Below are positions 1 to 64,000 of a DNA stretch of 64,000 bases, piece after piece; position 1 is the stretch's first letter, and the number at the start of each line of letters is the position of its first letter. The notes beneath the pieces are model-generated. The model saw only the letters and a list, made by a program, of their open reading frames with translations. It ran no database searches and was not told the origin of the DNA. The translations under genes and the position numbers were made by a program. The DNA is taken from the NCBI GenBank assembly GCA_003138515.1, contig PLGG01000032.1, positions 1-64,000 of the forward strand, written 5' to 3'. This DNA is from Acidobacteriaceae bacterium. Lineage in GTDB: Bacteria; Acidobacteriota; Terriglobia; Terriglobales; Acidobacteriaceae.

Positions 1-151
1 CCGTGATCCGGCGGTAGCCGTAGCGGCCATACTGGCTGGCTAGCGCGATCGTGGCCCGGGTCAGTGCATCTTCATCGTCTCGCTTTGTTGGCTGGTAACG
101 CTGCGTGCCCCGTGGCTGATTCACCAGTTGGCACGCATGTCGCTCGCTCAT
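1..151 (-). CDS. IS3-family transposase OrfB, N-terminal fragment
   Basis: Reading down from the ATG at 151, the frame gives 50 codons beginning MSERHACQLVNQPRGTQRY and ending GRYGYRRIT at the window edge. The Arg/Gln-rich N terminus, the DEDALTRATIALASQYGRYGYRRI stretch (quoted in part: ALTRATIALASQYGRYGYRR) and the position directly after orfA match IS407-type OrfB, the DDE integrase that carries out cut-and-copy transposition. The DDE catalytic residues would lie outside the window. Its start overlaps the orfA stop as ATGA, so translation is probably coupled to orfA. Confidence 0.85.
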   Translation of the reverse strand, partial: MSERHACQLVNQPRGTQRYQPTKRDDEDALTRATIALASQYGRYGYRRIT

Positions 152-480
152 TCCATGCTCGCAGGCATGGCCCACCGCACAGCGCCGCCGATCCGGGCTT
201 GGAAGTTTCCCGAGGCGATGTCCTTCAACACCAGCTTGTCCAGGCTCAGCTCCGCTACCAAACGCTTCAGCTTCGCGTTCTCCTGCTCAAGCTCTTTCAG
301 GCGCCGCGCCTGATCCACTTGCAGCCCGCCGTACTCTTTCCCCCAGCGGTAATAAGTCTGCTCGGTGATACCGCTCTCTCGACAGCCTGCCGGCGTCGTC
401 TTGCCGTTCGCAACCGCCACTTCAATCTGCCGCAGATGACCAACGATCCGCTCCGGCGTATGCTTCTTTCCTCTTGCCAT
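148..480 (-). CDS. IS3-family transposase OrfA (helix-turn-helix subunit)
   Basis: A 110-residue protein with the HTH_Tnp_1 pattern: an N-terminal basic segment (KKHTPERIVGHLRQIEVAVA), then an HTH around residues 30-50 (CRESGITEQTYYRWGKEYGG). A leucine-rich coiled coil follows at about 58-88 (LKELEQENAKLKRLVAELSL). OrfA binds the element ends and, with OrfB, forms the active transposase. Length and order are normal for the IS407 group. An AGGAG-like stretch lies upstream of the ATG. The element sits about 300 bp before the AbiE operon, a common neighbourhood for defence genes; whether the two moved together is not shown. Confidence 0.9.
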   Translation of the reverse strand: MARGKKHTPERIVGHLRQIEVAVANGKTTPAGCRESGITEQTYYRWGKEYGGLQVDQARRLKELEQENAKLKRLVAELSLDKLVLKDIASGNFQARIGGAVRWAMPASME

Positions 481-573
481 TCCAGGCTCCTCTCATACCA
501 GTTTGTCTCATTGACACTGGTACAAGATTTGCCGGGCAGGCCAGGGATGTTGTGAGGCTACGTGTCCGCATTT

Positions 574-619
574 TTCAGACGGTGTCTGAAAAGTTGGAAT
601 TGTCCAGACACCGTCTGGA
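574..619. promoter_or_regulatory. paired palindromic operators upstream of abiEi
   Basis: Two 17-bp palindromes sit 29 bp apart centre to centre: TTCAGACGGTGTCTGAA (574-590) and TCCAGACACCGTCTGGA (603-619). Each is a dyad with arms CAGAC/GTCTG, and the two are also inverted copies of one another over 13 bp (576-588 against 605-617, perfect). AbiEi-type antitoxins are known to repress their own operon by binding inverted repeats, so these are good candidate AbiEi operators. They lie about 165 bp before the chosen abiEi start, further than usual, so another promoter near 600 remains possible. Confidence 0.6.
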
Positions 620-648
620 GAATTCTTTCGACATTGTCGAAAGAATTC
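620..648. repeat. perfect 13-bp inverted repeat with 3-nt loop
   Basis: GAATTCTTTCGAC (620-632) and GTCGAAAGAATTC (636-648) are exact inverted copies around the triplet ATT. It directly follows the operator pair and could be a third protein site or an RNA hairpin. It has no T-tract, so a terminator is unlikely. Confidence 0.7.
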
Positions 649-772
649 ATGAAAACAATTTAACTCATTGAAAGCAAAAGGTATGCGTTCTCAGCAATCG
701 GCGACGAATCCGGCAGCATTGCTCATCGGCCATTTCATATTCAAAAAGATACGAGAATCGCAGCTTTTCGCA

Positions 773-778
773 TACAAT
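773..778 (+). promoter_or_regulatory. -10 box TACAAT of a probable leaderless abiE promoter
   Basis: TACAAT ends 6 nt before the ATG at 785, so transcription would begin at or next to the start codon. No recognisable -35 was seen. Confidence 0.55.
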
Positions 779-784
779 GTGGGG

Positions 785-1603
785 ATGGCAAGCCTCGATC
801 AATATCTCGACACTCAACTCATCCGCGGCCGTGCCCACTTCACCCGCGAAGAGGCGCTAACCGAGTTGCGCTTGTCCCCACTTGCGCTGAAAGCAGCGAT
901 TGGCCGGTTGGCCAAAAAGCAGCGGGTGGCCAATCTCCGCCACGGCTTTTACCTGATTCTGCGCCCGGAAGACCGGGTTGCGGGCGCGCCGGACCCGGCT
1001 CGCTGGATTGATCCGCTCATGAAGTACCAGGGCATCGACTACCGTGTCTCGCTGCTTCGTGCAGCAGCCTTTCATGGTTCCTCGCACCAGGCGGCCATGA
1101 CCTTCCAGGTGATCGTTCCGAAGCAGCTTCGTGACTTCGAGATCGGCCGTCACCGACTCCAGTTTGTCTTCCAGTCCCCAGCAGCTTTCGCAGTGGTTAA
1201 CCAGCCTGAATGGCTCGGAAGCATGAAAAGCGAAGCCGGTTTCGCCAGGGTTGCCGGTGTTGAATTGACTCTGCTCGATTGCGCCCGGTACTTCCACAAG
1301 TCAGCAGGCATCAACGGGCTTGCCCAGATCGTCAAAGACATAGGAGCGCAGGCCGACGCCCGCAAACTCGCCAAGGGCGCCGAAGTCTACGAAAACGCCG
1401 CCGTCCGTCGGCTCGGATACTTGCTGGATCAGGCCAGATACGAGCCCCAAGCCGGCGCCCTCGAACCGTTTGTCAAGGCGGCAAAAACTTCGATATCCCT
1501 CGACCCGTCCGTCAAGCCGTTGATCGCTTCACTCGTTAAAGAAGCCCCGCGTGTCGCCAAGTGGAAGCTCGTCATCAACGAGACCGTGGAGACCGACTTT
1601 TGA
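785..1603 (+). CDS. abiEi: AbiEi-family antitoxin / transcriptional autorepressor
   Basis: The 272-residue protein matches AbiEi antitoxins. An N-terminal winged-helix domain (SLDQYLDTQLIRGRAHFTRE, then KAAIGRLAKKQRVANLRHGF, about residues 3-60) is followed by the C-terminal antitoxin domain, with conserved FQVIVPKQLRDFEIGRHRL near 110-130 and a Leu/Asp/Cys-Ala-Arg-Tyr stretch near 160. In type IV systems AbiEi opposes AbiEii without stable binding and represses the operon. The frame stays open back to a TTG at 668, but the family begins at the SLDQY segment and a -10-like TACAAT sits just before 785, so 785 was chosen. The abiEii start overlaps the stop (TTGA). Confidence 0.88.
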   Translation: MASLDQYLDTQLIRGRAHFTREEALTELRLSPLALKAAIGRLAKKQRVANLRHGFYLILRPEDRVAGAPDPARWIDPLMKYQGIDYRVSLLRAAAFHGSSHQAAMTFQVIVPKQLRDFEIGRHRLQFVFQSPAAFAVVNQPEWLGSMKSEAGFARVAGVELTLLDCARYFHKSAGINGLAQIVKDIGAQADARKLAKGAEVYENAAVRRLGYLLDQARYEPQAGALEPFVKAAKTSISLDPSVKPLIASLVKEAPRVAKWKLVINETVETDF

Positions 1604-2472
1604 TTCCCGCATCGAACATTCAGGAATGGACCTCCAAAGCTCCCTGGCCCACGCCGCAGCAAGTGGAGCAGGATCTCGTCATCAGCCGCGCCCTGTGTGA
1701 CCTGTTCAATGCGCCCGCGCTCGCAGGCAAAATTGCCTTTCGCGGCGGCACCGCCATCCACAAACTTCTCTTCGCCACGCCCTTGCGCTACTCAGAGGAT
1801 ATTGACCTGGTGCAGGCGCGGCCTGAACCGATTGGCGCAACTGCCGACGCCATCCGTCACGCGCTCTCCTGGCTCGGCAAATGCAAAACGGAACAGGCCG
1901 CGCACTCCATCCACTTTGTCTTTCGTTACGCTCCCGAAGGACAGCCGGACACCACGTTGAAGCTCAAGGTGGAGCTCAATACGTGGGAACATGACAATCG
2001 TTATGGACTGGCAAAATATCCATTCCAGGTTACGAGCGGTTGGTATCGGGCGGAAACCTCCATCCTCTCTTTTGCGCCCGAAGAACTCTTCGCCACCAAA
2101 TTGCGGGCCTTGCTCCAGCGGCGCAAGAACCGCGATCTCTTCGACCTCTACGCAGGCTTGCAGCAGCTCTCTCTTGACATTCAGAAGATGCTCGCCGCGT
2201 TCGATCACTATCTTGCCCCTGAAGGCAAGCCCATCACGCGCGCCATCGCAGAACAACGCATGTTGGAAGAACTGACCCGCAGCCTCACGGAAGACATCGC
2301 GCCGCTACTTCCGGTGGGAGTTCGTTTCAACGACGCAGACGCCATCAGCGCCTTTGAAGCGGTCTGGTTCTCTCTCATTTCCAGGCTCCAGGGGAACGCG
2401 TGGAAACTGACCGAAGAGGCCATTGAGGAATTGCGCAAGAAATATCCTGCATTGTTGCGTCACCGAGACTGA
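1600..2472 (+). CDS. abiEii: AbiEii-family nucleotidyltransferase toxin
   Basis: A 290-residue toxin of the AbiEii/AbiGii family. The nucleotidyltransferase signature is complete: FRGGTAIHKL (about 47-56), then RYSEDIDLV (63-71) with the metal-binding Asp pair, LKVELN around 114, and EELFATKLRALLQRRKNRDL around 155-180. These enzymes transfer nucleotides and cause reversible growth arrest or abortive infection. I place the start at the TTG at 1600, overlapping the antitoxin stop by 4 bp, because MIPASNIQEW matches the usual family N terminus; there is no ATG nearby. Coupled translation with abiEi is expected. The stop is 1 bp from the end of a convergent gene. Confidence 0.9.
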   Translation: MIPASNIQEWTSKAPWPTPQQVEQDLVISRALCDLFNAPALAGKIAFRGGTAIHKLLFATPLRYSEDIDLVQARPEPIGATADAIRHALSWLGKCKTEQAAHSIHFVFRYAPEGQPDTTLKLKVELNTWEHDNRYGLAKYPFQVTSGWYRAETSILSFAPEELFATKLRALLQRRKNRDLFDLYAGLQQLSLDIQKMLAAFDHYLAPEGKPITRAIAEQRMLEELTRSLTEDIAPLLPVGVRFNDADAISAFEAVWFSLISRLQGNAWKLTEEAIEELRKKYPALLRHRD

Positions 2473-2473
2473 T

Positions 2474-2986
2474 TTAACTCCCTGGCACGCTAGGTTTAGG
2501 AGATGGCCAAATGCCGAGTGCGAGCTTGAACAAGTCTGCCGAGCGATCAATGATACTCGCCTCGTTCCATTCGTTCTTATCTACTTCGATTTCGGCCTCG
2601 AGCGCGGCTTGCCGTGCCTGCCCCGGAAGCGAGAACCTGGGAATATACGAACCCGGAATCAGACCCATGCGCAGTTCGCAGCGATGTTTCTCGTCGACAT
2701 AATAGGTTGCGAGCCGCTTGCGGAGCTCCGTAGCGGCGGTGCGCACAATGTGATCGAGATTCGTGTCATACGATGGGTCTCTGGCAAAAACTTCGACCCC
2801 GATGGTGCGTTCCTTGATCTGATCCGCGGATCCGTTCAGCGTCATTTCCACCACGTACTTGAGGAAAGCGACGGAGCGCTTGCTGGAGCGGAAGACCTCA
2901 TCACGAATCAGCAGGTCGAGCTGCGCGCGAATCATCTCGGCGGTCAGCTCCGGCGTGGTGCCATCCTTCGATTCAGTTTCGATCAT
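2474..2986 (-). CDS. uncharacterised protein with the 'SEFLRY'-type acidobacterial N-terminal domain
   Basis: A 170-residue protein. Residues 18-118 form a conserved block seen in Acidobacteria and relatives: a helix pair ending in RSSKRSVAFLKYVVEMTLNG, then IKERTIGVEVFARDPSYDTN, HIVRTAATELRKRLATYY and LIPGSYIPRF. This block normally precedes TPR or receptor-like regions and resembles a winged-helix DNA- or ligand-binding module; here it stands almost alone, with a short charged C-terminal tail. Function is unknown. The ATG at 2986 was chosen because the conserved block begins shortly after it; GGA lies about 9 nt upstream. It is convergent with abiEii with a 1-bp gap. Confidence 0.7.
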   Translation of the reverse strand: MIETESKDGTTPELTAEMIRAQLDLLIRDEVFRSSKRSVAFLKYVVEMTLNGSADQIKERTIGVEVFARDPSYDTNLDHIVRTAATELRKRLATYYVDEKHRCELRMGLIPGSYIPRFSLPGQARQAALEAEIEVDKNEWNEASIIDRSADLFKLALGIWPSPKPSVPGS

Positions 2987-3182
2987 CGTAGTTCCAGTGA
3001 GAGCGACTCTAGCACGGGTTTTCAGGGACTTGGCGCTGTCGAGCGCGCGCCTCAGGCGAGCGCGCAAGCGCCGCCAAACTCAATGCTGAAGCAGGGCGCG
3101 CGGTCCTCTCCCGGCGATTCGATCTCCTGAGCGGCGTGGAATCTGTTCGGGCAATCGATCGACAAAATGCCGCGCGATGCCG

Positions 3183-3274
3183 GTCGGCGCGCGAAGCCTG
3201 TCAGCGCGCGAAACCTGTCAACGCGCGAAGCCGGTCGGCGCGCGAAGTCCGTCAGCGCGCGGAACCTGTCAGCG
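3183..3274. repeat. 17-bp tandem repeat, 5.4 copies
   Basis: Units start at 3183, 3200, 3217, 3234, 3251 and 3268 with consensus GTCRGCGCGCGAARCCT and few differences between copies. The last partial unit reaches into the final codons of ribA (minus strand). Spacing is perfectly regular without distinct spacers, so this is a minisatellite and not a CRISPR array. Confidence 0.85.
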
Positions 3275-3916
3275 ATTGATCGGGTTGGGATGATCGAAGA
3301 TGTGACCCATTTTCTCCTGCTTCGTTCGCAAATAGCGCTCGAAGCTCTCCTGCGTCTCGACTTCCGCCGACACGCGCTCGGTCACGGTGATCCCCGCAGT
3401 CTCCAATGCGGCCACTTTGTCGGGATTGTTGGTCATCAGGCGCACCCGCGAAACACCGAGCAGCTTCAATGCGCCTGCCGCCAAGTCGTAATCGCGGCAA
3501 TCGGCGGCGAAGCCCAGCTTCTCGTTCGCCTGCACGGTATCGAGCCCCTGGTCCTGCAACTCATACGCCTTTAATTTGGCCATCAGGCCGATGCCGCGGC
3601 CCTCCTGCTGCTCGTAGAGAAGAATTCCCGCGCCCTCTTCGGCGATCTTCTTGAGCGCCATCTCCAGTTGCAGACGGCAATCGCAGCGCATCGAGCCGAA
3701 TACGTCACCAGTGAGGCACTGCGAGTGAATGCGCACCAGCGGCGGCGCGGAATGAATGTCGCCCATCACGAGCGCCACCAGATCCTCGACGGTCTGCGCC
3801 GGCTCGCAGCCCGGCTTTCCTTCGCTTCGCTCGCCCTCGAAGCCGAGAATGCGGAAGCTGCCCCAGCGCGTGGGGAAATCCGCTTCGGCAACCTTTTTTA
3901 TGCTTTCCAACGCCAT
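3269..3916 (-). CDS. ribA: GTP cyclohydrolase II
   Basis: A 215-residue stand-alone GTP cyclohydrolase II, which opens GTP to the pyrimidine precursor of riboflavin and releases formate and pyrophosphate. Zinc ligands are visible in CLTGDVFGSMRCDC (about residues 65-78), and the catalytic/GTP-binding segment EQQEGRGIGLMAKLKAYELQ follows. No fused DHBP synthase (RibB) domain is present. On the minus strand TAGAAT ends exactly 6 nt before the ATG and no Shine-Dalgarno is visible, which suggests a leaderless mRNA. The last codons run into a 17-bp tandem repeat array that may have shaped the C terminus. Confidence 0.93.
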   Translation of the reverse strand: MALESIKKVAEADFPTRWGSFRILGFEGERSEGKPGCEPAQTVEDLVALVMGDIHSAPPLVRIHSQCLTGDVFGSMRCDCRLQLEMALKKIAEEGAGILLYEQQEGRGIGLMAKLKAYELQDQGLDTVQANEKLGFAADCRDYDLAAGALKLLGVSRVRLMTNNPDKVAALETAGITVTERVSAEVETQESFERYLRTKQEKMGHIFDHPNPINR

Positions 3917-3922
3917 GCTTTC

Positions 3923-3928
3923 ATTCTA
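3923..3928 (-). promoter_or_regulatory. -10 box TAGAAT, probable leaderless ribA promoter
   Basis: Minus-strand TAGAAT followed by 6 nt (GAAAGC) and the ribA ATG. Confidence 0.5.
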
Positions 3929-4049
3929 CGGGCCGACCGCTTGCCCTGCCTCGTCCTGCACTCCGCGCAGGATTACCCTGGGCGCGGCTCAACGTGAATC
4001 GCCGCTGAGCGGACCGCCTGAGGATTAGATTCCTTGCCGCGCGCCGCGA

Positions 4050-4055
4050 TACATT
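4050..4055 (+). promoter_or_regulatory. -10 box TACATT, probable leaderless promoter of the LytS-type kinase
   Basis: TACATT, 6 nt (GATCGT), then the GTG start at 4062. Confidence 0.5.
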
Positions 4056-4061
4056 GATCGT

Positions 4062-5360
4062 GTGACAGATAACCTGATTTGGATCACGCTGCTGGTGAAG
4101 CTGGGCGTGGTGGCTTCGGTGGCCAGCGTGCTGGCACGCGTTACCACTTTCCGGCGCCTGTTTTTTGCCGAGAGCCGCAGTCAACCGCAAACCCTGGCGT
4201 TGCTGGCTTTCTTCCTGGTGCCGCTGACTCTAGGGGTTTGGCTTCGGTTTTGGGTTCCCAACTTTCTCGCCGCCGACATCTCTTTTGAAACCGTCATTCT
4301 CCTCGGCCTGCTCGTTGGTCCGGGCTGGGCCATGCTCAGCGGCGGCGTGTTGTCTGTTCCCGCCGTCCTGCACCACGAATATCTGGCTCTGCCCTTCAAT
4401 ATTGTTCTTGGCTTGGCCGCCGGCGCCATCAGCCGCTTCGTCGAGAGGGAAGAGATCTGGTCCTTCACTCCCTTCATCGATCTCAGCCTGTACCGTTGGA
4501 TTCGCCGCAACCTGATCAAGCCGCGCATCGACCGCCAGTTCCTCCTCCTGGTTCTCATCGCGGTCATGGAGATGGCACGCGACTGGATCGCGCACGCCTT
4601 TCCGCATCGACTCTTCGCGCTACTCGCCAGCAATCTCTGGCTGCAGGCGCTGGTCTGGCTGTGCGCGCCGATCTCGGTCGGAGTCGCCATCAAGGTGTGG
4701 AACGTCCTGCGCGTGGAGATGTCGCTCGAAGAGCAGAAGCGCCTTCTGCTCGAAGCCAGGCTTGACGCCTTGCAGCGCCAGATTAACCCCCACTTCCTCT
4801 TCAACACGCTCAACTCCGTCTCCTCGCTGGTGCGCAGCCAGCCGGAGATGGCCCGCCAGATGACCGTCAAGCTGGCCAATATTCTCCGCGCGCTGCTCAA
4901 GGATCACGACGCCTATGTGCCGCTGCGCGAGGAATTGAAGTTCACCGACGATTACCTCGACATCGAGGTCGTCCGTTTCGGCGCCGACAAGCTGCGCGTC
5001 GAAAAAGACATCGACCCGCGCACGCTCGATGTTCTGGTGCCCAGCATTCTGCTGCAGCCGCTCGTTGAAAACAGCATCAAGCACGGCCTGGAGCCGCGCA
5101 TTCTTGGCGGCACGGTCACTTTGCGCAGCCGCCTCGAAGGCGACCGCATCTCCATTGAGGTCTCCGATGACGGCGTGGGCATGACCGGCCGGCCTGAGTC
5201 CGCGATTCGCCGAACCGGCGCCGGCATCGGCATGAAAAACGTGCAGGAGAGGCTGGAAGTTCTCTACGGCAACCAGGCCAGCTTCAACGTGGTCAGCAAT
5301 CCCGGCCGCGGTACGGTCGTCTCCATCGAGCTGCCGGCGTCGACGTCCAGCTCATCCTGA
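4062..5360 (+). CDS. LytS/YehU-type sensor histidine kinase with 5TM input domain
   Basis: A 432-residue membrane kinase. The first ~215 residues hold about five to six hydrophobic segments, consistent with a 5TMR-LYT-like sensor. Next comes the His_kinase domain (PF06580 type) with phosphoacceptor His near residue 244 in QINPHFLFNTLN, an N-box (LLQPLVENSIKHGLEPR) and G-boxes (SDDGVGM, GAGIGMKNV). Such kinases usually pair with a LytTR response regulator to control envelope or carbon-uptake genes, but none is next to it, so it is an orphan here. The GTG start fits a leaderless promoter; no Shine-Dalgarno is present. Confidence 0.9.
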   Translation: MTDNLIWITLLVKLGVVASVASVLARVTTFRRLFFAESRSQPQTLALLAFFLVPLTLGVWLRFWVPNFLAADISFETVILLGLLVGPGWAMLSGGVLSVPAVLHHEYLALPFNIVLGLAAGAISRFVEREEIWSFTPFIDLSLYRWIRRNLIKPRIDRQFLLLVLIAVMEMARDWIAHAFPHRLFALLASNLWLQALVWLCAPISVGVAIKVWNVLRVEMSLEEQKRLLLEARLDALQRQINPHFLFNTLNSVSSLVRSQPEMARQMTVKLANILRALLKDHDAYVPLREELKFTDDYLDIEVVRFGADKLRVEKDIDPRTLDVLVPSILLQPLVENSIKHGLEPRILGGTVTLRSRLEGDRISIEVSDDGVGMTGRPESAIRRTGAGIGMKNVQERLEVLYGNQASFNVVSNPGRGTVVSIELPASTSSSS

Positions 5361-5395
5361 GCGATCCGGCAACGGAAGCGCCGCAGGCCAACTTT

Positions 5396-5938
5396 TCAAG
5401 GAATGTTTTTCCCCGGCGGTGTTGCGGGTTTGCCGCATGGCGCCTGCAGCCGATTCTGGCTCATCCATGTTTCCAGCTCCTGCTGTCCGAGATCGTCGGT
5501 AAAGCCGATCCACCGCGGGGGCAGCGCGAAGACATAGCGGCTGTTTTGGCCCAGTTCCGATGGCCCAATGGGCGCTGCGCTGACCGACATCGTCACTGCT
5601 TCCACCTGCTGCCATTGCGCCGGAGTAAAGACCATGATCGGAATGTCCTGGTATGGCGTTTTCTTGGTCCATTTGGGATTGCGAATCAGAAGTTGCGGCC
5701 CGTGAACGGCCTGGCCGGAACTGAGAATGGTTCCGCTCCACTGCTCGGGGACAATCGTGTAGCCCTTCCAGTTTGCAGGCAGAACAAAGCAGAAGCCGTA
5801 CGCATTGTTGCGGTAGACGATCGTTGCTGGCGCGGCAGACGGTTTGGAAGCCGGAGCAGGAACGGCTTGCGCGCCCGCGCCGGCCGGTTGAATCGCGGCG
5901 CCGGCCACCAGAAACAGAAGGACCTTGCGGAATCTCAT
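5396..5938 (-). CDS. secreted hypothetical protein
   Basis: A 180-residue protein I do not recognise. A clear signal peptide (MRFRKVLLFLVAGAAIQPAG, cleavage likely after AGAQA) is followed by a short Pro/Ala linker. The mature domain opens with VYRNNAYGFCFVLPANWKGY, a pattern typical of small exported PsbP-like or DUF1795-like folds (aromatic-rich beta start 'YGFxFxLPxxWKGY'). One pair of Cys (mid-domain and near the C terminus) could form a disulfide. A GAGG Shine-Dalgarno lies about 7 nt before the ATG. It is convergent with the LytS-type kinase and divergent from the MBL gene. Confidence 0.75.
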   Translation of the reverse strand: MRFRKVLLFLVAGAAIQPAGAGAQAVPAPASKPSAAPATIVYRNNAYGFCFVLPANWKGYTIVPEQWSGTILSSGQAVHGPQLLIRNPKWTKKTPYQDIPIMVFTPAQWQQVEAVTMSVSAAPIGPSELGQNSRYVFALPPRWIGFTDDLGQQELETWMSQNRLQAPCGKPATPPGKNIP

Positions 5939-6043
5939 GTGCGCCTCGTTTCGATTTCGATTGCAGCCTGGAGGAACCAGCCGGATGACCGGTGATCACC
6001 GAACACAACGGCAGATTCTCTCTTCGGCCGGCGCAGTTGATTG

Positions 6044-6049
6044 TATTCT
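6044..6049 (+). promoter_or_regulatory. -10 box TATTCT, probable leaderless promoter of the MBL gene
   Basis: TATTCT, 6 nt (CAATGC), then ATG at 6056; this spacing also decides the start. Confidence 0.5.
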
Positions 6050-6055
6050 CAATGC

Positions 6056-7150
6056 ATGGTGCGCTTCACGGTGCTGGCTTCGGGCTCCAAAGGAAACAGC
6101 ACGGTTGTTTGCGGCGGGCGCACGCGCATCCTTGTCGACGCGGGCCTGAGCTGCCGCGAGCTGTTTCGCCGCATGAAGCTGGCCGAAGAGGACCCCGAAA
6201 CCCTCGACGCCATCGTGATCACCCACGAGCACCAGGACCACGTTAACGGACTTGCCGTTACCGCGCGCAAGCTCGGGATTCCGGTCTACTTTACCGAGGC
6301 CACGCATCGCGCGTGGATGCGCTGGCTCACCCCGCGCCGCCAGATGACTTACAAGCAGTGGCTCGAGCTCTGCCGCAAGCAGGCCGCCGAGCGCGAAGCC
6401 GAGCCGGAAGTCACGGCCCAGGAAGCCGTGGCCGACGAGAGCGAGCTCGAAGATGCGGTGCGCGAGGAAGCCGAGGTCGAATGCCTGATTCAGGCCGGCG
6501 CGCCCTCCCAACCGACTGGCGTCGAACCCGCTCCGGCCGCGGAAACGGCCTCGGATGGACGACCCTCGCTTGACACGGCCTCGGCTGAAACGGCTTCGGT
6601 CGAGCCGCCTTCGGTCGAACCGCCTTCGCTGAAGGAAGACCCCACGTGGTTACCTACGGTTGAGTACTTCCGCGCTGGCGAGCCTTTCTCCATCGGCGAT
6701 ATTGCTCTCAGCCCCTTCACGATTCCGCACGATGCCGCCGATCCCGTCGGCTTCGTTCTCTGCTCTGAGGGCGTTCGGATGGGCTTCGCCACGGACCTCG
6801 GCTACATCCCGCCCAACGTGAAAGAGCAGCTCCGCGATCTCGACCTGCTCCTGCTCGAGTCCAATCACGACCTTGAAATGCTGCGCGACGGCCCCTACCC
6901 CTGGTCGGTCAAACAACGAGTGCTTTCCCGCGTCGGGCACCTCTCCAACGACGCGACGGCGGAGTTTCTTTCCACTGCTTACGACGGCCAGGCCGCCTAC
7001 GTGATTCTCGCCCATCTCTCTGAAAACAATAATCTTCCGGAGCTGGCCAGGGTCGCGGCCGAGCGCGCCCTTGTGGGCCGTGCCAGCCTGCTCGCCAACC
7101 GCCTGTACCTTGCCGAGCAACACCAGCCGCTTTCGGCGATCCGTTTCTAG
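6056..7150 (+). CDS. MBL-fold metallohydrolase (YycJ/WalJ-like) with a large insertion
   Basis: A 364-residue metallo-beta-lactamase-fold protein. The N-terminal VRFTVLASGSKGNST and the metal-binding THEHQDHVNGL (HxHxDH at 57-62) match the YycJ/WalJ family of predicted exonucleases or hydrolases; SNHDLEML and GHLSNDATAEF follow in the second half. Family members are about 260 residues long; the excess is an acidic, Pro/Ser-rich insertion at about 90-200 (with SVEPPS direct repeats and TAS/ETAS repeats) that looks disordered. An upstream TTG at 6041 is in frame, but ATG 6056 fits both the family start and a leaderless -10. Likely involved in DNA repair or envelope homeostasis, by family only. 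Confidence 0.87.
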   Translation: MVRFTVLASGSKGNSTVVCGGRTRILVDAGLSCRELFRRMKLAEEDPETLDAIVITHEHQDHVNGLAVTARKLGIPVYFTEATHRAWMRWLTPRRQMTYKQWLELCRKQAAEREAEPEVTAQEAVADESELEDAVREEAEVECLIQAGAPSQPTGVEPAPAAETASDGRPSLDTASAETASVEPPSVEPPSLKEDPTWLPTVEYFRAGEPFSIGDIALSPFTIPHDAADPVGFVLCSEGVRMGFATDLGYIPPNVKEQLRDLDLLLLESNHDLEMLRDGPYPWSVKQRVLSRVGHLSNDATAEFLSTAYDGQAAYVILAHLSENNNLPELARVAAERALVGRASLLANRLYLAEQHQPLSAIRF

Positions 7151-7361
7151 CCAAAAGGTATAGAATCAAAGTAAGTTACGGCTAGGAAACACTCAGATTG
7201 GCCGGAGCAAAGCGCCGGGAGGCATCTCCTGGCGAGATCAATTTGCTGGACGTTTTGCATCGGTCACCGGGGATTCGGCGTCCAAGTTGGTAGCTTCCCT
7301 ACCACTTCACCAGGGGAAGCTTTGGCATTTCAACTGACTTCTTTTGCAGGGTGATTCATCT
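7151..7361 (+). promoter_or_regulatory. long structured leader before the zf-HC2-like membrane protein
   Basis: A TATAGAAT sequence (7159-7166) provides a likely -10, leaving an untranslated leader of about 190 nt. It contains a clear hairpin (AGCTTCCC 7292-7299 with GGGAAGCT 7314-7321) and a GC-rich region around 7200-7235 able to fold. I cannot match it to a known riboswitch or to the Acido-type RNA motifs by eye. Confidence 0.35.
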
Positions 7362-7829
7362 ATGTCTACGGTTGGAACCAAATGTACCGACCGGGTTGTA
7401 GGCGCAATTTTGGCAAGCTGGCGCTACGATATTTCGGGGATCTCCCCTGAGATGCGCCGTGATTACGAAAGTCATTTTGCGGAGTGCGCTCGCTGCCGCG
7501 CCCGCCAAAAGTTCCATCGCAGTCTCGACGTCTCGCTGGCGGTCCTCACGTCGCTTTCCGCTCTGTTTTTTCTCTTTGCGCTCGCTGTTTTGAAGCACAT
7601 TAAGCCACTGGAGCACGTCGCGTTCAAGATTCTGGGCCTGGACATCTTCGACATGTACCATATGTTGATTTCTGCTGGCATCGCCGGGCTCTGCTTCTCG
7701 CTCATCGCTATGGCGCTGGTGCTGATGGCCACGCCTGCCCCGTCTTACCTGGGTGGCATCGCCGCCGAGCGAGCGCGCCTTATTGAGCAGCGGCTGCCGG
7801 ATGCCATCAAATCGCTGCGCCCGCGCTGA
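7362..7829 (+). CDS. two-TM membrane protein with zinc-finger-like Cys motif
   Basis: A 155-residue protein. The N-terminal 45 residues include HFAECARCRAR, resembling the HxxxCxxC motif of anti-sigma-factor zinc fingers (zf-HC2). Two hydrophobic spans (about 52-75 and 93-120) follow, then a short basic C terminus. No sigma factor is adjacent, so an anti-sigma role is only a possibility. The ATG at 7362 is preceded by AGGGTGA about 10 nt upstream. It sits alone between a long structured leader and a strong terminator. Confidence 0.72.
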   Translation: MSTVGTKCTDRVVGAILASWRYDISGISPEMRRDYESHFAECARCRARQKFHRSLDVSLAVLTSLSALFFLFALAVLKHIKPLEHVAFKILGLDIFDMYHMLISAGIAGLCFSLIAMALVLMATPAPSYLGGIAAERARLIEQRLPDAIKSLRPR

Positions 7830-7850
7830 AACCAAATCTGCCCTCCCAAT

Positions 7851-7883
7851 GCAAAAGGCCTCCCCGCGCGGGAGGCCTTTTGC
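7851..7883. terminator. strong bidirectional-type terminator hairpin
   Basis: GCAAAAGGCCTCCC pairs with GGGAGGCCTTTTGC around a GCGC-rich loop, with A and T runs on either arm. It ends the preceding membrane protein gene. Confidence 0.85.
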
Positions 7884-7946
7884 GTTCCGGGATTCAGTTC
7901 GCCGGCGACGCCTGCAAATCGGCCGAAAGGCAACTCGGCGATTCCG

Positions 7947-7952
7947 TATAAT
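7947..7952 (+). promoter_or_regulatory. consensus -10 TATAAT of gpmA
   Basis: A perfect TATAAT lies 53 bp before the gpmA ATG, giving a leader of about 45-48 nt. No good -35 was seen. Confidence 0.5.
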
Positions 7953-8005
7953 TGAAGCAAATCAGGAATGAAAAAAGAGATTCAGGCTTAAGAAAGAGGG
8001 CTGAG

Positions 8006-8752
8006 ATGTATAAAGTCGTTTTGCTTCGTCATGGAGAGAGCATTTGGAACAAGGAAAACCTGTTCACCGGTTGGACGGATGTTGACCTGTCGGACAAGGG
8101 CAGGGAAGAGGCCACGCAGGCCGGACGGATGCTGAAGGAGCAGGGATTTGCTTTCGACATCGCGTTTACTTCAGTCCTGAAACGCGCGATCCGCACCTTG
8201 TGGATCACGCTGGACCAGATGGACCTGATGTGGATTCCCGTCGAGCGCGACTGGCGATTGAACGAGCGGCATTATGGGGCGCTGCAAGGCCTCAACAAGG
8301 CGGAGACGGCGGCGAAGTATGGCGCAGACCAGGTGAAAATCTGGCGCCGCAGTTACGACATTCGCCCGCCGGCGCTGGAGGAGACCGATCCGCGTTATCC
8401 GGGGAAGGACCGCCGCTATCACAACCTGACAAAGCAACAGCTTCCACTCACGGAATGTCTCAAAGACACCGTCGAGCGCTTTCTGCCCTGCTGGCACGAG
8501 GTCATCGCTCCCAGCATCCGGTCAGGGAAACAGGTGTTGATCGCGGCCCACGGCAACAGCCTGCGGGCACTGGTGAAGTATCTTGAAGACGTTCCCGACG
8601 ACAAGATTGTCGATCTCAACATTCCTACGGGCGTGCCGATGGTGCAGGAGCTGGACGACGACCTGAAATCGATTCGGCACTATTATCTGGGTGACGCCGC
8701 GGCGATCGAGCAAGCGGTGAATAAAGCCGCGAGCACTGGCGTGAGTCGTTAA
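8006..8752 (+). CDS. gpmA: 2,3-bisphosphoglycerate-dependent phosphoglycerate mutase
   Basis: A 248-residue dPGM (family length about 249) that interconverts 3- and 2-phosphoglycerate in glycolysis. The catalytic signature LRHGESIWN is at residues 6-14 (phosphohistidine), and [20 protein letters not shown] and the second His in [10 protein letters not shown] are present. Frames open upstream to 7952, but [11 protein letters not shown] is the family N terminus and AGAGGG precedes it. It is followed by a terminator and the convergent enolase gene, so the next glycolytic step is encoded next door on the other strand. Confidence 0.96.
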
Positions 8753-8827
8753 GTGCAGCGAATCGGCGACCGAATCATAGAACCCGAAATCCGAGGGCGA
8801 AGCAGAAATAGAAGGCGTCAAACAGCA

Positions 8828-8857
8828 AAAGGGCGGAGCATCGTCGCTCCGCCCTTT
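8828..8857. terminator. terminator between gpmA and eno
   Basis: AAAGGGCGGAGC and GCTCCGCCCTTT are exact inverted repeats around a 6-nt loop, able to serve both convergent genes. Confidence 0.85.
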
Positions 8858-8877
8858 GCACTTCGATCACCGAGCGC

Positions 8878-10380
<1,503 letters not shown>

Positions 10381-10615
10381 TCACAGGCAGACGAGTCGCC
10401 GCGACGGCCGCACATGTGGTTACTCATTTGATTCTTGACCCGCGCGGCACCCGCCGACTGCCCACCTATTCGCCATTGTGGAATGTCACGCTACGATTAA
10501 GTTGGGTAGTTTTACGTCCGCGCCCGTTTTGCAGGGACCGCGAACGCAGAACTTTCCCGTCTCCGCAGGGTCTAACGCGGGTAAGGTGACCTTTGCCTGA
10601 GAAGAGGAGATCGGG

Positions 10616-11575
10616 ATGAAACGGACGATTTTTGTTGTTGGCGTTCTGGCCGCCGCCGCCGCTCTATTGGGAGCGCAGCAGGCAAGTCAGCCGAACCCAT
10701 ACGCGGGCACTTCCAGCCCTCCGCCCGATGACACCATCACCACTCCCGCGCCTGAAACTGCGCCGGTGGCCAAGCCCTCCCCCAGCCATCCCATGGTCGC
10801 GCAACCCGATGCGCAGCCGCAGCCCGGCGCCGAACCGCAAGCGCACCGCTCTCTTGATGGATCGCTCTACACCATTCCCGCAAACGGGGCCGACGGCACC
10901 GACGATGGCATCGTGCAGGTGGCGCCCGACACATCCGCCGCACCCGCGTTGAACCAGCGCCCGGCGGCAAACGATCCCGATGGCGACATTGTTCACCCGG
11001 GCCCATTGCCGCCCGGCACTCTCGGCGAAGGCGCAGTCATTCGCGTCCGCTTGATGGATCGCCTGTCGACAGCGATGAACCAGACTGGCGACGCGTTCCG
11101 CACGCGCGTTGTCTCTGACGTGATTCAGGACGGCCAGGTTCTCATTCCCGCCGGCTCGGAGATTGACGGCAAAGTTGCTGAGGTGTCGAGTGGACACTTT
11201 GGCGGCCACGGATCGATGCACCTGCAGCCTGAGACCGTGATTCTCGCTGACGGTTCACGGTTCCATCTTTACGCTGACATCAGCGGCGCGCCCGGGTCCA
11301 ACAACCGCGTCGGCGGCGAGGGCGCCATCACGCCCGGCTCGCGCATGAAGAAAGTCGGTCTTGAGTACGGCGGCGCAACCGGTGCAGGCGTGGTCACGGG
11401 CGCAATCATCGGCGGGCCCGGTGGCGCGCTCGCAGGCGGCATCATCGGCGCCAGCGTCATCACTGTGCACTTACTCATGGATCATCCGCAGGCTACGCTG
11501 GACGACGGCGCAGTCCTTTTGTTCACGCTCAATGAGCCGCTGCATCTTGTCGCGGCGGCTCAAACCGGAAACTAG
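10616..11575 (+). CDS. secreted protein with Pro-rich linker and TrbI/VirB10-like domain
   Basis: A 319-residue exported protein. A signal peptide (MKRTIFVVGVLAAAAALLGA) is followed by about 110 residues of Pro/Ala/Asp-rich low complexity. A compact domain then begins PPGTLGEGAVIRVRLMDRLS, with DAFRTRVVSDVIQDGQVLIP AGS-type strands as in VirB10/TrbI C-terminal beta barrels. A Gly-rich segment near 255-285 (GGATGAGVVTGAIIGGPGGA) looks like a glycine zipper that could insert in membrane. Such proteins are common in Acidobacteria and not experimentally assigned. GAGGAG lies before the ATG. No secretion genes flank it. Confidence 0.78.
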   Translation: MKRTIFVVGVLAAAAALLGAQQASQPNPYAGTSSPPPDDTITTPAPETAPVAKPSPSHPMVAQPDAQPQPGAEPQAHRSLDGSLYTIPANGADGTDDGIVQVAPDTSAAPALNQRPAANDPDGDIVHPGPLPPGTLGEGAVIRVRLMDRLSTAMNQTGDAFRTRVVSDVIQDGQVLIPAGSEIDGKVAEVSSGHFGGHGSMHLQPETVILADGSRFHLYADISGAPGSNNRVGGEGAITPGSRMKKVGLEYGGATGAGVVTGAIIGGPGGALAGGIIGASVITVHLLMDHPQATLDDGAVLLFTLNEPLHLVAAAQTGN

Positions 11576-11664
11576 GCCGGTAATCAGGCTCGAACATGTA
11601 ATCAGGTTCAGCCAAGGCAATCTGGAGCGCGGCGAGAGCCGTGATTCCCCCCAGGAGGCGAGCA

Positions 11665-11850
11665 ATGAACTGCAGTCAACTTCTTGAACGGCGAATCCCC
11701 ACGAATTGGGAAAGACCCGCGCAACCCACTCGGGAACCCAGCGAACGCCCCGAGCTCCGAATCACGGATTCGTATCGCTGGAGTGCGGTCAGGTTCTCCT
11801 CGGCCGGCCAAACATTTGTCTCGGGGAACGCGCGCCCGCTGAAAGCGTAG
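11665..11850 (+). CDS. possible small protein (61 aa), unconfirmed
   Basis: ATG 11665 is preceded by AGGAGG at 6-7 nt, the strongest argument for translation. The product (MNCSQLLERRIPTNWERPAQ...) is Arg/Pro-rich and matches nothing I know. Codon usage and composition do not clearly differ from noncoding DNA. It could be a remnant or a spurious frame. Confidence 0.2.
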   Translation: MNCSQLLERRIPTNWERPAQPTREPSERPELRITDSYRWSAVRFSSAGQTFVSGNARPLKA

Positions 11851-12015
11851 AACCGAACGGCCCCATCGCCGTTAAGACCACGCCGCCCCGATAGGCCCGC
11901 AAGCTAAGTCGAAAACCTGCCCTTTGCGGCGGCCTTGAGTTTCTCTCTCTTCATTGGATCGTCGACGACCCGTACCTTCGTACCCCGGCTCGAATTCCTC
12001 CGCATTGACACCCGG

Positions 12016-12057
12016 GAGCTGAGAGCTTGAATCTGAAAGCTGAGAGCTCGCACTCGC
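12016..12057. repeat. six 7-bp repeats abutting murA ATG
   Basis: Heptads GAGCTGA, GAGCTTG, AATCTGA, AAGCTGA, GAGCTCG, CACTCGC run without gap into the murA start codon, so no Shine-Dalgarno remains in front of it. Confidence 0.7.
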
Positions 12058-13362
12058 ATGGATAAGTTCGTTATTCGCGGCGGCAATCCGCTGGTCGGGA
12101 CCATTCGCGTCTCGGGCGCGAAGAACTCCGCATTGCCCTGCATGGCCGCGGCCATCCTCACCGAGGATGAGGTCACCCTAGAGAACATTCCCCAGGTTCG
12201 CGACATCGAAACCGAGCGGCGCCTGCTCGCTTCAATGGGCGCCGAAGTCGAGTTGCGCGAAGGCGAGCTACGGGACCGAACCACAATCTGTTGCCGCACG
12301 CTCTCCGATCCCGTGGCTCGCTATGAGATCGTCAAGACCATGCGCGCCAGCTCGCTGGTGCTAGGCCCGCTCATCGCTCGCGCCGGCGTGGCGCGAGTGG
12401 CCATGCCCGGCGGCTGCGCCATTGGCGGGCGGCCCATCGACCTGCACATCAAAGGCCTGGAAAAGATGGGAGCAGTCATCACCCAGGAGCACGGCTACCT
12501 TGAAGCTCGCGCGGAACACTTGCGCGGCGCGCACCTCGTTTTCGACAAGATCACCGTCACCGGCACCGAAGATCTGCTGATGGCGGCGGTGCTCGCCGAG
12601 GGCGACACGCTGATGGAAAATTGCGCCCGCGAGCCGGAGGTCGCCGACCTCGCCGCGCTGCTGAACGCGATGGGCGCCGAGATCGAAGGCGCGGGCACGG
12701 CGACCATCCGCGTGCATGGAGTCGCGAGCCTCCACGGGGCGCGCTACCGCATCAACCCCGACCGCATCGAAGCGGGAACTTTCCTCATCGCCGGCGCCAT
12801 CACCGCGGGCGACCTCATCGTCGCAAACTGCAACGCAACTCACCTCGGCGCTGTGATCGCTAAGCTCCAGGAGGCCGGCGCGCGCATTGACGTGCTCGGT
12901 CCCGATTCGATCCGCGTGCGCGCCACAGCCGAGTTGCACGCAGCCGACATCTCCACCGAGGAGTATCCCGGATTTCCCACCGACATGCAGGCCCAGTACA
13001 TGGCCCTGGCGACGCAGGCCAAAGGCGTCAGCCTGGTCCGTGAAAATATCTTCGAGAATCGCTTCATGCACGTGCAGGAGCTGGTCCGCATGGGCGCCAA
13101 CATCAAGGTCGACGGCAGCATTGCCACCGTTCGCGGGCCGGCCCGGCTCACCTCCGCCGCCGTCATGTGTTCCGATCTACGCGCGTCTGCTTCGCTGGTG
13201 CTGGCCGCTCTGGTCGCCGAGGGCGAGACCATCGTCGACCGTGTCTATCACATGGATCGGGGCTACGAGCGCTTCGAAGAGAAGCTGATCGGCGTTGGCG
13301 CGCAAATCCAGCGCCTGGGCAACGTCTTTGCGCCGAGGGAACCGGTTGCAGTCGCCGGTTAA
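12058..13362 (+). CDS. murA: UDP-N-acetylglucosamine 1-carboxyvinyltransferase
   Basis: A 434-residue MurA, which adds enolpyruvate from PEP to UDP-GlcNAc in the first committed step of peptidoglycan synthesis. [20 protein letters not shown] carries the substrate-binding start (KN in SGAKNSALP), the catalytic loop Cys is present in [13 protein letters not shown] (so fosfomycin-type inactivation is chemically possible), and [14 protein letters not shown] and [11 protein letters not shown] are intact. The ATG is fixed by the conserved N terminus. It is preceded directly by a heptad repeat array rather than a ribosome site. Confidence 0.97.
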
Positions 13363-13540
13363 CCATTCGGCCTAGTTAACCATTTCGCTAAGACCCGCAT
13401 CTTAATCAAACGGGAAGCAGTCCGGGTGTGCTTTTTTCAACAGCGCGCAACCAATCCCCAACTGTTGTGTTGCTATCATTAACCGCCTGGAAAAGGTTCC
13501 CCGATTCCGGCAGATCCAAACCACGGAGGTAAAGATTCCT

Positions 13541-13831
13541 GTGAAGAAGACTTTTTTGGCAGGGCTGCTCGCTCTGTGTCTCACTCCTGCGATCGCAATG
13601 GCGCAGATCATCGTGCGCATCGCGCCGCCCGCACCGATCGTCGAGGTCCATGACCATCCACCGCATGAGGGATGGGTGTGGATCGACGGCTACCACCGCT
13701 GGGACGGCCACCGCTACGTCTGGGTTCATGGCCGTTGGGCGCGTCCGCCGCATCGCGGCGGTGTCTGGGTCGCCCATCGTTGGGAACAACGCGGCAACGG
13801 CTGGGTTCTGGTCGAAGGCCACTGGCAGTAG
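13541..13831 (+). CDS. small secreted WXXGXW-repeat protein
   Basis: A 96-residue protein: a signal peptide (KKTFLAGLLALCLTPAIAMA) and a mature part of Trp/His-rich repeats (GWVWIDGYHRWDG, YVWVHGRWARPP, GWVLVEGHWQ). This matches the YXWXXGXW repeat family of exported proteins, often linked to envelope or metal contact but unassigned. The start is GTG at 13541, decided by GGAGG about 9 nt upstream. A terminator follows. Confidence 0.85.
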   Translation: MKKTFLAGLLALCLTPAIAMAQIIVRIAPPAPIVEVHDHPPHEGWVWIDGYHRWDGHRYVWVHGRWARPPHRGGVWVAHRWEQRGNGWVLVEGHWQ

Positions 13832-13847
13832 GCGGCAATCCTCAAAT

Positions 13848-13875
13848 GAAAAGCGGGGCGTGAGCTCCGCTTTTC
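13848..13875 (+). terminator. terminator after the WXXGXW gene
   Basis: GAAAAGCGG pairs with CCGCTTTTC across a 10-nt loop and is followed by TGTTTTT. Confidence 0.75.
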
Positions 13876-13937
13876 TGTTTTTCCAGTACTCTTGCCAAAA
13901 TAGCACTTAATAAATTCCCCGCCAAGCTAATTGCATA

Positions 13938-13943
13938 TACAAT
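13938..13943 (+). promoter_or_regulatory. -10 box TACAAT, probable leaderless brnT promoter
   Basis: TACAAT (within TATACAAT), 6 nt (AAAGAT), then GTG at 13950. Same box and spacing as abiEi. Confidence 0.55.
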
Positions 13944-13949
13944 AAAGAT

Positions 13950-14222
13950 GTGGCGATCACGTACGATCTCGCCAAGAACCAGCGAAATGTCCGTGAGCGC
14001 GGACTTTCCTTCGAGCGGGCGGCGGACTTCGATTTCACAACGGCCGTTTTTAATACGGAGATTCGCAACGGCGAGACTCGGCGCATCGCGGTCGGATATT
14101 TAGACAATCGGCTGCATCTGCTCTGCTACGTTCCCAAACCCGACGGGATTCGAGTGATCAGTTTTCGCAAGACCAACAAGAGGGAGGCAAAACGCTATGG
14201 CAAAGCGCAAACCATTCACTGA
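13950..14222 (+). CDS. brnT: BrnT-family toxin (type II TA, RelE-like fold)
   Basis: A 90-residue BrnT ribonuclease toxin: YDLAKNQRNVRERGLSFERA at the N terminus, then ETRRIAVGYLDNRLHLLCYV and the C-terminal RVISFRKTNKREAKRYG with the conserved Arg/Ser/Arg set used for RNA cleavage. The toxin gene comes first, followed by brnA overlapping by 26 bp, as usual for this family. The GTG start at 13950 matches the family N terminus (the ATG two bases earlier is out of frame) and has no Shine-Dalgarno. Confidence 0.92.
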   Translation: MAITYDLAKNQRNVRERGLSFERAADFDFTTAVFNTEIRNGETRRIAVGYLDNRLHLLCYVPKPDGIRVISFRKTNKREAKRYGKAQTIH

Positions 14223-14487
14223 CGCGGACGGAGAAGTGCGGGAGCTGACGGCTGCAGACGCCGCCGAGGCTACGCCATTTTCTGCGTTGCCCGCTGCCGA
14301 GCAAAAGGTGCTTCTCTCGCTCCGCAAACGCGGTCCGCAAAAGACAGCCCGCAAGGTTCCGATCTCCATCCGGTTGTCGCCCGACGTCGCAAGAGGGCTT
14401 CGCGCTACTGGAACCGGCTGGCAGCGCCGTGCCGATGATGCGCTCCGGTCCTGGCTTCGCCGCAGCAAGGCAGCGGGCGCGCGGTAG
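14197..14487 (+). CDS. brnA: BrnA-family antitoxin
   Basis: A 96-residue antitoxin. The C-terminal half carries the RHH-type signature KVPISIRLSPDVARGLRATG followed by GWQRRADDALRSWLRR, the DNA-binding part that also autoregulates the brnTA operon; the N-terminal half is expected to wrap BrnT. It overlaps brnT by 26 bp, with AGGGAGG upstream inside brnT, so expression is coupled. It is convergent with mrp with a 6-bp gap. Confidence 0.92.
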   Translation: MAKRKPFTDADGEVRELTAADAAEATPFSALPAAEQKVLLSLRKRGPQKTARKVPISIRLSPDVARGLRATGTGWQRRADDALRSWLRRSKAAGAR

Positions 14488-14493
14488 CAGATC

Positions 14494-15324
14494 TTACTTG
14501 ATCTCGATTACGTCGGTCGCCGCTGCGGCCGCCTTTTCTGCCTGCTCCATCACTCTTTCCGCGATCGCGTAGAACGCCGCTGCCTGCGGGCTCTTCGGTC
14601 CGGCGAGCGCCACCGGCAATCCCCGGTCGCCGCCCTCGCGAATGGCCGGCACCAGTTCGATGGCTCCCAGAAACGGCACGTTGAACTGCTTGGCCGTGCG
14701 CTCCGCGCCGCCGCGCGAGAAGATGTCGATCTCATGGTGGCAGTGCGGGCAGGTGAAGTGGCTCATGTTCTCCACAATCCCCAGCACCTCTACATTGACC
14801 TGCGCAAACATTTCCAGGGCCTTGCGCGCGTCCTCGAGGCTCACGTCGCTGGGCGTCGACACCACGATCGCCCCGGTCAGCGGCACAGTCTGCACCAGCG
14901 AAATCGCCACGTCGCCTGTTCCCGGCGGCAGATCGACGATCAGATAATCCAGCTCGCCCCAGTTCACCTGTTGCAAAAACTGGCGGATGATCTGGTGCAG
15001 CATCGGCCCGCGCATCACCATCGGTTTGTCGCCGGGCGAAATGTATCCGATCGAGATCGTCTTCAGGCCATGCGTCAGGTTGGGCTCGATGATGTTGCCC
15101 GCGCCCACTTTTGGCGGCTGCGAGCTGCCCATCATCAGCGGCACGTTGGGCCCGTACACGTCGGCGTCCATCAGCCCCACGCGCTGGCCCAGCTTGCTGA
15201 GCGCGATGGCCAGGTTCACGGCCACCGTGGTTTTGCCCACGCCGCCCTTACCGGAACCGACTGCGACAATCTTCGAAACACCGGGCAATGCAACCGGCGA
15301 AGGCATGGCATGAGGATGAGCCAT
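14494..15324 (-). CDS. mrp: Mrp/ApbC-type iron-sulfur cluster carrier ATPase
   Basis: A 276-residue P-loop protein: deviant Walker A GKGGVGKTT near residue 25, switch DADVYGPNVP, PPGTGD, and the C-terminal CPHC pair (about 200) that can hold a bridging [4Fe-4S] cluster for transfer to target proteins. It lacks the N-terminal DUF59 domain found in many Mrp proteins. The start at 15324 (MAHPHAMPSP) is a compromise; an in-frame ATG at 15387 would add 21 residues. A thioesterase gene lies upstream on the same strand, 71 bp away. Confidence 0.92.
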   Translation of the reverse strand: MAHPHAMPSPVALPGVSKIVAVGSGKGGVGKTTVAVNLAIALSKLGQRVGLMDADVYGPNVPLMMGSSQPPKVGAGNIIEPNLTHGLKTISIGYISPGDKPMVMRGPMLHQIIRQFLQQVNWGELDYLIVDLPPGTGDVAISLVQTVPLTGAIVVSTPSDVSLEDARKALEMFAQVNVEVLGIVENMSHFTCPHCHHEIDIFSRGGAERTAKQFNVPFLGAIELVPAIREGGDRGLPVALAGPKSPQAAAFYAIAERVMEQAEKAAAAATDVIEIK

Positions 15325-15395
15325 CGTTTTCGTTGCTCCTGGTTCGATTGTTTCAGATCGCGCGCCGCGTTGTTTCAGATCGCGCATCGTGCCGG

Positions 15396-15956
15396 TCAGC
15401 GTTTCTCTTCTGCATCGGCCAGCGCCGCCACGGCCAGCTTGCCCTCTGAGCGCCGCACGCTCTCCCGTTCGCGATGCTCCCGGCGCCGCAGCGCGTCTTC
15501 AAAGCGCCGAACCTCATCCCCCGTCTCCGGCCTCAATTGCGGAACCTTCTGCACGCGCCCCTGCTCGTCGACCGCGACAAACACCAGGTACGCGCTGGCC
15601 ACATGAGACACCTCGCCAGTCCTCGTGTTTTCCGCCCACACCTTCACGCCCACTTCCATCGAGCTGGTAAACGCCCGGTTCACGCTCGACTTCAGCGTGA
15701 CCAAATCGCCCAGGTGCACCGGGCGGATAAAGTCGATATGGTCCATTGCCGCCGTCACCACGTTGCTGCGTGAGTGCCGGTATGCTGCCATCGCCGCCGT
15801 CAGATCGATAAAGTGCATCAGCCGGCCGCCCAGCAGATGGCCCAGCATGTTGGTGTCGTTGGGCAGCACGATCTCTGTCTTCTCTGACTGCGTGCTCGCC
15901 ACCGTGCGCACCTTGGGGTGGAGATCGACTTTGGGGCGGAGATCTGGACTGCTCAT
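15396..15956 (-). CDS. acyl-CoA thioesterase, hotdog fold (YciA/BACH type)
   Basis: A 186-residue hotdog thioesterase hydrolysing acyl-CoA. The family core is clear: TEIVLPNDTNMLGHLLGGRL (catalytic Asp/Asn region), HIDFIRPVHLGDLVTLKSSV, SSMEVGVKVWAENTRTGE. The Arg-rich C-terminal tail (FEDALRRREHRERESVRR) is longer than usual. The start at 15956 is supported by GGAGGAAGC directly upstream; the open frame continues to 16277 and an ATG at 15995 is a second option. Confidence 0.88.
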   Translation of the reverse strand: MSSPDLRPKVDLHPKVRTVASTQSEKTEIVLPNDTNMLGHLLGGRLMHFIDLTAAMAAYRHSRSNVVTAAMDHIDFIRPVHLGDLVTLKSSVNRAFTSSMEVGVKVWAENTRTGEVSHVASAYLVFVAVDEQGRVQKVPQLRPETGDEVRRFEDALRRREHRERESVRRSEGKLAVAALADAEEKR

Positions 15957-16137
15957 GCTTCCTCCATTTCCACTGCTTCTTTTTGCCGTCTTCATCGCCC
16001 GCCAGTTAAGATAGAACCTGCGGCGGCCTTGGCTCCGAATTCTTGCACATCTTTCATGTTCCAGTTTGGGCAATCCGCGCCAAAACCGCAAATCCTTCAC
16101 GGTCCGATCGAGCGAAATCGGCCCGGACATAGGCCAG

Positions 16138-16455
16138 ATGGATAAAATCGCAGGATTGAAAGAGATTCTCGCGCTTGACCCAGGAAACAGCTTCGCCCGA
16201 TACGGAGTCGCCATGGAACTGGCGAGCCAGGGCGACGTCGATGCGGCAATCTCAGAATTTGATATACTCTTGACCAACGATCCTGATTACACTCCAGGGT
16301 ATTTCATGTCTGCGCAGACATTGGCCGGCGCGGGCAGAAAGCAGCAGGCGATCGAGCGGCTCAAAGCCGGCGTCGCTTGCGCCGCGCGAAGCGGTAATAG
16401 CCATGCCCTCAATGAGATGCAGGCGATGCTCGGCGAAATGGAGGCGCAGGGGTAG
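16138..16455 (+). CDS. small TPR-repeat protein
   Basis: A 105-residue protein of about two and a half TPR motifs: LKEILALDPGNSFARYGVAM, then VDAAISEFDILLTNDPDYTP and AGRKQQAIERLKAGVACAAR. Predicted to be an all-helical protein-interaction module in the cytoplasm; the partner is unknown. ATG 16138 begins the first helix; there is no clear ribosome site and the frame opens further upstream. It lies 130 bp before the glycosyltransferase gene on the same strand. Confidence 0.72.
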   Translation: MDKIAGLKEILALDPGNSFARYGVAMELASQGDVDAAISEFDILLTNDPDYTPGYFMSAQTLAGAGRKQQAIERLKAGVACAARSGNSHALNEMQAMLGEMEAQG

Positions 16456-16585
16456 TTCCGACGCCGGCCACGCCGGTGGTTCTCCTCTCCGCTCCAGGCT
16501 CTGAATCCGGGCGCAAACTGCATCCGTCTCGCTTTAAGGGATTGCCCAGAATCCCTCGCCCATCCAAAGCGTCTAAAGGAGCAAT

Positions 16586-17590
16586 ATGGCGAAATACTCG
16601 ATTGTTGTTCCCTTCCACAACGAAGAAGAGAACGTAACCATCCTGTATGCACGGCTCAAGCAAGTCATGGAACAGGTGGACGATTCTTTTGAGCTGATTT
16701 TCGTCGACGACGGGTCAAACGACCGCACCTACAAGCTCCTGGAAGAGGTTGCCGCCGTTGACAGCCGCGTCCTGGTCGTCAAGCTGCGCCGCAACTTCGG
16801 CCAAACCTCCGCACTGGCTGCCGGCTTTGACCACGCCTCGGGCGACTTTGTTCTTGCCATGGACGGCGATCTGCAGCACGATCCCAACGACATTCCCGCC
16901 TTTCTTGAAAAACTCGATGAAGGTTACGACGTCGTCTCCGGCTGGCGCAAAGTGCGCATTGACAATTTCATCTTTCGCCGCGTTCCCTCCGCCTGCGCCA
17001 ACTGGATCATGGCGCGCCTCTCCGGCGTTCCCATCCACGACTTCGGCACCACCTTCAAGGCCTATCGCCGCGAAGTGATCCAGAATATTCCGCTCTACGG
17101 CGAGATGCATCGCTTCATTCCCGCCCTCGCCAGCCTGCACGGCGCATCCATCTGCGAAATTCCCATTCGCAACCTGAAGCGAGTCCGCGGCAGGAGCCAT
17201 TACGGCCTGGGCCGCACCATCCAGGTCTTCTTTGACCTGATGACCATTCGTTTCCTGCTCAAGCACATGAGCCGGCCGCTGCACTTCTTCGGTGGCGGCG
17301 GGATTCTGGCCATCCTCGCTGGCGGCGTCACGGCCGCGTTTTTGCTGGCGCTGAAGCTGATCAATCCCCACACGAATTTGATGGAGCTGCACGGCCCCAT
17401 GTTCGTCATCGCTTCCGTGCTCATCGTCTCCGGCGTGCAGTTGCTGGCCCTTGGCCTGCTTGGTGAGTTGCAGGTGCGCCACTACTACAGCAACCAGCGC
17501 TCCACTTCCTACACTGTGGATCGCCTGGTGCGGTTGGAATCTTCCGACGAACGGACCTTGCTCTCGGAGAGTAAGGACGACACCTTTTAG
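16586..17590 (+). CDS. GT2 glycosyltransferase of the DPM1/GtrB type (polyprenyl-phosphate sugar transferase)
   Basis: A 334-residue membrane glycosyltransferase. The GT-A catalytic part has YSIVVPFHNEEENV, the FVDDGSNDRT nucleotide site, DGDLQHDPNDIP (metal DxD-like) and RGRSHYGLGR. Two transmembrane helices (about 230-255 and 268-295) anchor the C terminus. Family members move a hexose from a nucleotide sugar to undecaprenyl or dolichyl phosphate for later transfer across the membrane. AAGGAG precedes the ATG. No other polysaccharide genes are adjacent. Confidence 0.9.
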   Translation: MAKYSIVVPFHNEEENVTILYARLKQVMEQVDDSFELIFVDDGSNDRTYKLLEEVAAVDSRVLVVKLRRNFGQTSALAAGFDHASGDFVLAMDGDLQHDPNDIPAFLEKLDEGYDVVSGWRKVRIDNFIFRRVPSACANWIMARLSGVPIHDFGTTFKAYRREVIQNIPLYGEMHRFIPALASLHGASICEIPIRNLKRVRGRSHYGLGRTIQVFFDLMTIRFLLKHMSRPLHFFGGGGILAILAGGVTAAFLLALKLINPHTNLMELHGPMFVIASVLIVSGVQLLALGLLGELQVRHYYSNQRSTSYTVDRLVRLESSDERTLLSESKDDTF

Positions 17591-17655
17591 CCTTCAAATT
17601 GGATCTTCTATTCCCTTGCAGTAATCCGGCCTCGAGGTTCATTCTTGAGCAAGTC

Positions 17656-18624
17656 ATGAAAGCCATCCAGATCCGGTCCGCAGGCGGACCCGAAGCCCTT
17701 GAACTCGTCGATTTACCGATCCCACAACCTGAGGCCGGCCAGGTGCTCATCCGCATCGAGGCGACCGGCGTCAACTTTATCGAGATCTGCTTCCGCAAAG
17801 GCGTCTACAAAGCTTCGTTCCCCATGATTCCGGGCAGCGAGGCTGCCGGAACGGTGGAAGAGCTTGGCCCCGGAGTCAACAGATTCAAAGCAGGCGACGC
17901 CGTTGTGTCCATGAGCGTCATCGGCAGCTACGCTGAGTACGCTCTCGTTCCCGCCGCTCAACTGGTCAAGATCCCCGAGGGTCTAAGTCTGGAACACGCA
18001 GCCGCCGCCATGTTGCAGGGCATGACCGCGCACTACCTGGCCTTCTCCACCTATCCGCTCAAGAAGGGAGACACGGCGCTGGTGCATGCCGGAGCCGGCG
18101 GTGTCGGTCTGCTCCTGACGCAGATTGCCGCTCACATCGGCGCGCGCGTCATCACCACGGTCTCCACCAAGGCCAAAGCCGAGCTGTCGCGCGAGGCCGG
18201 CGCCTCCGACGTGATTCTGTACACCGAGCAGGACTTCGAAACCGAGGTCAAGCGCCTCACCGGCGGCAAAGGCGTTGACGTCGTCTACGACTCGGTGGGC
18301 AAGACCACCTTCGAGGGCAGCCTCAACTGCCTGCATCCCCGCGGCATGATGGCGCTGTTTGGCGCGTCCAGCGGTCCCGTTCCGCCCTTCGATCCGATTC
18401 AGCTCAACAGCAAAGGTTCGCTCTTTCTTACGCGGCCTACGCTCTGGCACTATATCGCCACGCGCGCGGAGCTGGAATGGCGTGCAGGCGACGTGCTCGG
18501 CTGGGCTGCCAAGGGCGAGCTCAAACTCCGCACCGAGCACACCTATCCGCTGGCCGAAGCCGCCCAGGCCCAGATCGATATAGAAGAACGCAAGACCACC
18601 GGCAAGGTTTTGCTGGTGCCGTAG
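17656..18624 (+). CDS. NADPH:quinone oxidoreductase, zeta-crystallin-like MDR family
   Basis: A 322-residue medium-chain reductase. GroES-like half: MKAIQIRSAGGPEALELVDL, GVNFIEICFRKGVY, GSEAAGTVEELGPGV. Rossmann half: LVHAGAGGVGLLLTQIA (NADPH site), then VYDSVGKTTFEGSL. No zinc-binding Cys set is present, which fits quinone reductases rather than alcohol dehydrogenases. The start at 17656 was chosen over the longer frame because it begins the family N terminus; no strong ribosome site. Heptad repeats fill the gap after its stop. Confidence 0.93.
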   Translation: MKAIQIRSAGGPEALELVDLPIPQPEAGQVLIRIEATGVNFIEICFRKGVYKASFPMIPGSEAAGTVEELGPGVNRFKAGDAVVSMSVIGSYAEYALVPAAQLVKIPEGLSLEHAAAAMLQGMTAHYLAFSTYPLKKGDTALVHAGAGGVGLLLTQIAAHIGARVITTVSTKAKAELSREAGASDVILYTEQDFETEVKRLTGGKGVDVVYDSVGKTTFEGSLNCLHPRGMMALFGASSGPVPPFDPIQLNSKGSLFLTRPTLWHYIATRAELEWRAGDVLGWAAKGELKLRTEHTYPLAEAAQAQIDIEERKTTGKVLLVP

Positions 18625-18628
18625 GAAC

Positions 18629-18755
18629 AGCTTCTAGCTGCTAGCTTCTAGCCACTAGCGGTTCGCGCTGATTCGAGGTGCGTTGAATACAGAAGGAATT
18701 CTGGGATGGCGCTTCGAAGCTAGAGGCTAGAGGCTGGCAGCTAGAAGCTGGAAAC
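18629..18755. repeat. two heptad repeat blocks between quinone reductase and cobB
   Basis: Block 1 (18629-18663): AGCTTCT, AGCTGCT, AGCTTCT, AGCCACT, AGCGGTT. Block 2 (18714-18755): TCGAAGC, TAGAGGC, TAGAGGC, TGGCAGC, TAGAAGC, TGGAAAC. The second is roughly the reverse complement of the first and ends 3 nt before the cobB ATG, so the gap could fold into a long imperfect hairpin. Confidence 0.8.
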
Positions 18756-18758
18756 TGA

Positions 18759-19478
18759 ATGTCGCAAATCTCCATTAAGCAAGAGGACCGCGTCTTCGTT
18801 CTCACCGGAGCGGGCATCAGCGCTGAAAGCGGCCTGCCCACCTTCCGCGCCTCAGACGGCCTGTGGGCTGGTTTTCGCGTCGAGGATGTGTGCACGCCCG
18901 ACGCCTGGCGTCGCGATCCAGCGGGAGTCTGGGCGTTCTACTCCGCGCGTCGCGCGCAGGGCAGCAAAGCGAATCCGAATCCCGCGCACATCGCTCTCGC
19001 CGAGCTTGAGGCGCAGCTCCCCGGCCGCTATTTTCTCTGCACGCAAAATGTCGACAACCTGCATGACCGCGCCGGATCGCGGAATCTCGTCCACATGCAC
19101 GGCGAGCTAGCCAAGGCGCGCTGCGAGCGCGAGTGCGGCCGCCCGCCAGTCGACGACCGCGCCATCTACGCGAGCCTCGACGAAGTTGGCCGCTGCTCCT
19201 GCGGTGGCCGCATGCGCCCGCACATCGTTTTCTTCGGCGAGATTCCGCTTGAGATGCCGCGCATCGAGCGCGAAATCGCCGAATCCACTTTGATGATCGT
19301 CATCGGCACATCGGGCAACGTTTATCCCGCCGCCGGCTTCGTCAATTGGGCTCGCCAGTCGGGCGCGCAAACCGTCTACATCGGCCCCGAGCCGCCGCTC
19401 AACGCCTCCGCCTTCACCCACATCGTCGAAGGCAAAGCCGGAGAAGTGCTGCCCGGGCTGTTTGACGTCCAATCCTGA
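18759..19478 (+). CDS. cobB: class III sirtuin, NAD-dependent protein deacylase
   Basis: A 239-residue Sir2 enzyme. NAD site GAGISAESGLPTFR, TQNVDNLHDRAGS, catalytic His in HMHGEL, and four zinc-ligand Cys (CERECG and CSCGG). The FYSARR motif places Tyr and Arg at the positions that bind acidic acyl groups in SIRT5/CobB, so desuccinylase or demalonylase activity is expected besides deacetylation. ATG 18759 follows a heptad repeat array, and no Shine-Dalgarno is present. Confidence 0.93.
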   Translation: MSQISIKQEDRVFVLTGAGISAESGLPTFRASDGLWAGFRVEDVCTPDAWRRDPAGVWAFYSARRAQGSKANPNPAHIALAELEAQLPGRYFLCTQNVDNLHDRAGSRNLVHMHGELAKARCERECGRPPVDDRAIYASLDEVGRCSCGGRMRPHIVFFGEIPLEMPRIEREIAESTLMIVIGTSGNVYPAAGFVNWARQSGAQTVYIGPEPPLNASAFTHIVEGKAGEVLPGLFDVQS

Positions 19479-19785
19479 AGCTACGGGCTACGGGCTACCG
19501 CCTTCCGCGTGACTCCCTGCTCCACAACGAATCTGGCTAACGCCTCTCGACTGCGAAAGCTAAGTCGGGCATTCTTATGAATGTCCATTCGATCCCTCCG
19601 AAGCAACTGATTGCTCGTCACAACCAGCTTCTCCGGTTCAGTTCGAATGGACAACCTCTTGAAAGATCACAGGTGCCCCACCCTCGCGGCGCTTCTGTTT
19701 TTGCCGCCAGTGTGGGAGCAGGCGCTAACTCGCTAACTCGCTAACTTGCCAACGTCCGCGAAGCGGGCGCCAACTCGCCAACTTG
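19477..19785. repeat. intergenic repeats and a long inverted repeat after cobB
   Basis: Three heptads (GAAGCTA, CGGGCTA, CGGGCTA; 19477-19497) begin at the cobB stop. An 11-bp perfect inverted repeat follows (TGTCCATTCGA 19582-19592 / TCGAATGGACA 19643-19653). Near the end of the TonB gene an 8-bp array (GCTAACTC type, 19724-19755 and 19769-19792) runs into that gene's stop codon. No gene was seen here. Confidence 0.7.
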
Positions 19786-22098
19786 CTAAAACTTGAACCT
19801 GTACCTCGCTTCCACTGCGAACATTCGCGGATCGTTCCAGTGAAGCCCGCCGATAGTGATCGAATTATCCAGCAGCACGCGGTGATTGGTCGCATTGGTC
19901 ACCGTCGCCGACAGCTTCCAGTTTTCGCCGAATGCATGTCCCACCGACGCATCGAACGTCGTGTGCACCGGCAGGTACGGCCCGTTGTACGGCCCCTCGT
20001 TCGCGTCTGCCAGCCCGTTCGTAAACCCCGATCCGTAATACACATTCGTCGCGAACCACGTATGCGCCGGCAATTTCGCGGTGAACCCCGTGTTCAGCGT
20101 GTTGCGCTGGTCGTGGTCGAGCGGAACGTAATCAGGCCCGAGGTCGCACGCCGGGTCGGTCGCAATGCTGCAAGTAAACCCGCCGACAATATTTCCGCGC
20201 TGCTCGGCAATCTGGTTCGAATACGTCACATAGAACTGTCCGTAGCGCCCGAGCGACGGCGAGTGCAGCGTCATCTCCCAGGCGCGCACCAGAGCGCCAT
20301 CGACGGCGATGGGAATGCACGCATTCGATTCACCAATGCAGGAGTGGTCGAGGAAGTTGTTCACGCGATTCTTGAACGTATCCACATCCAGCATCCATCC
20401 CCGGTAGGGAATCTCGATGCCGAGCTGGTGCTCCTCGTCGCGCTCCGAGGGCAATGGCGTGAAGGCGTTCTCACCGCCTCCCGAACTGCTCGCGTAATTC
20501 AGCGCCGCGCTCGAAACTGTAAGAATCGGCGCAGGCTGGAAAAAGTGTCCGTAGAATCCGCGCAGCACCCAGTTCAGTTTCGGAATCCGCACTGTCGCTC
20601 CGATGCGCGGATACGTTGCGCTCTCGTTTACCTCCGCGCGATAAATCGAGAAGCGCTCGCCGCCAAGTAATGTCACGTACTTTCCCAGCCGCAGATGATC
20701 GCCAACGGAAAACTCCACAAGCCCCGCGCTTTCGTTGGCTGGCGTGTTGGGCTGCGATGGTCCGCTTTCATCGTTCACCTGTATGCCAAACAGATCGTCT
20801 TCTTTCTGATAAAACGAATACATCCCGCCGGAAAAGCTGTTCAGAAATGCATTGGAGCCCGCATCGAGCCGAGCGTCGGCCTGCGCGCCCGCGTAGTTCG
20901 ATTGCTGATGCCAGGTCGTCGCCACCGGCTGGTCGGTTGCGAGCGAATCGTAATCCGCCTGGTTGAAGTGGTAGAACGGCGCCACCGAAATCAGCGCCCT
21001 CGGCGAAAGCGTGTGCACCCAATTCGCGACGACAAACGAATCGCGCTCCTTTTGCGTGTCGCGCAGGCCCCAGGAACAGTAGTAGCCCGTGTCGCCGCCG
21101 GGACATTCGTAGTCGTTCCGGCTCGGATCGTACGGCACCTGAAAAAAATCCTGCCGGTATTGCCCATCCACACGCATCTGGTCCTTTGCCGTCTGGTTGC
21201 GGATCAGCGACACAAATCCGCTCTCGGAGTTCGTCGCATCGTGGTAGATCGCCGCAACCGGCGTCGCCAGCCCGTAGTTCGACCTCGACCCGGTCGCGCT
21301 TGCGTACCACGCGCTCTTCTCTGAGTGGTCGCCGAGTGCCACCTGCGCCTCGCCGCTGTACAAGTTGCCCGCGTAGAGCATCACCTCGCCGTTGCGGTTG
21401 AACTCGAAACCATTCCGCGGCAGCACGTTGAACATTCCGTACGTGCGGTCGCCCAGGTCGGCGTCATAGCTGCCGCGCTCGGTCTCCATCGAATCGATGT
21501 CCTTGGGATCGATCTGCGGGCCCACGTTCGACGCGATTTTCGTGTTGGGAATCGCCACGCCGTCGATCAGCCAGCTCGTCTGGTGGCCGCCGCGCATGTG
21601 CAGCATGTCGTGCGTCATGTACGCGCCGGGCACGTAGTCGGTAATCATCTCGGTGCCCGTGGTGCGGTCAGCGCCAGGCGTCTCGTCGATCGTTTGCCGC
21701 GTAATCAGCGTCGCCGGCGTCACCGTGTCGGCCGAGCTGGCCGTTCCGCTCACCACCACCGACTGCATAGAGCCAGCGATCTCCAGCGGGATGTGCAGCA
21801 CCGGATTCGTGCCGGATTCCACCTCGAGCGCCTGCGTTGCGTTGGCGAATCCGCTTGCTGTCACTGTCAGCCGGTACACGCCGATCGGCGTCTGCAGCAA
21901 TTCGAATTCCCCTTCGGCACTGGTCGTGGCGTGCAGCGCAAAATCGGAGTCCGCGGCCTCGAGCGTGACCATCGCGCCCGCAATCGGCCGGTGCTGCGGG
22001 TCGTGAACCACTCCGTGCACAGTGGCAAACACCGTCGCAGATGCGGGCAGGGAAGCGGCCAGCAACAGCGCCAACACGAGAAGATGAAAACGTCGCAT
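19786..22098 (-). CDS. TonB-dependent receptor with N-terminal carboxypeptidase-regulatory-like domain
   Basis: A 770-residue outer-membrane protein. Signal peptide (MRRFHLLVLALLLAASLPAS), then a CarboxypepD_reg-like Ig domain (TVHGVVHDPQHRPIAGAMVT), a plug domain (around LITRQTIDETPGAD to MHDMLHMRGGHQTSWLIDG) and a long beta barrel ending in aromatic YRFKF, the usual terminal strand. This architecture is typical of acidobacterial receptors for carbohydrate or metal uptake; the ligand is not evident. The open frame extends to 22263, but the signal peptide sets the start at 22098. A Cys/His-rich small secreted protein is encoded just upstream on the same strand. Confidence 0.9.
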   Translation of the reverse strand: MRRFHLLVLALLLAASLPASATVFATVHGVVHDPQHRPIAGAMVTLEAADSDFALHATTSAEGEFELLQTPIGVYRLTVTASGFANATQALEVESGTNPVLHIPLEIAGSMQSVVVSGTASSADTVTPATLITRQTIDETPGADRTTGTEMITDYVPGAYMTHDMLHMRGGHQTSWLIDGVAIPNTKIASNVGPQIDPKDIDSMETERGSYDADLGDRTYGMFNVLPRNGFEFNRNGEVMLYAGNLYSGEAQVALGDHSEKSAWYASATGSRSNYGLATPVAAIYHDATNSESGFVSLIRNQTAKDQMRVDGQYRQDFFQVPYDPSRNDYECPGGDTGYYCSWGLRDTQKERDSFVVANWVHTLSPRALISVAPFYHFNQADYDSLATDQPVATTWHQQSNYAGAQADARLDAGSNAFLNSFSGGMYSFYQKEDDLFGIQVNDESGPSQPNTPANESAGLVEFSVGDHLRLGKYVTLLGGERFSIYRAEVNESATYPRIGATVRIPKLNWVLRGFYGHFFQPAPILTVSSAALNYASSSGGGENAFTPLPSERDEEHQLGIEIPYRGWMLDVDTFKNRVNNFLDHSCIGESNACIPIAVDGALVRAWEMTLHSPSLGRYGQFYVTYSNQIAEQRGNIVGGFTCSIATDPACDLGPDYVPLDHDQRNTLNTGFTAKLPAHTWFATNVYYGSGFTNGLADANEGPYNGPYLPVHTTFDASVGHAFGENWKLSATVTNATNHRVLLDNSITIGGLHWNDPRMFAVEARYRFKF

Positions 22099-22316
22099 GA
22101 AAGAAGACCCCCGGACTAGGCCGGCTCGAACGCAAATAGCCATCGCACGTCGCCTTCGCTGGGCCACGACGCATAGCAGTATTTGGGGAAGCGCCCGCAA
22201 TCGCGCACAAAACGGTTTCCGCTCTCGGAGCGCGGCGCCACATCGGCGAGCGCATTCCGCCAAGCGGACGAATAGAATCGTCCCGGCAAATTCAGGGCAA
22301 ATGATTCAGGGCAGGT

Positions 22317-22706
22317 TTAGCAGTGTTCGATTGCCGGAGGGCCGCGTCCGGCATGCGCGCGGCTGGGGCGAGAAAACTCCGCCATCCGCTCGAACGCGGA
22401 AGCGGGAGTGCGCGTAAACTCAGGGTGAAAACTTGCCGGTGCGGTCGCGAGCGCATGAGCCGGCATCAGCATCGAAAATGTGAGTCCGTGATAGAGCGGG
22501 CAAGTGAGCGGAGCGGAAAAGCTCGGGGTAGGATCGATGCCCCGGCCGGCACTCGTGGCCATAATCTCGGCGCACATGGCGCAATGGTGCGCGCCGTGCC
22601 GCCGGCAGCACGCTGGCAGGCCCGCGTCCGCGCTGCTATCGACGAAGGCCGACAGCGGCCCGAGCCCGAAAAACAGGATGAGGAAAATGGAGAAGCCGCG
22701 CCGCAT
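22317..22706 (-). CDS. small secreted Cys/His-rich protein linked to a TonB receptor
   Basis: A 129-residue protein with an N-terminal hydrophobic segment (MRRGFSIFLILFFGLGPLSA) and a metal-binding-like cluster PACCRRHGAHHCAMCAEIM. Similar CCRR-x-HHC proteins occur in Acidobacteria next to TonB receptors or copper genes, so a metal (copper) connection is plausible but unproven. It precedes the TonB receptor gene in the same direction with about 220 bp between. Minus-strand TAGCAT lies 9 nt before the ATG. Confidence 0.6.
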   Translation of the reverse strand: MRRGFSIFLILFFGLGPLSAFVDSSADAGLPACCRRHGAHHCAMCAEIMATSAGRGIDPTPSFSAPLTCPLYHGLTFSMLMPAHALATAPASFHPEFTRTPASAFERMAEFSRPSRAHAGRGPPAIEHC

Positions 22707-22833
22707 CTGAAGCTCATGCTAGCAGACACTCAACAGCGCAGAGAAGCCAGTGACAAGGAAGTGACAATGATCCGCGCGGCGCCGAGGGAAATCAGACGAG
22801 AGCGGACCACAACTCACTGATGCTCGACCGCTG

Positions 22834-22875
22834 CCCACTGCCCACTGCCAACTGTCCACTGACAACTGACAACTG
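22834..22875. repeat. six 7-bp repeats before hom
   Basis: CCCACTG, CCCACTG, CCAACTG, TCCACTG, ACAACTG, ACAACTG, about 70 bp upstream of the hom start. Confidence 0.85.
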
Positions 22876-22942
22876 CCTTCCTCGGCTATCATCTACGTAT
22901 CGCCTGGTCTTGCCCGCCGGCACAAAGCAAAGGAAGATTCCG

Positions 22943-24250
22943 GTGCCTCAAGCGCACAGCTCCGCTCCGCCGTCCGATACGCCTGCCGCGCACACGCGCA
23001 AGCCCGGCTCCGCCCGCCATCTCCGCATTGCCATCTTCGGCTTTGGAACAGTGGGCAGCTCGGTGGCGCGCATTCTCGTCGAATCCAAGCCGCAAGGCCT
23101 CGAGCTGACCCACATCTTCAACCGCAAGGTCGCGCGCAAGCGCGTGGCCTGGGCGCCCGCGAGCATCGTCTGGAGCGAAGATGCCGATGCCGTGCTCGCC
23201 TCCGATGTGGACGTGATCGTCGAGCTCGCCGGCGGCCTCGATCCCGCTGGAACCTGGGTGCGCCGCGCGCTCGAAGCAGGCAAAAGCGTCGTCACCGCCA
23301 ACAAGAAACTCATCGCCTATCACGGCATCGATCTGGAGCGGCTGGCTGCGGCTAAAGGTGGCCATCTGAAATACGGCGCCGCCGTGGCAGGCGGAATCCC
23401 CGTCATTCCCGGCCTCGAGCAGGGCATGGCGGGCGACCGCATCGAGCGCCTTGATGGCATTCTCAACGGCACCTGCAATTTCATCCTGAGCAAAATGGAA
23501 GAAGGCGCGGAGTACGCCACCGTGCTGGCCGAGGCACAGGCCAAAGGCTATGCCGAAGCCGACCCCACCGAGGACGTGGGCGGATTCGACGCGCGCGCCA
23601 AGCTTGCCATTCTCATGCGCCTCGCTCTACGCGTGCAGGTCGACCCCGACGAAATCGTTCCGCGCTCCATCACCACCATCACGTCCGTCGATTTCAGCTA
23701 TGCCCGCGATCTCGGCTGCACCATTCGCCAGGTGTCGCGCGCCCAGCAGGTCGATGGGCTGATCGCGGCTACAGTCGGTCCCATGCTCGTCGCTCTGCGC
23801 TCGCCGCTTGCCTGGTCGCAGGGAACCGAGAACATGGTTATCGCAAGCGGCCACTACGGCGGCGACGTTGTTTTTTCCGGCCACGGCGCGGGCGGCCATC
23901 CCACCGCGGTCGCAGTCGTCAGCGATCTGCTCGCCCTCGCGCACGGATCGCAGCGCGTCGAAATTCCCTCAGCCCCGGCCCGCCTCGGCGACGAGTTCGA
24001 GGTTCCTCATTACATACGCTTCCTCGTGAAAGACCGCCCGGGCATCGTGGCCGCCATCACTACCGCGCTCGCCGAGGAGCAGATCAACATTCGCGCCATC
24101 GTGCAAAAGGCCGGCTATCCGGCTCACGCGCTGCCCTTCGTGGTCACCGTGGAGCCGTGTAAATCCTCCGCGCTGAAGCGCGCGCTGGCCCACATCCAAT
24201 CCATGGATTGCATGCTCGTCGAGCCACTCGACCTGCAGATGCTCGAGTAG
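22943..24250 (+). CDS. hom: homoserine dehydrogenase with C-terminal ACT domain
   Basis: A 435-residue enzyme reducing aspartate semialdehyde to homoserine on the way to threonine and methionine. Rossmann start IAIFGFGTVGSSVARIL, catalytic region NGTCNFILSKMEEG and EADPTEDVGGFDARAKLAIL, and an ACT domain from about 360 (YIRFLVKDRPGIVAAITTAL) for amino-acid feedback. There is a ~30-residue low-complexity N-terminal tail. The GTG at 22943 was chosen because AAGGAAG lies just upstream; an earlier in-frame ATG is at 22820 but runs through the repeat array. Confidence 0.94.
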   Translation: MPQAHSSAPPSDTPAAHTRKPGSARHLRIAIFGFGTVGSSVARILVESKPQGLELTHIFNRKVARKRVAWAPASIVWSEDADAVLASDVDVIVELAGGLDPAGTWVRRALEAGKSVVTANKKLIAYHGIDLERLAAAKGGHLKYGAAVAGGIPVIPGLEQGMAGDRIERLDGILNGTCNFILSKMEEGAEYATVLAEAQAKGYAEADPTEDVGGFDARAKLAILMRLALRVQVDPDEIVPRSITTITSVDFSYARDLGCTIRQVSRAQQVDGLIAATVGPMLVALRSPLAWSQGTENMVIASGHYGGDVVFSGHGAGGHPTAVAVVSDLLALAHGSQRVEIPSAPARLGDEFEVPHYIRFLVKDRPGIVAAITTALAEEQINIRAIVQKAGYPAHALPFVVTVEPCKSSALKRALAHIQSMDCMLVEPLDLQMLE

Positions 24251-24281
24251 AATTGCTTCGGGACTGGCAAAGATCTGACTC

Positions 24282-24309
24282 GGTCCCTGGTCCCTAAGTC
24301 CCGAAGTCC
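24282..24309. repeat. four 7-bp repeats after hom
   Basis: GGTCCCT, GGTCCCT, AAGTCCC, GAAGTCC between hom and the next small gene. Confidence 0.6.
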
Positions 24310-24330
24310 CCTGGGAGAGAGGTCGCACCC

Positions 24331-24537
24331 GTGATCGGCACCATCTATCGATGTGAAATCTGCGGTGAAGAGAGCGATAATCCGCAGCACTGGACCGTCG
24401 TCCATTGCAACGACGCTCAGCTGACAGTCTACAAATGGACCAGGGAAGCCGCCGACTCGCCCGGCGCGCGCCACTACTGCGGAGAAGCTCACGCGCAGGT
24501 GTACATCAGCCGCTGGCTTGCCGCCGCCTGCAGTTGA
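24331..24537 (+). CDS. small zinc-ribbon-like protein
   Basis: A 68-residue protein starting MIGTIYRCEICGEESDNPQH with CEIC and later Cys/His (VVHCND, HYCGEAHAQ), a plausible treble-clef or ribbon zinc site. Function is unknown. GTG start with GAGAGG about 9 nt upstream. It lies 80 bp after hom in the same direction and may be cotranscribed; it is convergent with the LacI gene. Confidence 0.65.
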   Translation: MIGTIYRCEICGEESDNPQHWTVVHCNDAQLTVYKWTREAADSPGARHYCGEAHAQVYISRWLAAACS

Positions 24538-24565
24538 ATCCCGTCTTTGCGGTTGAATTCCTGTC

Positions 24566-25639
24566 TCAATGTCCGTTGTTTGCCGGCCCGGTCGATTCGC
24601 GGATAATCAACTCCGATTCCATGAAGATGTCTGTTGGAAACGCTTTCTTTTTGTCTGCAATCCGCTCCAGCAGTGCCTTCGCGCCGCGCCTGCCCATCTC
24701 CGCCAGCGGCTGGCGCACCGTGGTGAGAGAAGGCGTGGAATACGCCGCGGATAGAATATCGTCGAATCCCACCACCGAAACGTCTCCCGGCACGCTCAGT
24801 CCCGCATCCTTTAGCGCGCGAATGGCGCCGATCGCGGAAATGTCATTGAAGCAAAACACAGCGGTGAAGTCGCGCGTTCTTTCCAGCAACGCCTGCATCG
24901 GCTTAAAGCCGATCTCCGGCGCCATGGGGTGCTGCCCGGCCTTGGTTGACCATCCTGCCGCGTCGATGCGGATCGCCAGATCCGGATCCAGCTTCAAATC
25001 CATCTCCCGGGCCACCTGCTGAATGCTTTCCCAGCGGAACTCCGAGTCGGGAATCGCGCGCGGGCCGCGCATGATGGCAATCCGCCGGTGGCCCAGCTTG
25101 TACAAATGAGCCAACGCCTGCTGCACCGCCTGGTGATGATCGAGAACGATATTTGCGACCTTGTCTGCCGAGCAATGCGCCGAAATGGCTACTACCGGCA
25201 CCGGTACCGCAAGCTCTTCCACGGACGTATTGAGCAGCAGAAGGCCGTCGACCGCGCGCTCCACCAGCATCCGGGGATACTTTTCGATCAACTCCGGCTT
25301 CCAATCGTGGCACGCGGTGAAATAGAAGTAATGGGCCGCGGTCAGCTCCTGCACCACGCCGCTCATCACGCGCGTAAAGTAGCCTTCGCTCAGGTCCGGC
25401 GCCAATACTCCCACGCTCATGGATCGGCTTTGCCGCAGCGACCGTGCAAAATAGTTGGGCCGGTAGTTCAGCCGTTCCGCAGCTTCAACCACCCGCTTGC
25501 GAGTTTCCTCCGGGATGGATTTGGCGCTCGGCGAGTTATTCAGCACAAGGGAAACCGTCGTCTGGGAGAGCTCCAGATGATCGGCCAGCATGCGCAGGTT
25601 CACATGACCTGGCGCCAGCGTCGTCTTTCCCTTTGTCAT
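24566..25639 (-). CDS. LacI-family transcriptional regulator
   Basis: A 357-residue repressor. LacI HTH at residues ~13-60 (VNLRMLADHLELSQTTVSLV, then NNSPSAKSIPEETRKRVVEA and LNYRPNYFARSLR), followed by a periplasmic-binding-protein-like effector domain (VGVLAPDLSEGYFTRVMSGV ... VVGFDDILSAAYSTPSLTTV). The ligand is probably a sugar by family; no sugar genes are adjacent. On the minus strand TACAAC ends 6 nt before the ATG, near the leaderless pattern seen elsewhere but with a C as the last base. A palindrome at 25707 may be its operator. Confidence 0.92.
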   Translation of the reverse strand: MTKGKTTLAPGHVNLRMLADHLELSQTTVSLVLNNSPSAKSIPEETRKRVVEAAERLNYRPNYFARSLRQSRSMSVGVLAPDLSEGYFTRVMSGVVQELTAAHYFYFTACHDWKPELIEKYPRMLVERAVDGLLLLNTSVEELAVPVPVVAISAHCSADKVANIVLDHHQAVQQALAHLYKLGHRRIAIMRGPRAIPDSEFRWESIQQVAREMDLKLDPDLAIRIDAAGWSTKAGQHPMAPEIGFKPMQALLERTRDFTAVFCFNDISAIGAIRALKDAGLSVPGDVSVVGFDDILSAAYSTPSLTTVRQPLAEMGRRGAKALLERIADKKKAFPTDIFMESELIIRESTGPANNGH

Positions 25640-25706
25640 GTTGGAGTTGTACCATGCGAACCCGTAAAGAAGGTAGACGTATTCCTGGCTAGTACATCGA
25701 TTTTCT

Positions 25707-25721
25707 GATCACAATGTGATC
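25707..25721. promoter_or_regulatory. palindrome GATCACAATGTGATC, candidate LacI operator
   Basis: Perfect 7-bp arms around a single A, 68 bp upstream of the LacI gene start and in the gap shared with pstC. It could be an autoregulatory site or a CRP-like element. Confidence 0.4.
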
Positions 25722-25891
25722 CATGACACTTCGAAAAGGCTCATTTTTGCTGTGATTTGGCTTCTTTACCCCCGCCAGGTCCGCCGCGCCTCCCGCGGCC
25801 GGCTCAGGCGTCATCGCGTTTTCCACCCGTATGCGCTTGATTTTGCTTCCTTGTAACCTCGCGTTCATAATTGCCCGGTAGCCTGACGACT

Positions 25892-26983
25892 GTGGACGCC
25901 ACTGTGCCTGAGATTCGTATCTCCCAGCCCCAGACTCAACCGGAAGCCGCCTTGACTCCTCCACAGGCATCCGCCCCAGTGCCTCCGCCGGAGCACTCGG
26001 CCATTCGCCGCTTCCTGCTCGCGCGGGGCAACTCTGCCATCGCCGACCGAGTCTTCCGGGCGCTCATGATTCTGTGCGCGCTCAGCATCTTTGGCATTGT
26101 GGTCCTCATTGCATGGCAGTTAATCGAGCGATCCCAGCTCTCCTGGCAAGCCTTCGGATTCAACTTCTTCTGGAAAACTTACATCGACCCGACGACCGGT
26201 CTTCCTTCCTACTGGGACCCGGTCAACGGCTACTTCAGCGCATTGCCATTCGTCTACGGCACTCTGGTCTCCTCGCTTCTCTCGTTGCTGCTGGCGGTTC
26301 CTCTGGCGATCGGCGTCGCCATTTTCCTCACCGAAATGTGTCCCGGACTTCTCCGCGCGCCACTGGCCTTTTTGACCGAGTTGCTGGCCGCAATTCCCAG
26401 CATCATTTACGGATTGTGGGCCGTCTTCGTCCTCGTGCCGCTGCTCCGCCATTACGTGAACCCCTTCCTCATTAAGAGCCTGGGATGGACCGGATTCTTT
26501 GACGACAGCAATCCCACCGGTCTCGGCTTTTTCGCCTCAGCCGTCATTCTCGCAATCATGATTCTGCCCATTATCTCCTCGCTCACGCGCGAGGTAATGA
26601 CGGCTGTGCCCCACTCGCAACGCGAAGCGGTGCTGGCCCTTGGCGCCACGCGCTGGGAGATGATTCGCATGGGCGTTCTGCGCAACGCCCGCGTCGGCAT
26701 CGTCGGCGGCGTTATTCTCGGCCTCGGCCGCGCGCTCGGCGAAACCATGGCCGTCACCATGGTCATCGGCAACACACCAGAGATTCATCGTTCCTTGCTT
26801 GCCAATGGCGCCTCGATGGCCTCCGTCATCGCCAACGAATTCACCGAGGCCGTAACCGACATGCACCTGAGCGCGCTCATCGAGATTGGCCTCGCGCTCT
26901 TTATCGTCACCATTATCGTGAACGCAATTGCCCGCCTGCTCGTCTGGGCGGTCACGCGCGGAGCACCGGCAACCCAACGTTGA
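25892..26983 (+). CDS. pstC: phosphate ABC transporter permease PstC
   Basis: A 363-residue inner-membrane permease with an extra ~40-residue Pro/Gln-rich cytoplasmic N terminus, then about six to seven transmembrane segments starting near residue 50. The EAA loop region reads HSQREAVLALGATRWEMIRM, followed by GRALGETMAVTMVIGNTP. It forms the phosphate channel with PstA, powered by PstB. GTG 25892 is chosen as the first plausible start; TAGCCT lies 7 nt upstream (near-leaderless). No PstS binding protein is encoded in the window. Confidence 0.93.
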   Translation: MDATVPEIRISQPQTQPEAALTPPQASAPVPPPEHSAIRRFLLARGNSAIADRVFRALMILCALSIFGIVVLIAWQLIERSQLSWQAFGFNFFWKTYIDPTTGLPSYWDPVNGYFSALPFVYGTLVSSLLSLLLAVPLAIGVAIFLTEMCPGLLRAPLAFLTELLAAIPSIIYGLWAVFVLVPLLRHYVNPFLIKSLGWTGFFDDSNPTGLGFFASAVILAIMILPIISSLTREVMTAVPHSQREAVLALGATRWEMIRMGVLRNARVGIVGGVILGLGRALGETMAVTMVIGNTPEIHRSLLANGASMASVIANEFTEAVTDMHLSALIEIGLALFIVTIIVNAIARLLVWAVTRGAPATQR

Positions 26984-27047
26984 GAAACAGAAACAGGTCA
27001 GGCAATCGCTGAAGAAGAGGATCCCGAGAAAGGAAATAGAAGACCAA

Positions 27048-27914
27048 GTGCGGCAGGAATTCAAAACGCGTACACGCCTCCGCGGGGTGGTTGACAAGGC
27101 CGCGACCTTTCTGGCGGTGTTGTCGACGCTGCTGGTGATCCTGCCGCTGGTCGCGATCTTCATCTACCTCATCATCAAAGGCGCCAGCTCGCTGAATCTC
27201 GATTTCTTCACCAAGATTCCCGCGCCGGTCGGCGAGTCGGGCGGCGGAATGGCCAACGCCATTGTCGGCTCGGTCACACTGCTCGCACTCGCCAGCCTCA
27301 TCGGAGTTCCCGTCGGCATCGGCGGCGGCGTTTACCTCGCCGAGTTTGGCCGCGGCACCAAGTTGGCCAACGCCATCCGCTTCACCGCCGACGTGCTCAA
27401 CGGCGTTCCTTCCATCGTGATGGGCCTCGCTGCTTACTCGCTCATCGTCGTGCCGCAACATCATTTCTCTGCTTTTGCAGGCGGCATTGCGCTGGGCATC
27501 ATGATGATCCCCACCATCTGCCGCACCACTGAGGAAATGCTCCTCATGGTTCCCCATGCTGTGCGCGAAGCTGCTCTGGGACTCGGTGTTCCCAACTGGC
27601 GCTCGGTTATCTCCATCACCGTCAAGACCGCCTCGCCCGGAATCATCACCGGCTGCATGCTGGCCTTCGCCCGTGTCGCCGGAGAAACCGCGCCTCTCAT
27701 TTTCACCGCGCTGGGCAACGATTTCTGGAGCACCAGTCTCAACGAGCCCATCGCCGCTCTGCCCCTGCAAATCTATGTCTACGCCATCTCTCCCTACGAC
27801 GACTGGCACCGGCTGGCCTGGGCGGGAGCGCTGGTTTTGATTGTTCTCATTGTGCTTGCCGTCTCGCTGGTCCGCTTTGTCACCAGCCGGGGCGTCTTGA
27901 AAGGGACAAGTTAA
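27048..27914 (+). CDS. pstA: phosphate ABC transporter permease PstA
   Basis: Partner permease of PstC, about 288 residues with roughly six membrane spans (first at LSTLLVILPLVAIFIYLIIK). The cytoplasmic coupling loop is PHAVREAALGLGVPNWRSVI, followed by FARVAGETAPLIFTALGN. The N-terminal start is uncertain: the frame is open from inside pstC, and GTG 27048 is the first reasonable codon, with AAAGGAAA 10-17 nt before it. pstC ends 65 bp upstream, so the two are in one operon. Confidence 0.9.
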   Translation: MRQEFKTRTRLRGVVDKAATFLAVLSTLLVILPLVAIFIYLIIKGASSLNLDFFTKIPAPVGESGGGMANAIVGSVTLLALASLIGVPVGIGGGVYLAEFGRGTKLANAIRFTADVLNGVPSIVMGLAAYSLIVVPQHHFSAFAGGIALGIMMIPTICRTTEEMLLMVPHAVREAALGLGVPNWRSVISITVKTASPGIITGCMLAFARVAGETAPLIFTALGNDFWSTSLNEPIAALPLQIYVYAISPYDDWHRLAWAGALVLIVLIVLAVSLVRFVTSRGVLKGTS

Positions 27915-27918
27915 AACG

Positions 27919-28027
27919 GCATTTCTCCTTCGAGATTGCCGTCTTGAGTTTTGAGATATGGGCCGCTTTCTTGATGAAATCGGCCTCGCGATGTTTCGAT
28001 TTCAGCCAAGGTAAGAAGGAGAAATGC
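27919..28027 (+). promoter_or_regulatory. pstA-pstB intercistronic inverted repeat covering the pstB ribosome site
   Basis: GCATTTCTCCTTC (27919-27931) is an exact reverse complement of GAAGGAGAAATGC (28015-28027), and the latter contains the pstB Shine-Dalgarno GAAGGAG. Folding would hide the ribosome site. A smaller stem (GAAATCG / CGATTTC, about 27976-28002) lies in the loop and could compete or stabilise. Confidence 0.6.
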
Positions 28028-28031
28028 GCAC

Positions 28032-28790
28032 GTGGGAGTCGGAATCGAAGTTACGAACCTGAATGCGTGGTACGGCACCAACCACACGCTGCAGGACATC
28101 AATCTGAATATCCCCGCGAATCACGCCACGGCCCTCATCGGCCCCTCCGGCTGCGGCAAAAGCACCTTTGTGCGCTGCCTCAACCGCATGCACGAGACCA
28201 ATCCCATCGCCCGCGTCACCGGCACCGTCCGCATCGGCGACCTCGATATTTATAACGACACCACGCCTGTCGAAATCCGGCGCCGCGTGGGCATGGTCTT
28301 CCAACGCCCCAATCCTTTTCCGACCATGTCCATCTACGACAACGTTTCCGCCGGCCTCAAGCTCAACGGCTACTCCCACCGCCAGTCCCTCGACGAAGTC
28401 GTCGAAAAGTCCCTCAAGAACTCCGCGCTTTGGGACGAGGTCAAGGACGACCTGAAGAAAAAATCCGGCGCCAGCCTCTCCGGCGGGCAGCAACAGCGCC
28501 TCTGCATCGCCCGCGCTCTCGCCGTCGACCCCGAGGTCCTGCTCATGGACGAGCCGGCCTCGGCGCTTGATCCCGTCTCCACCTCCAAGATCGAGGATCT
28601 CATCTTCCAACTAAAGTCGCAGTACACGATCGTGATTGTGACGCATAATATGCAGCAGGCGGCCCGCGTGGCAGAGAATACCGGCTTCTTCCTCAACGGC
28701 CGCATGGTCGAGTTCGATTCGACCCACAAAATCTTCACCAATCCTTCTGACAAGCGCACGGAGGATTACATCACGGGCAGGTTTGGATGA
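28032..28790 (+). CDS. pstB: phosphate ABC transporter ATPase PstB
   Basis: A 252-residue ABC ATPase. Walker [12 protein letters not shown]-loop [16 protein letters not shown] typical of PstB, signature [15 protein letters not shown], Walker [13 protein letters not shown], and H-loop VTHNMQQA. It drives phosphate uptake through PstC/PstA. The start is GTG 28032, with GAAGGAG about 11 nt upstream inside a long inverted repeat; the ATG at 28024 is out of frame. The stop overlaps the phoU start (ATGA). Confidence 0.96.
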
Positions 28791-29581
28791 CACGCATACG
28801 TTTTCAACAGAGCCTGGAAGACCTGAAGGAGAATCTCCTGGTCATGGCCGGGCTCGCCGAGCAGGCGATCCAGCGCGCCATTGAGGCTTACCGGGTCCGC
28901 GATCTTTCCATCTGCGACCTGGTCAGCCGTAGCGAGATCGCCATCAACCGCATGGAGCGCGACATCGACCAGGCCGCGCTCGACCTGCTCGCCATGGAGC
29001 AGCCGATGGCCATCGATCTCCGATTCATTTTGAGCGTCATCAAGATCAACGCCGATCTGGAGCGAGTGGGCGACGCCGCTAAAAGCATCAGCGATCGCGT
29101 CCGGCACATGGAGCGGCTGGGCGCCGTCGATCTCCCCGTCGACATTCCTCGCATGGCCTCAATGGCCGCCGACATGGTGCGCAAAAGCCTGCAGGCCTTC
29201 ATCGAAGGCGACGCCGAGCTGGCCCGCGGCGTGCTCACCATGGACGATGCCGTCGACCAGATGAATCGCGCCGCCTTCCGCGCGCTTACAAAAGTCATGG
29301 AAGAGCAGAGCCATCTCGCGCCGCAGGCCCTCAACGCGCTCATGATCTGCCGCAGCCTCGAGCGCGTCGGCGATCACGCCACCAACATCGCCGAGGACGT
29401 CATCTTCTGGGTGCAGGGCGCCGATGTCCGCCACCACAAGAGCGTAGCGAAAGCAGCCGCCAATGCCGCAGCCGCCGCAGCGGCGGCCGAAAACGGGCCG
29501 GCCGCACCTACCGCCGCAACACCCGGCGCCGCAAACCCGGACGGCACCGTGCCCATCGACACCGCTCCGGCCAAAAGCTGA
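28787..29581 (+). CDS. phoU: phosphate-signalling protein PhoU with Ala-rich tail
   Basis: A 264-residue PhoU, the helical-bundle regulator that links the Pst transporter to the PhoR/PhoB response and limits phosphate uptake. Two PhoU repeats are visible, each with a metal-binding ExxxD motif ([16 protein letters not shown] and [16 protein letters not shown]). The last ~45 residues are an Ala/Pro-rich extension ([20 protein letters not shown]) absent in typical PhoU and probably disordered. The start overlaps the pstB stop. No phoR or phoB is in the window. Confidence 0.94.
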
Positions 29582-29798
29582 ACCCGAATACTCGCAAGCC
29601 TGGATTTTCGCAACGACGCCGTTGCCCCATCCTTCCGGCGTTCTTTGCCGGGAGGGTGGGAGAGCACGGACTCCCGAATCCCCAGCGAAAAGACCCCGCT
29701 CCCGACAGGCTGTTACGAAACAGAGTGACAAGAAGTGGAATAGATGGAAGATGCCCCTGCGAGAGCGAGGGGCAAAGGAGCGAGGTTGTCTGCCGAGC

Positions 29799-30584
29799 TT
29801 ATGACGGAAGCGCTTCGGCCATTTCTTCGAGGATTGCCTGGGCTGCCTGGGCCGGGTTCGGCGCCTGCGTGATGGGGCGGCCGACGACGAGGAAACTGGC
29901 GCCGTTGCGGATGGCGTCGGCAGGAGTAGCAATGCGCTTCTGATCGTCGATATTGGGACCGGAGGGGTTGGCGCCGGCGGGGCGAATGCCGGGGACGACG
30001 AGAATTCCTGAGGGGCCGGCGAGACTGCGGAGAGCGGCGACCTCCTGCGGGGAACAGACGAAGCCGCGAATGCCGGCCTCGAGACACATTTTGGCCAGAA
30101 GCTCAACCTGATGAGCGGGCGAGTGATCGATGCCGCCCGCTTTGAGTGCAGCAGCGTCGATGCTGGTGAGCACTGTGACGGCGAGGAGTTCGGGCGGGTT
30201 GGCGACGCTGTCGAGTGCGGATTTTGCCGCGGCCAGCATTGCCGGCCCTCCTGCGGCGTGAACGTTGATCATGCGCACGCCTAATGTTGCGGCCGAGCGG
30301 ACTGCTCCGGCGACGGTGTTGGGAATGTCGTGGAACTTGAGGTCGAGGAAGACGGAGTAGCCGCGCGCGACGAGAGGCTCGATGACGGCAGGCCCGGCGG
30401 CGGTGAAGAGCTCCAGCCCAACTTTGAACCAGTGGCAGGTTCCTTCGAGACTTTTCACCAACTCATCCGACGCAGCCGCGCTGGGCACATCGAGCGCGAC
30501 GATGAGGCGCTGGCGCGCGGCGTCTAGTTTGTGCCCCTGCGGCGTAGCGGAGACTGACGAGTTCAGCCTTTCGGAGATGGGCAT
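29799..30584 (-). CDS. pyrF: orotidine 5'-phosphate decarboxylase
   Basis: A 261-residue decarboxylase making UMP from OMP. The family pattern is present: LIVALDVPSAAASDELVKSL near the N terminus, the catalytic DLKFHDIPNTV (Asp-x-Lys-xx-Asp), and the C-terminal VPGIRPAGAN and VVGRPITQA phosphate-binding loops. Minus-strand TAGGAT ends exactly 6 nt before the ATG, indicating a leaderless promoter that lies back to back with that of the TPR gene starting at 30624. A GCCCCT/AGGGGC hairpin (29753-29773) follows the stop. Confidence 0.94.
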   Translation of the reverse strand: MPISERLNSSVSATPQGHKLDAARQRLIVALDVPSAAASDELVKSLEGTCHWFKVGLELFTAAGPAVIEPLVARGYSVFLDLKFHDIPNTVAGAVRSAATLGVRMINVHAAGGPAMLAAAKSALDSVANPPELLAVTVLTSIDAAALKAGGIDHSPAHQVELLAKMCLEAGIRGFVCSPQEVAALRSLAGPSGILVVPGIRPAGANPSGPNIDDQKRIATPADAIRNGASFLVVGRPITQAPNPAQAAQAILEEMAEALPS

Positions 30585-30590
30585 ACTTCG

Positions 30591-30617
30591 ATCCTAACGG
30601 ATTGTGGGCGATACGAT
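30591..30617. promoter_or_regulatory. divergent leaderless -10 boxes of pyrF and the TPR gene
   Basis: Minus-strand TAGGAT (30591-30596) serves pyrF and plus-strand TACGAT (30612-30617) serves the gene at 30624. Each stands 6 nt from its start codon. The two start codons are only 39 bp apart, so the promoters overlap and should interfere or be co-controlled. Confidence 0.5.
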
Positions 30618-30623
30618 AAGAGA

Positions 30624-31856
30624 GTGCGGAAACCGGCGTTGAGGGTGGGATCGTTCGGAATGCGTTGGCGGGTGATCGGGATTCTATGGTTGGCTGCGGC
30701 TGGCGCAGCCTGGGCGGCGGGTGTGGATACCAACCCGATGAATTACGACCCGCAGGTTCGGGCCGCCTACAAGGATTTCTACAATCTGGATTACACCGGT
30801 GCGGTTGAGATCCTCGAGCGCTATCACGGCGCGCACAAGGGCGACCCCCAGGCAACGGCGTACCTGGTGGACGCGCTGGTGTTTCAGGAGCTTTACAACG
30901 AGGACCTGCTCGATACGACTTTCTACGCCAACGACGGTTTTTTGACGGGGCGTCACGCCACCGTTGAGGACGAAAAGAAGCGTGACCAGATTTTTGCGCT
31001 TGCGGATGAGGCTGTCGAGGAGGCGAATTGGCGGTTGAGCCAGAATCCCAACGATGTGAATGCGCTGTTTGCGCGCGCCTGGGTGCGCAGCCTGCGATGC
31101 ACCTACGTGGCCATGGTGGAACGGGGATATGGAGCGGGGTTCCGGCTGGCGACGAAGGCTAGGGACGATGCCGCGCGAGTGCTGGAGCTGGATCCGAATT
31201 ATGTTGACGCGAAACTGATCACGGGGGTCTACGAGTATGTGGTTGGGGCGCTGCCGTGGCCCTTTAAGTTGATGATCGGCTTTGCCGGAATTACGGGATC
31301 GAGGGCGACGGGCCTGGAGATGCTGCGCGACGCCGGCAACCGCGGCGTGCTGACCGGACTTGATGCGCGAACAGCGATCGCGCTTTTTTTGCGCCGCGAG
31401 GGGAAGTACGACCAGGCCATCGAGGTGGTGCGGCAACTGAAGAATGAGTATCCGCACGATTTTCTTTTTTGCCTGGAAGAAGCCAACCTGCGCAAGGATG
31501 CCGGTGAGGGCATGCGAGCCGTGGATGCGTACCGGCAGATCCAGACTGACAACGCGAAGCCGGGCTACTTTGCCGAGGCGCGGATGGAGCTGGCCGACTT
31601 TGGGCTGGGCGATGCGCTGCGTGGACAGCGCCACTACGATGATGCGGCCGAGGCCTATGAGCAGGCTGCGGCGACGCGCGGAGCGGGGCTGGAGCTCAAG
31701 ATTCGGTCGCTGCTCGATGCCGGAGAATCCCGCGATGTGAGCGAGCAGCGCCAGCTTGCGTTGCGGGATTATCAGGCGGCGATTGACGCGGGACCGAGCA
31801 CGTCGCGCGCCGACCAGGCACGGAGGTACTTGCGCGCTCCGTATACAGGAAACTGA
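30624..31856 (+). CDS. exported TPR-repeat protein
   Basis: A 410-residue protein. A hydrophobic N-terminal signal (around WRVIGILWLAAAGAAWAAGV) is followed by helical repeats of the TPR type: DPQVRAAYKDFYNLDYTGAV, NPNDVNALFARAWVRSL, EGKYDQAIEVVRQLKNEYPH, and HYDDAAEAYEQAAATRG near the end. Probably a periplasmic or lipoprotein-like scaffold; function is unassigned. The GTG at 30624 matches a leaderless -10; an ATG at 30660 could be an alternative start nearer the signal peptide. Confidence 0.8.
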   Translation: MRKPALRVGSFGMRWRVIGILWLAAAGAAWAAGVDTNPMNYDPQVRAAYKDFYNLDYTGAVEILERYHGAHKGDPQATAYLVDALVFQELYNEDLLDTTFYANDGFLTGRHATVEDEKKRDQIFALADEAVEEANWRLSQNPNDVNALFARAWVRSLRCTYVAMVERGYGAGFRLATKARDDAARVLELDPNYVDAKLITGVYEYVVGALPWPFKLMIGFAGITGSRATGLEMLRDAGNRGVLTGLDARTAIALFLRREGKYDQAIEVVRQLKNEYPHDFLFCLEEANLRKDAGEGMRAVDAYRQIQTDNAKPGYFAEARMELADFGLGDALRGQRHYDDAAEAYEQAAATRGAGLELKIRSLLDAGESRDVSEQRQLALRDYQAAIDAGPSTSRADQARRYLRAPYTGN

Positions 31857-31864
31857 AAGGTGCA

Positions 31865-31892
31865 GGGATTAGGGATTAGGGACCAGGGATTA
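31865..31892. repeat. four 7-bp repeats after the TPR gene
   Basis: GGGATTA, GGGATTA, GGGACCA, GGGATTA. Confidence 0.8.
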
Positions 31893-31904
31893 GAAAAACC
31901 TCCA

Positions 31905-32261
31905 TCATTGCTGCAGTTTGCGCATGATGGCCACGAGCATTCGGCTCACTTCATTTGTCAGGTTATCGGCTGCTTTTCTCAATTCTTCTTTGCCGTAGCC
32001 CAGGCCCGATGCAATCACAAGTTGGGTTTGAATCTCGCAAATCGATCCGCGGGCATGACCGAGAGACTGAACGTACTCTCCTCTCGTGGATCGCCCGTAG
32101 CCTTCGGCGATATTGCTGGCGACAGAAACCGCTGCTCGCCGCAATTGACTGGTAAGACCATATTGTTCGACGACCGGGAATGAAGAGGTGAATCTGTAAA
32201 TTGCCAGGCTCATCTGAACTGCGCGTTGCCAAACTATGAGATCCTTGAAAGCCGTCCCCAT
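31905..32261 (-). CDS. four-helix-bundle protein (S23/IVP family)
   Basis: A 118-residue protein of the TIGR02436 four-helix-bundle family: FKDLIVWQRAVQMSLAIYRF, PVVEQYGLTSQLRRAAVSVA, SNIAEGYGRSTRGEYVQSLG and SICEIQTQLVIASGLGYG. Related sequences were first found inside intervening sequences of 23S rRNA genes, but free-standing copies are widespread, act as pentamers and have no settled role. GGAG lies 6-7 nt before the ATG. It is flanked on both sides by heptad repeat arrays. Confidence 0.9.
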   Translation of the reverse strand: MGTAFKDLIVWQRAVQMSLAIYRFTSSFPVVEQYGLTSQLRRAAVSVASNIAEGYGRSTRGEYVQSLGHARGSICEIQTQLVIASGLGYGKEELRKAADNLTNEVSRMLVAIMRKLQQ

Positions 32262-32362
32262 GTGCCACTCCGTCTCCTCGACCTGCCGTCAAGGACCATT
32301 CGTGGAAGGATAGCTCAAGCGTTGAAGCATTTTTTGTGCTTGCGAGCACAAGAACAGGAATA

Positions 32363-32404
32363 GAGGTAGGGACCTGGGATTAGGGGGAAGGGATCAGAAG
32401 CGAG
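32363..32404. repeat. six purine-rich 7-bp repeats
   Basis: GAGGTAG, GGACCTG, GGATTAG, GGGGAAG, GGATCAG, AAGCGAG. They resemble the array at 31865 on the other side of the four-helix-bundle gene. Confidence 0.6.
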
Positions 32405-32479
32405 AGGCGCGATGGAACCGGACTGGGCGCGGATTCGTATGATAAGAGCAGCGGGCCTGTTCCTCGGGAGGGATTGATC

Positions 32480-32809
32480 ATGGCGGCGTTCTGTCAGAAT
32501 TGTGGAAATGCATTGCATCCGAGCGCGCGATTCTGCACGGGTTGCGGCGGGGTTGTGCCCATGGCCACCGCGATACCGGGCCGTCCGCTGCTGCGGCCCC
32601 ACGTGGGACGCGTGATTGGCGGCGTTTGCATGGCGCTGGCGCAGTCGAACGGCTGGGACGTGGCCGTGGTCCGGATTCTCGCGGTAGTCGGGTTCTTCTG
32701 CTCGAGCGGGTTGGTCGGCGTGGCCTACGTGGCCGCCTGGATCGGGATTCCCGAAGAAATGGCTCCGTATCCTGGGCCGTATCCGGGGGCGTATCCGCCT
32801 CAGATGTGA
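32480..32809 (+). CDS. zinc-ribbon plus PspC-domain membrane protein
   Basis: A 109-residue protein. The N terminus is a double-CxxC zinc ribbon (FCQNCGNALHPSARFCTGCG). A PspC domain follows (GRVIGGVCMALAQSNGWDVA, VVRILAVVGFFCSSGLVGVA) with one membrane span, and the tail is Pro/Tyr/Gly-rich (EEMAPYPGPYPGAYPPQM). PspC domains sense or stabilise membranes in phage-shock-like systems; no pspA is adjacent. GGAGG lies before ATG 32480. Its stop codon lies in the first unit of a 15-bp repeat. Confidence 0.85.
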   Translation: MAAFCQNCGNALHPSARFCTGCGGVVPMATAIPGRPLLRPHVGRVIGGVCMALAQSNGWDVAVVRILAVVGFFCSSGLVGVAYVAAWIGIPEEMAPYPGPYPGAYPPQM

Positions 32810-32849
32810 CTGGCTCAGGTGTAACTGGCTCAAGTTTGATTGGTTCAAA
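32805..32849. repeat. three 15-bp repeats between PspC gene and hydrolase
   Basis: TGTGACTGGCTCAGG, TGTAACTGGCTCAAG and TTTGATTGGTTCAAA follow one another, decaying toward the next gene, and end 1 nt before its ATG. Confidence 0.85.
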
Positions 32850-32850
32850 T

Positions 32851-33684
32851 ATGAACGGCGAGTACGTTTCCGGCGACGCCCGATTGAGTTTCTGTGACGC
32901 GGGCGAGGGGTTGCCGGTTGTCCTGCTGCATCCCACACCTCTCGATCGTGATTATTGGCGTCCGCTGACGCGGGAGCTTGCGGGGATTCGCGCGGTCGTT
33001 CCCGATTTGCGAGGGCACGGCTGTTCGGAACTGGGATCGGGGCTGCCGACGGGCGGATTCGCGAATGTGCCGAGCGCGCCGGTGCTGACCATGGCGCAGC
33101 TTGCTACCGATGTTTTGGCGCTGCTTGATCATTTAGGAATTTCGAAGGCTGTTTTTGGCGGATGCTCGATCGGCGGATACCTGCAGCTGGAGTTGTGGCG
33201 GAGGGCGCCGCACCGCATGCGCGGAATGATCTTCGTCTGCTCGAAACCGCAGCCGGATGCGGAGGCAAACCTGGCCAAGAGGATGGAGACCATCGCGCGG
33301 GCGCGAGCGGATGGCGTTGAAGCGCTCTTCGACGGCATGGCGCAGAGCACGGTTGCGCCGTCGGTTCGGCGCGAACGCCCCGAAGTGGTCGCGGAAGTGC
33401 GCGCGCAGATGAAGCTGACTGCCGAGGCCGTGGTTGCGGTGCAGGCGGGGCTGGCGGCGCGGCCGGATTCGGTTTCCACTGTGGCGACGATTCGCGTGCC
33501 GGTGCTGGCGATTGCAGGCGCCGAGGACGCCAACGTGACGGCAGCGGATATGGAGGCGTTTCGTGCGGCTCCGGGCGGATGCGAGTTGCACGTGATTCCA
33601 TGCGCCGGGCACTTCGCCGCTTACGAACAGCCGAAGAAGGTGGCCGCGATTGTGGCGCCGTGGCTGCGGCAGTTTGAGGCCTAG
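32851..33684 (+). CDS. alpha/beta hydrolase
   Basis: A 277-residue alpha/beta-hydrolase-fold enzyme. Oxyanion region VVLLHPTPLDRDYW, strand VVPDLRGHGCSE, nucleophile elbow FGGCSIGGYLQLEL (Ser in GCSIG), the acid in AIAGAEDANVT, and the catalytic His in PCAGHFAAYEQP. The substrate is unknown; ester or lactone is likely. The frame is open upstream, but ATG 32851 starts the family-like N terminus (MNGEYVSGDARLSFCDAGEG). It follows a 15-bp repeat and has no Shine-Dalgarno, so it may depend on the preceding gene. Confidence 0.87.
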   Translation: MNGEYVSGDARLSFCDAGEGLPVVLLHPTPLDRDYWRPLTRELAGIRAVVPDLRGHGCSELGSGLPTGGFANVPSAPVLTMAQLATDVLALLDHLGISKAVFGGCSIGGYLQLELWRRAPHRMRGMIFVCSKPQPDAEANLAKRMETIARARADGVEALFDGMAQSTVAPSVRRERPEVVAEVRAQMKLTAEAVVAVQAGLAARPDSVSTVATIRVPVLAIAGAEDANVTAADMEAFRAAPGGCELHVIPCAGHFAAYEQPKKVAAIVAPWLRQFEA

Positions 33685-33772
33685 GTTCGGTCCGCTCTTC
33701 GCGCTCAGCGCGCTGCTGATAGAATTCGGCACGAAGCCGGGCGAAATGGAACCGGGCTTCGGGAGAAATCCG

Positions 33773-34306
33773 ATGAACAAAGTTGTCCTAAAGAATGCGG
33801 GCAGGCGCGAATTTCTGCGTGCTGCACCTCTGGCAGCCGCCGCGGGAATCACCTTGGCGAATTCGTCGTTTCTCGCTCCAATGGCAAGCGCACAGGGCGC
33901 GGCCAACGTAGGCCCTGCGGGATTCCAGTTGTTTCGCGCGCAGGAGATTCAGGACGACGCGAAGGCGCTTGTGGGCAGCCCGGGCAACAACAATCTGGTC
34001 CAGGGGAAGAATTTTGCCGTGGTGCTGACGGTGGAGACGGCAAAGAGCGCCAAGGAATTCGAGTGGCACGAGGGGCGCGACCATATTTTATTGGTTTTGG
34101 ACGGGGAGACGGTTTACCAGGTAGGTGGGACGCCGAAAGGCGCGCACAGTATTGGGCCGGGCGAGTGGCATGCGCCGGAAGCAGAGGGCGCGACGACGAT
34201 GACGCTCGAGAAGGGCGATATGCTGGTGATCCCGCGCGGCACTCTGCACAAGCGGAGCACCGCGGGAACCGTGACGTTTACGCTGATTTCGCCGCAGGCG
34301 GCGTAA
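33773..34306 (+). CDS. Tat-exported cupin protein
   Basis: A 177-residue protein with a twin-arginine-type signal (NAGRREFLRAAPLAAAAGIT). The mature part is a single cupin barrel: EWHEGRDHILLVLDGETVYQ (metal-binding His/Glu set), GPGEWHAPEAEG, KGDMLVIPRGTLHKRSTAGT. Possible roles include sugar or small-molecule binding or isomerisation; the substrate is unknown. GGGAGA before ATG 33773 decides the start over the longer frame. It is convergent with the BI-1 gene, with a heptad array between. Confidence 0.85.
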   Translation: MNKVVLKNAGRREFLRAAPLAAAAGITLANSSFLAPMASAQGAANVGPAGFQLFRAQEIQDDAKALVGSPGNNNLVQGKNFAVVLTVETAKSAKEFEWHEGRDHILLVLDGETVYQVGGTPKGAHSIGPGEWHAPEAEGATTMTLEKGDMLVIPRGTLHKRSTAGTVTFTLISPQAA

Positions 34307-34311
34307 AGACA

Positions 34312-34395
34312 GAGACCAGGGAACAGAGAACAGAGAGCGGCTAGCAGGCAACAGCTCGCAGCTGAGAGCTGGCGACTGAAAGCTGTCCGCTAGCG
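34312..34395. repeat. twelve consecutive 7-bp repeat units
   Basis: Heptads such as GAGACCA, GGGAACA, GAGAACA, GCTAGCA, GGCAACA, GCTCGCA, GCTGAGA, GCTAGCG keep the 7-bp phase over 84 bp and extend into the BI-1 stop codon. It is the longest such array in the window. Confidence 0.75.
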
Positions 34396-35166
34396 GCTGC
34401 GCATCTTCGCGAGCAGGCGCAGGATTTCAAGGTAGAGCCATACAAGCGTGACGATGATGCCGAATGCGGCGTACCACTCCATGTACCTGGGCGCGCCGTA
34501 GGCTACGCCCTGCTCGACAAAGTCGAAGTCGAGAACGAGGTTGAGCGCGGCGACGGTGACGACGATGAGGCTGAAACCGATGCCGACGATGCCATTGCCA
34601 TAGACGGAGCTGAAGAACGGGATGTGGAAGAAGCTCAGGAGCATCTGGGCCATGTAGAAGAGGAAGATGCCGCCCGTGGCCGCGACCACGCCGAGGCGAA
34701 ACTTCTGCGTGACCTTGATGACTCCGGTCTTGTAAAGGAATAACAGGACGAAGAGCGTGCCGAAGGTAAGAGCGACGGCCTCCATGGCGATGCCGGGATG
34801 TTGCAACTCGAACATTGCGGAAATGCCGCCCAGCACGAGCCCCTCGAGCAGGGCATAGATGGGCGCGGTGACCGGCGACCATTCCTTCTTGAAGATAGTG
34901 ATAAAGGCAAAGATGAGGCCGCCGATGACGCCGATCATGATGGCCGGAACCGCGAAGCTCATCAGGTCGTGCGTCTGCATGAACGAGTTCCACGTCCAGG
35001 CGGCGGTGGCTACGACGCACAGGAGCAGAATGCCGGTCTTGTTGATGGTGCCGCTGAGAGTCATGCGCGCCGAAGCGTCAACCAGCGGGCCGCCGTACTG
35101 GCTTTTCTGAAAGTCGCTGAAGGTGTTCTGGCCGAGGGCAGGATTTGCAGTCTTGAATAGTGCCAT
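34390..35166 (-). CDS. Bax inhibitor-1/YccA family membrane protein
   Basis: A 258-residue protein with seven hydrophobic spans, of the BI-1 family: cytoplasmic N terminus, then TINKTGILLLCVVATAAWTW, WSPVTAPIYALLEGLVLGGI, and the C-terminal YMEWYAAFGIIVTLVWLYLE ending in RLLAKMRSR. Bacterial members (YbhL, YccA, BsYetJ) act as pH-dependent calcium leak channels or protease modulators. GGAG lies 10 nt before the ATG. It is downstream of the DUF6010 gene on the same strand. Confidence 0.92.
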   Translation of the reverse strand: MALFKTANPALGQNTFSDFQKSQYGGPLVDASARMTLSGTINKTGILLLCVVATAAWTWNSFMQTHDLMSFAVPAIMIGVIGGLIFAFITIFKKEWSPVTAPIYALLEGLVLGGISAMFELQHPGIAMEAVALTFGTLFVLLFLYKTGVIKVTQKFRLGVVAATGGIFLFYMAQMLLSFFHIPFFSSVYGNGIVGIGFSLIVVTVAALNLVLDFDFVEQGVAYGAPRYMEWYAAFGIIVTLVWLYLEILRLLAKMRSR

Positions 35167-35384
35167 TGAAATTACTCCGTGGTGCCGGGCAAGGTTGCGG
35201 AATCACCAGGCTCGTGCAGGTAGCCTGAAGTTCTCTTTCAATTCTAAATCCAGCATACAAACCGAGCACCTGGCCGAGACCCAGTGCAAGAAACGTTCCC
35301 CATGTCTCTGGGTGCTCACGAACAGCACTCGGTCCAGAGGGCGAGGCCTCGCACTTGAAACCCGCGAACGCGCCAAGGCTGCTC

Positions 35385-35810
35385 CTAGGCAATCGAGGCT
35401 CTTCGTGTGCGCGAATAAATTGAAGGCGCGCCGAGAAAATACCACACAGCAACGCCAACGTCGCAGATGGCGCATCCGGCAGAGGACGTGGGAACGAAAG
35501 GCACGATTAGGTTGCCGTAGAAGTGGTGCACCACATCCCAGGCGGTATGCAGAATCCAGGCAATCCCGATGAACCGGTAATCTTTGAATCCCCAGTACGC
35601 GAGCGCCGTGATCGCCGCGCAAAACACGAACTCCCAGATGCCCAGTCCTCCGTTCAGATAAGCGGCCCCGGCGCCTGCGACGATAATGGCGCTGAAATTG
35701 CGCCGGTTGGGCTCTTTGAAAAGAGAACACGCAGCAATAAAGATCCCGGCCACCACAAGGGGCGCGATCAATTGGGGAATCGTCAACACGGATTTACCTG
35801 GAATCATCAT
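35385..35810 (-). CDS. DUF6010-family membrane protein
   Basis: A 141-residue four-span membrane protein with the family's conserved end: YLNGGLGIWEFVFCAAITAL, YRFIGIAWILHTAWDVVHHF, YGNLIVPFVPTSSAGCAICD. Function is unknown; the clustered His/Asp and Cys pair suggest metal or redox contact. Of the in-frame ATGs, the one at 35810 has AGAGG just upstream; the frame continues to 35840. Confidence 0.75.
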   Translation of the reverse strand: MMIPGKSVLTIPQLIAPLVVAGIFIAACSLFKEPNRRNFSAIIVAGAGAAYLNGGLGIWEFVFCAAITALAYWGFKDYRFIGIAWILHTAWDVVHHFYGNLIVPFVPTSSAGCAICDVGVAVWYFLGAPSIYSRTRRASIA

Positions 35811-35906
35811 TAAGGCCTCTTCATAACTTCCTGCGTTCATCTGCTTTCTCGCGAGCGATGCGCGACGGCCGCGAGTCCCATTCGAGACTTGGGAGGGCGT
35901 GACCCT

Positions 35907-36866
35907 TCAATCGTCCAGCGCCTGCACGCCGAACTCGCTTTCGTAGCGCGCGACGGTGGACATCAGGTTCTCGATGGCGGCAACGGGCTGAATGCCGCCG
36001 CGCGCGCCCTGGGCCATGCAGTTCATGGCGGCGGCGGCGCAGGAGAAATCGAGTTGGCGGTCGAGCGGCCAGTCGCGCAACAAGCCGTAAATGAATCCGG
36101 CGCGAAAGATGTCGCCTGCGCCGGTGGTGTCGACCACGGGCACGCGATAGGCTGCGCTGTGAAGCAACTGCTTGCCGTCCCAGGCGAGCACGCCGTCTTC
36201 GCCGAGGGTTGCAGCGCTCAAGCGGCATCCGTAGCGCGACTGCATGCGGCGCAGGGCGCGCTCGAGGTTCGAGTCCTCCATCAAGCGGCAGGAGAAATCC
36301 TCGCTCACGATCAGATAGTCGATATTGGCGACCAGCTCTTCGATGCCGGGATAGGTGTCATCGAGATCGGCGACAACGGGAATTCCTGCGGCGCGGGCCC
36401 AGCTTGCGGCCTGCGTGGCCGCGGCGGTGTCGTGGCCGTCCACATGCAGCACGCGGGCATTCACGATCCATTCGCGGCGAAGGTCCGACGGCTGAAGAAC
36501 CATCTGCTCGTTGCGCTGACAGATGACGGTGCGCTCGCCGGCGGCGTCGATGAGGATGACGTTGTGCAGGCTGGCGCCTCCGGGAACAGTGACGATTTGC
36601 GCTTCGGCGCCCACGCGGCGAAAGGCTTCCTTGTGCAGGCGCGCCGCATCGTCGTCGCCCAGCTTGCCCACGTAGCGGGTGCGCAGGCCCCAGGTTTGGC
36701 AGGCCACAACGGTGGTGGCTACCTGGCCGCCGGGCTGCACGGATCGGCTGCTGTATTGGACTTTGGAACTAGGCTCCGGGAATTTGTCGAGCGGGATGAG
36801 GGTGTCCGTGGCGTTGAGGCCGACGCCGACGACATCAACAGGATCAATCGGTGGCAACTGAGTCAC
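35907..36866 (-). CDS. PfkB-family carbohydrate/nucleoside kinase
   Basis: A 319-residue ribokinase-like kinase. VVGVGLNATDTLIPLDKFPE and the GGQVATTVVACQTWGLRTRY region bind the sugar, and the catalytic anion hole/base is DTTGAGDIFRAGFIYGLL (DTxGAGD). The substrate cannot be told from sequence. The GTG at 36866 stands 6 nt from a perfect minus-strand TACAAT, the clearest leaderless promoter of the window. It is divergent from lysA. Confidence 0.92.
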   Translation of the reverse strand: MTQLPPIDPVDVVGVGLNATDTLIPLDKFPEPSSKVQYSSRSVQPGGQVATTVVACQTWGLRTRYVGKLGDDDAARLHKEAFRRVGAEAQIVTVPGGASLHNVILIDAAGERTVICQRNEQMVLQPSDLRREWIVNARVLHVDGHDTAAATQAASWARAAGIPVVADLDDTYPGIEELVANIDYLIVSEDFSCRLMEDSNLERALRRMQSRYGCRLSAATLGEDGVLAWDGKQLLHSAAYRVPVVDTTGAGDIFRAGFIYGLLRDWPLDRQLDFSCAAAAMNCMAQGARGGIQPVAAIENLMSTVARYESEFGVQALDD

Positions 36867-36872
36867 ACGGAT

Positions 36873-36878
36873 ATTGTA
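36873..36878 (-). promoter_or_regulatory. -10 box TACAAT, leaderless PfkB-kinase promoter
   Basis: Minus-strand TACAAT, 6 nt (ATCCGT), then the GTG start. Confidence 0.55.
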
Positions 36879-36967
36879 ATGGGCTGGCGGAAGAAGGTGA
36901 GTGCGCGGAGAAAATGAGGGCCAAATGCTGTACGCTCAATGTATTCTTTTGGTTTTGGATTTGACTT

Positions 36968-38245
36968 GTGGCTGAGCCAAAAACTTCGCGTCCGTTTTAT
37001 CGTCCGCAGGCAGGCGGTGAACTGCATTGCGGCGGCGTCTCGCTGGAATCGCTGGCCAGGCGATTCGGTACGCCGCTTTATGTTTATTCTGCCAATCAAA
37101 TTGCCGAGCGGCTGGCGATGTTTCAGCAGGCGCTTGCTGGGCGGGATCATCTGGTTTGCTATGCGGTGAAGGCCAACTCCGCGCTAGCGATTCTGAAGCT
37201 GCTGGCGAAGCGCGGCGCGGGATTCGACATCGTCTCCGGCGGCGAACTCGAGCGCGTAATGGCGGCGACGCCGGAAGCTGCCGGGCGCGTGGTTTTTTCC
37301 GGCGTCGGGAAAACGGCCGCGGAGATTGACGCGGGGCTTAAGGCGGCGATCCTGGCATTCAACGTGGAGAGCGAGGCCGAGCTTGCACTGCTGGCGGCGC
37401 GGGCGCGCAAGCTCAAGATCCGCGCGCGCTTTGCACTGCGCGTGAACCCGGACGTCTTCGCCGATACGCATCCGTACATCTCCACCGGCTTGCGCGAGCA
37501 CAAGTTCGGCGTCGACATTCGGCGCGCGCGCGCGATCTACAGGAGCGCGGCGAAAGATCGCTGGCTCGAGGCGTATGCAGTGAGCGTTCACATCGGGTCG
37601 CAGATCCGGTCTGCCGATCCTTTTGGCGCGGCGATTGCGCGGGTGAGCAAGCTGGCGATGCAACTAAGGGAAGACGGAATCACGCTCAAGGCGATCGATG
37701 CGGGCGGCGGCCTGGGCATCGACTACCACGATGGCGCGTTTGATGCGGCGGGCAAAGTGGAGGAGTACGCCGAGGCGCTGAATCGTGCGCTGGGTGAATT
37801 CGACGGCCGATTGCTGATTGAGCCGGGGCGATTCCTGGTGGCGCAGGCCGGCGCGCTGGTGACGCGCGTGCTCTACGTGAAGCGCAACGGCAAAAAAACT
37901 TTCGTGATTACCGACGCGGCCATGAACGATTTGATCCGGCCCGCGCTTTACCAGGCGCACCACGAGATTGTTCCCGTGCGGCCGAGGGCAGGAAGGGCGT
38001 GCGTTGTGGACGTGGTGGGGCCGGTGTGCGAGTCCGGCGACTTCTTTGCGCGCGATCGCAAGCTCGTGCCGGTTGAGCCCGGCGACCTGGTGGCATTGCT
38101 CGATGCCGGGGCATACGGAATGGTGCAAAGCTCGAATTACAATTCGCGTCCGCGCGCGGCGGAGGTGCTGGTGGAGGGCGCGAAGGCGCGGCTCATCCGG
38201 CGGCGCGAGACGATGGCCGATTTGCTGGCGACAGAGCGCGTCTAG
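36968..38245 (+). CDS. lysA: diaminopimelate decarboxylase
   Basis: A 425-residue PLP enzyme making lysine from meso-diaminopimelate. PLP lysine in CYAVKANS, phosphate-binding GGGLG, substrate motif EPGRFLVA and the active-site CESGD from the other subunit are all present, and the N terminus (GTPLYVYSANQIAERL) is standard. The start is GTG at 36968; the site has neither a clear Shine-Dalgarno nor the TAnnnT-6 pattern. TATTCT at 36942 may be the -10, giving a ~15-20 nt leader. Confidence 0.96.
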   Translation: MAEPKTSRPFYRPQAGGELHCGGVSLESLARRFGTPLYVYSANQIAERLAMFQQALAGRDHLVCYAVKANSALAILKLLAKRGAGFDIVSGGELERVMAATPEAAGRVVFSGVGKTAAEIDAGLKAAILAFNVESEAELALLAARARKLKIRARFALRVNPDVFADTHPYISTGLREHKFGVDIRRARAIYRSAAKDRWLEAYAVSVHIGSQIRSADPFGAAIARVSKLAMQLREDGITLKAIDAGGGLGIDYHDGAFDAAGKVEEYAEALNRALGEFDGRLLIEPGRFLVAQAGALVTRVLYVKRNGKKTFVITDAAMNDLIRPALYQAHHEIVPVRPRAGRACVVDVVGPVCESGDFFARDRKLVPVEPGDLVALLDAGAYGMVQSSNYNSRPRAAEVLVEGAKARLIRRRETMADLLATERV

Positions 38246-38320
38246 CACAGTAAGAGTGCTGCATTGTCCGACGGAATCCAGGGGCCGAGGCAAGACGACT
38301 GAATCTTCGGGGCGCATTGC

Positions 38321-38929
38321 ATGATGACGATGAAGGCGACAGAATTTGAGTTTCGTCACCAACCGCTCCTTCGCTTCCTCGTTGTCGGCACGGCTTTTCT
38401 TACGTATCTTTTCGATCCTGTCGATGTTGTCTGGCGAATTGTGGAGCATCGGCCCGACGCCAGGCTACTTGAGCGCCTGTACTTTGCTTTCGCCACGGCG
38501 TTGATCGGCGCCGGCGCCGCGCTTTGCACCGCGGCGGTCGCGTCTGCGCCAATCACACCGGAAAACAGTGGGCGTCGTCCGCGCATTCGCCCGTCGGGGC
38601 ATATTGGCAGCGTTCTTTTTGCAGTTGGGGTCGCGTCGCTCGCGCCTTTTCCAGGGGCCGTGATTCTCTTGCTGGGCGAGTCTCTACTTGCTCTTCGACT
38701 GATTTTGTTGGAGCGATCCTTTGGCCACGACCGGGATCCCCGGCCCGCTTCGCCTACCTCGTGGCTTCGAGCCATGCGCGAGGAATCCGCGAAGTGGGGC
38801 ATTTTCCTGATGATGATCGTCTTTACGTGGCTGTTGATTGACCGTGTGGCCGAATTGCTTGCCGTCGCCAGCCTGGTGGTCTGGGCTGCGCTTAACTTCC
38901 GGTCATTCAGGCGCCGCGCAACTCTCTGA
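38321..38929 (+). CDS. hypothetical integral membrane protein
   Basis: A 202-residue protein with about four hydrophobic spans (FLVVGTAFLTYLFDPVDVVW; ATALIGAGAALCTAAVASAP; SVLFAVGVASLAPFPGAVIL; GIFLMMIVFTWLLIDRVAEL) and a basic C terminus (FRSFRRRATL). I do not recognise the family. The start could be any of three clustered ATGs (38321, 38324, 38330). It stands alone downstream of lysA and convergent with the next gene. Confidence 0.6.
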   Translation: MMTMKATEFEFRHQPLLRFLVVGTAFLTYLFDPVDVVWRIVEHRPDARLLERLYFAFATALIGAGAALCTAAVASAPITPENSGRRPRIRPSGHIGSVLFAVGVASLAPFPGAVILLLGESLLALRLILLERSFGHDRDPRPASPTSWLRAMREESAKWGIFLMMIVFTWLLIDRVAELLAVASLVVWAALNFRSFRRRATL

Positions 38930-39016
38930 GGAAGTCCGATAGGTCTTCGTCTCGCGTTCGGAGGCTGAGACAAACAACCTGGAATTTCCTAGGGTGCCTT
39001 GCGGCGGAAGCCGTAA

Positions 39017-39487
39017 CTACTGGTGCACGCCCGAGGCGGCGACAAAGCCGGCAGTCTGAGTTGGAGACGTGCTGTTGGATGGCGGGGCAGCGAAGCTGGA
39101 TCCATTGGCGTTGAGTGCGGTGGAGTAATCGGGACCGAGGCCGAGACTCTTGAGCGCGCGCGGATCGGGCATCAGCTTGGTTTGCCAGCCATGATCGGCC
39201 TGATACTTCTGCATTGCGGCGACGGTGGTGGAGTCCCAATCGCCGTTCGGGTCGGCGGTCATGTAGTGTTCGCGAACGAGGGCCTGCTGTATCTGCGTGA
39301 CCCGATCGGGATCAATGGCTTGCTGGCCGCGCGCGCGGCGCGATTTGTGGCGGCTGTGCGAAACCTTGTGCGTGCTGGCGCCAGAGTGGCTGCTCGCGGA
39401 ACTGTGGCGCAAGGATGAAGCAAACGCGGGCGGCACAAGCAGGGCCGCGGAAATCAGAAGTGCCAATCCTCGACGAAATGAAGGCAT
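39017..39487 (-). CDS. exported peptidoglycan-binding-domain protein
   Basis: A 156-residue protein. Signal peptide (PSFRRGLALLISAALLVPPA), then a Ser/His/Lys/Arg-rich linker. A PG_binding_1-like three-helix domain follows: IDPDRVTQIQQALVREHYMT, NGDWDSTTVAAMQKYQADHG. The tail is Ser/Thr/Pro-rich. It probably sits in the periplasm attached to peptidoglycan. ATG 39487 has AGGCGG about 9 nt upstream; an ATG at 39520 would extend the N terminus by 11 residues. Confidence 0.8.
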   Translation of the reverse strand: MPSFRRGLALLISAALLVPPAFASSLRHSSASSHSGASTHKVSHSRHKSRRARGQQAIDPDRVTQIQQALVREHYMTADPNGDWDSTTVAAMQKYQADHGWQTKLMPDPRALKSLGLGPDYSTALNANGSSFAAPPSNSTSPTQTAGFVAASGVHQ

Positions 39488-39672
39488 CTTAACGCCGCCT
39501 GAATTACTCGAAAATTTCAAGAACTCTTCGTAGAAGTTTAGCCAAGGGCTAGAAATGGGGCAAGGGGAAAACGAAGCAAGCGCATTAACCTGATTACTTT
39601 GGAAACCAGCGCCGGAAGCGGGGAAAAGAGCGGTTCCGCAGTTCTTGTAGCCATTTCCCGCCTCGGTGCAGG

Positions 39673-39699
39673 GTGGATTTTCCTTAAGGGAAAATCCAC
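39673..39699. terminator. 11-bp perfect inverted repeat downstream of htrA
   Basis: GTGGATTTTCC and GGAAAATCCAC around TTAAG. It lies about 70-95 bp after the htrA stop; without a T-tract it may be a processing or attenuating hairpin rather than a classical terminator. Confidence 0.5.
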
Positions 39700-39768
39700 T
39701 TGGCCTCCATGGCTCGAGAACGCTGCAATTGCGGAACCGCTGGCCGCCTCCGGCGCCAGTGCAATGCG

Positions 39769-41418
39769 CTATAAGGTGCCGCCGATATAGTTGATTCCTT
39801 GTTCGGGATGATGCGGGTCGATCACTTCGAAGACCACATCATCGCCGGTTTTGAGTTTGCTGACCACGGCATCGAATTGATCCTTGTTGGAAGTTGTCTG
39901 CCGGTTGACATGGGTAATGACCAGGCCCGGTTCGAGCCCCTGTAGGTCAGCAAAGGAGCCGGGGCGGACCGATTCAACGATGACGCCGGCGGTATGAATG
40001 CGCTTGACCGTTTCCGGCGGGGCTTCCTGGACGACTATGCCGAGCTTGGCTTCGCCCGCGCCGACGACGCTGTTGTCAGCGCTCTCAGGCTGCGGATTGT
40101 TGACATCGGCGAAGACGGTATCGCGATCGCCGATGGTGACTGTGGTGTCCTTTGGTTTGCCATCGCGAATGTAACCGAGACGGATCGTCGATCCGGGCCT
40201 GCGGCTGGCAATTTCGTTGACCAGATCGTCACCGTCCTTGATGGAGCGTCCATCGACCGCGACGATGATGTCGCCGTCCTCGAGGCCGGCTTTATCCGCA
40301 GGGCCGCCAGGCTGCACTCCCGAGACGATTACGCCGTTCTTGAAACCGTACACGCGATTCACTGAGCCGGAGAGTCCCTCTTTGAACGAGATACCGATGG
40401 AGCCGCGCGTGACCTTGTGGCTGGAGCCGATGAGGTCGTTGTAGACGTCGACAACGGTGTTCGAGGGCATGGCGAAGCCGATGCCCTGATAGCCGGCCGA
40501 TTGCGTGTAGATGGCGGTGTTGACGCCGATGACCTCGCCGTTCATGTTCAGCAGCGGGCCGCCTGAGTTGCCGGGATTGATGGCCGCGTCTGTTTGGATG
40601 AAGTGCTGGAACTGGCCCGGAACTCCCTGCTCGATGGTGCGATTCTTAGCGGAGATGATGCCTGCGGTGACGGTTTGCGCCAGCGCGAATGGACTGCCGA
40701 TGGCTTCGACCCAGTCACCAACCTGTGCCGTGTCGGAGTTGCCCATCTTGACGGTGGGAAGCGGCGTGCTGGTGTCGATTTTGATTACCGCAAGATCGGT
40801 GGCTTTGTCGAAGCCGATGACGCGTGCGGGACGGCCGAGGTCCTGCGTGTCGGGATCGGTGGAGAGCTTGACGTAGATCTTGTCGGCTTTGTCGATGACG
40901 TGATCGTTGGTGATGATGTAGCCCTTGGCGTCGACGATGAAGCCTGAGCCGAGTGACTCCTGCACCTCGCCGTTGTCGCCGCCGTCATCGGGCCCGGGAG
41001 CCTGGCCGCCGAAGAAGCGGTTGAAGAAGTTCTGGAAGTCGTCCTGCCCCTGACCCTGCTGACCGTTGTCCTGATCGCCGTCGCCGGGATTTTGGCCGGG
41101 GTTCTGCTGGTTGGGCTGGGAGCGGAACTGATGGAAGTTGCGACGGCCGCCTTTGTCCGACTGCTTGGGCAGCGTCTGGGTATTGATGTTCACGACTGCC
41201 GGTCCCACCGCTTTGGCGATGCGCACAAAGTCGTTGGGCGGGGTGGGCGTGGTGACGACTTTGAGGGGGGTGGCATTGGTGCTGCTGTTCTGAGTTTCCT
41301 GGCCGCGGACTCCGTGAGCGGCATACGATCCGGCCAGGACGGCGGCGGAGACGGTGGCGAGCAAGATGAAGACGGAGGCGAGACGGCGCGAGCGAAGCCG
41401 TTCGAAGAGCGATTTCAT
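39769..41418 (-). CDS. DegP/HtrA-type periplasmic serine protease
   Basis: A 549-residue envelope protease: membrane-anchor or signal segment (SVFILLATVSAAVLAGSYAA), a Gln/Asn/Gly/Asp-rich linker (residues about 95-155), and a trypsin-like domain with His (TNDHVIDKADKIYV), Asp (KATDLAVIKIDTST) and Ser (DAAINPGNSGGPL). Two PDZ domains follow (GVQPGGPADKAGLEDGDIIV; VRPGSFADLQGLEPGLVITH). It degrades or refolds damaged envelope proteins. ATG 41418 has GAGGTCA upstream within a 6-codon longer frame. The acidic linker is longer than usual. Confidence 0.92.
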   Translation of the reverse strand: MKSLFERLRSRRLASVFILLATVSAAVLAGSYAAHGVRGQETQNSSTNATPLKVVTTPTPPNDFVRIAKAVGPAVVNINTQTLPKQSDKGGRRNFHQFRSQPNQQNPGQNPGDGDQDNGQQGQGQDDFQNFFNRFFGGQAPGPDDGGDNGEVQESLGSGFIVDAKGYIITNDHVIDKADKIYVKLSTDPDTQDLGRPARVIGFDKATDLAVIKIDTSTPLPTVKMGNSDTAQVGDWVEAIGSPFALAQTVTAGIISAKNRTIEQGVPGQFQHFIQTDAAINPGNSGGPLLNMNGEVIGVNTAIYTQSAGYQGIGFAMPSNTVVDVYNDLIGSSHKVTRGSIGISFKEGLSGSVNRVYGFKNGVIVSGVQPGGPADKAGLEDGDIIVAVDGRSIKDGDDLVNEIASRRPGSTIRLGYIRDGKPKDTTVTIGDRDTVFADVNNPQPESADNSVVGAGEAKLGIVVQEAPPETVKRIHTAGVIVESVRPGSFADLQGLEPGLVITHVNRQTTSNKDQFDAVVSKLKTGDDVVFEVIDPHHPEQGINYIGGTL

Positions 41419-41642
41419 AGAGTTTACTGACCTCATAGGGCGCTTATGCCGTGGGCCGGCAAGCAGATGGCGCTACCTCTTCAGTATAGCCATTCGCGAG
41501 CGGGTGCGGCACTGGCTCTTCCGTGTGACACGAGAGCGTTGATGAAGACCAAGCTGCGTCCTGACTGATTAGACGAGGGCGGGAACAAAAGAGGCGCAGG
41601 AAGTGACGGCCGGCGGGGGGAAGCGGTGCTACTGGTCGACAG

Positions 41643-42932
41643 TTACTGATCGGCGGCCCATTCCAGCATGGCGAGGGTGAGAAGCAGCACACGCTTGAGC
41701 GCGAGCTCGCGGTCTTTCGAGGAGTACCATTCGCGCAGCGTGTGAGCATCGCCGCCGTCGCCGCCTGCTCCCATGGAGAGTGCAGGAACGCCGAGGGCAA
41801 GCGGAATGTTGGCGTCGGTAGAGCCGAGGCGGAGGTCGGTTCGCAGGCCGAGATGGCGGTCGACGGCTCGCAAAGTGGAAAGGAGCGGCGAATCGCTGGG
41901 CAGTTGCGCGGCGGGACGGTCGCCAATTTTCGAGACCGCGAAGGACAGGCGCGAGCGCGAACCTGCGCCGGCCGATTTGGCTTTTTCGTTCCAGTGATCG
42001 ACGGCGTCTTCGACGGCGCGATGGAGAGCGACTTCAAGGCGGAGAAGTTGATTGGGGTCGGTGGAACGGAGGTCGATGTTGGCCTGAGCGCTTTCGGGGA
42101 TCGAGTTGACGCTGATGCCGCCGCGAATGGTGCCGAGGTTGAGCGTGGTTCGCGGCTCATCGGGCAGCGGAGTTTCAGCGAGCGCGGCCAGTGCGGAGGC
42201 GATCGCAGCGATGGGGTTGGGAATGCCCGCGTCAGTAAAGCTGTGGCCGCCGGGCCCGGTGATGGCGACTTGATAGCGGCGGCTGCCAAGAGCCTGGGTG
42301 ACGGCTGCTTCGGCGCCGGGGCCATCGAGAACGAGATGAGCGGCGATGCGGCCGGCGAGCGCGCTGTGCTCGTAGATATGGCGCACGCCGCGCAGGTCGC
42401 CCTCACCCTCTTCGCCGACGTTGCCGAGAAAGACGAGCGGGACGGGCAGGGCGAATTCCGGATTCGAGGGTCCCGCGTTCGAGGCGCGGGCGTGGAGAAG
42501 CGCGCTCGCGATGGCGAGCATCCCGGCCACACCAGCGGCGTTGTCGCTGGCGCCAGGAGCTTCGAGCCGATCGCCGTTGAGGACGGGATTGAGCGGAGTG
42601 GCGGCGGGGAAGACGGTGTCAATGTGTGCGGAGAGCAAAACGACGGGACCGGTGCTGTCGGCGGGGAGGTGTACGGCGGGCAAAGTGCCGAGGACGTTTC
42701 CGGCGGCATCGATTTCGACGCTGCTGAGACCGATCTGCTTGAATCGCCCGGCCAGCCATTGGGCGCGAGCCTGCTCGCCGTGAGTGGGCGCGGGAATCGC
42801 GACGAGCTCAACTTGCCAGTCCATGATGGTTTTGGGATTCGCGTGCAGCCATGCGAAGGCAGCGTGAATGGGCCTCTGCGAAGCGAGGGCTGTGACACGC
42901 GAGAACGCCGAGGCTGAAGACAGAACCGGCAT
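41643..42932 (-). CDS. M20-family metallopeptidase
   Basis: A 429-residue M20 zinc peptidase. Zinc ligands and catalysts: LLSAHIDTVFP (His, Asp), GASDNAAGVAGMLAI (bridging Asp), VGEEGEGDLRG (Glu pair), and the distal His in GDAHTLREWY. The dimerisation domain contains TGPGGHSF and RGGISVNSIPE. Likely a di/tripeptidase or acylamino-acid hydrolase. The start at 42932 (MPVLSSASAF) is uncertain; ATG 42824 (MDWQVELVAIPAPTHGE) is nearer the conserved core. TACTCT about 12 nt before 42932 is a possible -10. Confidence 0.9.
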   Translation of the reverse strand: MPVLSSASAFSRVTALASQRPIHAAFAWLHANPKTIMDWQVELVAIPAPTHGEQARAQWLAGRFKQIGLSSVEIDAAGNVLGTLPAVHLPADSTGPVVLLSAHIDTVFPAATPLNPVLNGDRLEAPGASDNAAGVAGMLAIASALLHARASNAGPSNPEFALPVPLVFLGNVGEEGEGDLRGVRHIYEHSALAGRIAAHLVLDGPGAEAAVTQALGSRRYQVAITGPGGHSFTDAGIPNPIAAIASALAALAETPLPDEPRTTLNLGTIRGGISVNSIPESAQANIDLRSTDPNQLLRLEVALHRAVEDAVDHWNEKAKSAGAGSRSRLSFAVSKIGDRPAAQLPSDSPLLSTLRAVDRHLGLRTDLRLGSTDANIPLALGVPALSMGAGGDGGDAHTLREWYSSKDRELALKRVLLLTLAMLEWAADQ

Positions 42933-43005
42933 CGAAGTGAATTCAGAGTAGCAGGAGAATAGCTTGCCCGTTCTCGTTTCGCGCGGAGTCGAGTCCACGA
43001 TCAAC

Positions 43006-43209
43006 TTAATCCTCTTGCTTGTTTGGCTTTTTTCTATCCCCACGCGCTGTTGTTTTAAGCATGGAGGGGCGCGCAGCAATGTCCTTGATGACGTCCTCAA
43101 GGGAATAAACTTGGCCGGCTGACACTTGAGCCTCACCGATGGCCAGGATTTGCAGCAGCGCCTGAGTCTCGCTTGCTTTTGCCGGTTTGAAACGCTCTTT
43201 TTGAGTCAT
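43006..43209 (-). CDS. small protein translationally coupled to truA
   Basis: A 67-residue protein (MTQKERFKPAKASETQALLQ ... LAIGEAQVSAGQVYSLEDVI) with a basic tail (TTARGDRKKPNKQED). The QVSAGQVYSLEDVIKDI segment resembles ParD/Phd-like antitoxin or small prevent-host-death-type proteins, but no toxin gene follows. Its ATG overlaps the truA stop (ATGA), the best evidence that it is translated. It ends 73 bp before the M20 start. Confidence 0.5.
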   Translation of the reverse strand: MTQKERFKPAKASETQALLQILAIGEAQVSAGQVYSLEDVIKDIAARPSMLKTTARGDRKKPNKQED

Positions 43210-44075
43210 AAGTTCTCCTCATCATATTCCACGGAGTGCAGGAAGAGGCCGCGTGCCGGCGCGGTGGGGCCGGCCTGGGACCGGGAGCGGGCGGCGAGGA
43301 TGCGGGGAATCTCTTCGAGGGCGAGTTGGCCGCGGCCGACATCGATCATTGTGCCAACCAGGGTACGCACCATGTGGTGGAGGAAGCCGTCGCCGCGGAC
43401 GCGGTAGACGAGAAGGTCGCCGGCATCGGTTGTGCGCTCGACCCAAGCCGAAGTGAGAATGGTGCGGATCGTTCCCGTCTTCACGGCCTTCGACCGCGCG
43501 TCACCAGTCAGGTCGCGATCGCCAGGTTCCTCTTCTTCGGAGAGGTTCCTATGCGATTGGTCGGGATCGGTTGCGGCGAAGCTGAGGAAGTCGTGCTCGC
43601 CAACGAAGAGGCGCGCGGCGGCCTGGAGAGCATCAAGCGAGAGATGCCAGGGGCAGGCGTAGACATAGCGGGCGAGGAAGGGCGAGCAATCGACGGCGCA
43701 AAGGATGCGGTACTCATAGGTTTTGGCGACAGCAGAGTGCCGCGCATGGAATGTGCTTCGCACGGTTCTGGTTTCGGAGACGCGAATCGATGGGGGGAGG
43801 GTGCGATTGAGCGCGCGGTGCAGGTTCTCTGGTGGTATGGGAGCGCGGAGAGCAAAGCTCGCAACCTGCGCCAGAGCGTGGACGCCGGCGTCGGTGCGGC
43901 CGGAGCCCTGGGGCAGAGGCGATTCGCCTGTGACACGGCCGAGCGCAGCCTGCAACTCGCCCTGGATGGTGGGCAGACCGGGCTGCACCTGCCAGCCCTG
44001 GAAGTCGGTGCCGTCGTAAGCCAGAGTGAGCTTCCAGGTTTGGAGGCCGGGATCGGTTTGAGGCTGATCGGTCAC
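43206..44075 (-). CDS. truA: tRNA pseudouridine(38-40) synthase TruA
   Basis: A 289-residue synthase modifying positions 38-40 of the tRNA anticodon arm. The catalytic Asp lies in GSGRTDAGVHALAQV; the N-terminal LTLAYDGTDFQGWQVQPG and C-terminal GDGFLHHMVRTLVGTMIDVG are diagnostic. An acidic insertion (SEEEEPGDRDLTGDARSK) interrupts the middle of the protein. The start is GTG at 44075 by family alignment. It is the first gene of a unit with the small ATGA-coupled ORF. Confidence 0.95.
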   Translation of the reverse strand: MTDQPQTDPGLQTWKLTLAYDGTDFQGWQVQPGLPTIQGELQAALGRVTGESPLPQGSGRTDAGVHALAQVASFALRAPIPPENLHRALNRTLPPSIRVSETRTVRSTFHARHSAVAKTYEYRILCAVDCSPFLARYVYACPWHLSLDALQAAARLFVGEHDFLSFAATDPDQSHRNLSEEEEPGDRDLTGDARSKAVKTGTIRTILTSAWVERTTDAGDLLVYRVRGDGFLHHMVRTLVGTMIDVGRGQLALEEIPRILAARSRSQAGPTAPARGLFLHSVEYDEENL

Positions 44076-44291
44076 TGGGATCGCTGATTATCAGCGTACT
44101 CGACGAAGACGGGTGGGCAAGGATCTCCTCGAGGATCGAAAGGTGTGGCCCGGCGCGAAAGTCGAGTAGGTCTTGGTACGTTTTTGTACACGACTTTTCA
44201 GTTGTTGTGTTGAATCCACAATAGTTAGAGCGATAAACGGACTCTCGGCGACGCGTTAGAGTTGCGCTCGGGGCGGGTTTAGCAGTATTTT

Positions 44292-44305
44292 ACTAACCAG
44301 TTAGT
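44292..44305. promoter_or_regulatory. palindrome ACTAACCAGTTAGT upstream of the TolC-like gene
   Basis: Exact 6-bp arms (ACTAAC/GTTAGT) around CA, in AT-rich surroundings unlike the rest of the gap. It resembles TetR-family operators that control efflux genes, but no TetR gene is in the window and the distance to the start is 500 bp. Confidence 0.35.
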
Positions 44306-44673
44306 TAAATCAAGATTGGGTGGCTTGATTGCTGGTCCTGATGCCCAATGGAGCGGACATTGATAGGCTCTGGCCGTCGAAGTCTTCAGCGATTCTTTGA
44401 TAAGGTTTGCTCGCGCGCACAAGGTTCCAGCACGCGGCGATCGTCTGCGAACGGGATCAGGCTCCGGAAACGAACTCCGGATTTGCGCGGATGAACCAGC
44501 GATTATGAGCGGATGAGCGGAATAAGACGAGTGCGGGGAACGATAGGGGTATCGATTTCGTAATCAAGGAAGAGCCTTCACAGGCAACGTGGAGGCGATA
44601 ATCGTCTTGGCGAACATAGAGCGTTCTTCTGGGCGGGGCGAGTGAGTTGGTCTCGGCGAGGCAGATCGTTTCT

Positions 44674-44790
44674 GACACGGCAACGGGGCACGGCAACGGG
44701 GCACGGCAACCGGGCAGGGCAACCGAGCAGCGCAAACAAGAAGCGCAAACAAGCATCGCGAACTAACAGCGCAAACAAGCGGCGCAACCA
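44674..44790. repeat. 13-bp tandem repeat, nine units, just before the TolC-like gene
   Basis: Nine consecutive 13-mers from GACACGGCAACGG through GGCACGGCAACGG and AGCAGCGCAAACA to AGCGGCGCAACCA, drifting from CACGG-rich to GCGCAAAC-rich. It ends 16 nt before the start codon and immediately precedes the ribosome site. The remaining 44076-44673 stretch holds no gene that I can support. Confidence 0.9.
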
Positions 44791-44806
44791 AATGTGGAGA
44801 GGAAAT

Positions 44807-46981
44807 ATGCATTCTTACAGGACGGGTGTGAGTAGTGGGGAGCGGAGTGCACAGGGCAATGAACGCAAAGGAACGACGCAGGTAGATGCGGTGAGGAAAA
44901 GCGGCGAGCGGTTGCGCGCCTTTACTGTTGTGCTGCTGACCTTGGCGGCGACGATGCCGGCGGGTTACGGGCAAGCGACGGGCGCAGGCTCGAAGGGGCC
45001 TGACAAGGCAGCTTCGGCGCTGCCGTCGGCGCCGGTGCCTGTGGCGACACAGCCGTACCCGCTGCGCGAATCGAGCCGCGATTATTCCAAGCCGTTCGGG
45101 AGTTGGCTTCGCAATCCGATCGGCGTTTACGTGCCGACGAACATTCCCAAGTCGAGCTTTGAGAATTCCGTGCGGCTTTCGGACCTGGTGAAAGACGGCA
45201 AGATTTACCTGAGCCTGTCGGACGCGATCGCGCTGGCGATCGAGAACAACTACGACATTGCGATTGCGCGCTACAACCTGGATATCGCGGACACGGACAT
45301 TCTGCGAGCCAAGTCCGGCGCGCCGATTCTCTTCGGAGCACCGTCGGGGCTGGTGACAGGAACGCTGGGCGGCTCGACTTCGACATTGTCGACGGGCGGG
45401 GGCCCCGGCGGAACGACGGTAGGTTCTGGCGGCGCGGGTTCCGGCGCAAGTGGATTGTCGGAGACAACGAACGGAGCGGGACCCTATCCGGAGAATCTCG
45501 ATCCGAACGTTTCGGCGACGGTCGAGTTCGATCGCGACCACCAGCCTTCGACGAACTTCTTCACCGGCGGCACCAGCTCGACGAACCAATACAATTTTTC
45601 GTTCAACCAGGGCTTTGTGACTGGCACGAATCTGCAAATCGGCTTCAACAACGAATACGCCACCACCAGCAACTCGATTGCGGAGTTGAGCCCAGAGCTG
45701 TACTCGACTTTCAAGGCACAGCTGACGCAACACCTGCTGCAGGGGGCGGGAATCTGGGTAAACAAGCGCTTGATTTATCAGGCGATCAACGATCGGCGCA
45801 TCACGGACTCCTCATTCCGGCAGCAGATTCTTTACACCGTAAACCAGGTGGAATCAATTTACTGGGGGCTGGTGCAGGCCTACGAGGACGTGCAGGCCAA
45901 AGAGCGGGCCCTGGACCAAAGCAACCAACTGCTGACCGACAACAAAAAGCAACTTGAAATCGGCACGATGGCGCCGCTGGATGTGGTGAACGCGGAATCG
46001 ACGGTGGCCACCGACCAGCAATCGTTGATCAGCGCGCAGAGCGCACTGAACTACCAGCAGCAGGTCATCAAGCAGGCCATTGCGCGCAATCTCAACGATC
46101 CGGCGCTTTCGGCTGCGCCCGTCGTTCCAACCGATCGCGTAACCCTTGATGCGATTCCGGAAGAGAGCCAGCCGGTAGAGGCGCTCGTGCAGGAGGCGTT
46201 CCAGCAGCGGCCGGAGCTGGAGCAGGCGGTGCTGACCCTGAAGAACGACGAGATCACGCTGAGGGGCGCGCGCAATGCGCTGCTGCCGACATTCGACGTG
46301 TTTGGTTACTACTACGGGCAGGGAATCGGCGGCTCGATTAGCCCGAATTGCGGCGTGTCGGGGTTTTATCCGCCGAGCGTTTGCGACCAGGCACCGACAG
46401 GCTATGGGACCACTTTCCAACACTCGTTAAACAACTCCGCCCCGGACAAGGGTATGGGCTTCAATCTGACAATTCCGATTCGCAACCGCGAAGCACAATC
46501 GGTGCAGGAGCGGTCGATGATGGAATACCGGCAGGCGGAGCTGCGGCTGGAGCAACTCCACACCGAGATTCGCATGCAGGTGGTGAACTCGATGTACGCG
46601 CTGGCCAATGACCGCGCTCAGGTGAAGGCGGCGGAAGCGGCACGCGATTACAACCAGCAAAGCCTGGAGGCAGAGCAGAAGAAGCTGCACCTGGGCGCAT
46701 CGACGACGGCGAGTGTACTGCAGCAGGAGCGCAACCGGGCGATGGCGGAGGACAATTTGATTGCCGCGCACGCCGCCTACGCAAAGGACCGCTCAGGGCT
46801 TTACCAAACGCTGGCTTCGACGCTGCAGCATTACGGCATCAACCTGACGGAGGCCGCGTCAGGGACCGTGACGACGACGCCGGTGGTTCCGGGTGTGGAA
46901 GCAGCGACACCGGGGAACGAGCCGACGATGACTCCGCCGTTGACGCAGGAACAGCCGGCAGCGCCGCCGCCGGCGCAATAG
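44807..46981 (+). CDS. TolC-family outer-membrane efflux protein
   Basis: A 724-residue exporter. Signal sequence near residues 35-60 (FTVVLLTLAATMPAGYG), a Gly/Ser-rich insertion around 185-220 (STLSTGGGPGGTTVGSGGAG), then the two OEP repeats of long coiled helices: LSLSDAIALAIENNYDIAIA, QQILYTVNQVESIYWGLVQA and later LRLEQLHTEIRMQVVNSMYA, EQKKLHLGASTTASVLQQER. TolC proteins trimerise to form the exit duct for RND/MFS pumps; none is adjacent. ATG 44807 follows GAGAGGAAAT, which decides the start. Longer than usual (about 450-500 residues) because of insertions and a Pro/Thr tail. Confidence 0.88.
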   Translation: MHSYRTGVSSGERSAQGNERKGTTQVDAVRKSGERLRAFTVVLLTLAATMPAGYGQATGAGSKGPDKAASALPSAPVPVATQPYPLRESSRDYSKPFGSWLRNPIGVYVPTNIPKSSFENSVRLSDLVKDGKIYLSLSDAIALAIENNYDIAIARYNLDIADTDILRAKSGAPILFGAPSGLVTGTLGGSTSTLSTGGGPGGTTVGSGGAGSGASGLSETTNGAGPYPENLDPNVSATVEFDRDHQPSTNFFTGGTSSTNQYNFSFNQGFVTGTNLQIGFNNEYATTSNSIAELSPELYSTFKAQLTQHLLQGAGIWVNKRLIYQAINDRRITDSSFRQQILYTVNQVESIYWGLVQAYEDVQAKERALDQSNQLLTDNKKQLEIGTMAPLDVVNAESTVATDQQSLISAQSALNYQQQVIKQAIARNLNDPALSAAPVVPTDRVTLDAIPEESQPVEALVQEAFQQRPELEQAVLTLKNDEITLRGARNALLPTFDVFGYYYGQGIGGSISPNCGVSGFYPPSVCDQAPTGYGTTFQHSLNNSAPDKGMGFNLTIPIRNREAQSVQERSMMEYRQAELRLEQLHTEIRMQVVNSMYALANDRAQVKAAEAARDYNQQSLEAEQKKLHLGASTTASVLQQERNRAMAEDNLIAAHAAYAKDRSGLYQTLASTLQHYGINLTEAASGTVTTTPVVPGVEAATPGNEPTMTPPLTQEQPAAPPPAQ

Positions 46982-47005
46982 TTGGCGAGTCGATTCGCAG
47001 ATGAG

Positions 47006-47040
47006 ATGGCCCGGCGAAGTGCCGGGCCATTTCTTTTCTT
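47006..47040 (+). terminator. rho-independent terminator of the TolC-like gene
   Basis: ATGGCCCGGC (47006-47015), loop GAAGT, GCCGGGCCAT (47021-47030), then TTCTTTTCTT. Ten perfect pairs. Confidence 0.92.
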
Positions 47041-47069
47041 GTAGGCGTTGTCGCGGAAGATATTCAGCG

Positions 47070-48371
47070 CTAGCGCTCGGCGACTTGATCCAGCAAATCG
47101 AAAAATTCAGGGAAGCTAATGGCGGCGGAGTCCGCGCCGTGGATGAGAGTGTCGCCGGTGGCGCGGAGGGCGGCGACGCTGAAGGCCATGGCGATGCGGT
47201 GATCGCCGCCGGAATCGATTTGAGCGCCGTGGAGGGATTGGCCGCCGGGTACGTCGAGGCCGTCGTCGAACTCGGCGACTTCCGCTCCCATGGCACGGAG
47301 ATTTTTTGCGACGAGAGCGATGCGGTCGGATTCTTTAACGCGCAGCTCGCGCGCGCCACGGATGCGAATGCCGCCGCTGGTGAAGGGCGCGATGGCGGCG
47401 AGGACGGGCAGCTCGTCAATGAGTTGGGCGGCGAGTGCGCCGCTGACTTCAGTCGAGCCAAGGCCCTCGGGCGGCGCGGAAATCTGTACGGCGCCGACCA
47501 ACTCGGCGTGCTTTTCTTCGATGTTGAGGACGGCGACGTGCGCGCCGAGTGCGGTGAGGACGTCCAGCAGTCCGGCGCGCGTTGGATTGAGGCCGATGGA
47601 GTCGAGGACGAGGCTGGAGCCGGGGAAGAGGGCAGCGGCACAGAGGAAAAATGAAGCGGAAGAAAGATCGCCGGGGACGGCGGCGTCGATGGCGTGCAGC
47701 GATTGCGGACCGGTGATGGAGACTGAATCCGATGTGCGCGTGAGCGTGGCCCCAAAAGCGCGGAGGGCGAGCTCGCTGTGGTCGCGGGTGCGTGTTTCTT
47801 CGCGGACGATTGTGATTCCGGCAGTTTGAAGCCCGGCAAAGAGGACGCAGCTTTTAACTTGTGCGCTGGGAACCGGTGTGGTGTAGTCGATGGCACGGAG
47901 TGGGCCGCCGTCGATCATGAGCGGCGCGTGGCCGTCGGTAAGTGTGAGGCGCGCGCCCATGGCCTCGAGGGGTTTGCGGATGCGCTCCATGGGACGGCGC
48001 GAGAGCGAGGTGTCGCCGACGAGAGTGAATCGGCCGGTCTGTGGCGCCAGAAGACCGGAGATCATGCGCATGGTCGAGCCGGAGTTGCCGCAGTCGAGGG
48101 GATGAGTTGGAGGAGTGACGCGGCCGGCGACGCCGGTGACCTCGACGGATCCGGGGCCCGAGCGATTCACCTTTGCGCCGAGGTCCGCCATGCAGACAAG
48201 GGTGGAAGCGCAGTCGGCTCCGGTGGAGAAGTTGGTGAAGCGCGATGTGCCATCGGCGAAAGCGCCAAGCATGGCGTAGCGGTGGCTGATGCCTTTGCAG
48301 CCGGGCAGGCGGAGGCTGCCGATGATGTTGCGAGCGGGACGGACGAGGCGTTCGTGGACGGCGGTGGACAA
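47070..48371 (-). CDS. aroA: 3-phosphoshikimate 1-carboxyvinyltransferase (EPSP synthase)
   Basis: A 433-residue EPSP synthase joining shikimate 3-phosphate and PEP in aromatic amino-acid synthesis. Most active-site motifs are intact: CGNSGSTMRM, SLSRRPMERI, VPSAQVKSC, KESDRI, GDHRIAM. The N-terminal S3P loop reads LPGCKGISHR where the family has PGDKS or PGSKS: the Lys is kept but the preceding Asp/Ser is Cys and the following Ser is Gly. The start is TTG 48371 with GGAG 6 nt upstream. Convergent with the TolC-like gene. Confidence 0.94.
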   Translation of the reverse strand: MSTAVHERLVRPARNIIGSLRLPGCKGISHRYAMLGAFADGTSRFTNFSTGADCASTLVCMADLGAKVNRSGPGSVEVTGVAGRVTPPTHPLDCGNSGSTMRMISGLLAPQTGRFTLVGDTSLSRRPMERIRKPLEAMGARLTLTDGHAPLMIDGGPLRAIDYTTPVPSAQVKSCVLFAGLQTAGITIVREETRTRDHSELALRAFGATLTRTSDSVSITGPQSLHAIDAAVPGDLSSASFFLCAAALFPGSSLVLDSIGLNPTRAGLLDVLTALGAHVAVLNIEEKHAELVGAVQISAPPEGLGSTEVSGALAAQLIDELPVLAAIAPFTSGGIRIRGARELRVKESDRIALVAKNLRAMGAEVAEFDDGLDVPGGQSLHGAQIDSGGDHRIAMAFSVAALRATGDTLIHGADSAAISFPEFFDLLDQVAER

Positions 48372-48494
48372 TGGGGCTCCGGAAAGATCTATTCAAGTCT
48401 AAACAACTCAGGCGAATTCCGAGCTCCGGTCGTCGTTCACCGCAATTGATGCGCCCCGATTATCCTTAATTGATGCCAACTGCTGGTAAGTGAA

Positions 48495-48968
48495 ATGACG
48501 AAAGATCCTCTTTGGTACGAGCTTAGAAATCTGGTTTTTTGCAAGGAGTTTGCGCGAGCTGAGGGACTACTCGCGGCAGATCCTTGCCTCTTCGATCTTT
48601 GCAACAGCATCGGAGAAACCGTTTTGCATTTTCTCGCTGTTGAAAACGATATAGAGGGCGTGGCCTGGCTTCACGCACGCGGGTTCAGCCTCAATACGAA
48701 GAACAGATTCGGTGAGCCGATGGTGTTTGAGGTAGCCATGCTTGGCCGCAAGGAGTTACTGCTATGGCTGTCCCAGGATGGCGCAGACCTTTTCGCGTTG
48801 GATGCCAAGGAGCGAAACATCCTGGATTATTTGCGCAAGAATAAAGATGAAAAGCGTAAGCGTAAGCGTAAGCGTAAGAGTAAGAGTAAGAGTAAGAGTG
48901 AAGAGATAGTGCAGTTCCTGGTGAGGAATATTCCGGGCCTTACCCAAATTGGCGCGTCTGAGAAATGA
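48495..48968 (+). CDS. ankyrin-repeat protein with a hexanucleotide tract
   Basis: A 157-residue protein. Ankyrin-like repeats are visible (NSIGETVLHFLAVENDIEGV, RFGEPMVFEVAMLGRKELLL, DAKERNILDYLRKNKDE). An eight-copy in-frame hexamer tract then encodes a KRKRKRKSKSKSKS run, and a short C terminus follows (EEIVQFLVRNIPGLTQIG). Function is unknown; ankyrin units bind proteins, and the basic run could bind nucleic acid or act as a linker. The start at 48495 has only a weak GGTAAG upstream. Confidence 0.7.
   Translation: MTKDPLWYELRNLVFCKEFARAEGLLAADPCLFDLCNSIGETVLHFLAVENDIEGVAWLHARGFSLNTKNRFGEPMVFEVAMLGRKELLLWLSQDGADLFALDAKERNILDYLRKNKDEKRKRKRKRKSKSKSKSEEIVQFLVRNIPGLTQIGASEK
48852..48899. repeat. 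hexanucleotide tract, 4x AAGCGT + 4x AAGAGT
   Basis: Eight 6-bp units inside the ankyrin gene. Because the unit is a multiple of three, copy-number change would alter length without shifting frame. Confidence 0.95.
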
Positions 48969-48995
48969 CGTTGTTGTGGCGCGCGACGTTGGTGT

Positions 48996-50825
48996 TTACC
49001 TTACGCGGAGCACGATGATGGTTTCGTCGTCGAAGCGGTCTTTGCTGCCCTGAAAACGGGAGACATCGGCGAGGATAGCGTCGGCGATTTCCTGGGCGGG
49101 GAGATCGCGGCTGGAGCAGAGAAGTCCTGCGAGGCGGTCTTCGCCGTACATCTCTTCCTTCTCGTTTTCGGCGTCGAGGATTCCATCGGAGACAAAGATG
49201 ATGACGTCGCCGGGCTGGGTGGCGACGCACAATTCCTCATAGGTGACGTTGGGAAACATTCCAATGGGAAAGCCCTCGGCGCGGACCGGGAGCGACTGGC
49301 CGGCGCGGCAGAAGACGGGCTGGACTGCTCCGGAGTTGGCGACCTGGAGGGTTTGGTTTTCGTCGTTCCAGAGGCAGAAGAGCATGGTGACGTACTGCGA
49401 CTCGAGCTTGCGCTCCTGAAGAGCGTCGTTGAGGAGAGCGAGCATGGCGGCCGGGTCAGGCTTATTCGTCGTCGCTGCGTGCATGATGCCGCTGACGAGC
49501 GCGGCGAAGAGCGCGGCGGGCGCGGCCTTGCCGCTGACGTCGCCGAGAACGATGGCGGTGCGGTTGGGGCCGTAGTCGAGGAAGTCGTAGAGATCGCCGC
49601 CGATGGTGCGGGCGGGTAGAAAACGGACAGCCATTTCGGCGTGAGGATGCACGGGCGCTTCGGCAGGGAGCAGGCGAAGCTGCACCTCGCGGGCCATGGC
49701 GATGTCTTTCTCAAGCTGGCGTTCCTGGCGATGGACGGCCTGAAAGAGGCGTGCATTCTCGATGGCGGTGGCGATCTGCGAGGCCAGGGTGGTCAACATG
49801 CGCTCATGTTCTTCATTGAAGAAGTTGGGACGTGTGTGTTCGAGATCGAGCACGCCGATGACGCGGCCTTTGTAGAAGAGCGGGACGATAAGCTCCGAGC
49901 GGGTTTCTGGGTTCATGGGCAGGTAGCGCGGATCTTCGTTGACATCGGGGACGTTGATGGGACGCCACTCGCGGACCGCCGCGCCGACGATGCCGCTCGA
50001 GATGGGAACGCGGCGGATGGGCGCGTGAACGTAGCCGAAGCGCCAGGCGTAGCGCGTGACCAGCGTCTCGCCTTTTTCATCGAGCAGCATGATGGTGAAC
50101 ATCTGGTAGTCGATGAGGCGGCGCAGGAGTTGGCCAACGCGCTCAAGGAGAGGATCGAGCTCCAGGATGGAGGCGAGCTCAATGGCAATTTCATTGAGGA
50201 CTTCGAGGGTCTGCGCCTGGCGGGAGACGCGGGCGTAGAGGCGGGCGTTCTCAATGGATTGCGCGATGCGCGAGGCGGTCATGGTGAGCACGTGCAAGTG
50301 CTCAGGACGGAAGAAATTCGCCTGCTCGCTTTCTAGATCCATGACGCCGATGAGGCGGTTCTTGGCGATGAGGGGGACGGCTAATTCAGAGCGCACGTCG
50401 GGATTGGCAGCGATGTAGAAGTCGGCGGTGGAGACGTCGTTAAGGAGGATAGGCTGGCGCGTCAGTGCGACCTGGCCCACGACACCCTTGCCGACAGGAA
50501 CACGGGTGCGCTCGATTTGGGGCGTGTGGCCGATCTGAAAACGCATGCGCAGGTCGTGGGTGCGTTCGTTGAGGAGAAAAATGGCGAAGATGCGATAAGG
50601 GATGAGAGAGCGGACCAGCTCGGATGTGCGGGCGAGGAGGGTTTGCAGGTCGAGCGTGGTGTTGAGCGCATCGGTGAGACGCATCAGGTAGGCGACGTCG
50701 GCCGGCTCGATGCGGGCGTTGATGGGGTCGAGGTACGCGGGCGAGTCAGAGGACGCCGGAGTTTCGGCGGGGCGGTAGTCGCCTTCGAAGTCGTGAGCCG
50801 GCGGAGATGGAGGAGTGTCGGACAT
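48996..50825 (-). CDS. GAF-GAF-SpoIIE (PP2C-type) protein phosphatase
   Basis: A 609-residue signalling phosphatase. Two GAF sensor domains are visible, the first around residues 55-205 (GKGVVGQVALTRQPILLNDV, LAVPLIAKNRLIGVMDLESE) and the second around 225-375 (SSGIVGAAVREWRPINVPDV, LIVPLFYKGRVIGVLDLEHT). A linker helix leads into a SpoIIE domain from about 375 (AREVQLRLLP, GGDLYDFLDY, VLGDVSGKAAPAALF, FVSDGILDAEN, DDETIIVLRVR) with the metal-binding Asp residues. It probably dephosphorylates an anti-sigma antagonist in a partner-switching pathway; no partner gene is adjacent. Confidence 0.92.
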   Translation of the reverse strand: MSDTPPSPPAHDFEGDYRPAETPASSDSPAYLDPINARIEPADVAYLMRLTDALNTTLDLQTLLARTSELVRSLIPYRIFAIFLLNERTHDLRMRFQIGHTPQIERTRVPVGKGVVGQVALTRQPILLNDVSTADFYIAANPDVRSELAVPLIAKNRLIGVMDLESEQANFFRPEHLHVLTMTASRIAQSIENARLYARVSRQAQTLEVLNEIAIELASILELDPLLERVGQLLRRLIDYQMFTIMLLDEKGETLVTRYAWRFGYVHAPIRRVPISSGIVGAAVREWRPINVPDVNEDPRYLPMNPETRSELIVPLFYKGRVIGVLDLEHTRPNFFNEEHERMLTTLASQIATAIENARLFQAVHRQERQLEKDIAMAREVQLRLLPAEAPVHPHAEMAVRFLPARTIGGDLYDFLDYGPNRTAIVLGDVSGKAAPAALFAALVSGIMHAATTNKPDPAAMLALLNDALQERKLESQYVTMLFCLWNDENQTLQVANSGAVQPVFCRAGQSLPVRAEGFPIGMFPNVTYEELCVATQPGDVIIFVSDGILDAENEKEEMYGEDRLAGLLCSSRDLPAQEIADAILADVSRFQGSKDRFDDETIIVLRVR

Positions 50826-50856
50826 TTGGGGTCGAAGGAATGATAGCGCAGAGAAC

Positions 50857-50891
50857 AGCTTCTAGCCTCTAGCTTCTAGCTTCTAGCTCCT
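50857..50891. repeat. five 7-bp repeats (AGCTTCT type)
   Basis: AGCTTCT, AGCCTCT, AGCTTCT, AGCTTCT, AGCTCCT. Contains repeated CTAG, normally rare in bacterial DNA. Confidence 0.85.
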
Positions 50892-51038
50892 AGCTTTAAC
50901 TCAACGTCAGCCTGAGATGAAAAGTGCAGCGGACTCCGGCGGAAAATCGGTTCTCGACCGCTTTGGCGGCGCTAACCTCGTCGAATTCGATTGGACGAAG
51001 CCATTGGCCTAGATCCGTTGTAGCCCGAAGCTGACGGC

Positions 51039-51080
51039 GAGAAGCGAGGGGCGAGAAGCTAGGGGCTAGAAGCTAGAAGC
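51039..51080. repeat. six 7-bp repeats before the deoC stop
   Basis: GAGAAGC, GAGGGGC, GAGAAGC, TAGGGGC, TAGAAGC, TAGAAGC. Roughly the reverse complement of the array at 50857, 150 bp away, so the two could pair. Confidence 0.85.
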
Positions 51081-51084
51081 TGTT

Positions 51085-51840
51085 TCATTCCGCTCCGAGT
51101 TCGCGAACGATGGCGACGGAAGCGGAGGAGCCGATGCGGTTGGCTCCGGCTTCAAGCAGTGCGCGGACCTGGGCGACAGTGCGGATGCGGCCGGCAGCCT
51201 TGACGCCGCAGCGTGCGCCGACCACACCGCGCATGAGGGCGACATCGGCGGGGGTGGCGCCTCCCGAGGCAAAGCCGGTGGCGGTGTTGATGAAATCAGC
51301 GCCGGCCTGAATGGCGATCTCAGACGCGCGCAGCTTTTCCTGCATGGTGAGCAGGCAGGTTTCGAGATTGACCTTGAGCACAGCGCCGTGATGATGAGCT
51401 ACTGTGGCGACGGCGTGAATCGCATGGTGGACGGCATCGTGGTTGCCGCTCTTCATCAGGCCGATGGGAAGGACCATCCCAAGCTCACGGGCGCCGAGGC
51501 GGATGAGGGCCGCGGCTTCCTGACGAAGAGTGGAGACCAGCGATGCGCCGAGGGGAAAGCCGATGGTTGCGCCTACGGGAACGCCCGTGCCGGCCAGCAG
51601 CCTGACCGCTGTGGCCGTCCAAACGGGATTGACCACGACGCAGGCGAAACGGTAGCGGGCGGCATCGGCGCAAAGGGTTTCCACCTGAGCGCGGGTGGCG
51701 TCCTGCTTGACGAGCGAGTGATCGATGATGGCGGCGAGGGACTGCCAGTCGGCGAGAGTCTTGGCGGTAAATGCTGCAGAGTCGAAGGTCCCGTTATCAA
51801 AATCCAGATCGGAGTTCGGGACGGCGATGGAGGCAGTCAT
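51085..51840 (-). CDS. deoC: deoxyribose-phosphate aldolase
   Basis: A 251-residue class I aldolase splitting 2-deoxyribose 5-phosphate into glyceraldehyde 3-phosphate and acetaldehyde. Schiff-base Lys region in VLKVNLETCLLT and the second Lys in GVKAAGRIRTVAQVRALLEA; N-terminal IIDHSLVKQDATRAQVETLC fits the DeoC family. The ATG at 51840 is used; an in-frame TTG at 51861 would add 7 residues. AAGGAG lies upstream. Confidence 0.94.
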   Translation of the reverse strand: MTASIAVPNSDLDFDNGTFDSAAFTAKTLADWQSLAAIIDHSLVKQDATRAQVETLCADAARYRFACVVVNPVWTATAVRLLAGTGVPVGATIGFPLGASLVSTLRQEAAALIRLGARELGMVLPIGLMKSGNHDAVHHAIHAVATVAHHHGAVLKVNLETCLLTMQEKLRASEIAIQAGADFINTATGFASGGATPADVALMRGVVGARCGVKAAGRIRTVAQVRALLEAGANRIGSSASVAIVRELGAE

Positions 51841-52008
51841 TGGGGAGAAGCTCCTTGTCAATCGCGGACTCCGTCGGCTCCGCGGTAATCCGTGGTCTCC
51901 GGGAGATGAGTATACGGCGGCGCCGGGGCCAAACCCTAATGAAAGTGGTGCAAATCAGCCGTCAGGTGAAACGACGGTGCAAACGAGCGGGTGACGCGCG
52001 CGAACGAT

Positions 52009-52040
52009 GGTGGCACAAAACCGGGGTGGCACAAAACCGG
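52009..52040. repeat. two tandem 16-bp repeats after hpt
   Basis: GGTGGCACAAAACCGG occurs twice in tandem, with decayed related copies around 51950-51990. Confidence 0.85.
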
Positions 52041-52051
52041 AATTGCGCGGG

Positions 52052-52597
52052 CTACTCGGGCTGTTCAGGCGCCATGATGCAGATGTCGGGCAGATTGCGG
52101 TAGCGCTCGCCGTAGTCCATTCCGTAGCCGATGACGAAGAGGTTGGGAATGGAGAAACCGACGTAATCGGCGTCGATTTTTTCGATGCGCCGGGACGGCT
52201 TGTCGAGCAGCGTGGCGATGCGCAGGGATTTGGGATGCTGCTGCGCGAAGAGCTTGCGTAGATAGGCCAGCGTCAGGCCAGTGTCGAGAATGTCCTCGAC
52301 GATGAGGACGTTTTTGCCCTCGATGGGCTGATCGAGATCCTTGATGACTTTGACAGCGCCGGAGGAGCGCTGGCCGTTGCCGTAGCTGGAGACGGCGACG
52401 AAGTCGAAGGTGGCGTCGGCCTGGATGGCGCGGGAAAGATCGACGAGAAAGAAGGCAGCGCCCTTGAGCACGCCGATCATGACCAGCTTTTCACCGTTGA
52501 GGTCACGGGTGATTTGCGCGCCCATTTCGGCAACGCGTTCGGCGATCTGATGGCGGGAATAAAGAACGTCAAGGCCTTGGTAAGTCATAGTTGCCAT
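52052..52597 (-). CDS. hpt: hypoxanthine phosphoribosyltransferase
   Basis: A 181-residue purine-salvage enzyme forming IMP/GMP from hypoxanthine/guanine and PRPP. PRPP motif VLIVEDILDTGLTLAYL, VLKGAAFFLVDLSR near the N terminus, and the C-terminal DYVGFSIPNLFVIGYGMDYG are diagnostic. ATG 52597 is chosen; ATG 52588 (MTYQGLDVL) is an alternative. Minus-strand GATACT ends 6 nt before 52597, close to the leaderless pattern of the window. Confidence 0.95.
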   Translation of the reverse strand: MATMTYQGLDVLYSRHQIAERVAEMGAQITRDLNGEKLVMIGVLKGAAFFLVDLSRAIQADATFDFVAVSSYGNGQRSSGAVKVIKDLDQPIEGKNVLIVEDILDTGLTLAYLRKLFAQQHPKSLRIATLLDKPSRRIEKIDADYVGFSIPNLFVIGYGMDYGERYRNLPDICIMAPEQPE

Positions 52598-52848
52598 GCA
52601 CACAGTATCGCGCGAATTGCGATTCTGATCACCTGTGTAAATCGCGGCCAGAAATCTGAATCGCTTTCTGAATGGGGCTCCTGCGCGCACCATACCCCTA
52701 AGGCAAAACTGACGATGCTAACATCGGCCCATGTTCAAATTGGCTGGATGATGGCGCGAGCGCGATTGGCGCCGGAATTGAGGCCTTCGCACGTCCATCC
52801 TTGAGGAGTGATGAAAGGGGCGAACACCTGAACGTCACTGCAATGCGG

Positions 52849-54585
52849 TCAATTGTCGGGCGCCCAAGTCTTCATCTCACGGGTCTGGGGCTGCAGATAC
52901 GACCAGCTGTAGTCAGGTTCCTGTAGAGGGGCCAGCGGCGCAGCCTGCGCGACCGATGCAACGACCGATCCGGCGACCGATCCCGCTGGCGACCCATTGA
53001 GTATTCCCGCGGACTCGGGCTTCCATTCGCGAGCCGGATGCACGGTCTCCGGCGGAGTCTCGTCTCCATCCAGCAGCCGGCGCAAAAGCATGCATCGGAA
53101 GCGATCGAATTCGTAGGCGCCTGCCGCGGGCAGCTTCACGGCTTTCTCCTTAGCCTTGGTCCAGTCTTCGTTGGCCTGTGTTGAATTGCCTGAAATCCAT
53201 TGAAGTGCGCTCGAGGCCAGCCAGTAGTCCACGCCGAATTTCTTGGGCTTCATCTCCACCATTCGATCCCACCAGGTGCGGGCTCCAGCGGCATCGCGCA
53301 GGACGTAGGCGTAGGCAAAGATGAAAACCGTGTGCAACTCCGCGGGCAACTTCGTGCCTGGTTTGTTATAGATTGTCTCGGCCTCTTTGATCGCCTGTCC
53401 AGCCTCCTTCAAAAGGCCGCAATCCAGGAAGTGGCTGAACTTGAAGAGACGCAGCAGGATTCCTTTGACACCTTGATCGATTGTCTGCGCGGCGGTATCA
53501 AGGGCCTCCATGTCGAAATCCCTGGGGCGCAGCGGTGTCACGAGGCTGGCCGACACCACAGACATTGTGCGGTGATATGCAGCCCAGGCTCCGCCACTTA
53601 GAATCTGGTACATCTGGGCGCCGTCTGAGTAGCCGGTTGCGGTGCGAAGCGAAATCAGGTTGGTGAAACAATCGACGAGGTTGATGATGGCGAAGAGAGC
53701 CAGCGGATAAACATACGCAGGGGCTCCATCGGGGTTTTTGGTGAGAGCGATCGCAAGCGCTCCGGAGAGGATTCCAACGTAGAAATTTGTTGCTGGGCCG
53801 GCGGCAATCATGGTCAGCTGCTGCCACGGTGGCTGCACGGCCGATGTCGGCACCACTCCCGTGGCTCCGCCGATGCTCAGGAATCCCGCTGGGTTGAAAT
53901 TGAACTTCCAGCGGCCATCGTCGATGCGAAAGATGAATGGGCCCACCATGAATGCGCGGAGCTTCATCTTGAAGGCAATGCCGATCACGGCGTGCCCCAA
54001 TTCATGGCAGAACGTAGCCACCAAACTGACGAGAATCACCTGAACCAAGCCACGATGAGCAACAGGAAGGCCCTGGGAATGAAGCCACCGATTCCAGAGG
54101 ATTAAGGAGCCAATGTAGGAGACGATGGAGAACACTACCCCGCACTTGTTCAGCAGATTGCTCGTTCCGTCGCCTTTGATCTTGGGAATGAGCGCCGTTC
54201 CCGTTGTCACGGTGCGGGACTTCTTGCTCCAGGCAACAAAGGGACCTGCCAATCCCAAGCTAAGGAGAAATAGCAGCGACAAGGGGTTGGGATGAGCCGG
54301 GTGGCGCAAAATCTGTCCTACGGCTGTGGCTAAGAAGAAAAGGCTGGGTACAATCACCCAGAAACGGGCCGACGGCCTTGCGCTCCGCAAGGTGTACCAG
54401 GACATGCCGAAACAGACGGCAATAAGGGCGCTGGCGCAGCCAAATGCCAAGATCACGGCAGGGGAGGAAGGTGAATGGAGCTTTGCCAGGCGCGAATTGG
54501 ACGAAAACAGACCAACAGCGAGCGCGCTGAATGCTAGTGCATGCAAGCCGTAAAAGAAACAGACAACTCGCTTAAGGATGGCCAC
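52849..54585 (-). CDS. M50-family site-2-type membrane metalloprotease with C-terminal TPR-like extension
   Basis: A 578-residue protein. Hydrophobic spans fill the first ~380 residues, with zinc motif HELGH (VATFCHELGHAVIGIAF) and a second ligand in ATGYSDGAQMYQIL, as in M50 site-2 proteases/RseP relatives. A soluble helical region from about 360 to 520 (QTIDQGVKGILLRLFKFSHF ... EAETIYNKPGT) looks TPR-like, and the tail is Ala/Ser-rich. The role could be regulated intramembrane proteolysis or a non-proteolytic membrane function. The start is GTG 54585 with GGAGG 11 nt upstream. Confidence 0.85.
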   Translation of the reverse strand: MAILKRVVCFFYGLHALAFSALAVGLFSSNSRLAKLHSPSSPAVILAFGCASALIAVCFGMSWYTLRSARPSARFWVIVPSLFFLATAVGQILRHPAHPNPLSLLFLLSLGLAGPFVAWSKKSRTVTTGTALIPKIKGDGTSNLLNKCGVVFSIVSYIGSLILWNRWLHSQGLPVAHRGLVQVILVSLVATFCHELGHAVIGIAFKMKLRAFMVGPFIFRIDDGRWKFNFNPAGFLSIGGATGVVPTSAVQPPWQQLTMIAAGPATNFYVGILSGALAIALTKNPDGAPAYVYPLALFAIINLVDCFTNLISLRTATGYSDGAQMYQILSGGAWAAYHRTMSVVSASLVTPLRPRDFDMEALDTAAQTIDQGVKGILLRLFKFSHFLDCGLLKEAGQAIKEAETIYNKPGTKLPAELHTVFIFAYAYVLRDAAGARTWWDRMVEMKPKKFGVDYWLASSALQWISGNSTQANEDWTKAKEKAVKLPAAGAYEFDRFRCMLLRRLLDGDETPPETVHPAREWKPESAGILNGSPAGSVAGSVVASVAQAAPLAPLQEPDYSWSYLQPQTREMKTWAPDN

Positions 54586-54868
54586 TTACTTAGCCTCCGC
54601 GGTCAAAATAGTTCACAAGCGGAGCCCAGAACAATACCGCAAAGGTCGACCTTTCTCCAACAAAAGTGGAGTCATACGAGGGTGTCCGAGCTTATCGCCC
54701 GGAAAGGGCCGCGCCGCCCCAACCTTGGGAGGGCAACTCTGGCGAGGGTTCATTCCGGTCCCAAGTCTATAAACAGGATGGAGCTGCAGCTCACTTGACT
54801 GTGGCGGATGGAAGGGGAATGACTCGCGAAGCAAGCTCGATCCGCCGCACGTCTATACTGATAGAACG

Positions 54869-55696
54869 ATGTTGCCCTATATTCCAATTCCTTTCTGGCC
54901 CCATCAACTAAACTCCTTTGGGCTGATGCTCTGGGTGGCGGCGATGGTTGGCGCGGTCATCGCCGAGCGGGCGTTCAAGCGGGCGCACATCGACGCCGAC
55001 GCGGTGGGGATGGTAGCGGTTGCGCTTATAGTCGGCATCATTGGCTCCAAGATCTGGCATGTGCTGGATACGCCGGAGGAATTCCGGGCTATTGGCTGGG
55101 CGGTATTGTGGGATAACTCCGGATTCGCATGGTATGGCGGCTTAACCTTCGGTATTTTGGCGATCGTGCTGCAGGGCTGGCGAGCGAAGATCGGAGCCGT
55201 GCGCACGCTGGATTTGCTCGCGCCCGCGGCGGCGATTGGCTACGGCATCGGGCGTATCGGGTGTTTCCTCTCGGGCGACGGTTGTTACGGGATCGAGATC
55301 CAGCCGGTGCACATCTTCGGCATGACGTTTCACCCCTGGGGAATGGCATTTCCTCATGGGCTTCTTCCAGCGTACGTTCCCGTCTACCCGACGCCGCTCT
55401 ATGAACTTGGAGCTGGGCTGTTGATCGGCGCGTGGCTATGGTGGCGGCTGGGCAAGCCGCACGCGACGGGCGCCATTTTGGGACAGTACCTGGCGTTGAG
55501 CGGCATAGCTCGCTTTCTGGTTGAATTTATCCGACGCAATCCCAAGGTTCTTTGGGGTTTATCGAACGCCCAACTGGCTAGCGCCGGGGCGGTGGTTATG
55601 GGGATTGCGCTGACCTGGTGGGCGTCGACGCGGCCTGTGCGGGTGGCGGAGAAGGCAAAAGAGAAGGCAGCTGCGCCGGTGGAGAAGACGGCGTAG
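54869..55696 (+). CDS. lgt: prolipoprotein diacylglyceryl transferase
   Basis: A 275-residue inner-membrane enzyme that adds diacylglycerol to the lipobox Cys of prolipoproteins. Seven hydrophobic spans; signature GRIGCFLSGDGCYG, and VYPTPLYELGAGLLIG and FLVEFIRRNPK near the C terminus. Its Ala/Lys tail (EKAKEKAAAPVEKTA) is extra. Nine nt before the ATG stands TATACT, so the mRNA has almost no leader. Confidence 0.93.
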   Translation: MLPYIPIPFWPHQLNSFGLMLWVAAMVGAVIAERAFKRAHIDADAVGMVAVALIVGIIGSKIWHVLDTPEEFRAIGWAVLWDNSGFAWYGGLTFGILAIVLQGWRAKIGAVRTLDLLAPAAAIGYGIGRIGCFLSGDGCYGIEIQPVHIFGMTFHPWGMAFPHGLLPAYVPVYPTPLYELGAGLLIGAWLWWRLGKPHATGAILGQYLALSGIARFLVEFIRRNPKVLWGLSNAQLASAGAVVMGIALTWWASTRPVRVAEKAKEKAAAPVEKTA

Positions 55697-55722
55697 CGTT
55701 CTTTTCATTCGGAGAAGATTCT

Positions 55723-55977
55723 TTATTCGAGCATCGGGACAGGCCGGTGCGATTTTCTGCGCGGCGGAATCTTGAGGTCAACGCCGCCAAGCGCGGCAAA
55801 GCTCTTGTGAATGGCTGTTCCTAAGCCTTCCTCCCGGAGCTTCTTCCCCCCATCCGTAACGACACCCGACAGAATCTCGCGCGCTTCGGCTTCCATGGAG
55901 CGGCCATTGAGGGCTGCGCGTACCTGCAGCTTGCGCTTGACGGTTTCGTCGAGTTTGCGGATGACGATGGTGGCCAT
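55723..55977 (-). CDS. orphan FitA-like antitoxin (RHH protein)
   Basis: An 84-residue FitA-type antitoxin. N-terminal ribbon-helix-helix MATIVIRKLDETVKRKLQVR with NGRSMEAEAREILSGVV, and a C-terminal toxin-binding tail GLGTAIHKSFAALGGVDLKI typical of FitA. In intact modules a PIN-domain toxin (FitB/VapC) follows directly; here the next gene downstream is lgt on the other strand within 26 bp, so the toxin is missing. Minus-strand TAGCAT sits 6 nt before the ATG and overlaps one of three TGCTAGCA palindromes. Confidence 0.85.
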   Translation of the reverse strand: MATIVIRKLDETVKRKLQVRAALNGRSMEAEAREILSGVVTDGGKKLREEGLGTAIHKSFAALGGVDLKIPPRRKSHRPVPMLE

Positions 55978-55983
55978 GAATCG

Positions 55984-56024
55984 ATGCTAGCACGGGAGTG
56001 CTAGCAATGCAAGCAATGCTAGCA
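55984..56024 (-). promoter_or_regulatory. three TGCTAGCA palindromes at the FitA promoter
   Basis: TGCTAGCA occurs at 55985-55992, 55999-56006 and 56017-56024. The first overlaps the minus-strand -10 TAGCAT (55984-55989). The layout fits cooperative binding by an RHH autorepressor. Confidence 0.6.
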
Positions 56025-56074
56025 CTCGGGGTTCGGATGCTTCCCGTTGACGAGCTCTCTGTTCCTCAGTCGAT

Positions 56075-56088
56075 GTGATTCAAATCAC
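56075..56088. promoter_or_regulatory. CRP/FNR-like palindrome upstream of the hydrogenase operon
   Basis: GTGATTCAAATCAC has exact 6-bp arms (GTGATT/AATCAC) and matches GTGAT-N4-ATCAC, between the FNR and CRP consensus. It is 177 bp before the small-subunit gene. Confidence 0.4.
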
Positions 56089-56264
56089 GAATCGTCTGCA
56101 CCCTCTCTTCGAAAAGTGATTTACGACACCTGTGATGGCCCTCACAGCCACTCGTGTTTTGCAGTAAGTAACGTCGCTCACAATATGCTGGCGAGTTCCC
56201 GAATTGCTCTCCTCCACCTGAATCTTCGGGAATTCGCCGGTATAGATGTTCGAGCGAGGTAGGC

Positions 56265-57353
56265 ATGGGCGGAACAATTTGGGAATCGATGCAGCAGAAG
56301 GGCTACAACCGCAGAGAGTTTCTGCAGTTTTGCACTGCGGCCGCGGCGGCGGCGGGCCTGGCAAAAACCGGCGTGGCGCAGGTCGTTTCGGCCTTCGAAA
56401 AGAAGGAAAAACCGGCCGTGGTGTGGATGCACTTTCAGGAGTGCACCTGTTGCAGCGAGTCGTTTATCCGCTCGTCGCACCCGATTGTGGCGGACGCGCT
56501 GCTGGACGTGCTCTCGCTGAACTACACCGAGACGTTAATGGCCGCGAGCGGCTTCCAGGCGGAGAAGAGCCTGAGCGATACGATCGCGAACAACAAGGGC
56601 AAATACATTGTGCTGGTGGAAGGCGCCGTGCCGACGAAGGACGAGGGCGTCTACTGCATGGTGGGCGGCAAGACGGCGGAGCAGATTCTGCAGTCCGTGG
56701 CCGCAGATGCGGCGGCGATTGTGGCGTGGGGAAGCTGCGCGTCGAACGGATGCGTGCAGGCGGCCAAACCCAATCCGACCGGCGCGACGCCGATCTACAA
56801 ACTGGTGAACAAGCCGGTGATCAATGTGCCCGGTTGTCCACCGATTGCGGACGTGATGATGGGCGTGGTGACGCATCTGCTGGTGCTCGGTCAGATTCCG
56901 GCGCTCGACAGCCAGGGACGGCCCAAGGAGTTCTACGGGCGGCGCGTACATGACACCTGCTACCGCCGGCCGAACTACGACGCCGGACTGTTTGTGGAGG
57001 CGTTCGATGACGAGAACGCGCGCAAGGGATATTGCCTGTACAAGATGGGCTGCAAGGGCCCAGTGACCTACAACGCCTGCTCGGTGACGAGGTGGAACGA
57101 GGGCACGAGCTATCCCATCCAGTCAGGTCACGGGTGCATCGGTTGCAGCGAGGCGGGCTTCTGGGACAACGGCCCGTTCTATCAGCACCTGGCGTCGTTC
57201 CCCGGATTCGGCATCGAAAGCACGGCCGATACCATCGGCACCGCGGTTGGAGTGGCCACGCTGGCCGGAGTCGCGGCGCACGCGGTGGTGACCAACATAC
57301 GCAAGCGCAACGTGATTGCGGAAGTGCACGCTGAAGATCAGAAGGAGAAGTAA
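56265..57353 (+). CDS. hyaA: [NiFe] hydrogenase small subunit, group 1, six-Cys proximal-cluster type
   Basis: A 362-residue Tat-exported subunit (signal NRREFLQFCTAAAAAAGLAK) carrying three iron-sulfur clusters. Proximal-cluster Cys are C60, C62 and C63 (ECTCCSES), with C158, C163 and C191; the extra C62 and C163 are those that distinguish O2-tolerant Hyd-1/MBH enzymes with [4Fe-3S] clusters. Distal cluster: H229, C232, C257, C263. Medial: C272, C291, C294 (HGCIGCSEAGFWD). A C-terminal hydrophobic helix anchors it. Start by the Tat signal; GAGGTAG precedes. First gene of the hydrogenase operon. Confidence 0.95.
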   Translation: MGGTIWESMQQKGYNRREFLQFCTAAAAAAGLAKTGVAQVVSAFEKKEKPAVVWMHFQECTCCSESFIRSSHPIVADALLDVLSLNYTETLMAASGFQAEKSLSDTIANNKGKYIVLVEGAVPTKDEGVYCMVGGKTAEQILQSVAADAAAIVAWGSCASNGCVQAAKPNPTGATPIYKLVNKPVINVPGCPPIADVMMGVVTHLLVLGQIPALDSQGRPKEFYGRRVHDTCYRRPNYDAGLFVEAFDDENARKGYCLYKMGCKGPVTYNACSVTRWNEGTSYPIQSGHGCIGCSEAGFWDNGPFYQHLASFPGFGIESTADTIGTAVGVATLAGVAAHAVVTNIRKRNVIAEVHAEDQKEK

Positions 57354-57358
57354 ACAGT

Positions 57359-59074
57359 ATGGCTACGCGCGTCGTCGTCGATCCTGTCACTCGCATTGAA
57401 GGCCACCTGCGGATTGAAGCGGTGGTGGAGAACGGCGTCATCACCGACGCGTTCAGCGCCGGTACCATGGTTCGCGGCCTGGAAAAGATTCTGATGGGCC
57501 GCGATCCGCGCGATGCCTGGGCCATCACGGAGCGCGTATGCGGCGTGTGCACAACAGTGCACGCGTTGGCCAGCGTGCGATCGGTGGAAGATGCGCTCGG
57601 TGTAAGCGTGCCGCCGACGGCGGAGCTGATCCGCAACATCATGCTGACCACGCAATACGTGCAGGATCACGTGATCCACTTCTATCACTTGCACGCGCTG
57701 GACTGGGTGGACATCGTGAACGCGCTCAAGGCCGATCCCAAAAAGGCCGCGGAGCTGGCGCAGTCGTTTTCGAAGTGGGACAAGAACAATACAGCCTATT
57801 TCACGGCGGTGCAGGACAAGATCAAGGCTTTTGCGGCGAGCGGGCTGGGCATCTTCGCCAACGGCTACTGGGGCCATCCGGCGTACAAGTTGCCGCCGGA
57901 GGTGAACCTGATCGGCGTGGCGCACTATCTGGATGCGCTGGAGTGGCAGAAGGAAATTGTGAAGATTCACGCCGTGTTCGGCGGCAAGAATCCGCACCCG
58001 AATTATCTGGTTGGCGGCGTTCCGTGCTCGATCAACGTGAATGAAGTGGCGGCGATCAACACGGAGCGGCTGAACCTGGTGTCGCGGCTCATCGGGCAGG
58101 CGGATGAGTTCATCAACGAGGTGTACATTCCCGATTTGCTGGCGGTGGCGTCGTTCTACAAGGAATGGGCAAGCTATGGCGGCGGACTGCACAACTATCT
58201 TTGCTACGGCGAATTTCCGACGAGCGGCTACGGTCATCCGGAGTCGTTCAAGTATGCGCGCGGCGCAATACTCAATCGCGATTTGAGCACGGTGTACCCG
58301 GTCAATCCGCGCGACTCGCAGGAGATCAAGGAGTACATTGCGCACTCCTGGTACAAGTACGACGGTGGCGACAGTGTGGGCCTGCACCCGTGGGCCGGCG
58401 AGACAAACATCGCGTACAGCGGACCGAAGCCGCCGTTCGAGAGCCTTGAGGGCTACGACAAATACTCGTTTCTGAAGACACCGCGCTGGAAAGAGAACGC
58501 GATGGAAGTGGGACCGCTGGCAAGGCTGCTGGTTTCGTACGCGTCCGGCCACGCGGATGTGAAGGAAACAGTCGGCATGGTGCTGGGCAAGCTCAACGTG
58601 CCTGTCGACGCGCTGTTCTCGACGCTGGGAAGGACGGCGGCGCGCGGCATCGATGCGGCGCTGGCCATGATCTGGCTGAAGGATTTCTTCGGGCAACTGA
58701 TGGAGCGCGTAAAGATCAACGAAGTGTCGACATTCAACGGCGAGCGGTGGGAACCGAAGACGTGGCCTGCGGATTGCGAAGGAGTGGGCCTGGTGGAAGC
58801 TCCGCGCGGCGCGCTGGCGCACTGGATCAAGATTCACAACGGCGCGATTGAGAATTACCAACTGGTTGTGCCCACAACGTGGAACGGCTCTCCACGCGAC
58901 GGCAAACAGCAACGGTCGTCGTTCGAGGCAGCGCTGATCGGGACGCCGGTCGCGAACCTGGAGCAGCCGGTCGAGATCATCCGCACCATCCATTCCTTTG
59001 ACCCGTGCCTGGCCTGCGCCGTGCATCTCTACGATCCGCAGGGACGGCACCTTCACCAGGTTTCATTCGAGTAA
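57359..59074 (+). CDS. hyaB: [NiFe] hydrogenase large subunit
   Basis: A 571-residue catalytic subunit. N-terminal Ni ligands in RVCGVC (C61, C64) and C-terminal ligands in DPCLACAVH (C550, C553), with E14 in RIEGH near the proton path. The protein ends 15 residues after H556, the peptide normally removed by the maturation protease after nickel insertion. It is paired with the small subunit 5 bp upstream, AAGGAG precedes its ATG, and the stop overlaps the cytochrome b start by 1 bp. Confidence 0.97.
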   Translation: MATRVVVDPVTRIEGHLRIEAVVENGVITDAFSAGTMVRGLEKILMGRDPRDAWAITERVCGVCTTVHALASVRSVEDALGVSVPPTAELIRNIMLTTQYVQDHVIHFYHLHALDWVDIVNALKADPKKAAELAQSFSKWDKNNTAYFTAVQDKIKAFAASGLGIFANGYWGHPAYKLPPEVNLIGVAHYLDALEWQKEIVKIHAVFGGKNPHPNYLVGGVPCSINVNEVAAINTERLNLVSRLIGQADEFINEVYIPDLLAVASFYKEWASYGGGLHNYLCYGEFPTSGYGHPESFKYARGAILNRDLSTVYPVNPRDSQEIKEYIAHSWYKYDGGDSVGLHPWAGETNIAYSGPKPPFESLEGYDKYSFLKTPRWKENAMEVGPLARLLVSYASGHADVKETVGMVLGKLNVPVDALFSTLGRTAARGIDAALAMIWLKDFFGQLMERVKINEVSTFNGERWEPKTWPADCEGVGLVEAPRGALAHWIKIHNGAIENYQLVVPTTWNGSPRDGKQQRSSFEAALIGTPVANLEQPVEIIRTIHSFDPCLACAVHLYDPQGRHLHQVSFE

Positions 59075-59820
59075 TGACGATGAGCACACAGACCACTCGT
59101 GTACGAGATGTTTTCAAGCTGAACGGCGGGGCGCCGGTTGAGTACAGGCGCGTGTACGTGTGGGAACTGCCGGTTCGCGCATACCACTGGATCAACGCCA
59201 TCGCGCTGACGCTGCTGTGCGTGACCGGTTACATGATCGGCCATCCCGTGCGCATCGCGTATGCGTCCGAGGCGTACCAGCAATACTGGTTCGGCTGGGT
59301 GCGGTTCCTGCACTTTGCGTCGGCTTGGGTTTACGTCTTCAATTTTCTGGCGCGGCTCTACTGGGGATTTGTGGGCAACAAATACGCCAAGTGGACCAAT
59401 TTCTTCCCGGTGACGAAGAAGCAGCAGCAGGAGATTGTCGACGTGGTGAAGACGGACGTGCTGCAGGTGAAAATGCACGGAGAGATCTCCACCGGGCACA
59501 ATTCGCTGGCGGCGTTCATCTACTTTCTCACGTTCATCGCATTTTGCATCCAGACCATTACCGGCTTCGCGCTCTACTCTTCGATGAGCTCGTCGTGGGT
59601 GCCGAAGCTCTTCAACTGGGTAGTGCCGCTGCTGGGCGGCGATGCCGGGGTGCGCTTCTGGCATCACACGTTCCTGTGGTTCTTTGTCACGTTCGTCATC
59701 GTTCACATTTATCTGTCGTTCTATCACGACTACATCGAGGGCCGCGGTACGGTAAGCTCGATCATAGGCGGGTGGAAGTTCGATAGGGTGCGCAGTGACG
59801 AAGAATCCAACAAGCCTTAA
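59074..59820 (+). CDS. hyaC: hydrogenase cytochrome b subunit
   Basis: A 248-residue HyaC-type membrane cytochrome b that takes electrons from the small subunit and reduces quinone. Four hydrophobic spans with heme-ligand His candidates: YHWINAIALTLLCVTGYMI, FGWVRFLHFASAWVYVFNFL, TGHNSLAAFIYFLTFIAFCI and FWHHTFLWFFVTFVIVHIYL. Its ATG (59074) shares one base with the hyaB stop; a second ATG at 59080 is possible. The C terminus overlaps the protease gene by 26 bp. Confidence 0.93.
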   Translation: MTMSTQTTRVRDVFKLNGGAPVEYRRVYVWELPVRAYHWINAIALTLLCVTGYMIGHPVRIAYASEAYQQYWFGWVRFLHFASAWVYVFNFLARLYWGFVGNKYAKWTNFFPVTKKQQQEIVDVVKTDVLQVKMHGEISTGHNSLAAFIYFLTFIAFCIQTITGFALYSSMSSSWVPKLFNWVVPLLGGDAGVRFWHHTFLWFFVTFVIVHIYLSFYHDYIEGRGTVSSIIGGWKFDRVRSDEESNKP

Positions 59821-60280
59821 CAAGACGCTGGTGCTGGGCCTCGGCAACCTCATCATGGGCGATGAGGGCGTTGGGGTTCATGTGGTGCGCGCGCTGGAAA
59901 AGCACACATTGCCGGCGGGGGTCGAGTGCCTGGACGGCGGGACCGGCGGCTTCATTCTGCTGGAGCCGCTGGAAAATGCCGACCACATTATTCTGATCGA
60001 CGCCGCCGCGGACGGAAATCCTCCCGGGACGGTGACACGCACAACGCCGCGATTTTCAAAGGACTATCCGCCGACGCTTACGGCTCACGACATCGGGATC
60101 AAGGATCTTCTCGACGCGTTTTACATGCAGGGCGGAACGCGCGAGGTGATTTTGTACGCCATCGCCATCGATCCCAGGCAGTCGATTTCGATGGAACTGT
60201 CCGCGGAATGCGCCAGGGCCGCCGAAACGGCTACATACGAAATTCTTGCGGAGCTGCGTGCAGGCGCTGCCGCCGCGTAA
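59795..60280 (+). CDS. hyaD: hydrogenase maturation protease
   Basis: A 161-residue HyaD/HybD-type endopeptidase removing the C-terminal peptide of the large subunit. Conserved GLGNLIMGDEGVGVHVVRAL (Asp/Glu that senses nickel), CLDGGTGGFILL and the His in TAHDIGIKDLL. The start is GTG 59795 inside hyaC; the overlap implies coupled translation. No hypABCDEF genes are seen, so Ni/Fe-CN assembly must come from elsewhere in the genome. Confidence 0.93.
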   Translation: MTKNPTSLNKTLVLGLGNLIMGDEGVGVHVVRALEKHTLPAGVECLDGGTGGFILLEPLENADHIILIDAAADGNPPGTVTRTTPRFSKDYPPTLTAHDIGIKDLLDAFYMQGGTREVILYAIAIDPRQSISMELSAECARAAETATYEILAELRAGAAAA

Positions 60281-60338
60281 GTCCTGTCAATCGGCCACTT
60301 TTCCGGCGGCTGGGATTGCAAGTCGGACCAAATCAGTC

Positions 60339-60344
60339 TAATAT
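60339..60344 (+). promoter_or_regulatory. -10 box TAATAT before the poly-Cys leader ORF
   Basis: TAATAT, 7 nt (TCTGACT), then ATG 60352. TATTCT at 60342-60347 overlaps it with a 4-nt gap. Confidence 0.45.
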
Positions 60345-60351
60345 TCTGACT

Positions 60352-60405
60352 ATGGAAGCTATGGCCTGTTGTCGCTCGTGTATGCTGCCCGCGCGGCTAG
60401 GGTGA
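60352..60405 (+). CDS. poly-cysteine leader peptide (17 aa) before the sulfite reductase
   Basis: The ORF reads MEAMACCRSCMLPARLG and stop. Three of five consecutive codons (6, 7 and 10, with one Arg and one Ser between) are Cys, a strong concentration for so short a peptide. There is no Shine-Dalgarno, and TAATAT 7 nt upstream makes a leaderless start plausible. Downstream is a hairpin at 60447-60481 and then the sulfite reductase gene. In mycobacteria, leaderless poly-Cys short ORFs act as cysteine-responsive attenuators of sulfur operons; this one has the same parts. No family match beyond that analogy. Confidence 0.6.
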   Translation: MEAMACCRSCMLPARLG

Positions 60406-60446
60406 CCCGGGTCTGAACTTCCGAATAAAAGTCCACGGTTTCCCCG

Positions 60447-60485
60447 ATGCCCGCGTTTGAGCCAAAAGCTCTCGCGGGCATTTCA
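60447..60485 (+). terminator. attenuator-like hairpin between the poly-Cys ORF and the reductase gene
   Basis: ATGCCCGCG (60447-60455) pairs with CGCGGGCAT (60473-60481); an inner stem GAGC/GCTC closes a CAAAA loop. TTCATT follows, a weak U-tract. A further 10-bp palindrome GACCCGGGTC (60404-60413) begins in the leader ORF stop codon and could form a competing structure. Confidence 0.6.
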
Positions 60486-60514
60486 TTCGAGCGAAACGAA
60501 AGAGAAGCGAGAAG

Positions 60515-62215
60515 ATGAGCGAAACACCGGCGCCGAAAGAAACCAAAGCTCAGAAGTCAGAGCGTCTAAAGCGTGAAAAGAATCCATGGGCAGTTTTCGA
60601 CGAGGTCCGTGCGTTTGCGCGCGCGGGCCGCGACAGTGTGCTGCCCGAGTGGGCCTCCTTCTATTTCAAATGGTGGGGCGTGTATACGCAGGGCGATGGC
60701 GTCGGCGCGACCGGGGGCAAGGGCGGAGAAGGCCTGGCCACCGAATGGTTCATGATGCGGATCGGCATTCCTAACGGGATTGTTTCCGCGAGCCAACTGC
60801 GAGCCATCGGCGAAATTACGCGGAAACAGGCGCGCGACCTGGCCGACATTACGGTTCGCCAGAACATCCAGCTTCACTGGTTGACTATCGAGTCGCTGCC
60901 CGAGGTGGTGGACGCGCTGGACGCCATCGGCCTCTCGCCAAAAGGCGCTTGCGGCGACGTGGTGCGCAACGTGACGGGCTGTCCGCTGGCCGGCATCGCA
61001 GCCGACGAGCTGATCGACGCTTCGCCCATCGCGCGCGGAATCGCGCACGAGTTGTCGGCTAACAACGAATTCTTCAACCTGCCGCGCAAGTTCAAGATTT
61101 GCGCAACCGGCTGCCCGTCTTGGTGCACATATCCGGAGATCAACGACATCGGCCTCACGCCGGCGGTGCGCGACGGCGAAGTTGGCTACTCGCTGCGCGT
61201 GGGGGGAGGGCTTTCGAACGAGCCGCACCTGGCTGTGAAGCTCGATGCATTTGTTCGGCCGGATCAGGCGATCCGCGTGGCGCGCGGCGTGGCGGAGATC
61301 TTTCGCGAGCAGCAGGGATTGCGCGAAAGTCGGGACAGGGCTCGACTCAAGTATTTGTTCATGCGCGAAGGCTGGACGGCGGAGCGCTTTCTTGACGAAC
61401 TGAACGCGAAGATCGGATTCAAGCTCGACCCGGCAGCGCAAGAGCAGGTTCCCGACGATGTTCTTCGCGACCACGTGGGCATTCATCCGCAGCGGCAGCC
61501 GGGTTTGGCGTATGTGGGAGCATCCGTGTTGCGCGGCCGTTTGACCGGCGATCAGCTCGTGGCGACGGCGGAATTGGCGGAGCGGTTTGGAAGCGGCGCT
61601 CTGCGCCTCACGGTCTCGCAGAACCTGGTGATCATCGATGTGCCCCAGGCGAAGACCGGCGAACTGGCGCGGGAGCTTGGGCAGATCGGGCTGCATGTGG
61701 AAGGCTCGATGTTCTGGCGCGGCGCTGTTGCCTGCACGGGAACGGAGTTCTGCAAGCTGGCGATTTCCGAGACCAAGGGCTTTACGCGATGGCTCGTCGA
61801 CGAGATGGAAGAGCGGCTGCCGCAGTTCGACCAGCAACTGAAGCTGCACGTGACCGGCTGCCCGAATAGTTGCGGCCAGCATTGGATTGCGGACATCGGC
61901 CTTGAAGGCAAGAAGATCAAGCACGAAGGCAAGCTGACGGACGCTTTTTACTTCTGCCTGGGCGGAGGAGTGGGCCAGCACGCCGGGATTTCGCGGCCGG
62001 TAGGTTATCGCTGCCCTGCGCCGCTAGTGCCTGAGGCGATCGAGCGGCTGTTGCGCCAGTATCTGGCGGGGCGCACGACGGAAGAAAATCTGCGCGCATG
62101 GTTTGCGCGTCACTCGAACGACGAATTACGCGCGCATCTGGCCGGGGAAGTTTTAGAGGCTGTGGAACGTGATCTTCCGGCGGGGCCTGTGCCGCATGCC
62201 GTGGCGGAGGGATGA
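60515..62215 (+). CDS. siroheme-dependent sulfite/nitrite reductase (ferredoxin type)
   Basis: A 566-residue assimilatory reductase with siroheme and a [4Fe-4S] cluster. The cluster/siroheme Cys are C407 and C413 (ACTGTEFC) and C449 and C453 (TGCPNSC). N-terminal half repeats (VRQNIQLHWLTIESLPEVVD, RNVTGCPLAGIAADELIDAS) fit the two-fold SiR/NiR fold. Whether sulfite or nitrite is the main substrate cannot be decided from motifs; the poly-Cys leader and adjacent siroheme synthase favour sulfite. The start at 60515 follows AGAGAAGCGAGAAG. Confidence 0.93.
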   Translation: MSETPAPKETKAQKSERLKREKNPWAVFDEVRAFARAGRDSVLPEWASFYFKWWGVYTQGDGVGATGGKGGEGLATEWFMMRIGIPNGIVSASQLRAIGEITRKQARDLADITVRQNIQLHWLTIESLPEVVDALDAIGLSPKGACGDVVRNVTGCPLAGIAADELIDASPIARGIAHELSANNEFFNLPRKFKICATGCPSWCTYPEINDIGLTPAVRDGEVGYSLRVGGGLSNEPHLAVKLDAFVRPDQAIRVARGVAEIFREQQGLRESRDRARLKYLFMREGWTAERFLDELNAKIGFKLDPAAQEQVPDDVLRDHVGIHPQRQPGLAYVGASVLRGRLTGDQLVATAELAERFGSGALRLTVSQNLVIIDVPQAKTGELARELGQIGLHVEGSMFWRGAVACTGTEFCKLAISETKGFTRWLVDEMEERLPQFDQQLKLHVTGCPNSCGQHWIADIGLEGKKIKHEGKLTDAFYFCLGGGVGQHAGISRPVGYRCPAPLVPEAIERLLRQYLAGRTTEENLRAWFARHSNDELRAHLAGEVLEAVERDLPAGPVPHAVAEG

Positions 62216-62309
62216 AAGCAGGGAACGAGCCACCCCATGGGGTAGAAATCACCCGCTGGTGACCCCGGCAGGGAAGAAGGCAACGAGGGATCAAGAAAAC
62301 AGGGGTCGA

Positions 62310-62351
62310 GAACTGAGAACTACGAACTGAGAACTACGAACTGAGAACTAC
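62310..62351. repeat. six 7-bp repeats (three 14-bp units) abutting the siroheme synthase ATG
   Basis: GAACTGAGAACTAC occurs three times in exact tandem, each splitting into GAACTGA + GAACTAC. The array ends 3 nt before the start codon and leaves no ribosome site. Confidence 0.9.
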
Positions 62352-62354
62352 ACG

Positions 62355-63746
62355 ATGAGTTTGTTGCCAATATTTCTGAAGCTTGAAGGGCGGCAGGGCC
62401 TGCTGGTTGGAGCGGGGACTGTGGCGCTCGAAAAGATCGGTTCGCTGCTCAAGACGGGCCTGCGGCTGCGAGTGGTTGCGCCCGAAGCGCGGGCGGAAGT
62501 GCGGGAACTTGCCGCCGAAGGGAAGCTCGAGTGGGTGCAGCGGGAGTTCGAGGCTGGGGACCTGGACGGCAACTTCATCGTGATTGCCGCGACCGACGTG
62601 CCGGAGGTAAATGCGGCGGTCTATCGCGAGGCCGTCGCGCGCGGGATTCCGTGCAACAGTGTCGACGATATTCCCAACTGCGACTTTTTCTTTGGCTCGG
62701 TAGTGAGCCGCGGCGATTTGCAGATTGCGATTTCGACGGCAGGCGAGAGTCCGGCTTTGGCGCAGCGGCTGCGGCGAGAGATTGACGAGCAACTGCCGCG
62801 GGATTTGGGGCCATGGCTTGCAAAGCTCGGTGAATTGAGGCGCGAAGTTCTGGCAACGCAGCCGCGCAGCGAAGAACGAAGGCTGCTGCTGCACGAGCTG
62901 GCGCAAAGGCAGGTCTGCGATTCGGCTTTGTGCGCGACGAAACAGTTGGCGCGAACGGGCAGGGAAGCGGCGCGCGCGGTTGCAGGCAGCGTTTACCTGG
63001 TTGGAGCCGGTCCTGGCGATCCGGAATTGCTGACGCTGAAGGCGGTGCGGGTGATCGAGAGCGCGGATGTGATTCTGCACGACGATCTGGTGCCGCAGTC
63101 GATTCTCGATTTGGCCAGGTCCGGAGATGAATCCGGCGCTGAAGTCGTGAATGTGGGCAAGCGATGCGGCGCAAAGAACATCACGCAAGAAGAGATCAAC
63201 ACACTGATGATCGACCACGCGCGGGCGCAGCGCAGCGTCGTGCGGCTGAAGAGCGGAGATCCGCTGCTGTTCGGCCGAGCTGCCGAGGAGCTGGCTGCTC
63301 TGGCCGAGGCCGGCGTGCCGTTCGAAATTGTGCCTGGCGTGTCGGCTGCGTTTGCGGCGGCGGCTGCAATTGGCCGGTCGCTGACCGATCGCGATTGGGC
63401 CTCGCACGTGATTCTCACTACCGGGCATCATGCGCAATCGCACAACCGCGAGGCGCTGCCTGCTGTTGAGGCGGGCACGCGCGTGGTCTACATGCCGGGC
63501 CGCGACCTGGGATTGCTTGCATCCGAATGGCTGGATGAAGGCCTGCCAGCCGATCTGCCGTGCGCTGTGGTTTCGCGAGCGGCGCAGCCGGACCAGCGGG
63601 TGATGCATACAACACTTGGGGGGTTAGGCGCGTTGGGCGAAGTCGAACCCGCTGCCGCGCCAAGTTTGTTGATCGCCGGATGGGCAGTGCGGGAACGCAC
63701 GACGGCCCGGGAAATGCTCGAGGACGCCGGCGCCCTGGCCGACTGA
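62355..63746 (+). CDS. cysG: bifunctional siroheme synthase (precorrin-2 dehydrogenase/ferrochelatase + SAM uroporphyrinogen-III methyltransferase)
   Basis: A 463-residue CysG-like fusion. N-terminal NAD-dependent dehydrogenase/chelatase part (LLVGAGTVALEKIGSLLKTG, VNAAVYREAVARGIPCNSVD, GDLQIAISTAGESPALAQRL) and C-terminal SUMT from about residue 213 (VYLVGAGPGDPELLTLKAVR, VRLKSGDPLLFGRAAEEL, PGVSAAFAAAAAIGRSLT, VYMPGRDLG). Together these give siroheme from uroporphyrinogen III, the cofactor of the reductase encoded just upstream. The ATG is at 62355, directly after a heptad array. Confidence 0.95.
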   Translation: MSLLPIFLKLEGRQGLLVGAGTVALEKIGSLLKTGLRLRVVAPEARAEVRELAAEGKLEWVQREFEAGDLDGNFIVIAATDVPEVNAAVYREAVARGIPCNSVDDIPNCDFFFGSVVSRGDLQIAISTAGESPALAQRLRREIDEQLPRDLGPWLAKLGELRREVLATQPRSEERRLLLHELAQRQVCDSALCATKQLARTGREAARAVAGSVYLVGAGPGDPELLTLKAVRVIESADVILHDDLVPQSILDLARSGDESGAEVVNVGKRCGAKNITQEEINTLMIDHARAQRSVVRLKSGDPLLFGRAAEELAALAEAGVPFEIVPGVSAAFAAAAAIGRSLTDRDWASHVILTTGHHAQSHNREALPAVEAGTRVVYMPGRDLGLLASEWLDEGLPADLPCAVVSRAAQPDQRVMHTTLGGLGALGEVEPAAAPSLLIAGWAVRERTTAREMLEDAGALAD

Positions 63747-63830
63747 TTCCGATTTCTATTTCACGATTGCTTGAAGCTCGACGTGCTGGCCGCGCCCGCT
63801 CGCGTGGTTCGTATGCAATGGCGAAGCTGT

Positions 63831-63836
63831 TACCCT
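63831..63836 (+). promoter_or_regulatory. -10 box TACCCT, probable leaderless purQ promoter
   Basis: TACCCT, 6 nt (GAATTC), then ATG 63843. Confidence 0.5.
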
Positions 63837-63842
63837 GAATTC

Positions 63843-64000
63843 ATGAAATTCGGCGTAGTGGTTTTTCCAGGGTCGAATTGCGATCACGATGCCTACAACG
63901 TGATTGCCGAAGTGGCGCGGCAGCCGGTGGTTTTCCTGTGGCATGACAGCGAGGATTTGCAAGGTGTGGATGCGGTGCTGGTTCCCGGTGGATTTGCGTA
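63843..64000 (+). CDS. purQ: phosphoribosylformylglycinamidine synthase subunit PurQ, N-terminal fragment
   Basis: The frame runs off the window after about 52 codons. It begins [20 protein letters not shown] and continues [20 protein letters not shown], the start of the glutaminase subunit of FGAM synthase, which supplies ammonia for purine synthesis; the nucleophile Cys lies further downstream outside the window. The ATG is set by the family N terminus and by the TACCCT box 6 nt upstream; no Shine-Dalgarno. Confidence 0.93.

Follow-up and report, generated by a model that had tools for sequence, protein, structure and literature searches.

Attenuators of the trp/his type combine regulatory leader codons, a stop codon inside region 2, and mutually exclusive 1:2, 2:3, and 3:4 helices. 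Cysteine attenuation is already a known kind of control, since leaders from mycobacteria and Rhodobacterales have been described. Leaderless polycysteine short ORFs of mycobacteria are reported to act at the level of translation (Canestrari et al. 2020; Shell et al. 2015 PMC4633059), and the mycobacterial polycysteine leaders of 2005 had no conserved terminators and carried their Cys codons near the stop codon (Seliverstov et al. 2005 PMC1262725). In Rhodobacterales, the uORFC-8-2 motif before cysS is described as a predicted Cys-codon leader with an intrinsic terminator that would be read through when Cys-tRNA is low (PMC8632094). For the Acidobacteria, a 2010 survey left almost all predicted attenuators without an assigned function.

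Here we analyzed a window of 64,000 nucleotides from the genome of a soil member of the Acidobacteriaceae (contig PLGG01000032.1), in which a short ORF with three Cys codons precedes a siroheme-dependent reductase gene. The original prediction had named this a candidate cysteine-responsive attenuator, and every part that it listed was found in place: the 17-codon ORF with Cys at codons 6, 7, and 10, the TAATAT box 7 nt upstream, the palindrome at the stop codon, the hairpin, and the reductase ATG at 60515. The layout, with a newly added -35-like element, is as follows.

60316-60321, + strand: -35-like promoter element TTGCAA, read from the sequence (newly added part)
60339-60344, + strand: TAATAT box, with a 17-nt spacer from TTGCAA and 7 nt before the short-ORF ATG
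60351/60352, + strand: predicted transcription start, equal to the A of the short-ORF ATG
60352-60405, + strand: leader-peptide ORF MEAMACCRSCMLPARLG, predicted to be leaderless; ATG at 60352, 17 codons, stop TGA at 60403-60405
60367-60381, + strand: region 1, with Cys codons 6 (60367-60369), 7 (60370-60372), and 10 (60379-60381), all TGT
60390-60414, + strand: region 2, putative 5' half of the antiterminator, covering the short-ORF end and stop codon (from folds and covariation)
60404-60413: palindrome GACCCGGGTC at the short-ORF stop codon
60430-60455, + strand: region 3, putative 3' half of the antiterminator (from folds and covariation)
60450-60455, + strand: CCCGCG, the end of region 3, doubling as 5' arm of the terminator
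60447-60481, + strand: terminator-like hairpin ATGCCCGCG / CGCGGGCAT, with a 9-bp outer stem and an inner GAGC/GCTC
directly after the hairpin, + strand: tail TTCATTCG, T-poor in the window copy
60515-62215, + strand: siroheme nitrite/sulfite reductase (NIR_SIR, NirA-like), the first gene under the predicted control
62355-63746, + strand: siroheme synthase CysG (NF007922 over its cut-off, NCBIfam), presumed second gene of the operon

The predicted transcription start was placed at 60351/60352 because TTGCAA stands 17 nt upstream of TAATAT. A generic promoter and terminator scan called neither element in the window leader. The spacer of the promoter (60325-60339) holds an imperfect GGACC-N5-(A/G)GTC palindrome, seen by eye and also in the closest relatives, which is perhaps a repressor site on top of the attenuator. 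Further upstream, 56265-60280 contains apparent [NiFe]-hydrogenase genes, named from reading (small and large subunits, cytochrome b, and a maturation protease). The reductase had PF01077 and PF03460 domains (Pfam), and its top NCBIfam matches were ferredoxin-nitrite reductase and NirA, both under their equivalog cut-offs. Because of the CysG neighbor and the cysteine leader, we read it as a putative assimilatory sulfite, rather than nitrite, reductase.

A cysteine-sensing attenuator appears by far the best reading of this element, and we put the probability that it is a ribosome-mediated transcription attenuator sensing cysteinyl-tRNA at about 0.87. Its predicted layout is that of a trp-type attenuator, with a leader ORF, a conserved terminator, and a mutually exclusive antiterminator. 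Leader codons, a stop codon within region 2, and exclusive helices are common to the trp/his type and the window element, whereas the leaderless start, the use of cysteine, the scatter over many operons, and the targeting of a tRNA gene set it apart. The likeness to the mycobacterial leaders is one of layout and consists of a leaderless Cys-rich short ORF before sulfur or cysteine genes and a proposed sensing of cysteine via ribosome speed. The mycobacterial leaders are reported to control translation with no conserved terminator, whereas a terminator/antiterminator pair is predicted here; the Cys codons lie mid-ORF (6, 7, and 10 of 17) rather than near the stop, and the phyla differ. The uORFC-8-2 motif is similar in having a Cys-codon leader with a terminator. 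It differs in preceding a cysteinyl-tRNA synthetase gene in Alphaproteobacteria, with tandem Cys codons usually at 14-15 and two stems, in contrast to the reductase/sulfur assimilation and tRNA-Cys genes, the Acidobacteriaceae hosts, the Cys codons at 6-7, and the apparently leaderless start in the window.

We scored reductase upstreams as Cys-rich when a short ORF with at least three Cys in six codons lay within 320 nt. A first sample took the 63 closest same-genus reductase orthologues (L001-L063), 62 of them uncut by a contig end, and omitted a partial match in G028 and weaker matches. Cys-rich short ORFs were present in 58/62 upstreams, compared with 1.55 expected from dinucleotide shuffles and 5 on the reverse strand; the other four had CC only (L022 and L039) or a broken frame (L045 and L061). 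The second sample, overlapping the first, drew on 80 named loci, 78 of which had an upstream of 250 nt or more, and the closest reductases among the named records were mostly from Acidobacteriaceae MAGs. Here 73/78 upstreams had such an ORF, whereas shuffles predicted 2.15 and the reverse strand gave 4. Cultivable relatives with the element include Terracidiphilus gabretensis S55 (L239) and Occallatibacter savannae (L249). The five failures comprised two reductases behind a cysH-like gene (L272, L273), two loci with fewer or scattered Cys codons (L267, L270), and one with no leader visible (L276). A lack of conserved Cys codons or hairpin in relatives would have spoken against the original prediction; both were conserved there, and the prediction survived. 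None of three same-genus reductase paralogues (L067-L069, 53-57% identical) had a Cys-rich leader. Reductases from further families within the order and class were preceded by Cys-run leaders at 10/10 loci examined, a set outside which G074 and G083 lie. Terminators at these loci were textbook in L064, L065, and L066 and visible in L070 and L196-L198, with no clear terminator on reading at L199, L200, and L201. A 77%-identical reductase was also seen in a record titled Opitutia bacterium fen_1432 (L234), and our guess is that an Acidobacteriaceae contig was misassigned here, a transfer being less likely.

The maturation-protease ORF stops at 60280, 35 nt ahead of the leader promoter, a position from which the hairpin might terminate the hydrogenase genes, with the short ORF an accident. 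The frequency of Cys-rich leaders given above (58/62 versus 1.55 expected) makes this explanation extremely improbable, and we rejected it because the leader, its Cys codons, and the hairpin were kept in orthologues with differing upstream sequence.

Codon counts and alignments were made on 58 of the 63 leaders, those fitting a start-(12 to 15 nt)-(TGY or CGC)-TGY pattern; L034, L041, L045, L061, and L062 were left out. Their consensus was M-x4-CC-R-x-C, with residues 2-5 variable. Cys7 was found in 58/58, a count partly built in because the leaders were picked by TGY there, as was Cys or Arg at codon 6 likewise. Codon 6 was Cys in 55/58 leaders (Arg in three), and Cys10 was present in 51/58; the selection pattern required neither this preference for Cys at codon 6 nor Cys10. 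Two further features outside the pattern were universal, namely ATG, never GTG or TTG, as the start codon (58/58) and the exact 12-nt spacing (58/58). The frame closed at codon 13-24 in all 58 leaders and at codon 18 in 44/58.

The CCR at codons 6-8 was near-fixed in these selected leaders (Arg8 in 53/58, partly set by the selection pattern), as might be seen if the Cys-rich peptide itself acted, as a metal- or redox-sensing or an arrest peptide, instead of Cys-tRNA being sensed at the level of codons. However, the conservation of the fixed CGC codon could stem from its additional ability to pair with region 2. What recurs among the leaders is Cys as such, with runs of CCACCC, CCCNCCC, CMCCCQGC, and others elsewhere, and many of the downstream genes described below are Cys supply genes or tRNA-Cys. 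We consider action by the peptide very unlikely.

The leaderless start of the short ORF that had originally been proposed is supported, as judged by promoter geometry only: every leader (58/58) had TTG at -35 to -37 relative to the short ORF, and TANNNT stood 6-8 nt before the ATG in 47/58, being missing at the right spacing in the other 11/58.

Folded as a single sequence, the window leader was unexceptional (z -1.62; 12/200 shuffles as good), and we therefore used comparative evidence. The stretch folded in each leader began at codon 11 and ended with the 5' arm of the hairpin, and the expectation was obtained by shuffling the upstream part. At least four of the six CCCGCG bases paired with the short-ORF end in 55/58 leaders, compared with 14.3 expected; three of the 58 lacked the arm pairing in the MFE fold. 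The antiterminator helix joins CGCG.GCA..GG.GACCTGGGT with ATCCA.GGTT.CC...TGC.CGCG. Across 36 aligned leaders, 85% of its cells were paired versus no more than 49% when partners were slid, both sides had changed in 16 cells versus 5.9 in shuffles (0/500 as high), and the covariation score was reached by 0/500 shuffles. Antiterminator fold energies were just slightly under those of shuffles (mean z -0.56, with 18/58 below -1). In the terminator, five stem pairs were invariant, a sixth was kept in 36/36 leaders (one as G-U), and the inner stem had double changes; such invariance is expected because these bases must pair in two ways. Pairing of region 1 with region 2 (GTCGC..CTGT with ACAGGTGAC) was kept in 91% of cells, and its covariation was weak (score met by 74/500 shuffles), which is what fixed codons would lead one to expect. 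The short-ORF stop codon sits within region 2. These features support the proposal of a cysteine-responsive attenuator by way of a conserved Cys leader ORF and exclusive helices.

Behind the hairpin, the tail was at least 50% T in 55/58 leaders, with a T fraction of 0.65 versus 0.26 in the background. The window copy falls under 50%, with 5 T of 12, and this poor T-tract is one of two points in favor of control in the mycobacterial style, in which a stalled ribosome would free a sequestered reductase RBS and the hairpin would be no terminator. The other is that the leaderless Cys-rich leader ORFs of mycobacteria are reported to act on translation. The T-rich tails of the 55 leaders and near-perfect terminators at some loci of other families argue against translation attenuation, as does the alternative helix, which rivals the 5' arm of the hairpin and not the start codon ~30 nt downstream. 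The same design also stands before tRNA genes, which are untranslated. We regard translation attenuation as unlikely, and the level of control is likely transcription. Of the mycobacterial model invoked in the original prediction, the leaderless Cys-rich short ORF stood, whereas translation attenuation gave way to an anatomy that points to a terminator/antiterminator switch.

As a transcription attenuator, the element would work as follows, with translation, termination, and the cysteine response as predicted steps added to the Cys-codon conservation, promoter-ATG geometry, exclusive helices, and sulfur-gene context observed. RNA polymerase would begin at the A of the short-ORF ATG, and a 70S ribosome would load the leaderless end. 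With ample Cys-tRNA, the ribosome would reach the stop codon and region 2 would be unable to pair, because that stop codon lies inside it. With region 2 masked, CCCGCG would pair with CGCGGG and transcription would end ahead of the reductase, as the anatomy suggests. When Cys-tRNA is scarce, the ribosome would stall at the TGT codons, and the free region 2 would pair with region 3, including CCCGCG; no terminator would then form, and the reductase and cysG would be transcribed. If no ribosome loads, region 1 could pair with region 2, giving termination by default.

We searched for further leaders with R1, a covariance model of the same-genus reductase leaders, which matched 19/349 class genomes at E ≤ 0.01. 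R1 is insensitive; far more species proved to have leaders in the protein-based sample. Apart from same-genus reductases, its loci L072 and L083-L096 were read singly, and gene names were taken from Pfam/NCBIfam on one member each and from BLAST to that member for the others. Leaders stood before reductases of other genera (L083, L086), cysD (L092-L094), YeiH-type permease genes (L088, L091), cysH (L084, with the Cys-rich frame MHCVCHWSCCCPAASRASRSGSM), a Met8-type siroheme enzyme named by reading (L087), and TonB/OMP-type receptors (L085, L090, L095, L096); the match at L089 had no leader on reading. Several of these matches were weak (E about 0.001-0.007). The four TonB/OMP-type receptors were seen to carry a carboxypeptidase-like regulatory domain, and uptake of a sulfur compound is a possible role for them.

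The window's own genome (G000) contained a weak second R1 match (E 0.5) at L072:1483-1783 (G000:C88), and ~60 nt behind it ARAGORN called a tRNA-Cys(GCA) that scored 65.6 bits with the Rfam tRNA model. The order at this locus was Cys leader, terminator, tRNA-Cys(GCA), small ORF, and YeiH-type permease gene, the last 89% identical to that of L128. The leader is MKSFAPMNAETCCRAVIRCAHTHSGVRKWLG; ATTCTGGCG in its ORF is complementary to CGCCAGAAT of the terminator arm, and the fold agrees. At least three tRNA-Cys genes are present in this genome: a first next to tRNA-Gly, a second that follows a rhodanese-like gene, and a third behind the attenuator. The copy that follows the rhodanese-like gene, a gene identified by eye, is of the extra type (L185:1278-1353, G000:C61). 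No Cys leader was noticed in the 500 nt examined at L185, and L106 was similar.

With the attenuator-linked tRNA-Cys as query against 69 genus genomes, extra copies of its type were found in many. A Cys-rich leader and strong terminator lay upstream of tRNA-Cys, within ~430 nt, at 17 of the 30 loci read; among these 30, L119 was cut by a contig end. L106 was discounted as an 18th case, its frame being a chance one in a rhodanese-like gene. At L099, L107, and L124, attenuated genes came first and tRNA-Cys lay at a greater distance; at L099 these genes are the reductase and cysG of the G041 operon, and tRNA-Cys follows cysG by 70 nt. The typical peptide of the tRNA leaders is M-x-x-F-x-TPA-x-C-x-CCCQGC-x-x-RACSLG. 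A Shine-Dalgarno-like AAAGGA is present in leaders of the common type, which are not leaderless; the leaderless type is represented by L097 and L098. In most folds an antiterminator competes with the terminator arm. In 15 aligned tRNA leaders, 80% of cells were paired versus a maximum of 51% when slid; the covariation score was met by 8/500 shuffles and the number of double-changed pairs by 86/500.

A second model, R2, was built from the tRNA-Cys leaders with the tRNA excluded. R2 matched 43/80 genus genomes (E ≤ 0.001) and 116/349 class genomes (E ≤ 0.01). At E ≤ 1e-5 it matched 13/297 phylum genomes, all within the window's own family, a count that says little on other Cys leaders because R2 is family-specific. 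We read 30 genus loci and 28 new class loci (L157-L184), 27 of the latter from other genera; L180 was an R2 match with no leader. A tRNA-Cys on the same strand and at most 1.1 kb downstream was found at 24/30 genus loci, 15 of these 24 being R2 training loci chosen for their tRNA, and at 46/58 of all loci (L127-L184). Outside training, tRNA-Cys was present at 9/15 genus loci and at 22/28 class loci, none of which were in training, and thus at 31/43 independent loci. Twenty of the 22 class cases lay behind a 1-Cys peroxiredoxin gene, so that the order in sister genera is leader, 1-Cys peroxiredoxin, tRNA-Cys. No tRNA other than tRNA-Cys was found downstream of the R2 loci read. At ~3 tRNA-Cys per genome, we estimate the chance of a tRNA-Cys per locus at well below 1 in 1000.

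The remaining 12/43 independent loci had a solute-binding protein (L144), cysD (L172, L173), cysK (L175), a TauE-type permease (L178), a TIM-barrel protein (L146, L151, L153, L156), or a peroxiredoxin (L166) behind the match, or were a contig end (L132) or the non-leader L180. The TIM-barrel protein (PF01261) occurred behind Cys leaders at L146, L149, L151, L153, and L156; a sulfonate-binding assignment was dropped after Pfam on L146, to which the other four are 69-75% identical. At L149 a tRNA-Cys was seen between the leader and the TIM-barrel gene, and at L146 a tRNA-Cys-like stretch, uncalled by ARAGORN, behind the leader.

We judge it reasonably probable that Acidobacteriaceae have a cysteine regulon of scattered Cys-codon transcription attenuators whose targets include tRNA-Cys(GCA), so that antitermination upon a shortage of charged tRNA-Cys would make more of the tRNA. 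The tRNA-Cys would be under a leader alone (leader, terminator, tRNA-Cys) or in an operon with a YeiH-type permease, a solute-binding protein, a peroxiredoxin, or reductase-cysG. This branch is the most surprising part, and position, peptide, and predicted RNA structure support it. The far wider use of the device suggested in the original prediction is supported for Acidobacteriaceae and certain related families, with tRNA-Cys genes as an additional class of target.

Rfam gave no match up to E=1 for 60250-60600. A named leader-peptide family was rejected, as neither the padded window peptide nor one leader peptide of the tRNA type had a match in NCBIfam. In the open-access literature, with subscription papers mostly outside the search, we recognized no report of Cys attenuators in Acidobacteria or of a tRNA gene controlled by a leader that contains the codons it reads. 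No other case in which a cysteine-codon leader precedes its cognate tRNA is known to us. To our knowledge, what is new is the phylum, the combination of a terminator-type mechanism and a leaderless start, the range of genes targeted, and the inclusion of tRNA-Cys among them.

In Acidobacteriaceae, sulfite reduction, sulfate activation, sulfur transport, a peroxiredoxin, and tRNA-Cys supply appear to be tied together by a single type of sensor. The Cys leaders may also serve as labels that mark TonB-type receptors, YeiH-type permeases, and the TIM-barrel protein as candidates for a role in sulfur or cysteine metabolism. Should the link to tRNA-Cys hold, tRNA abundance would be under direct feedback from the tRNA's own codons, and the matching of the tRNA pool to demand in bacteria would become testable.
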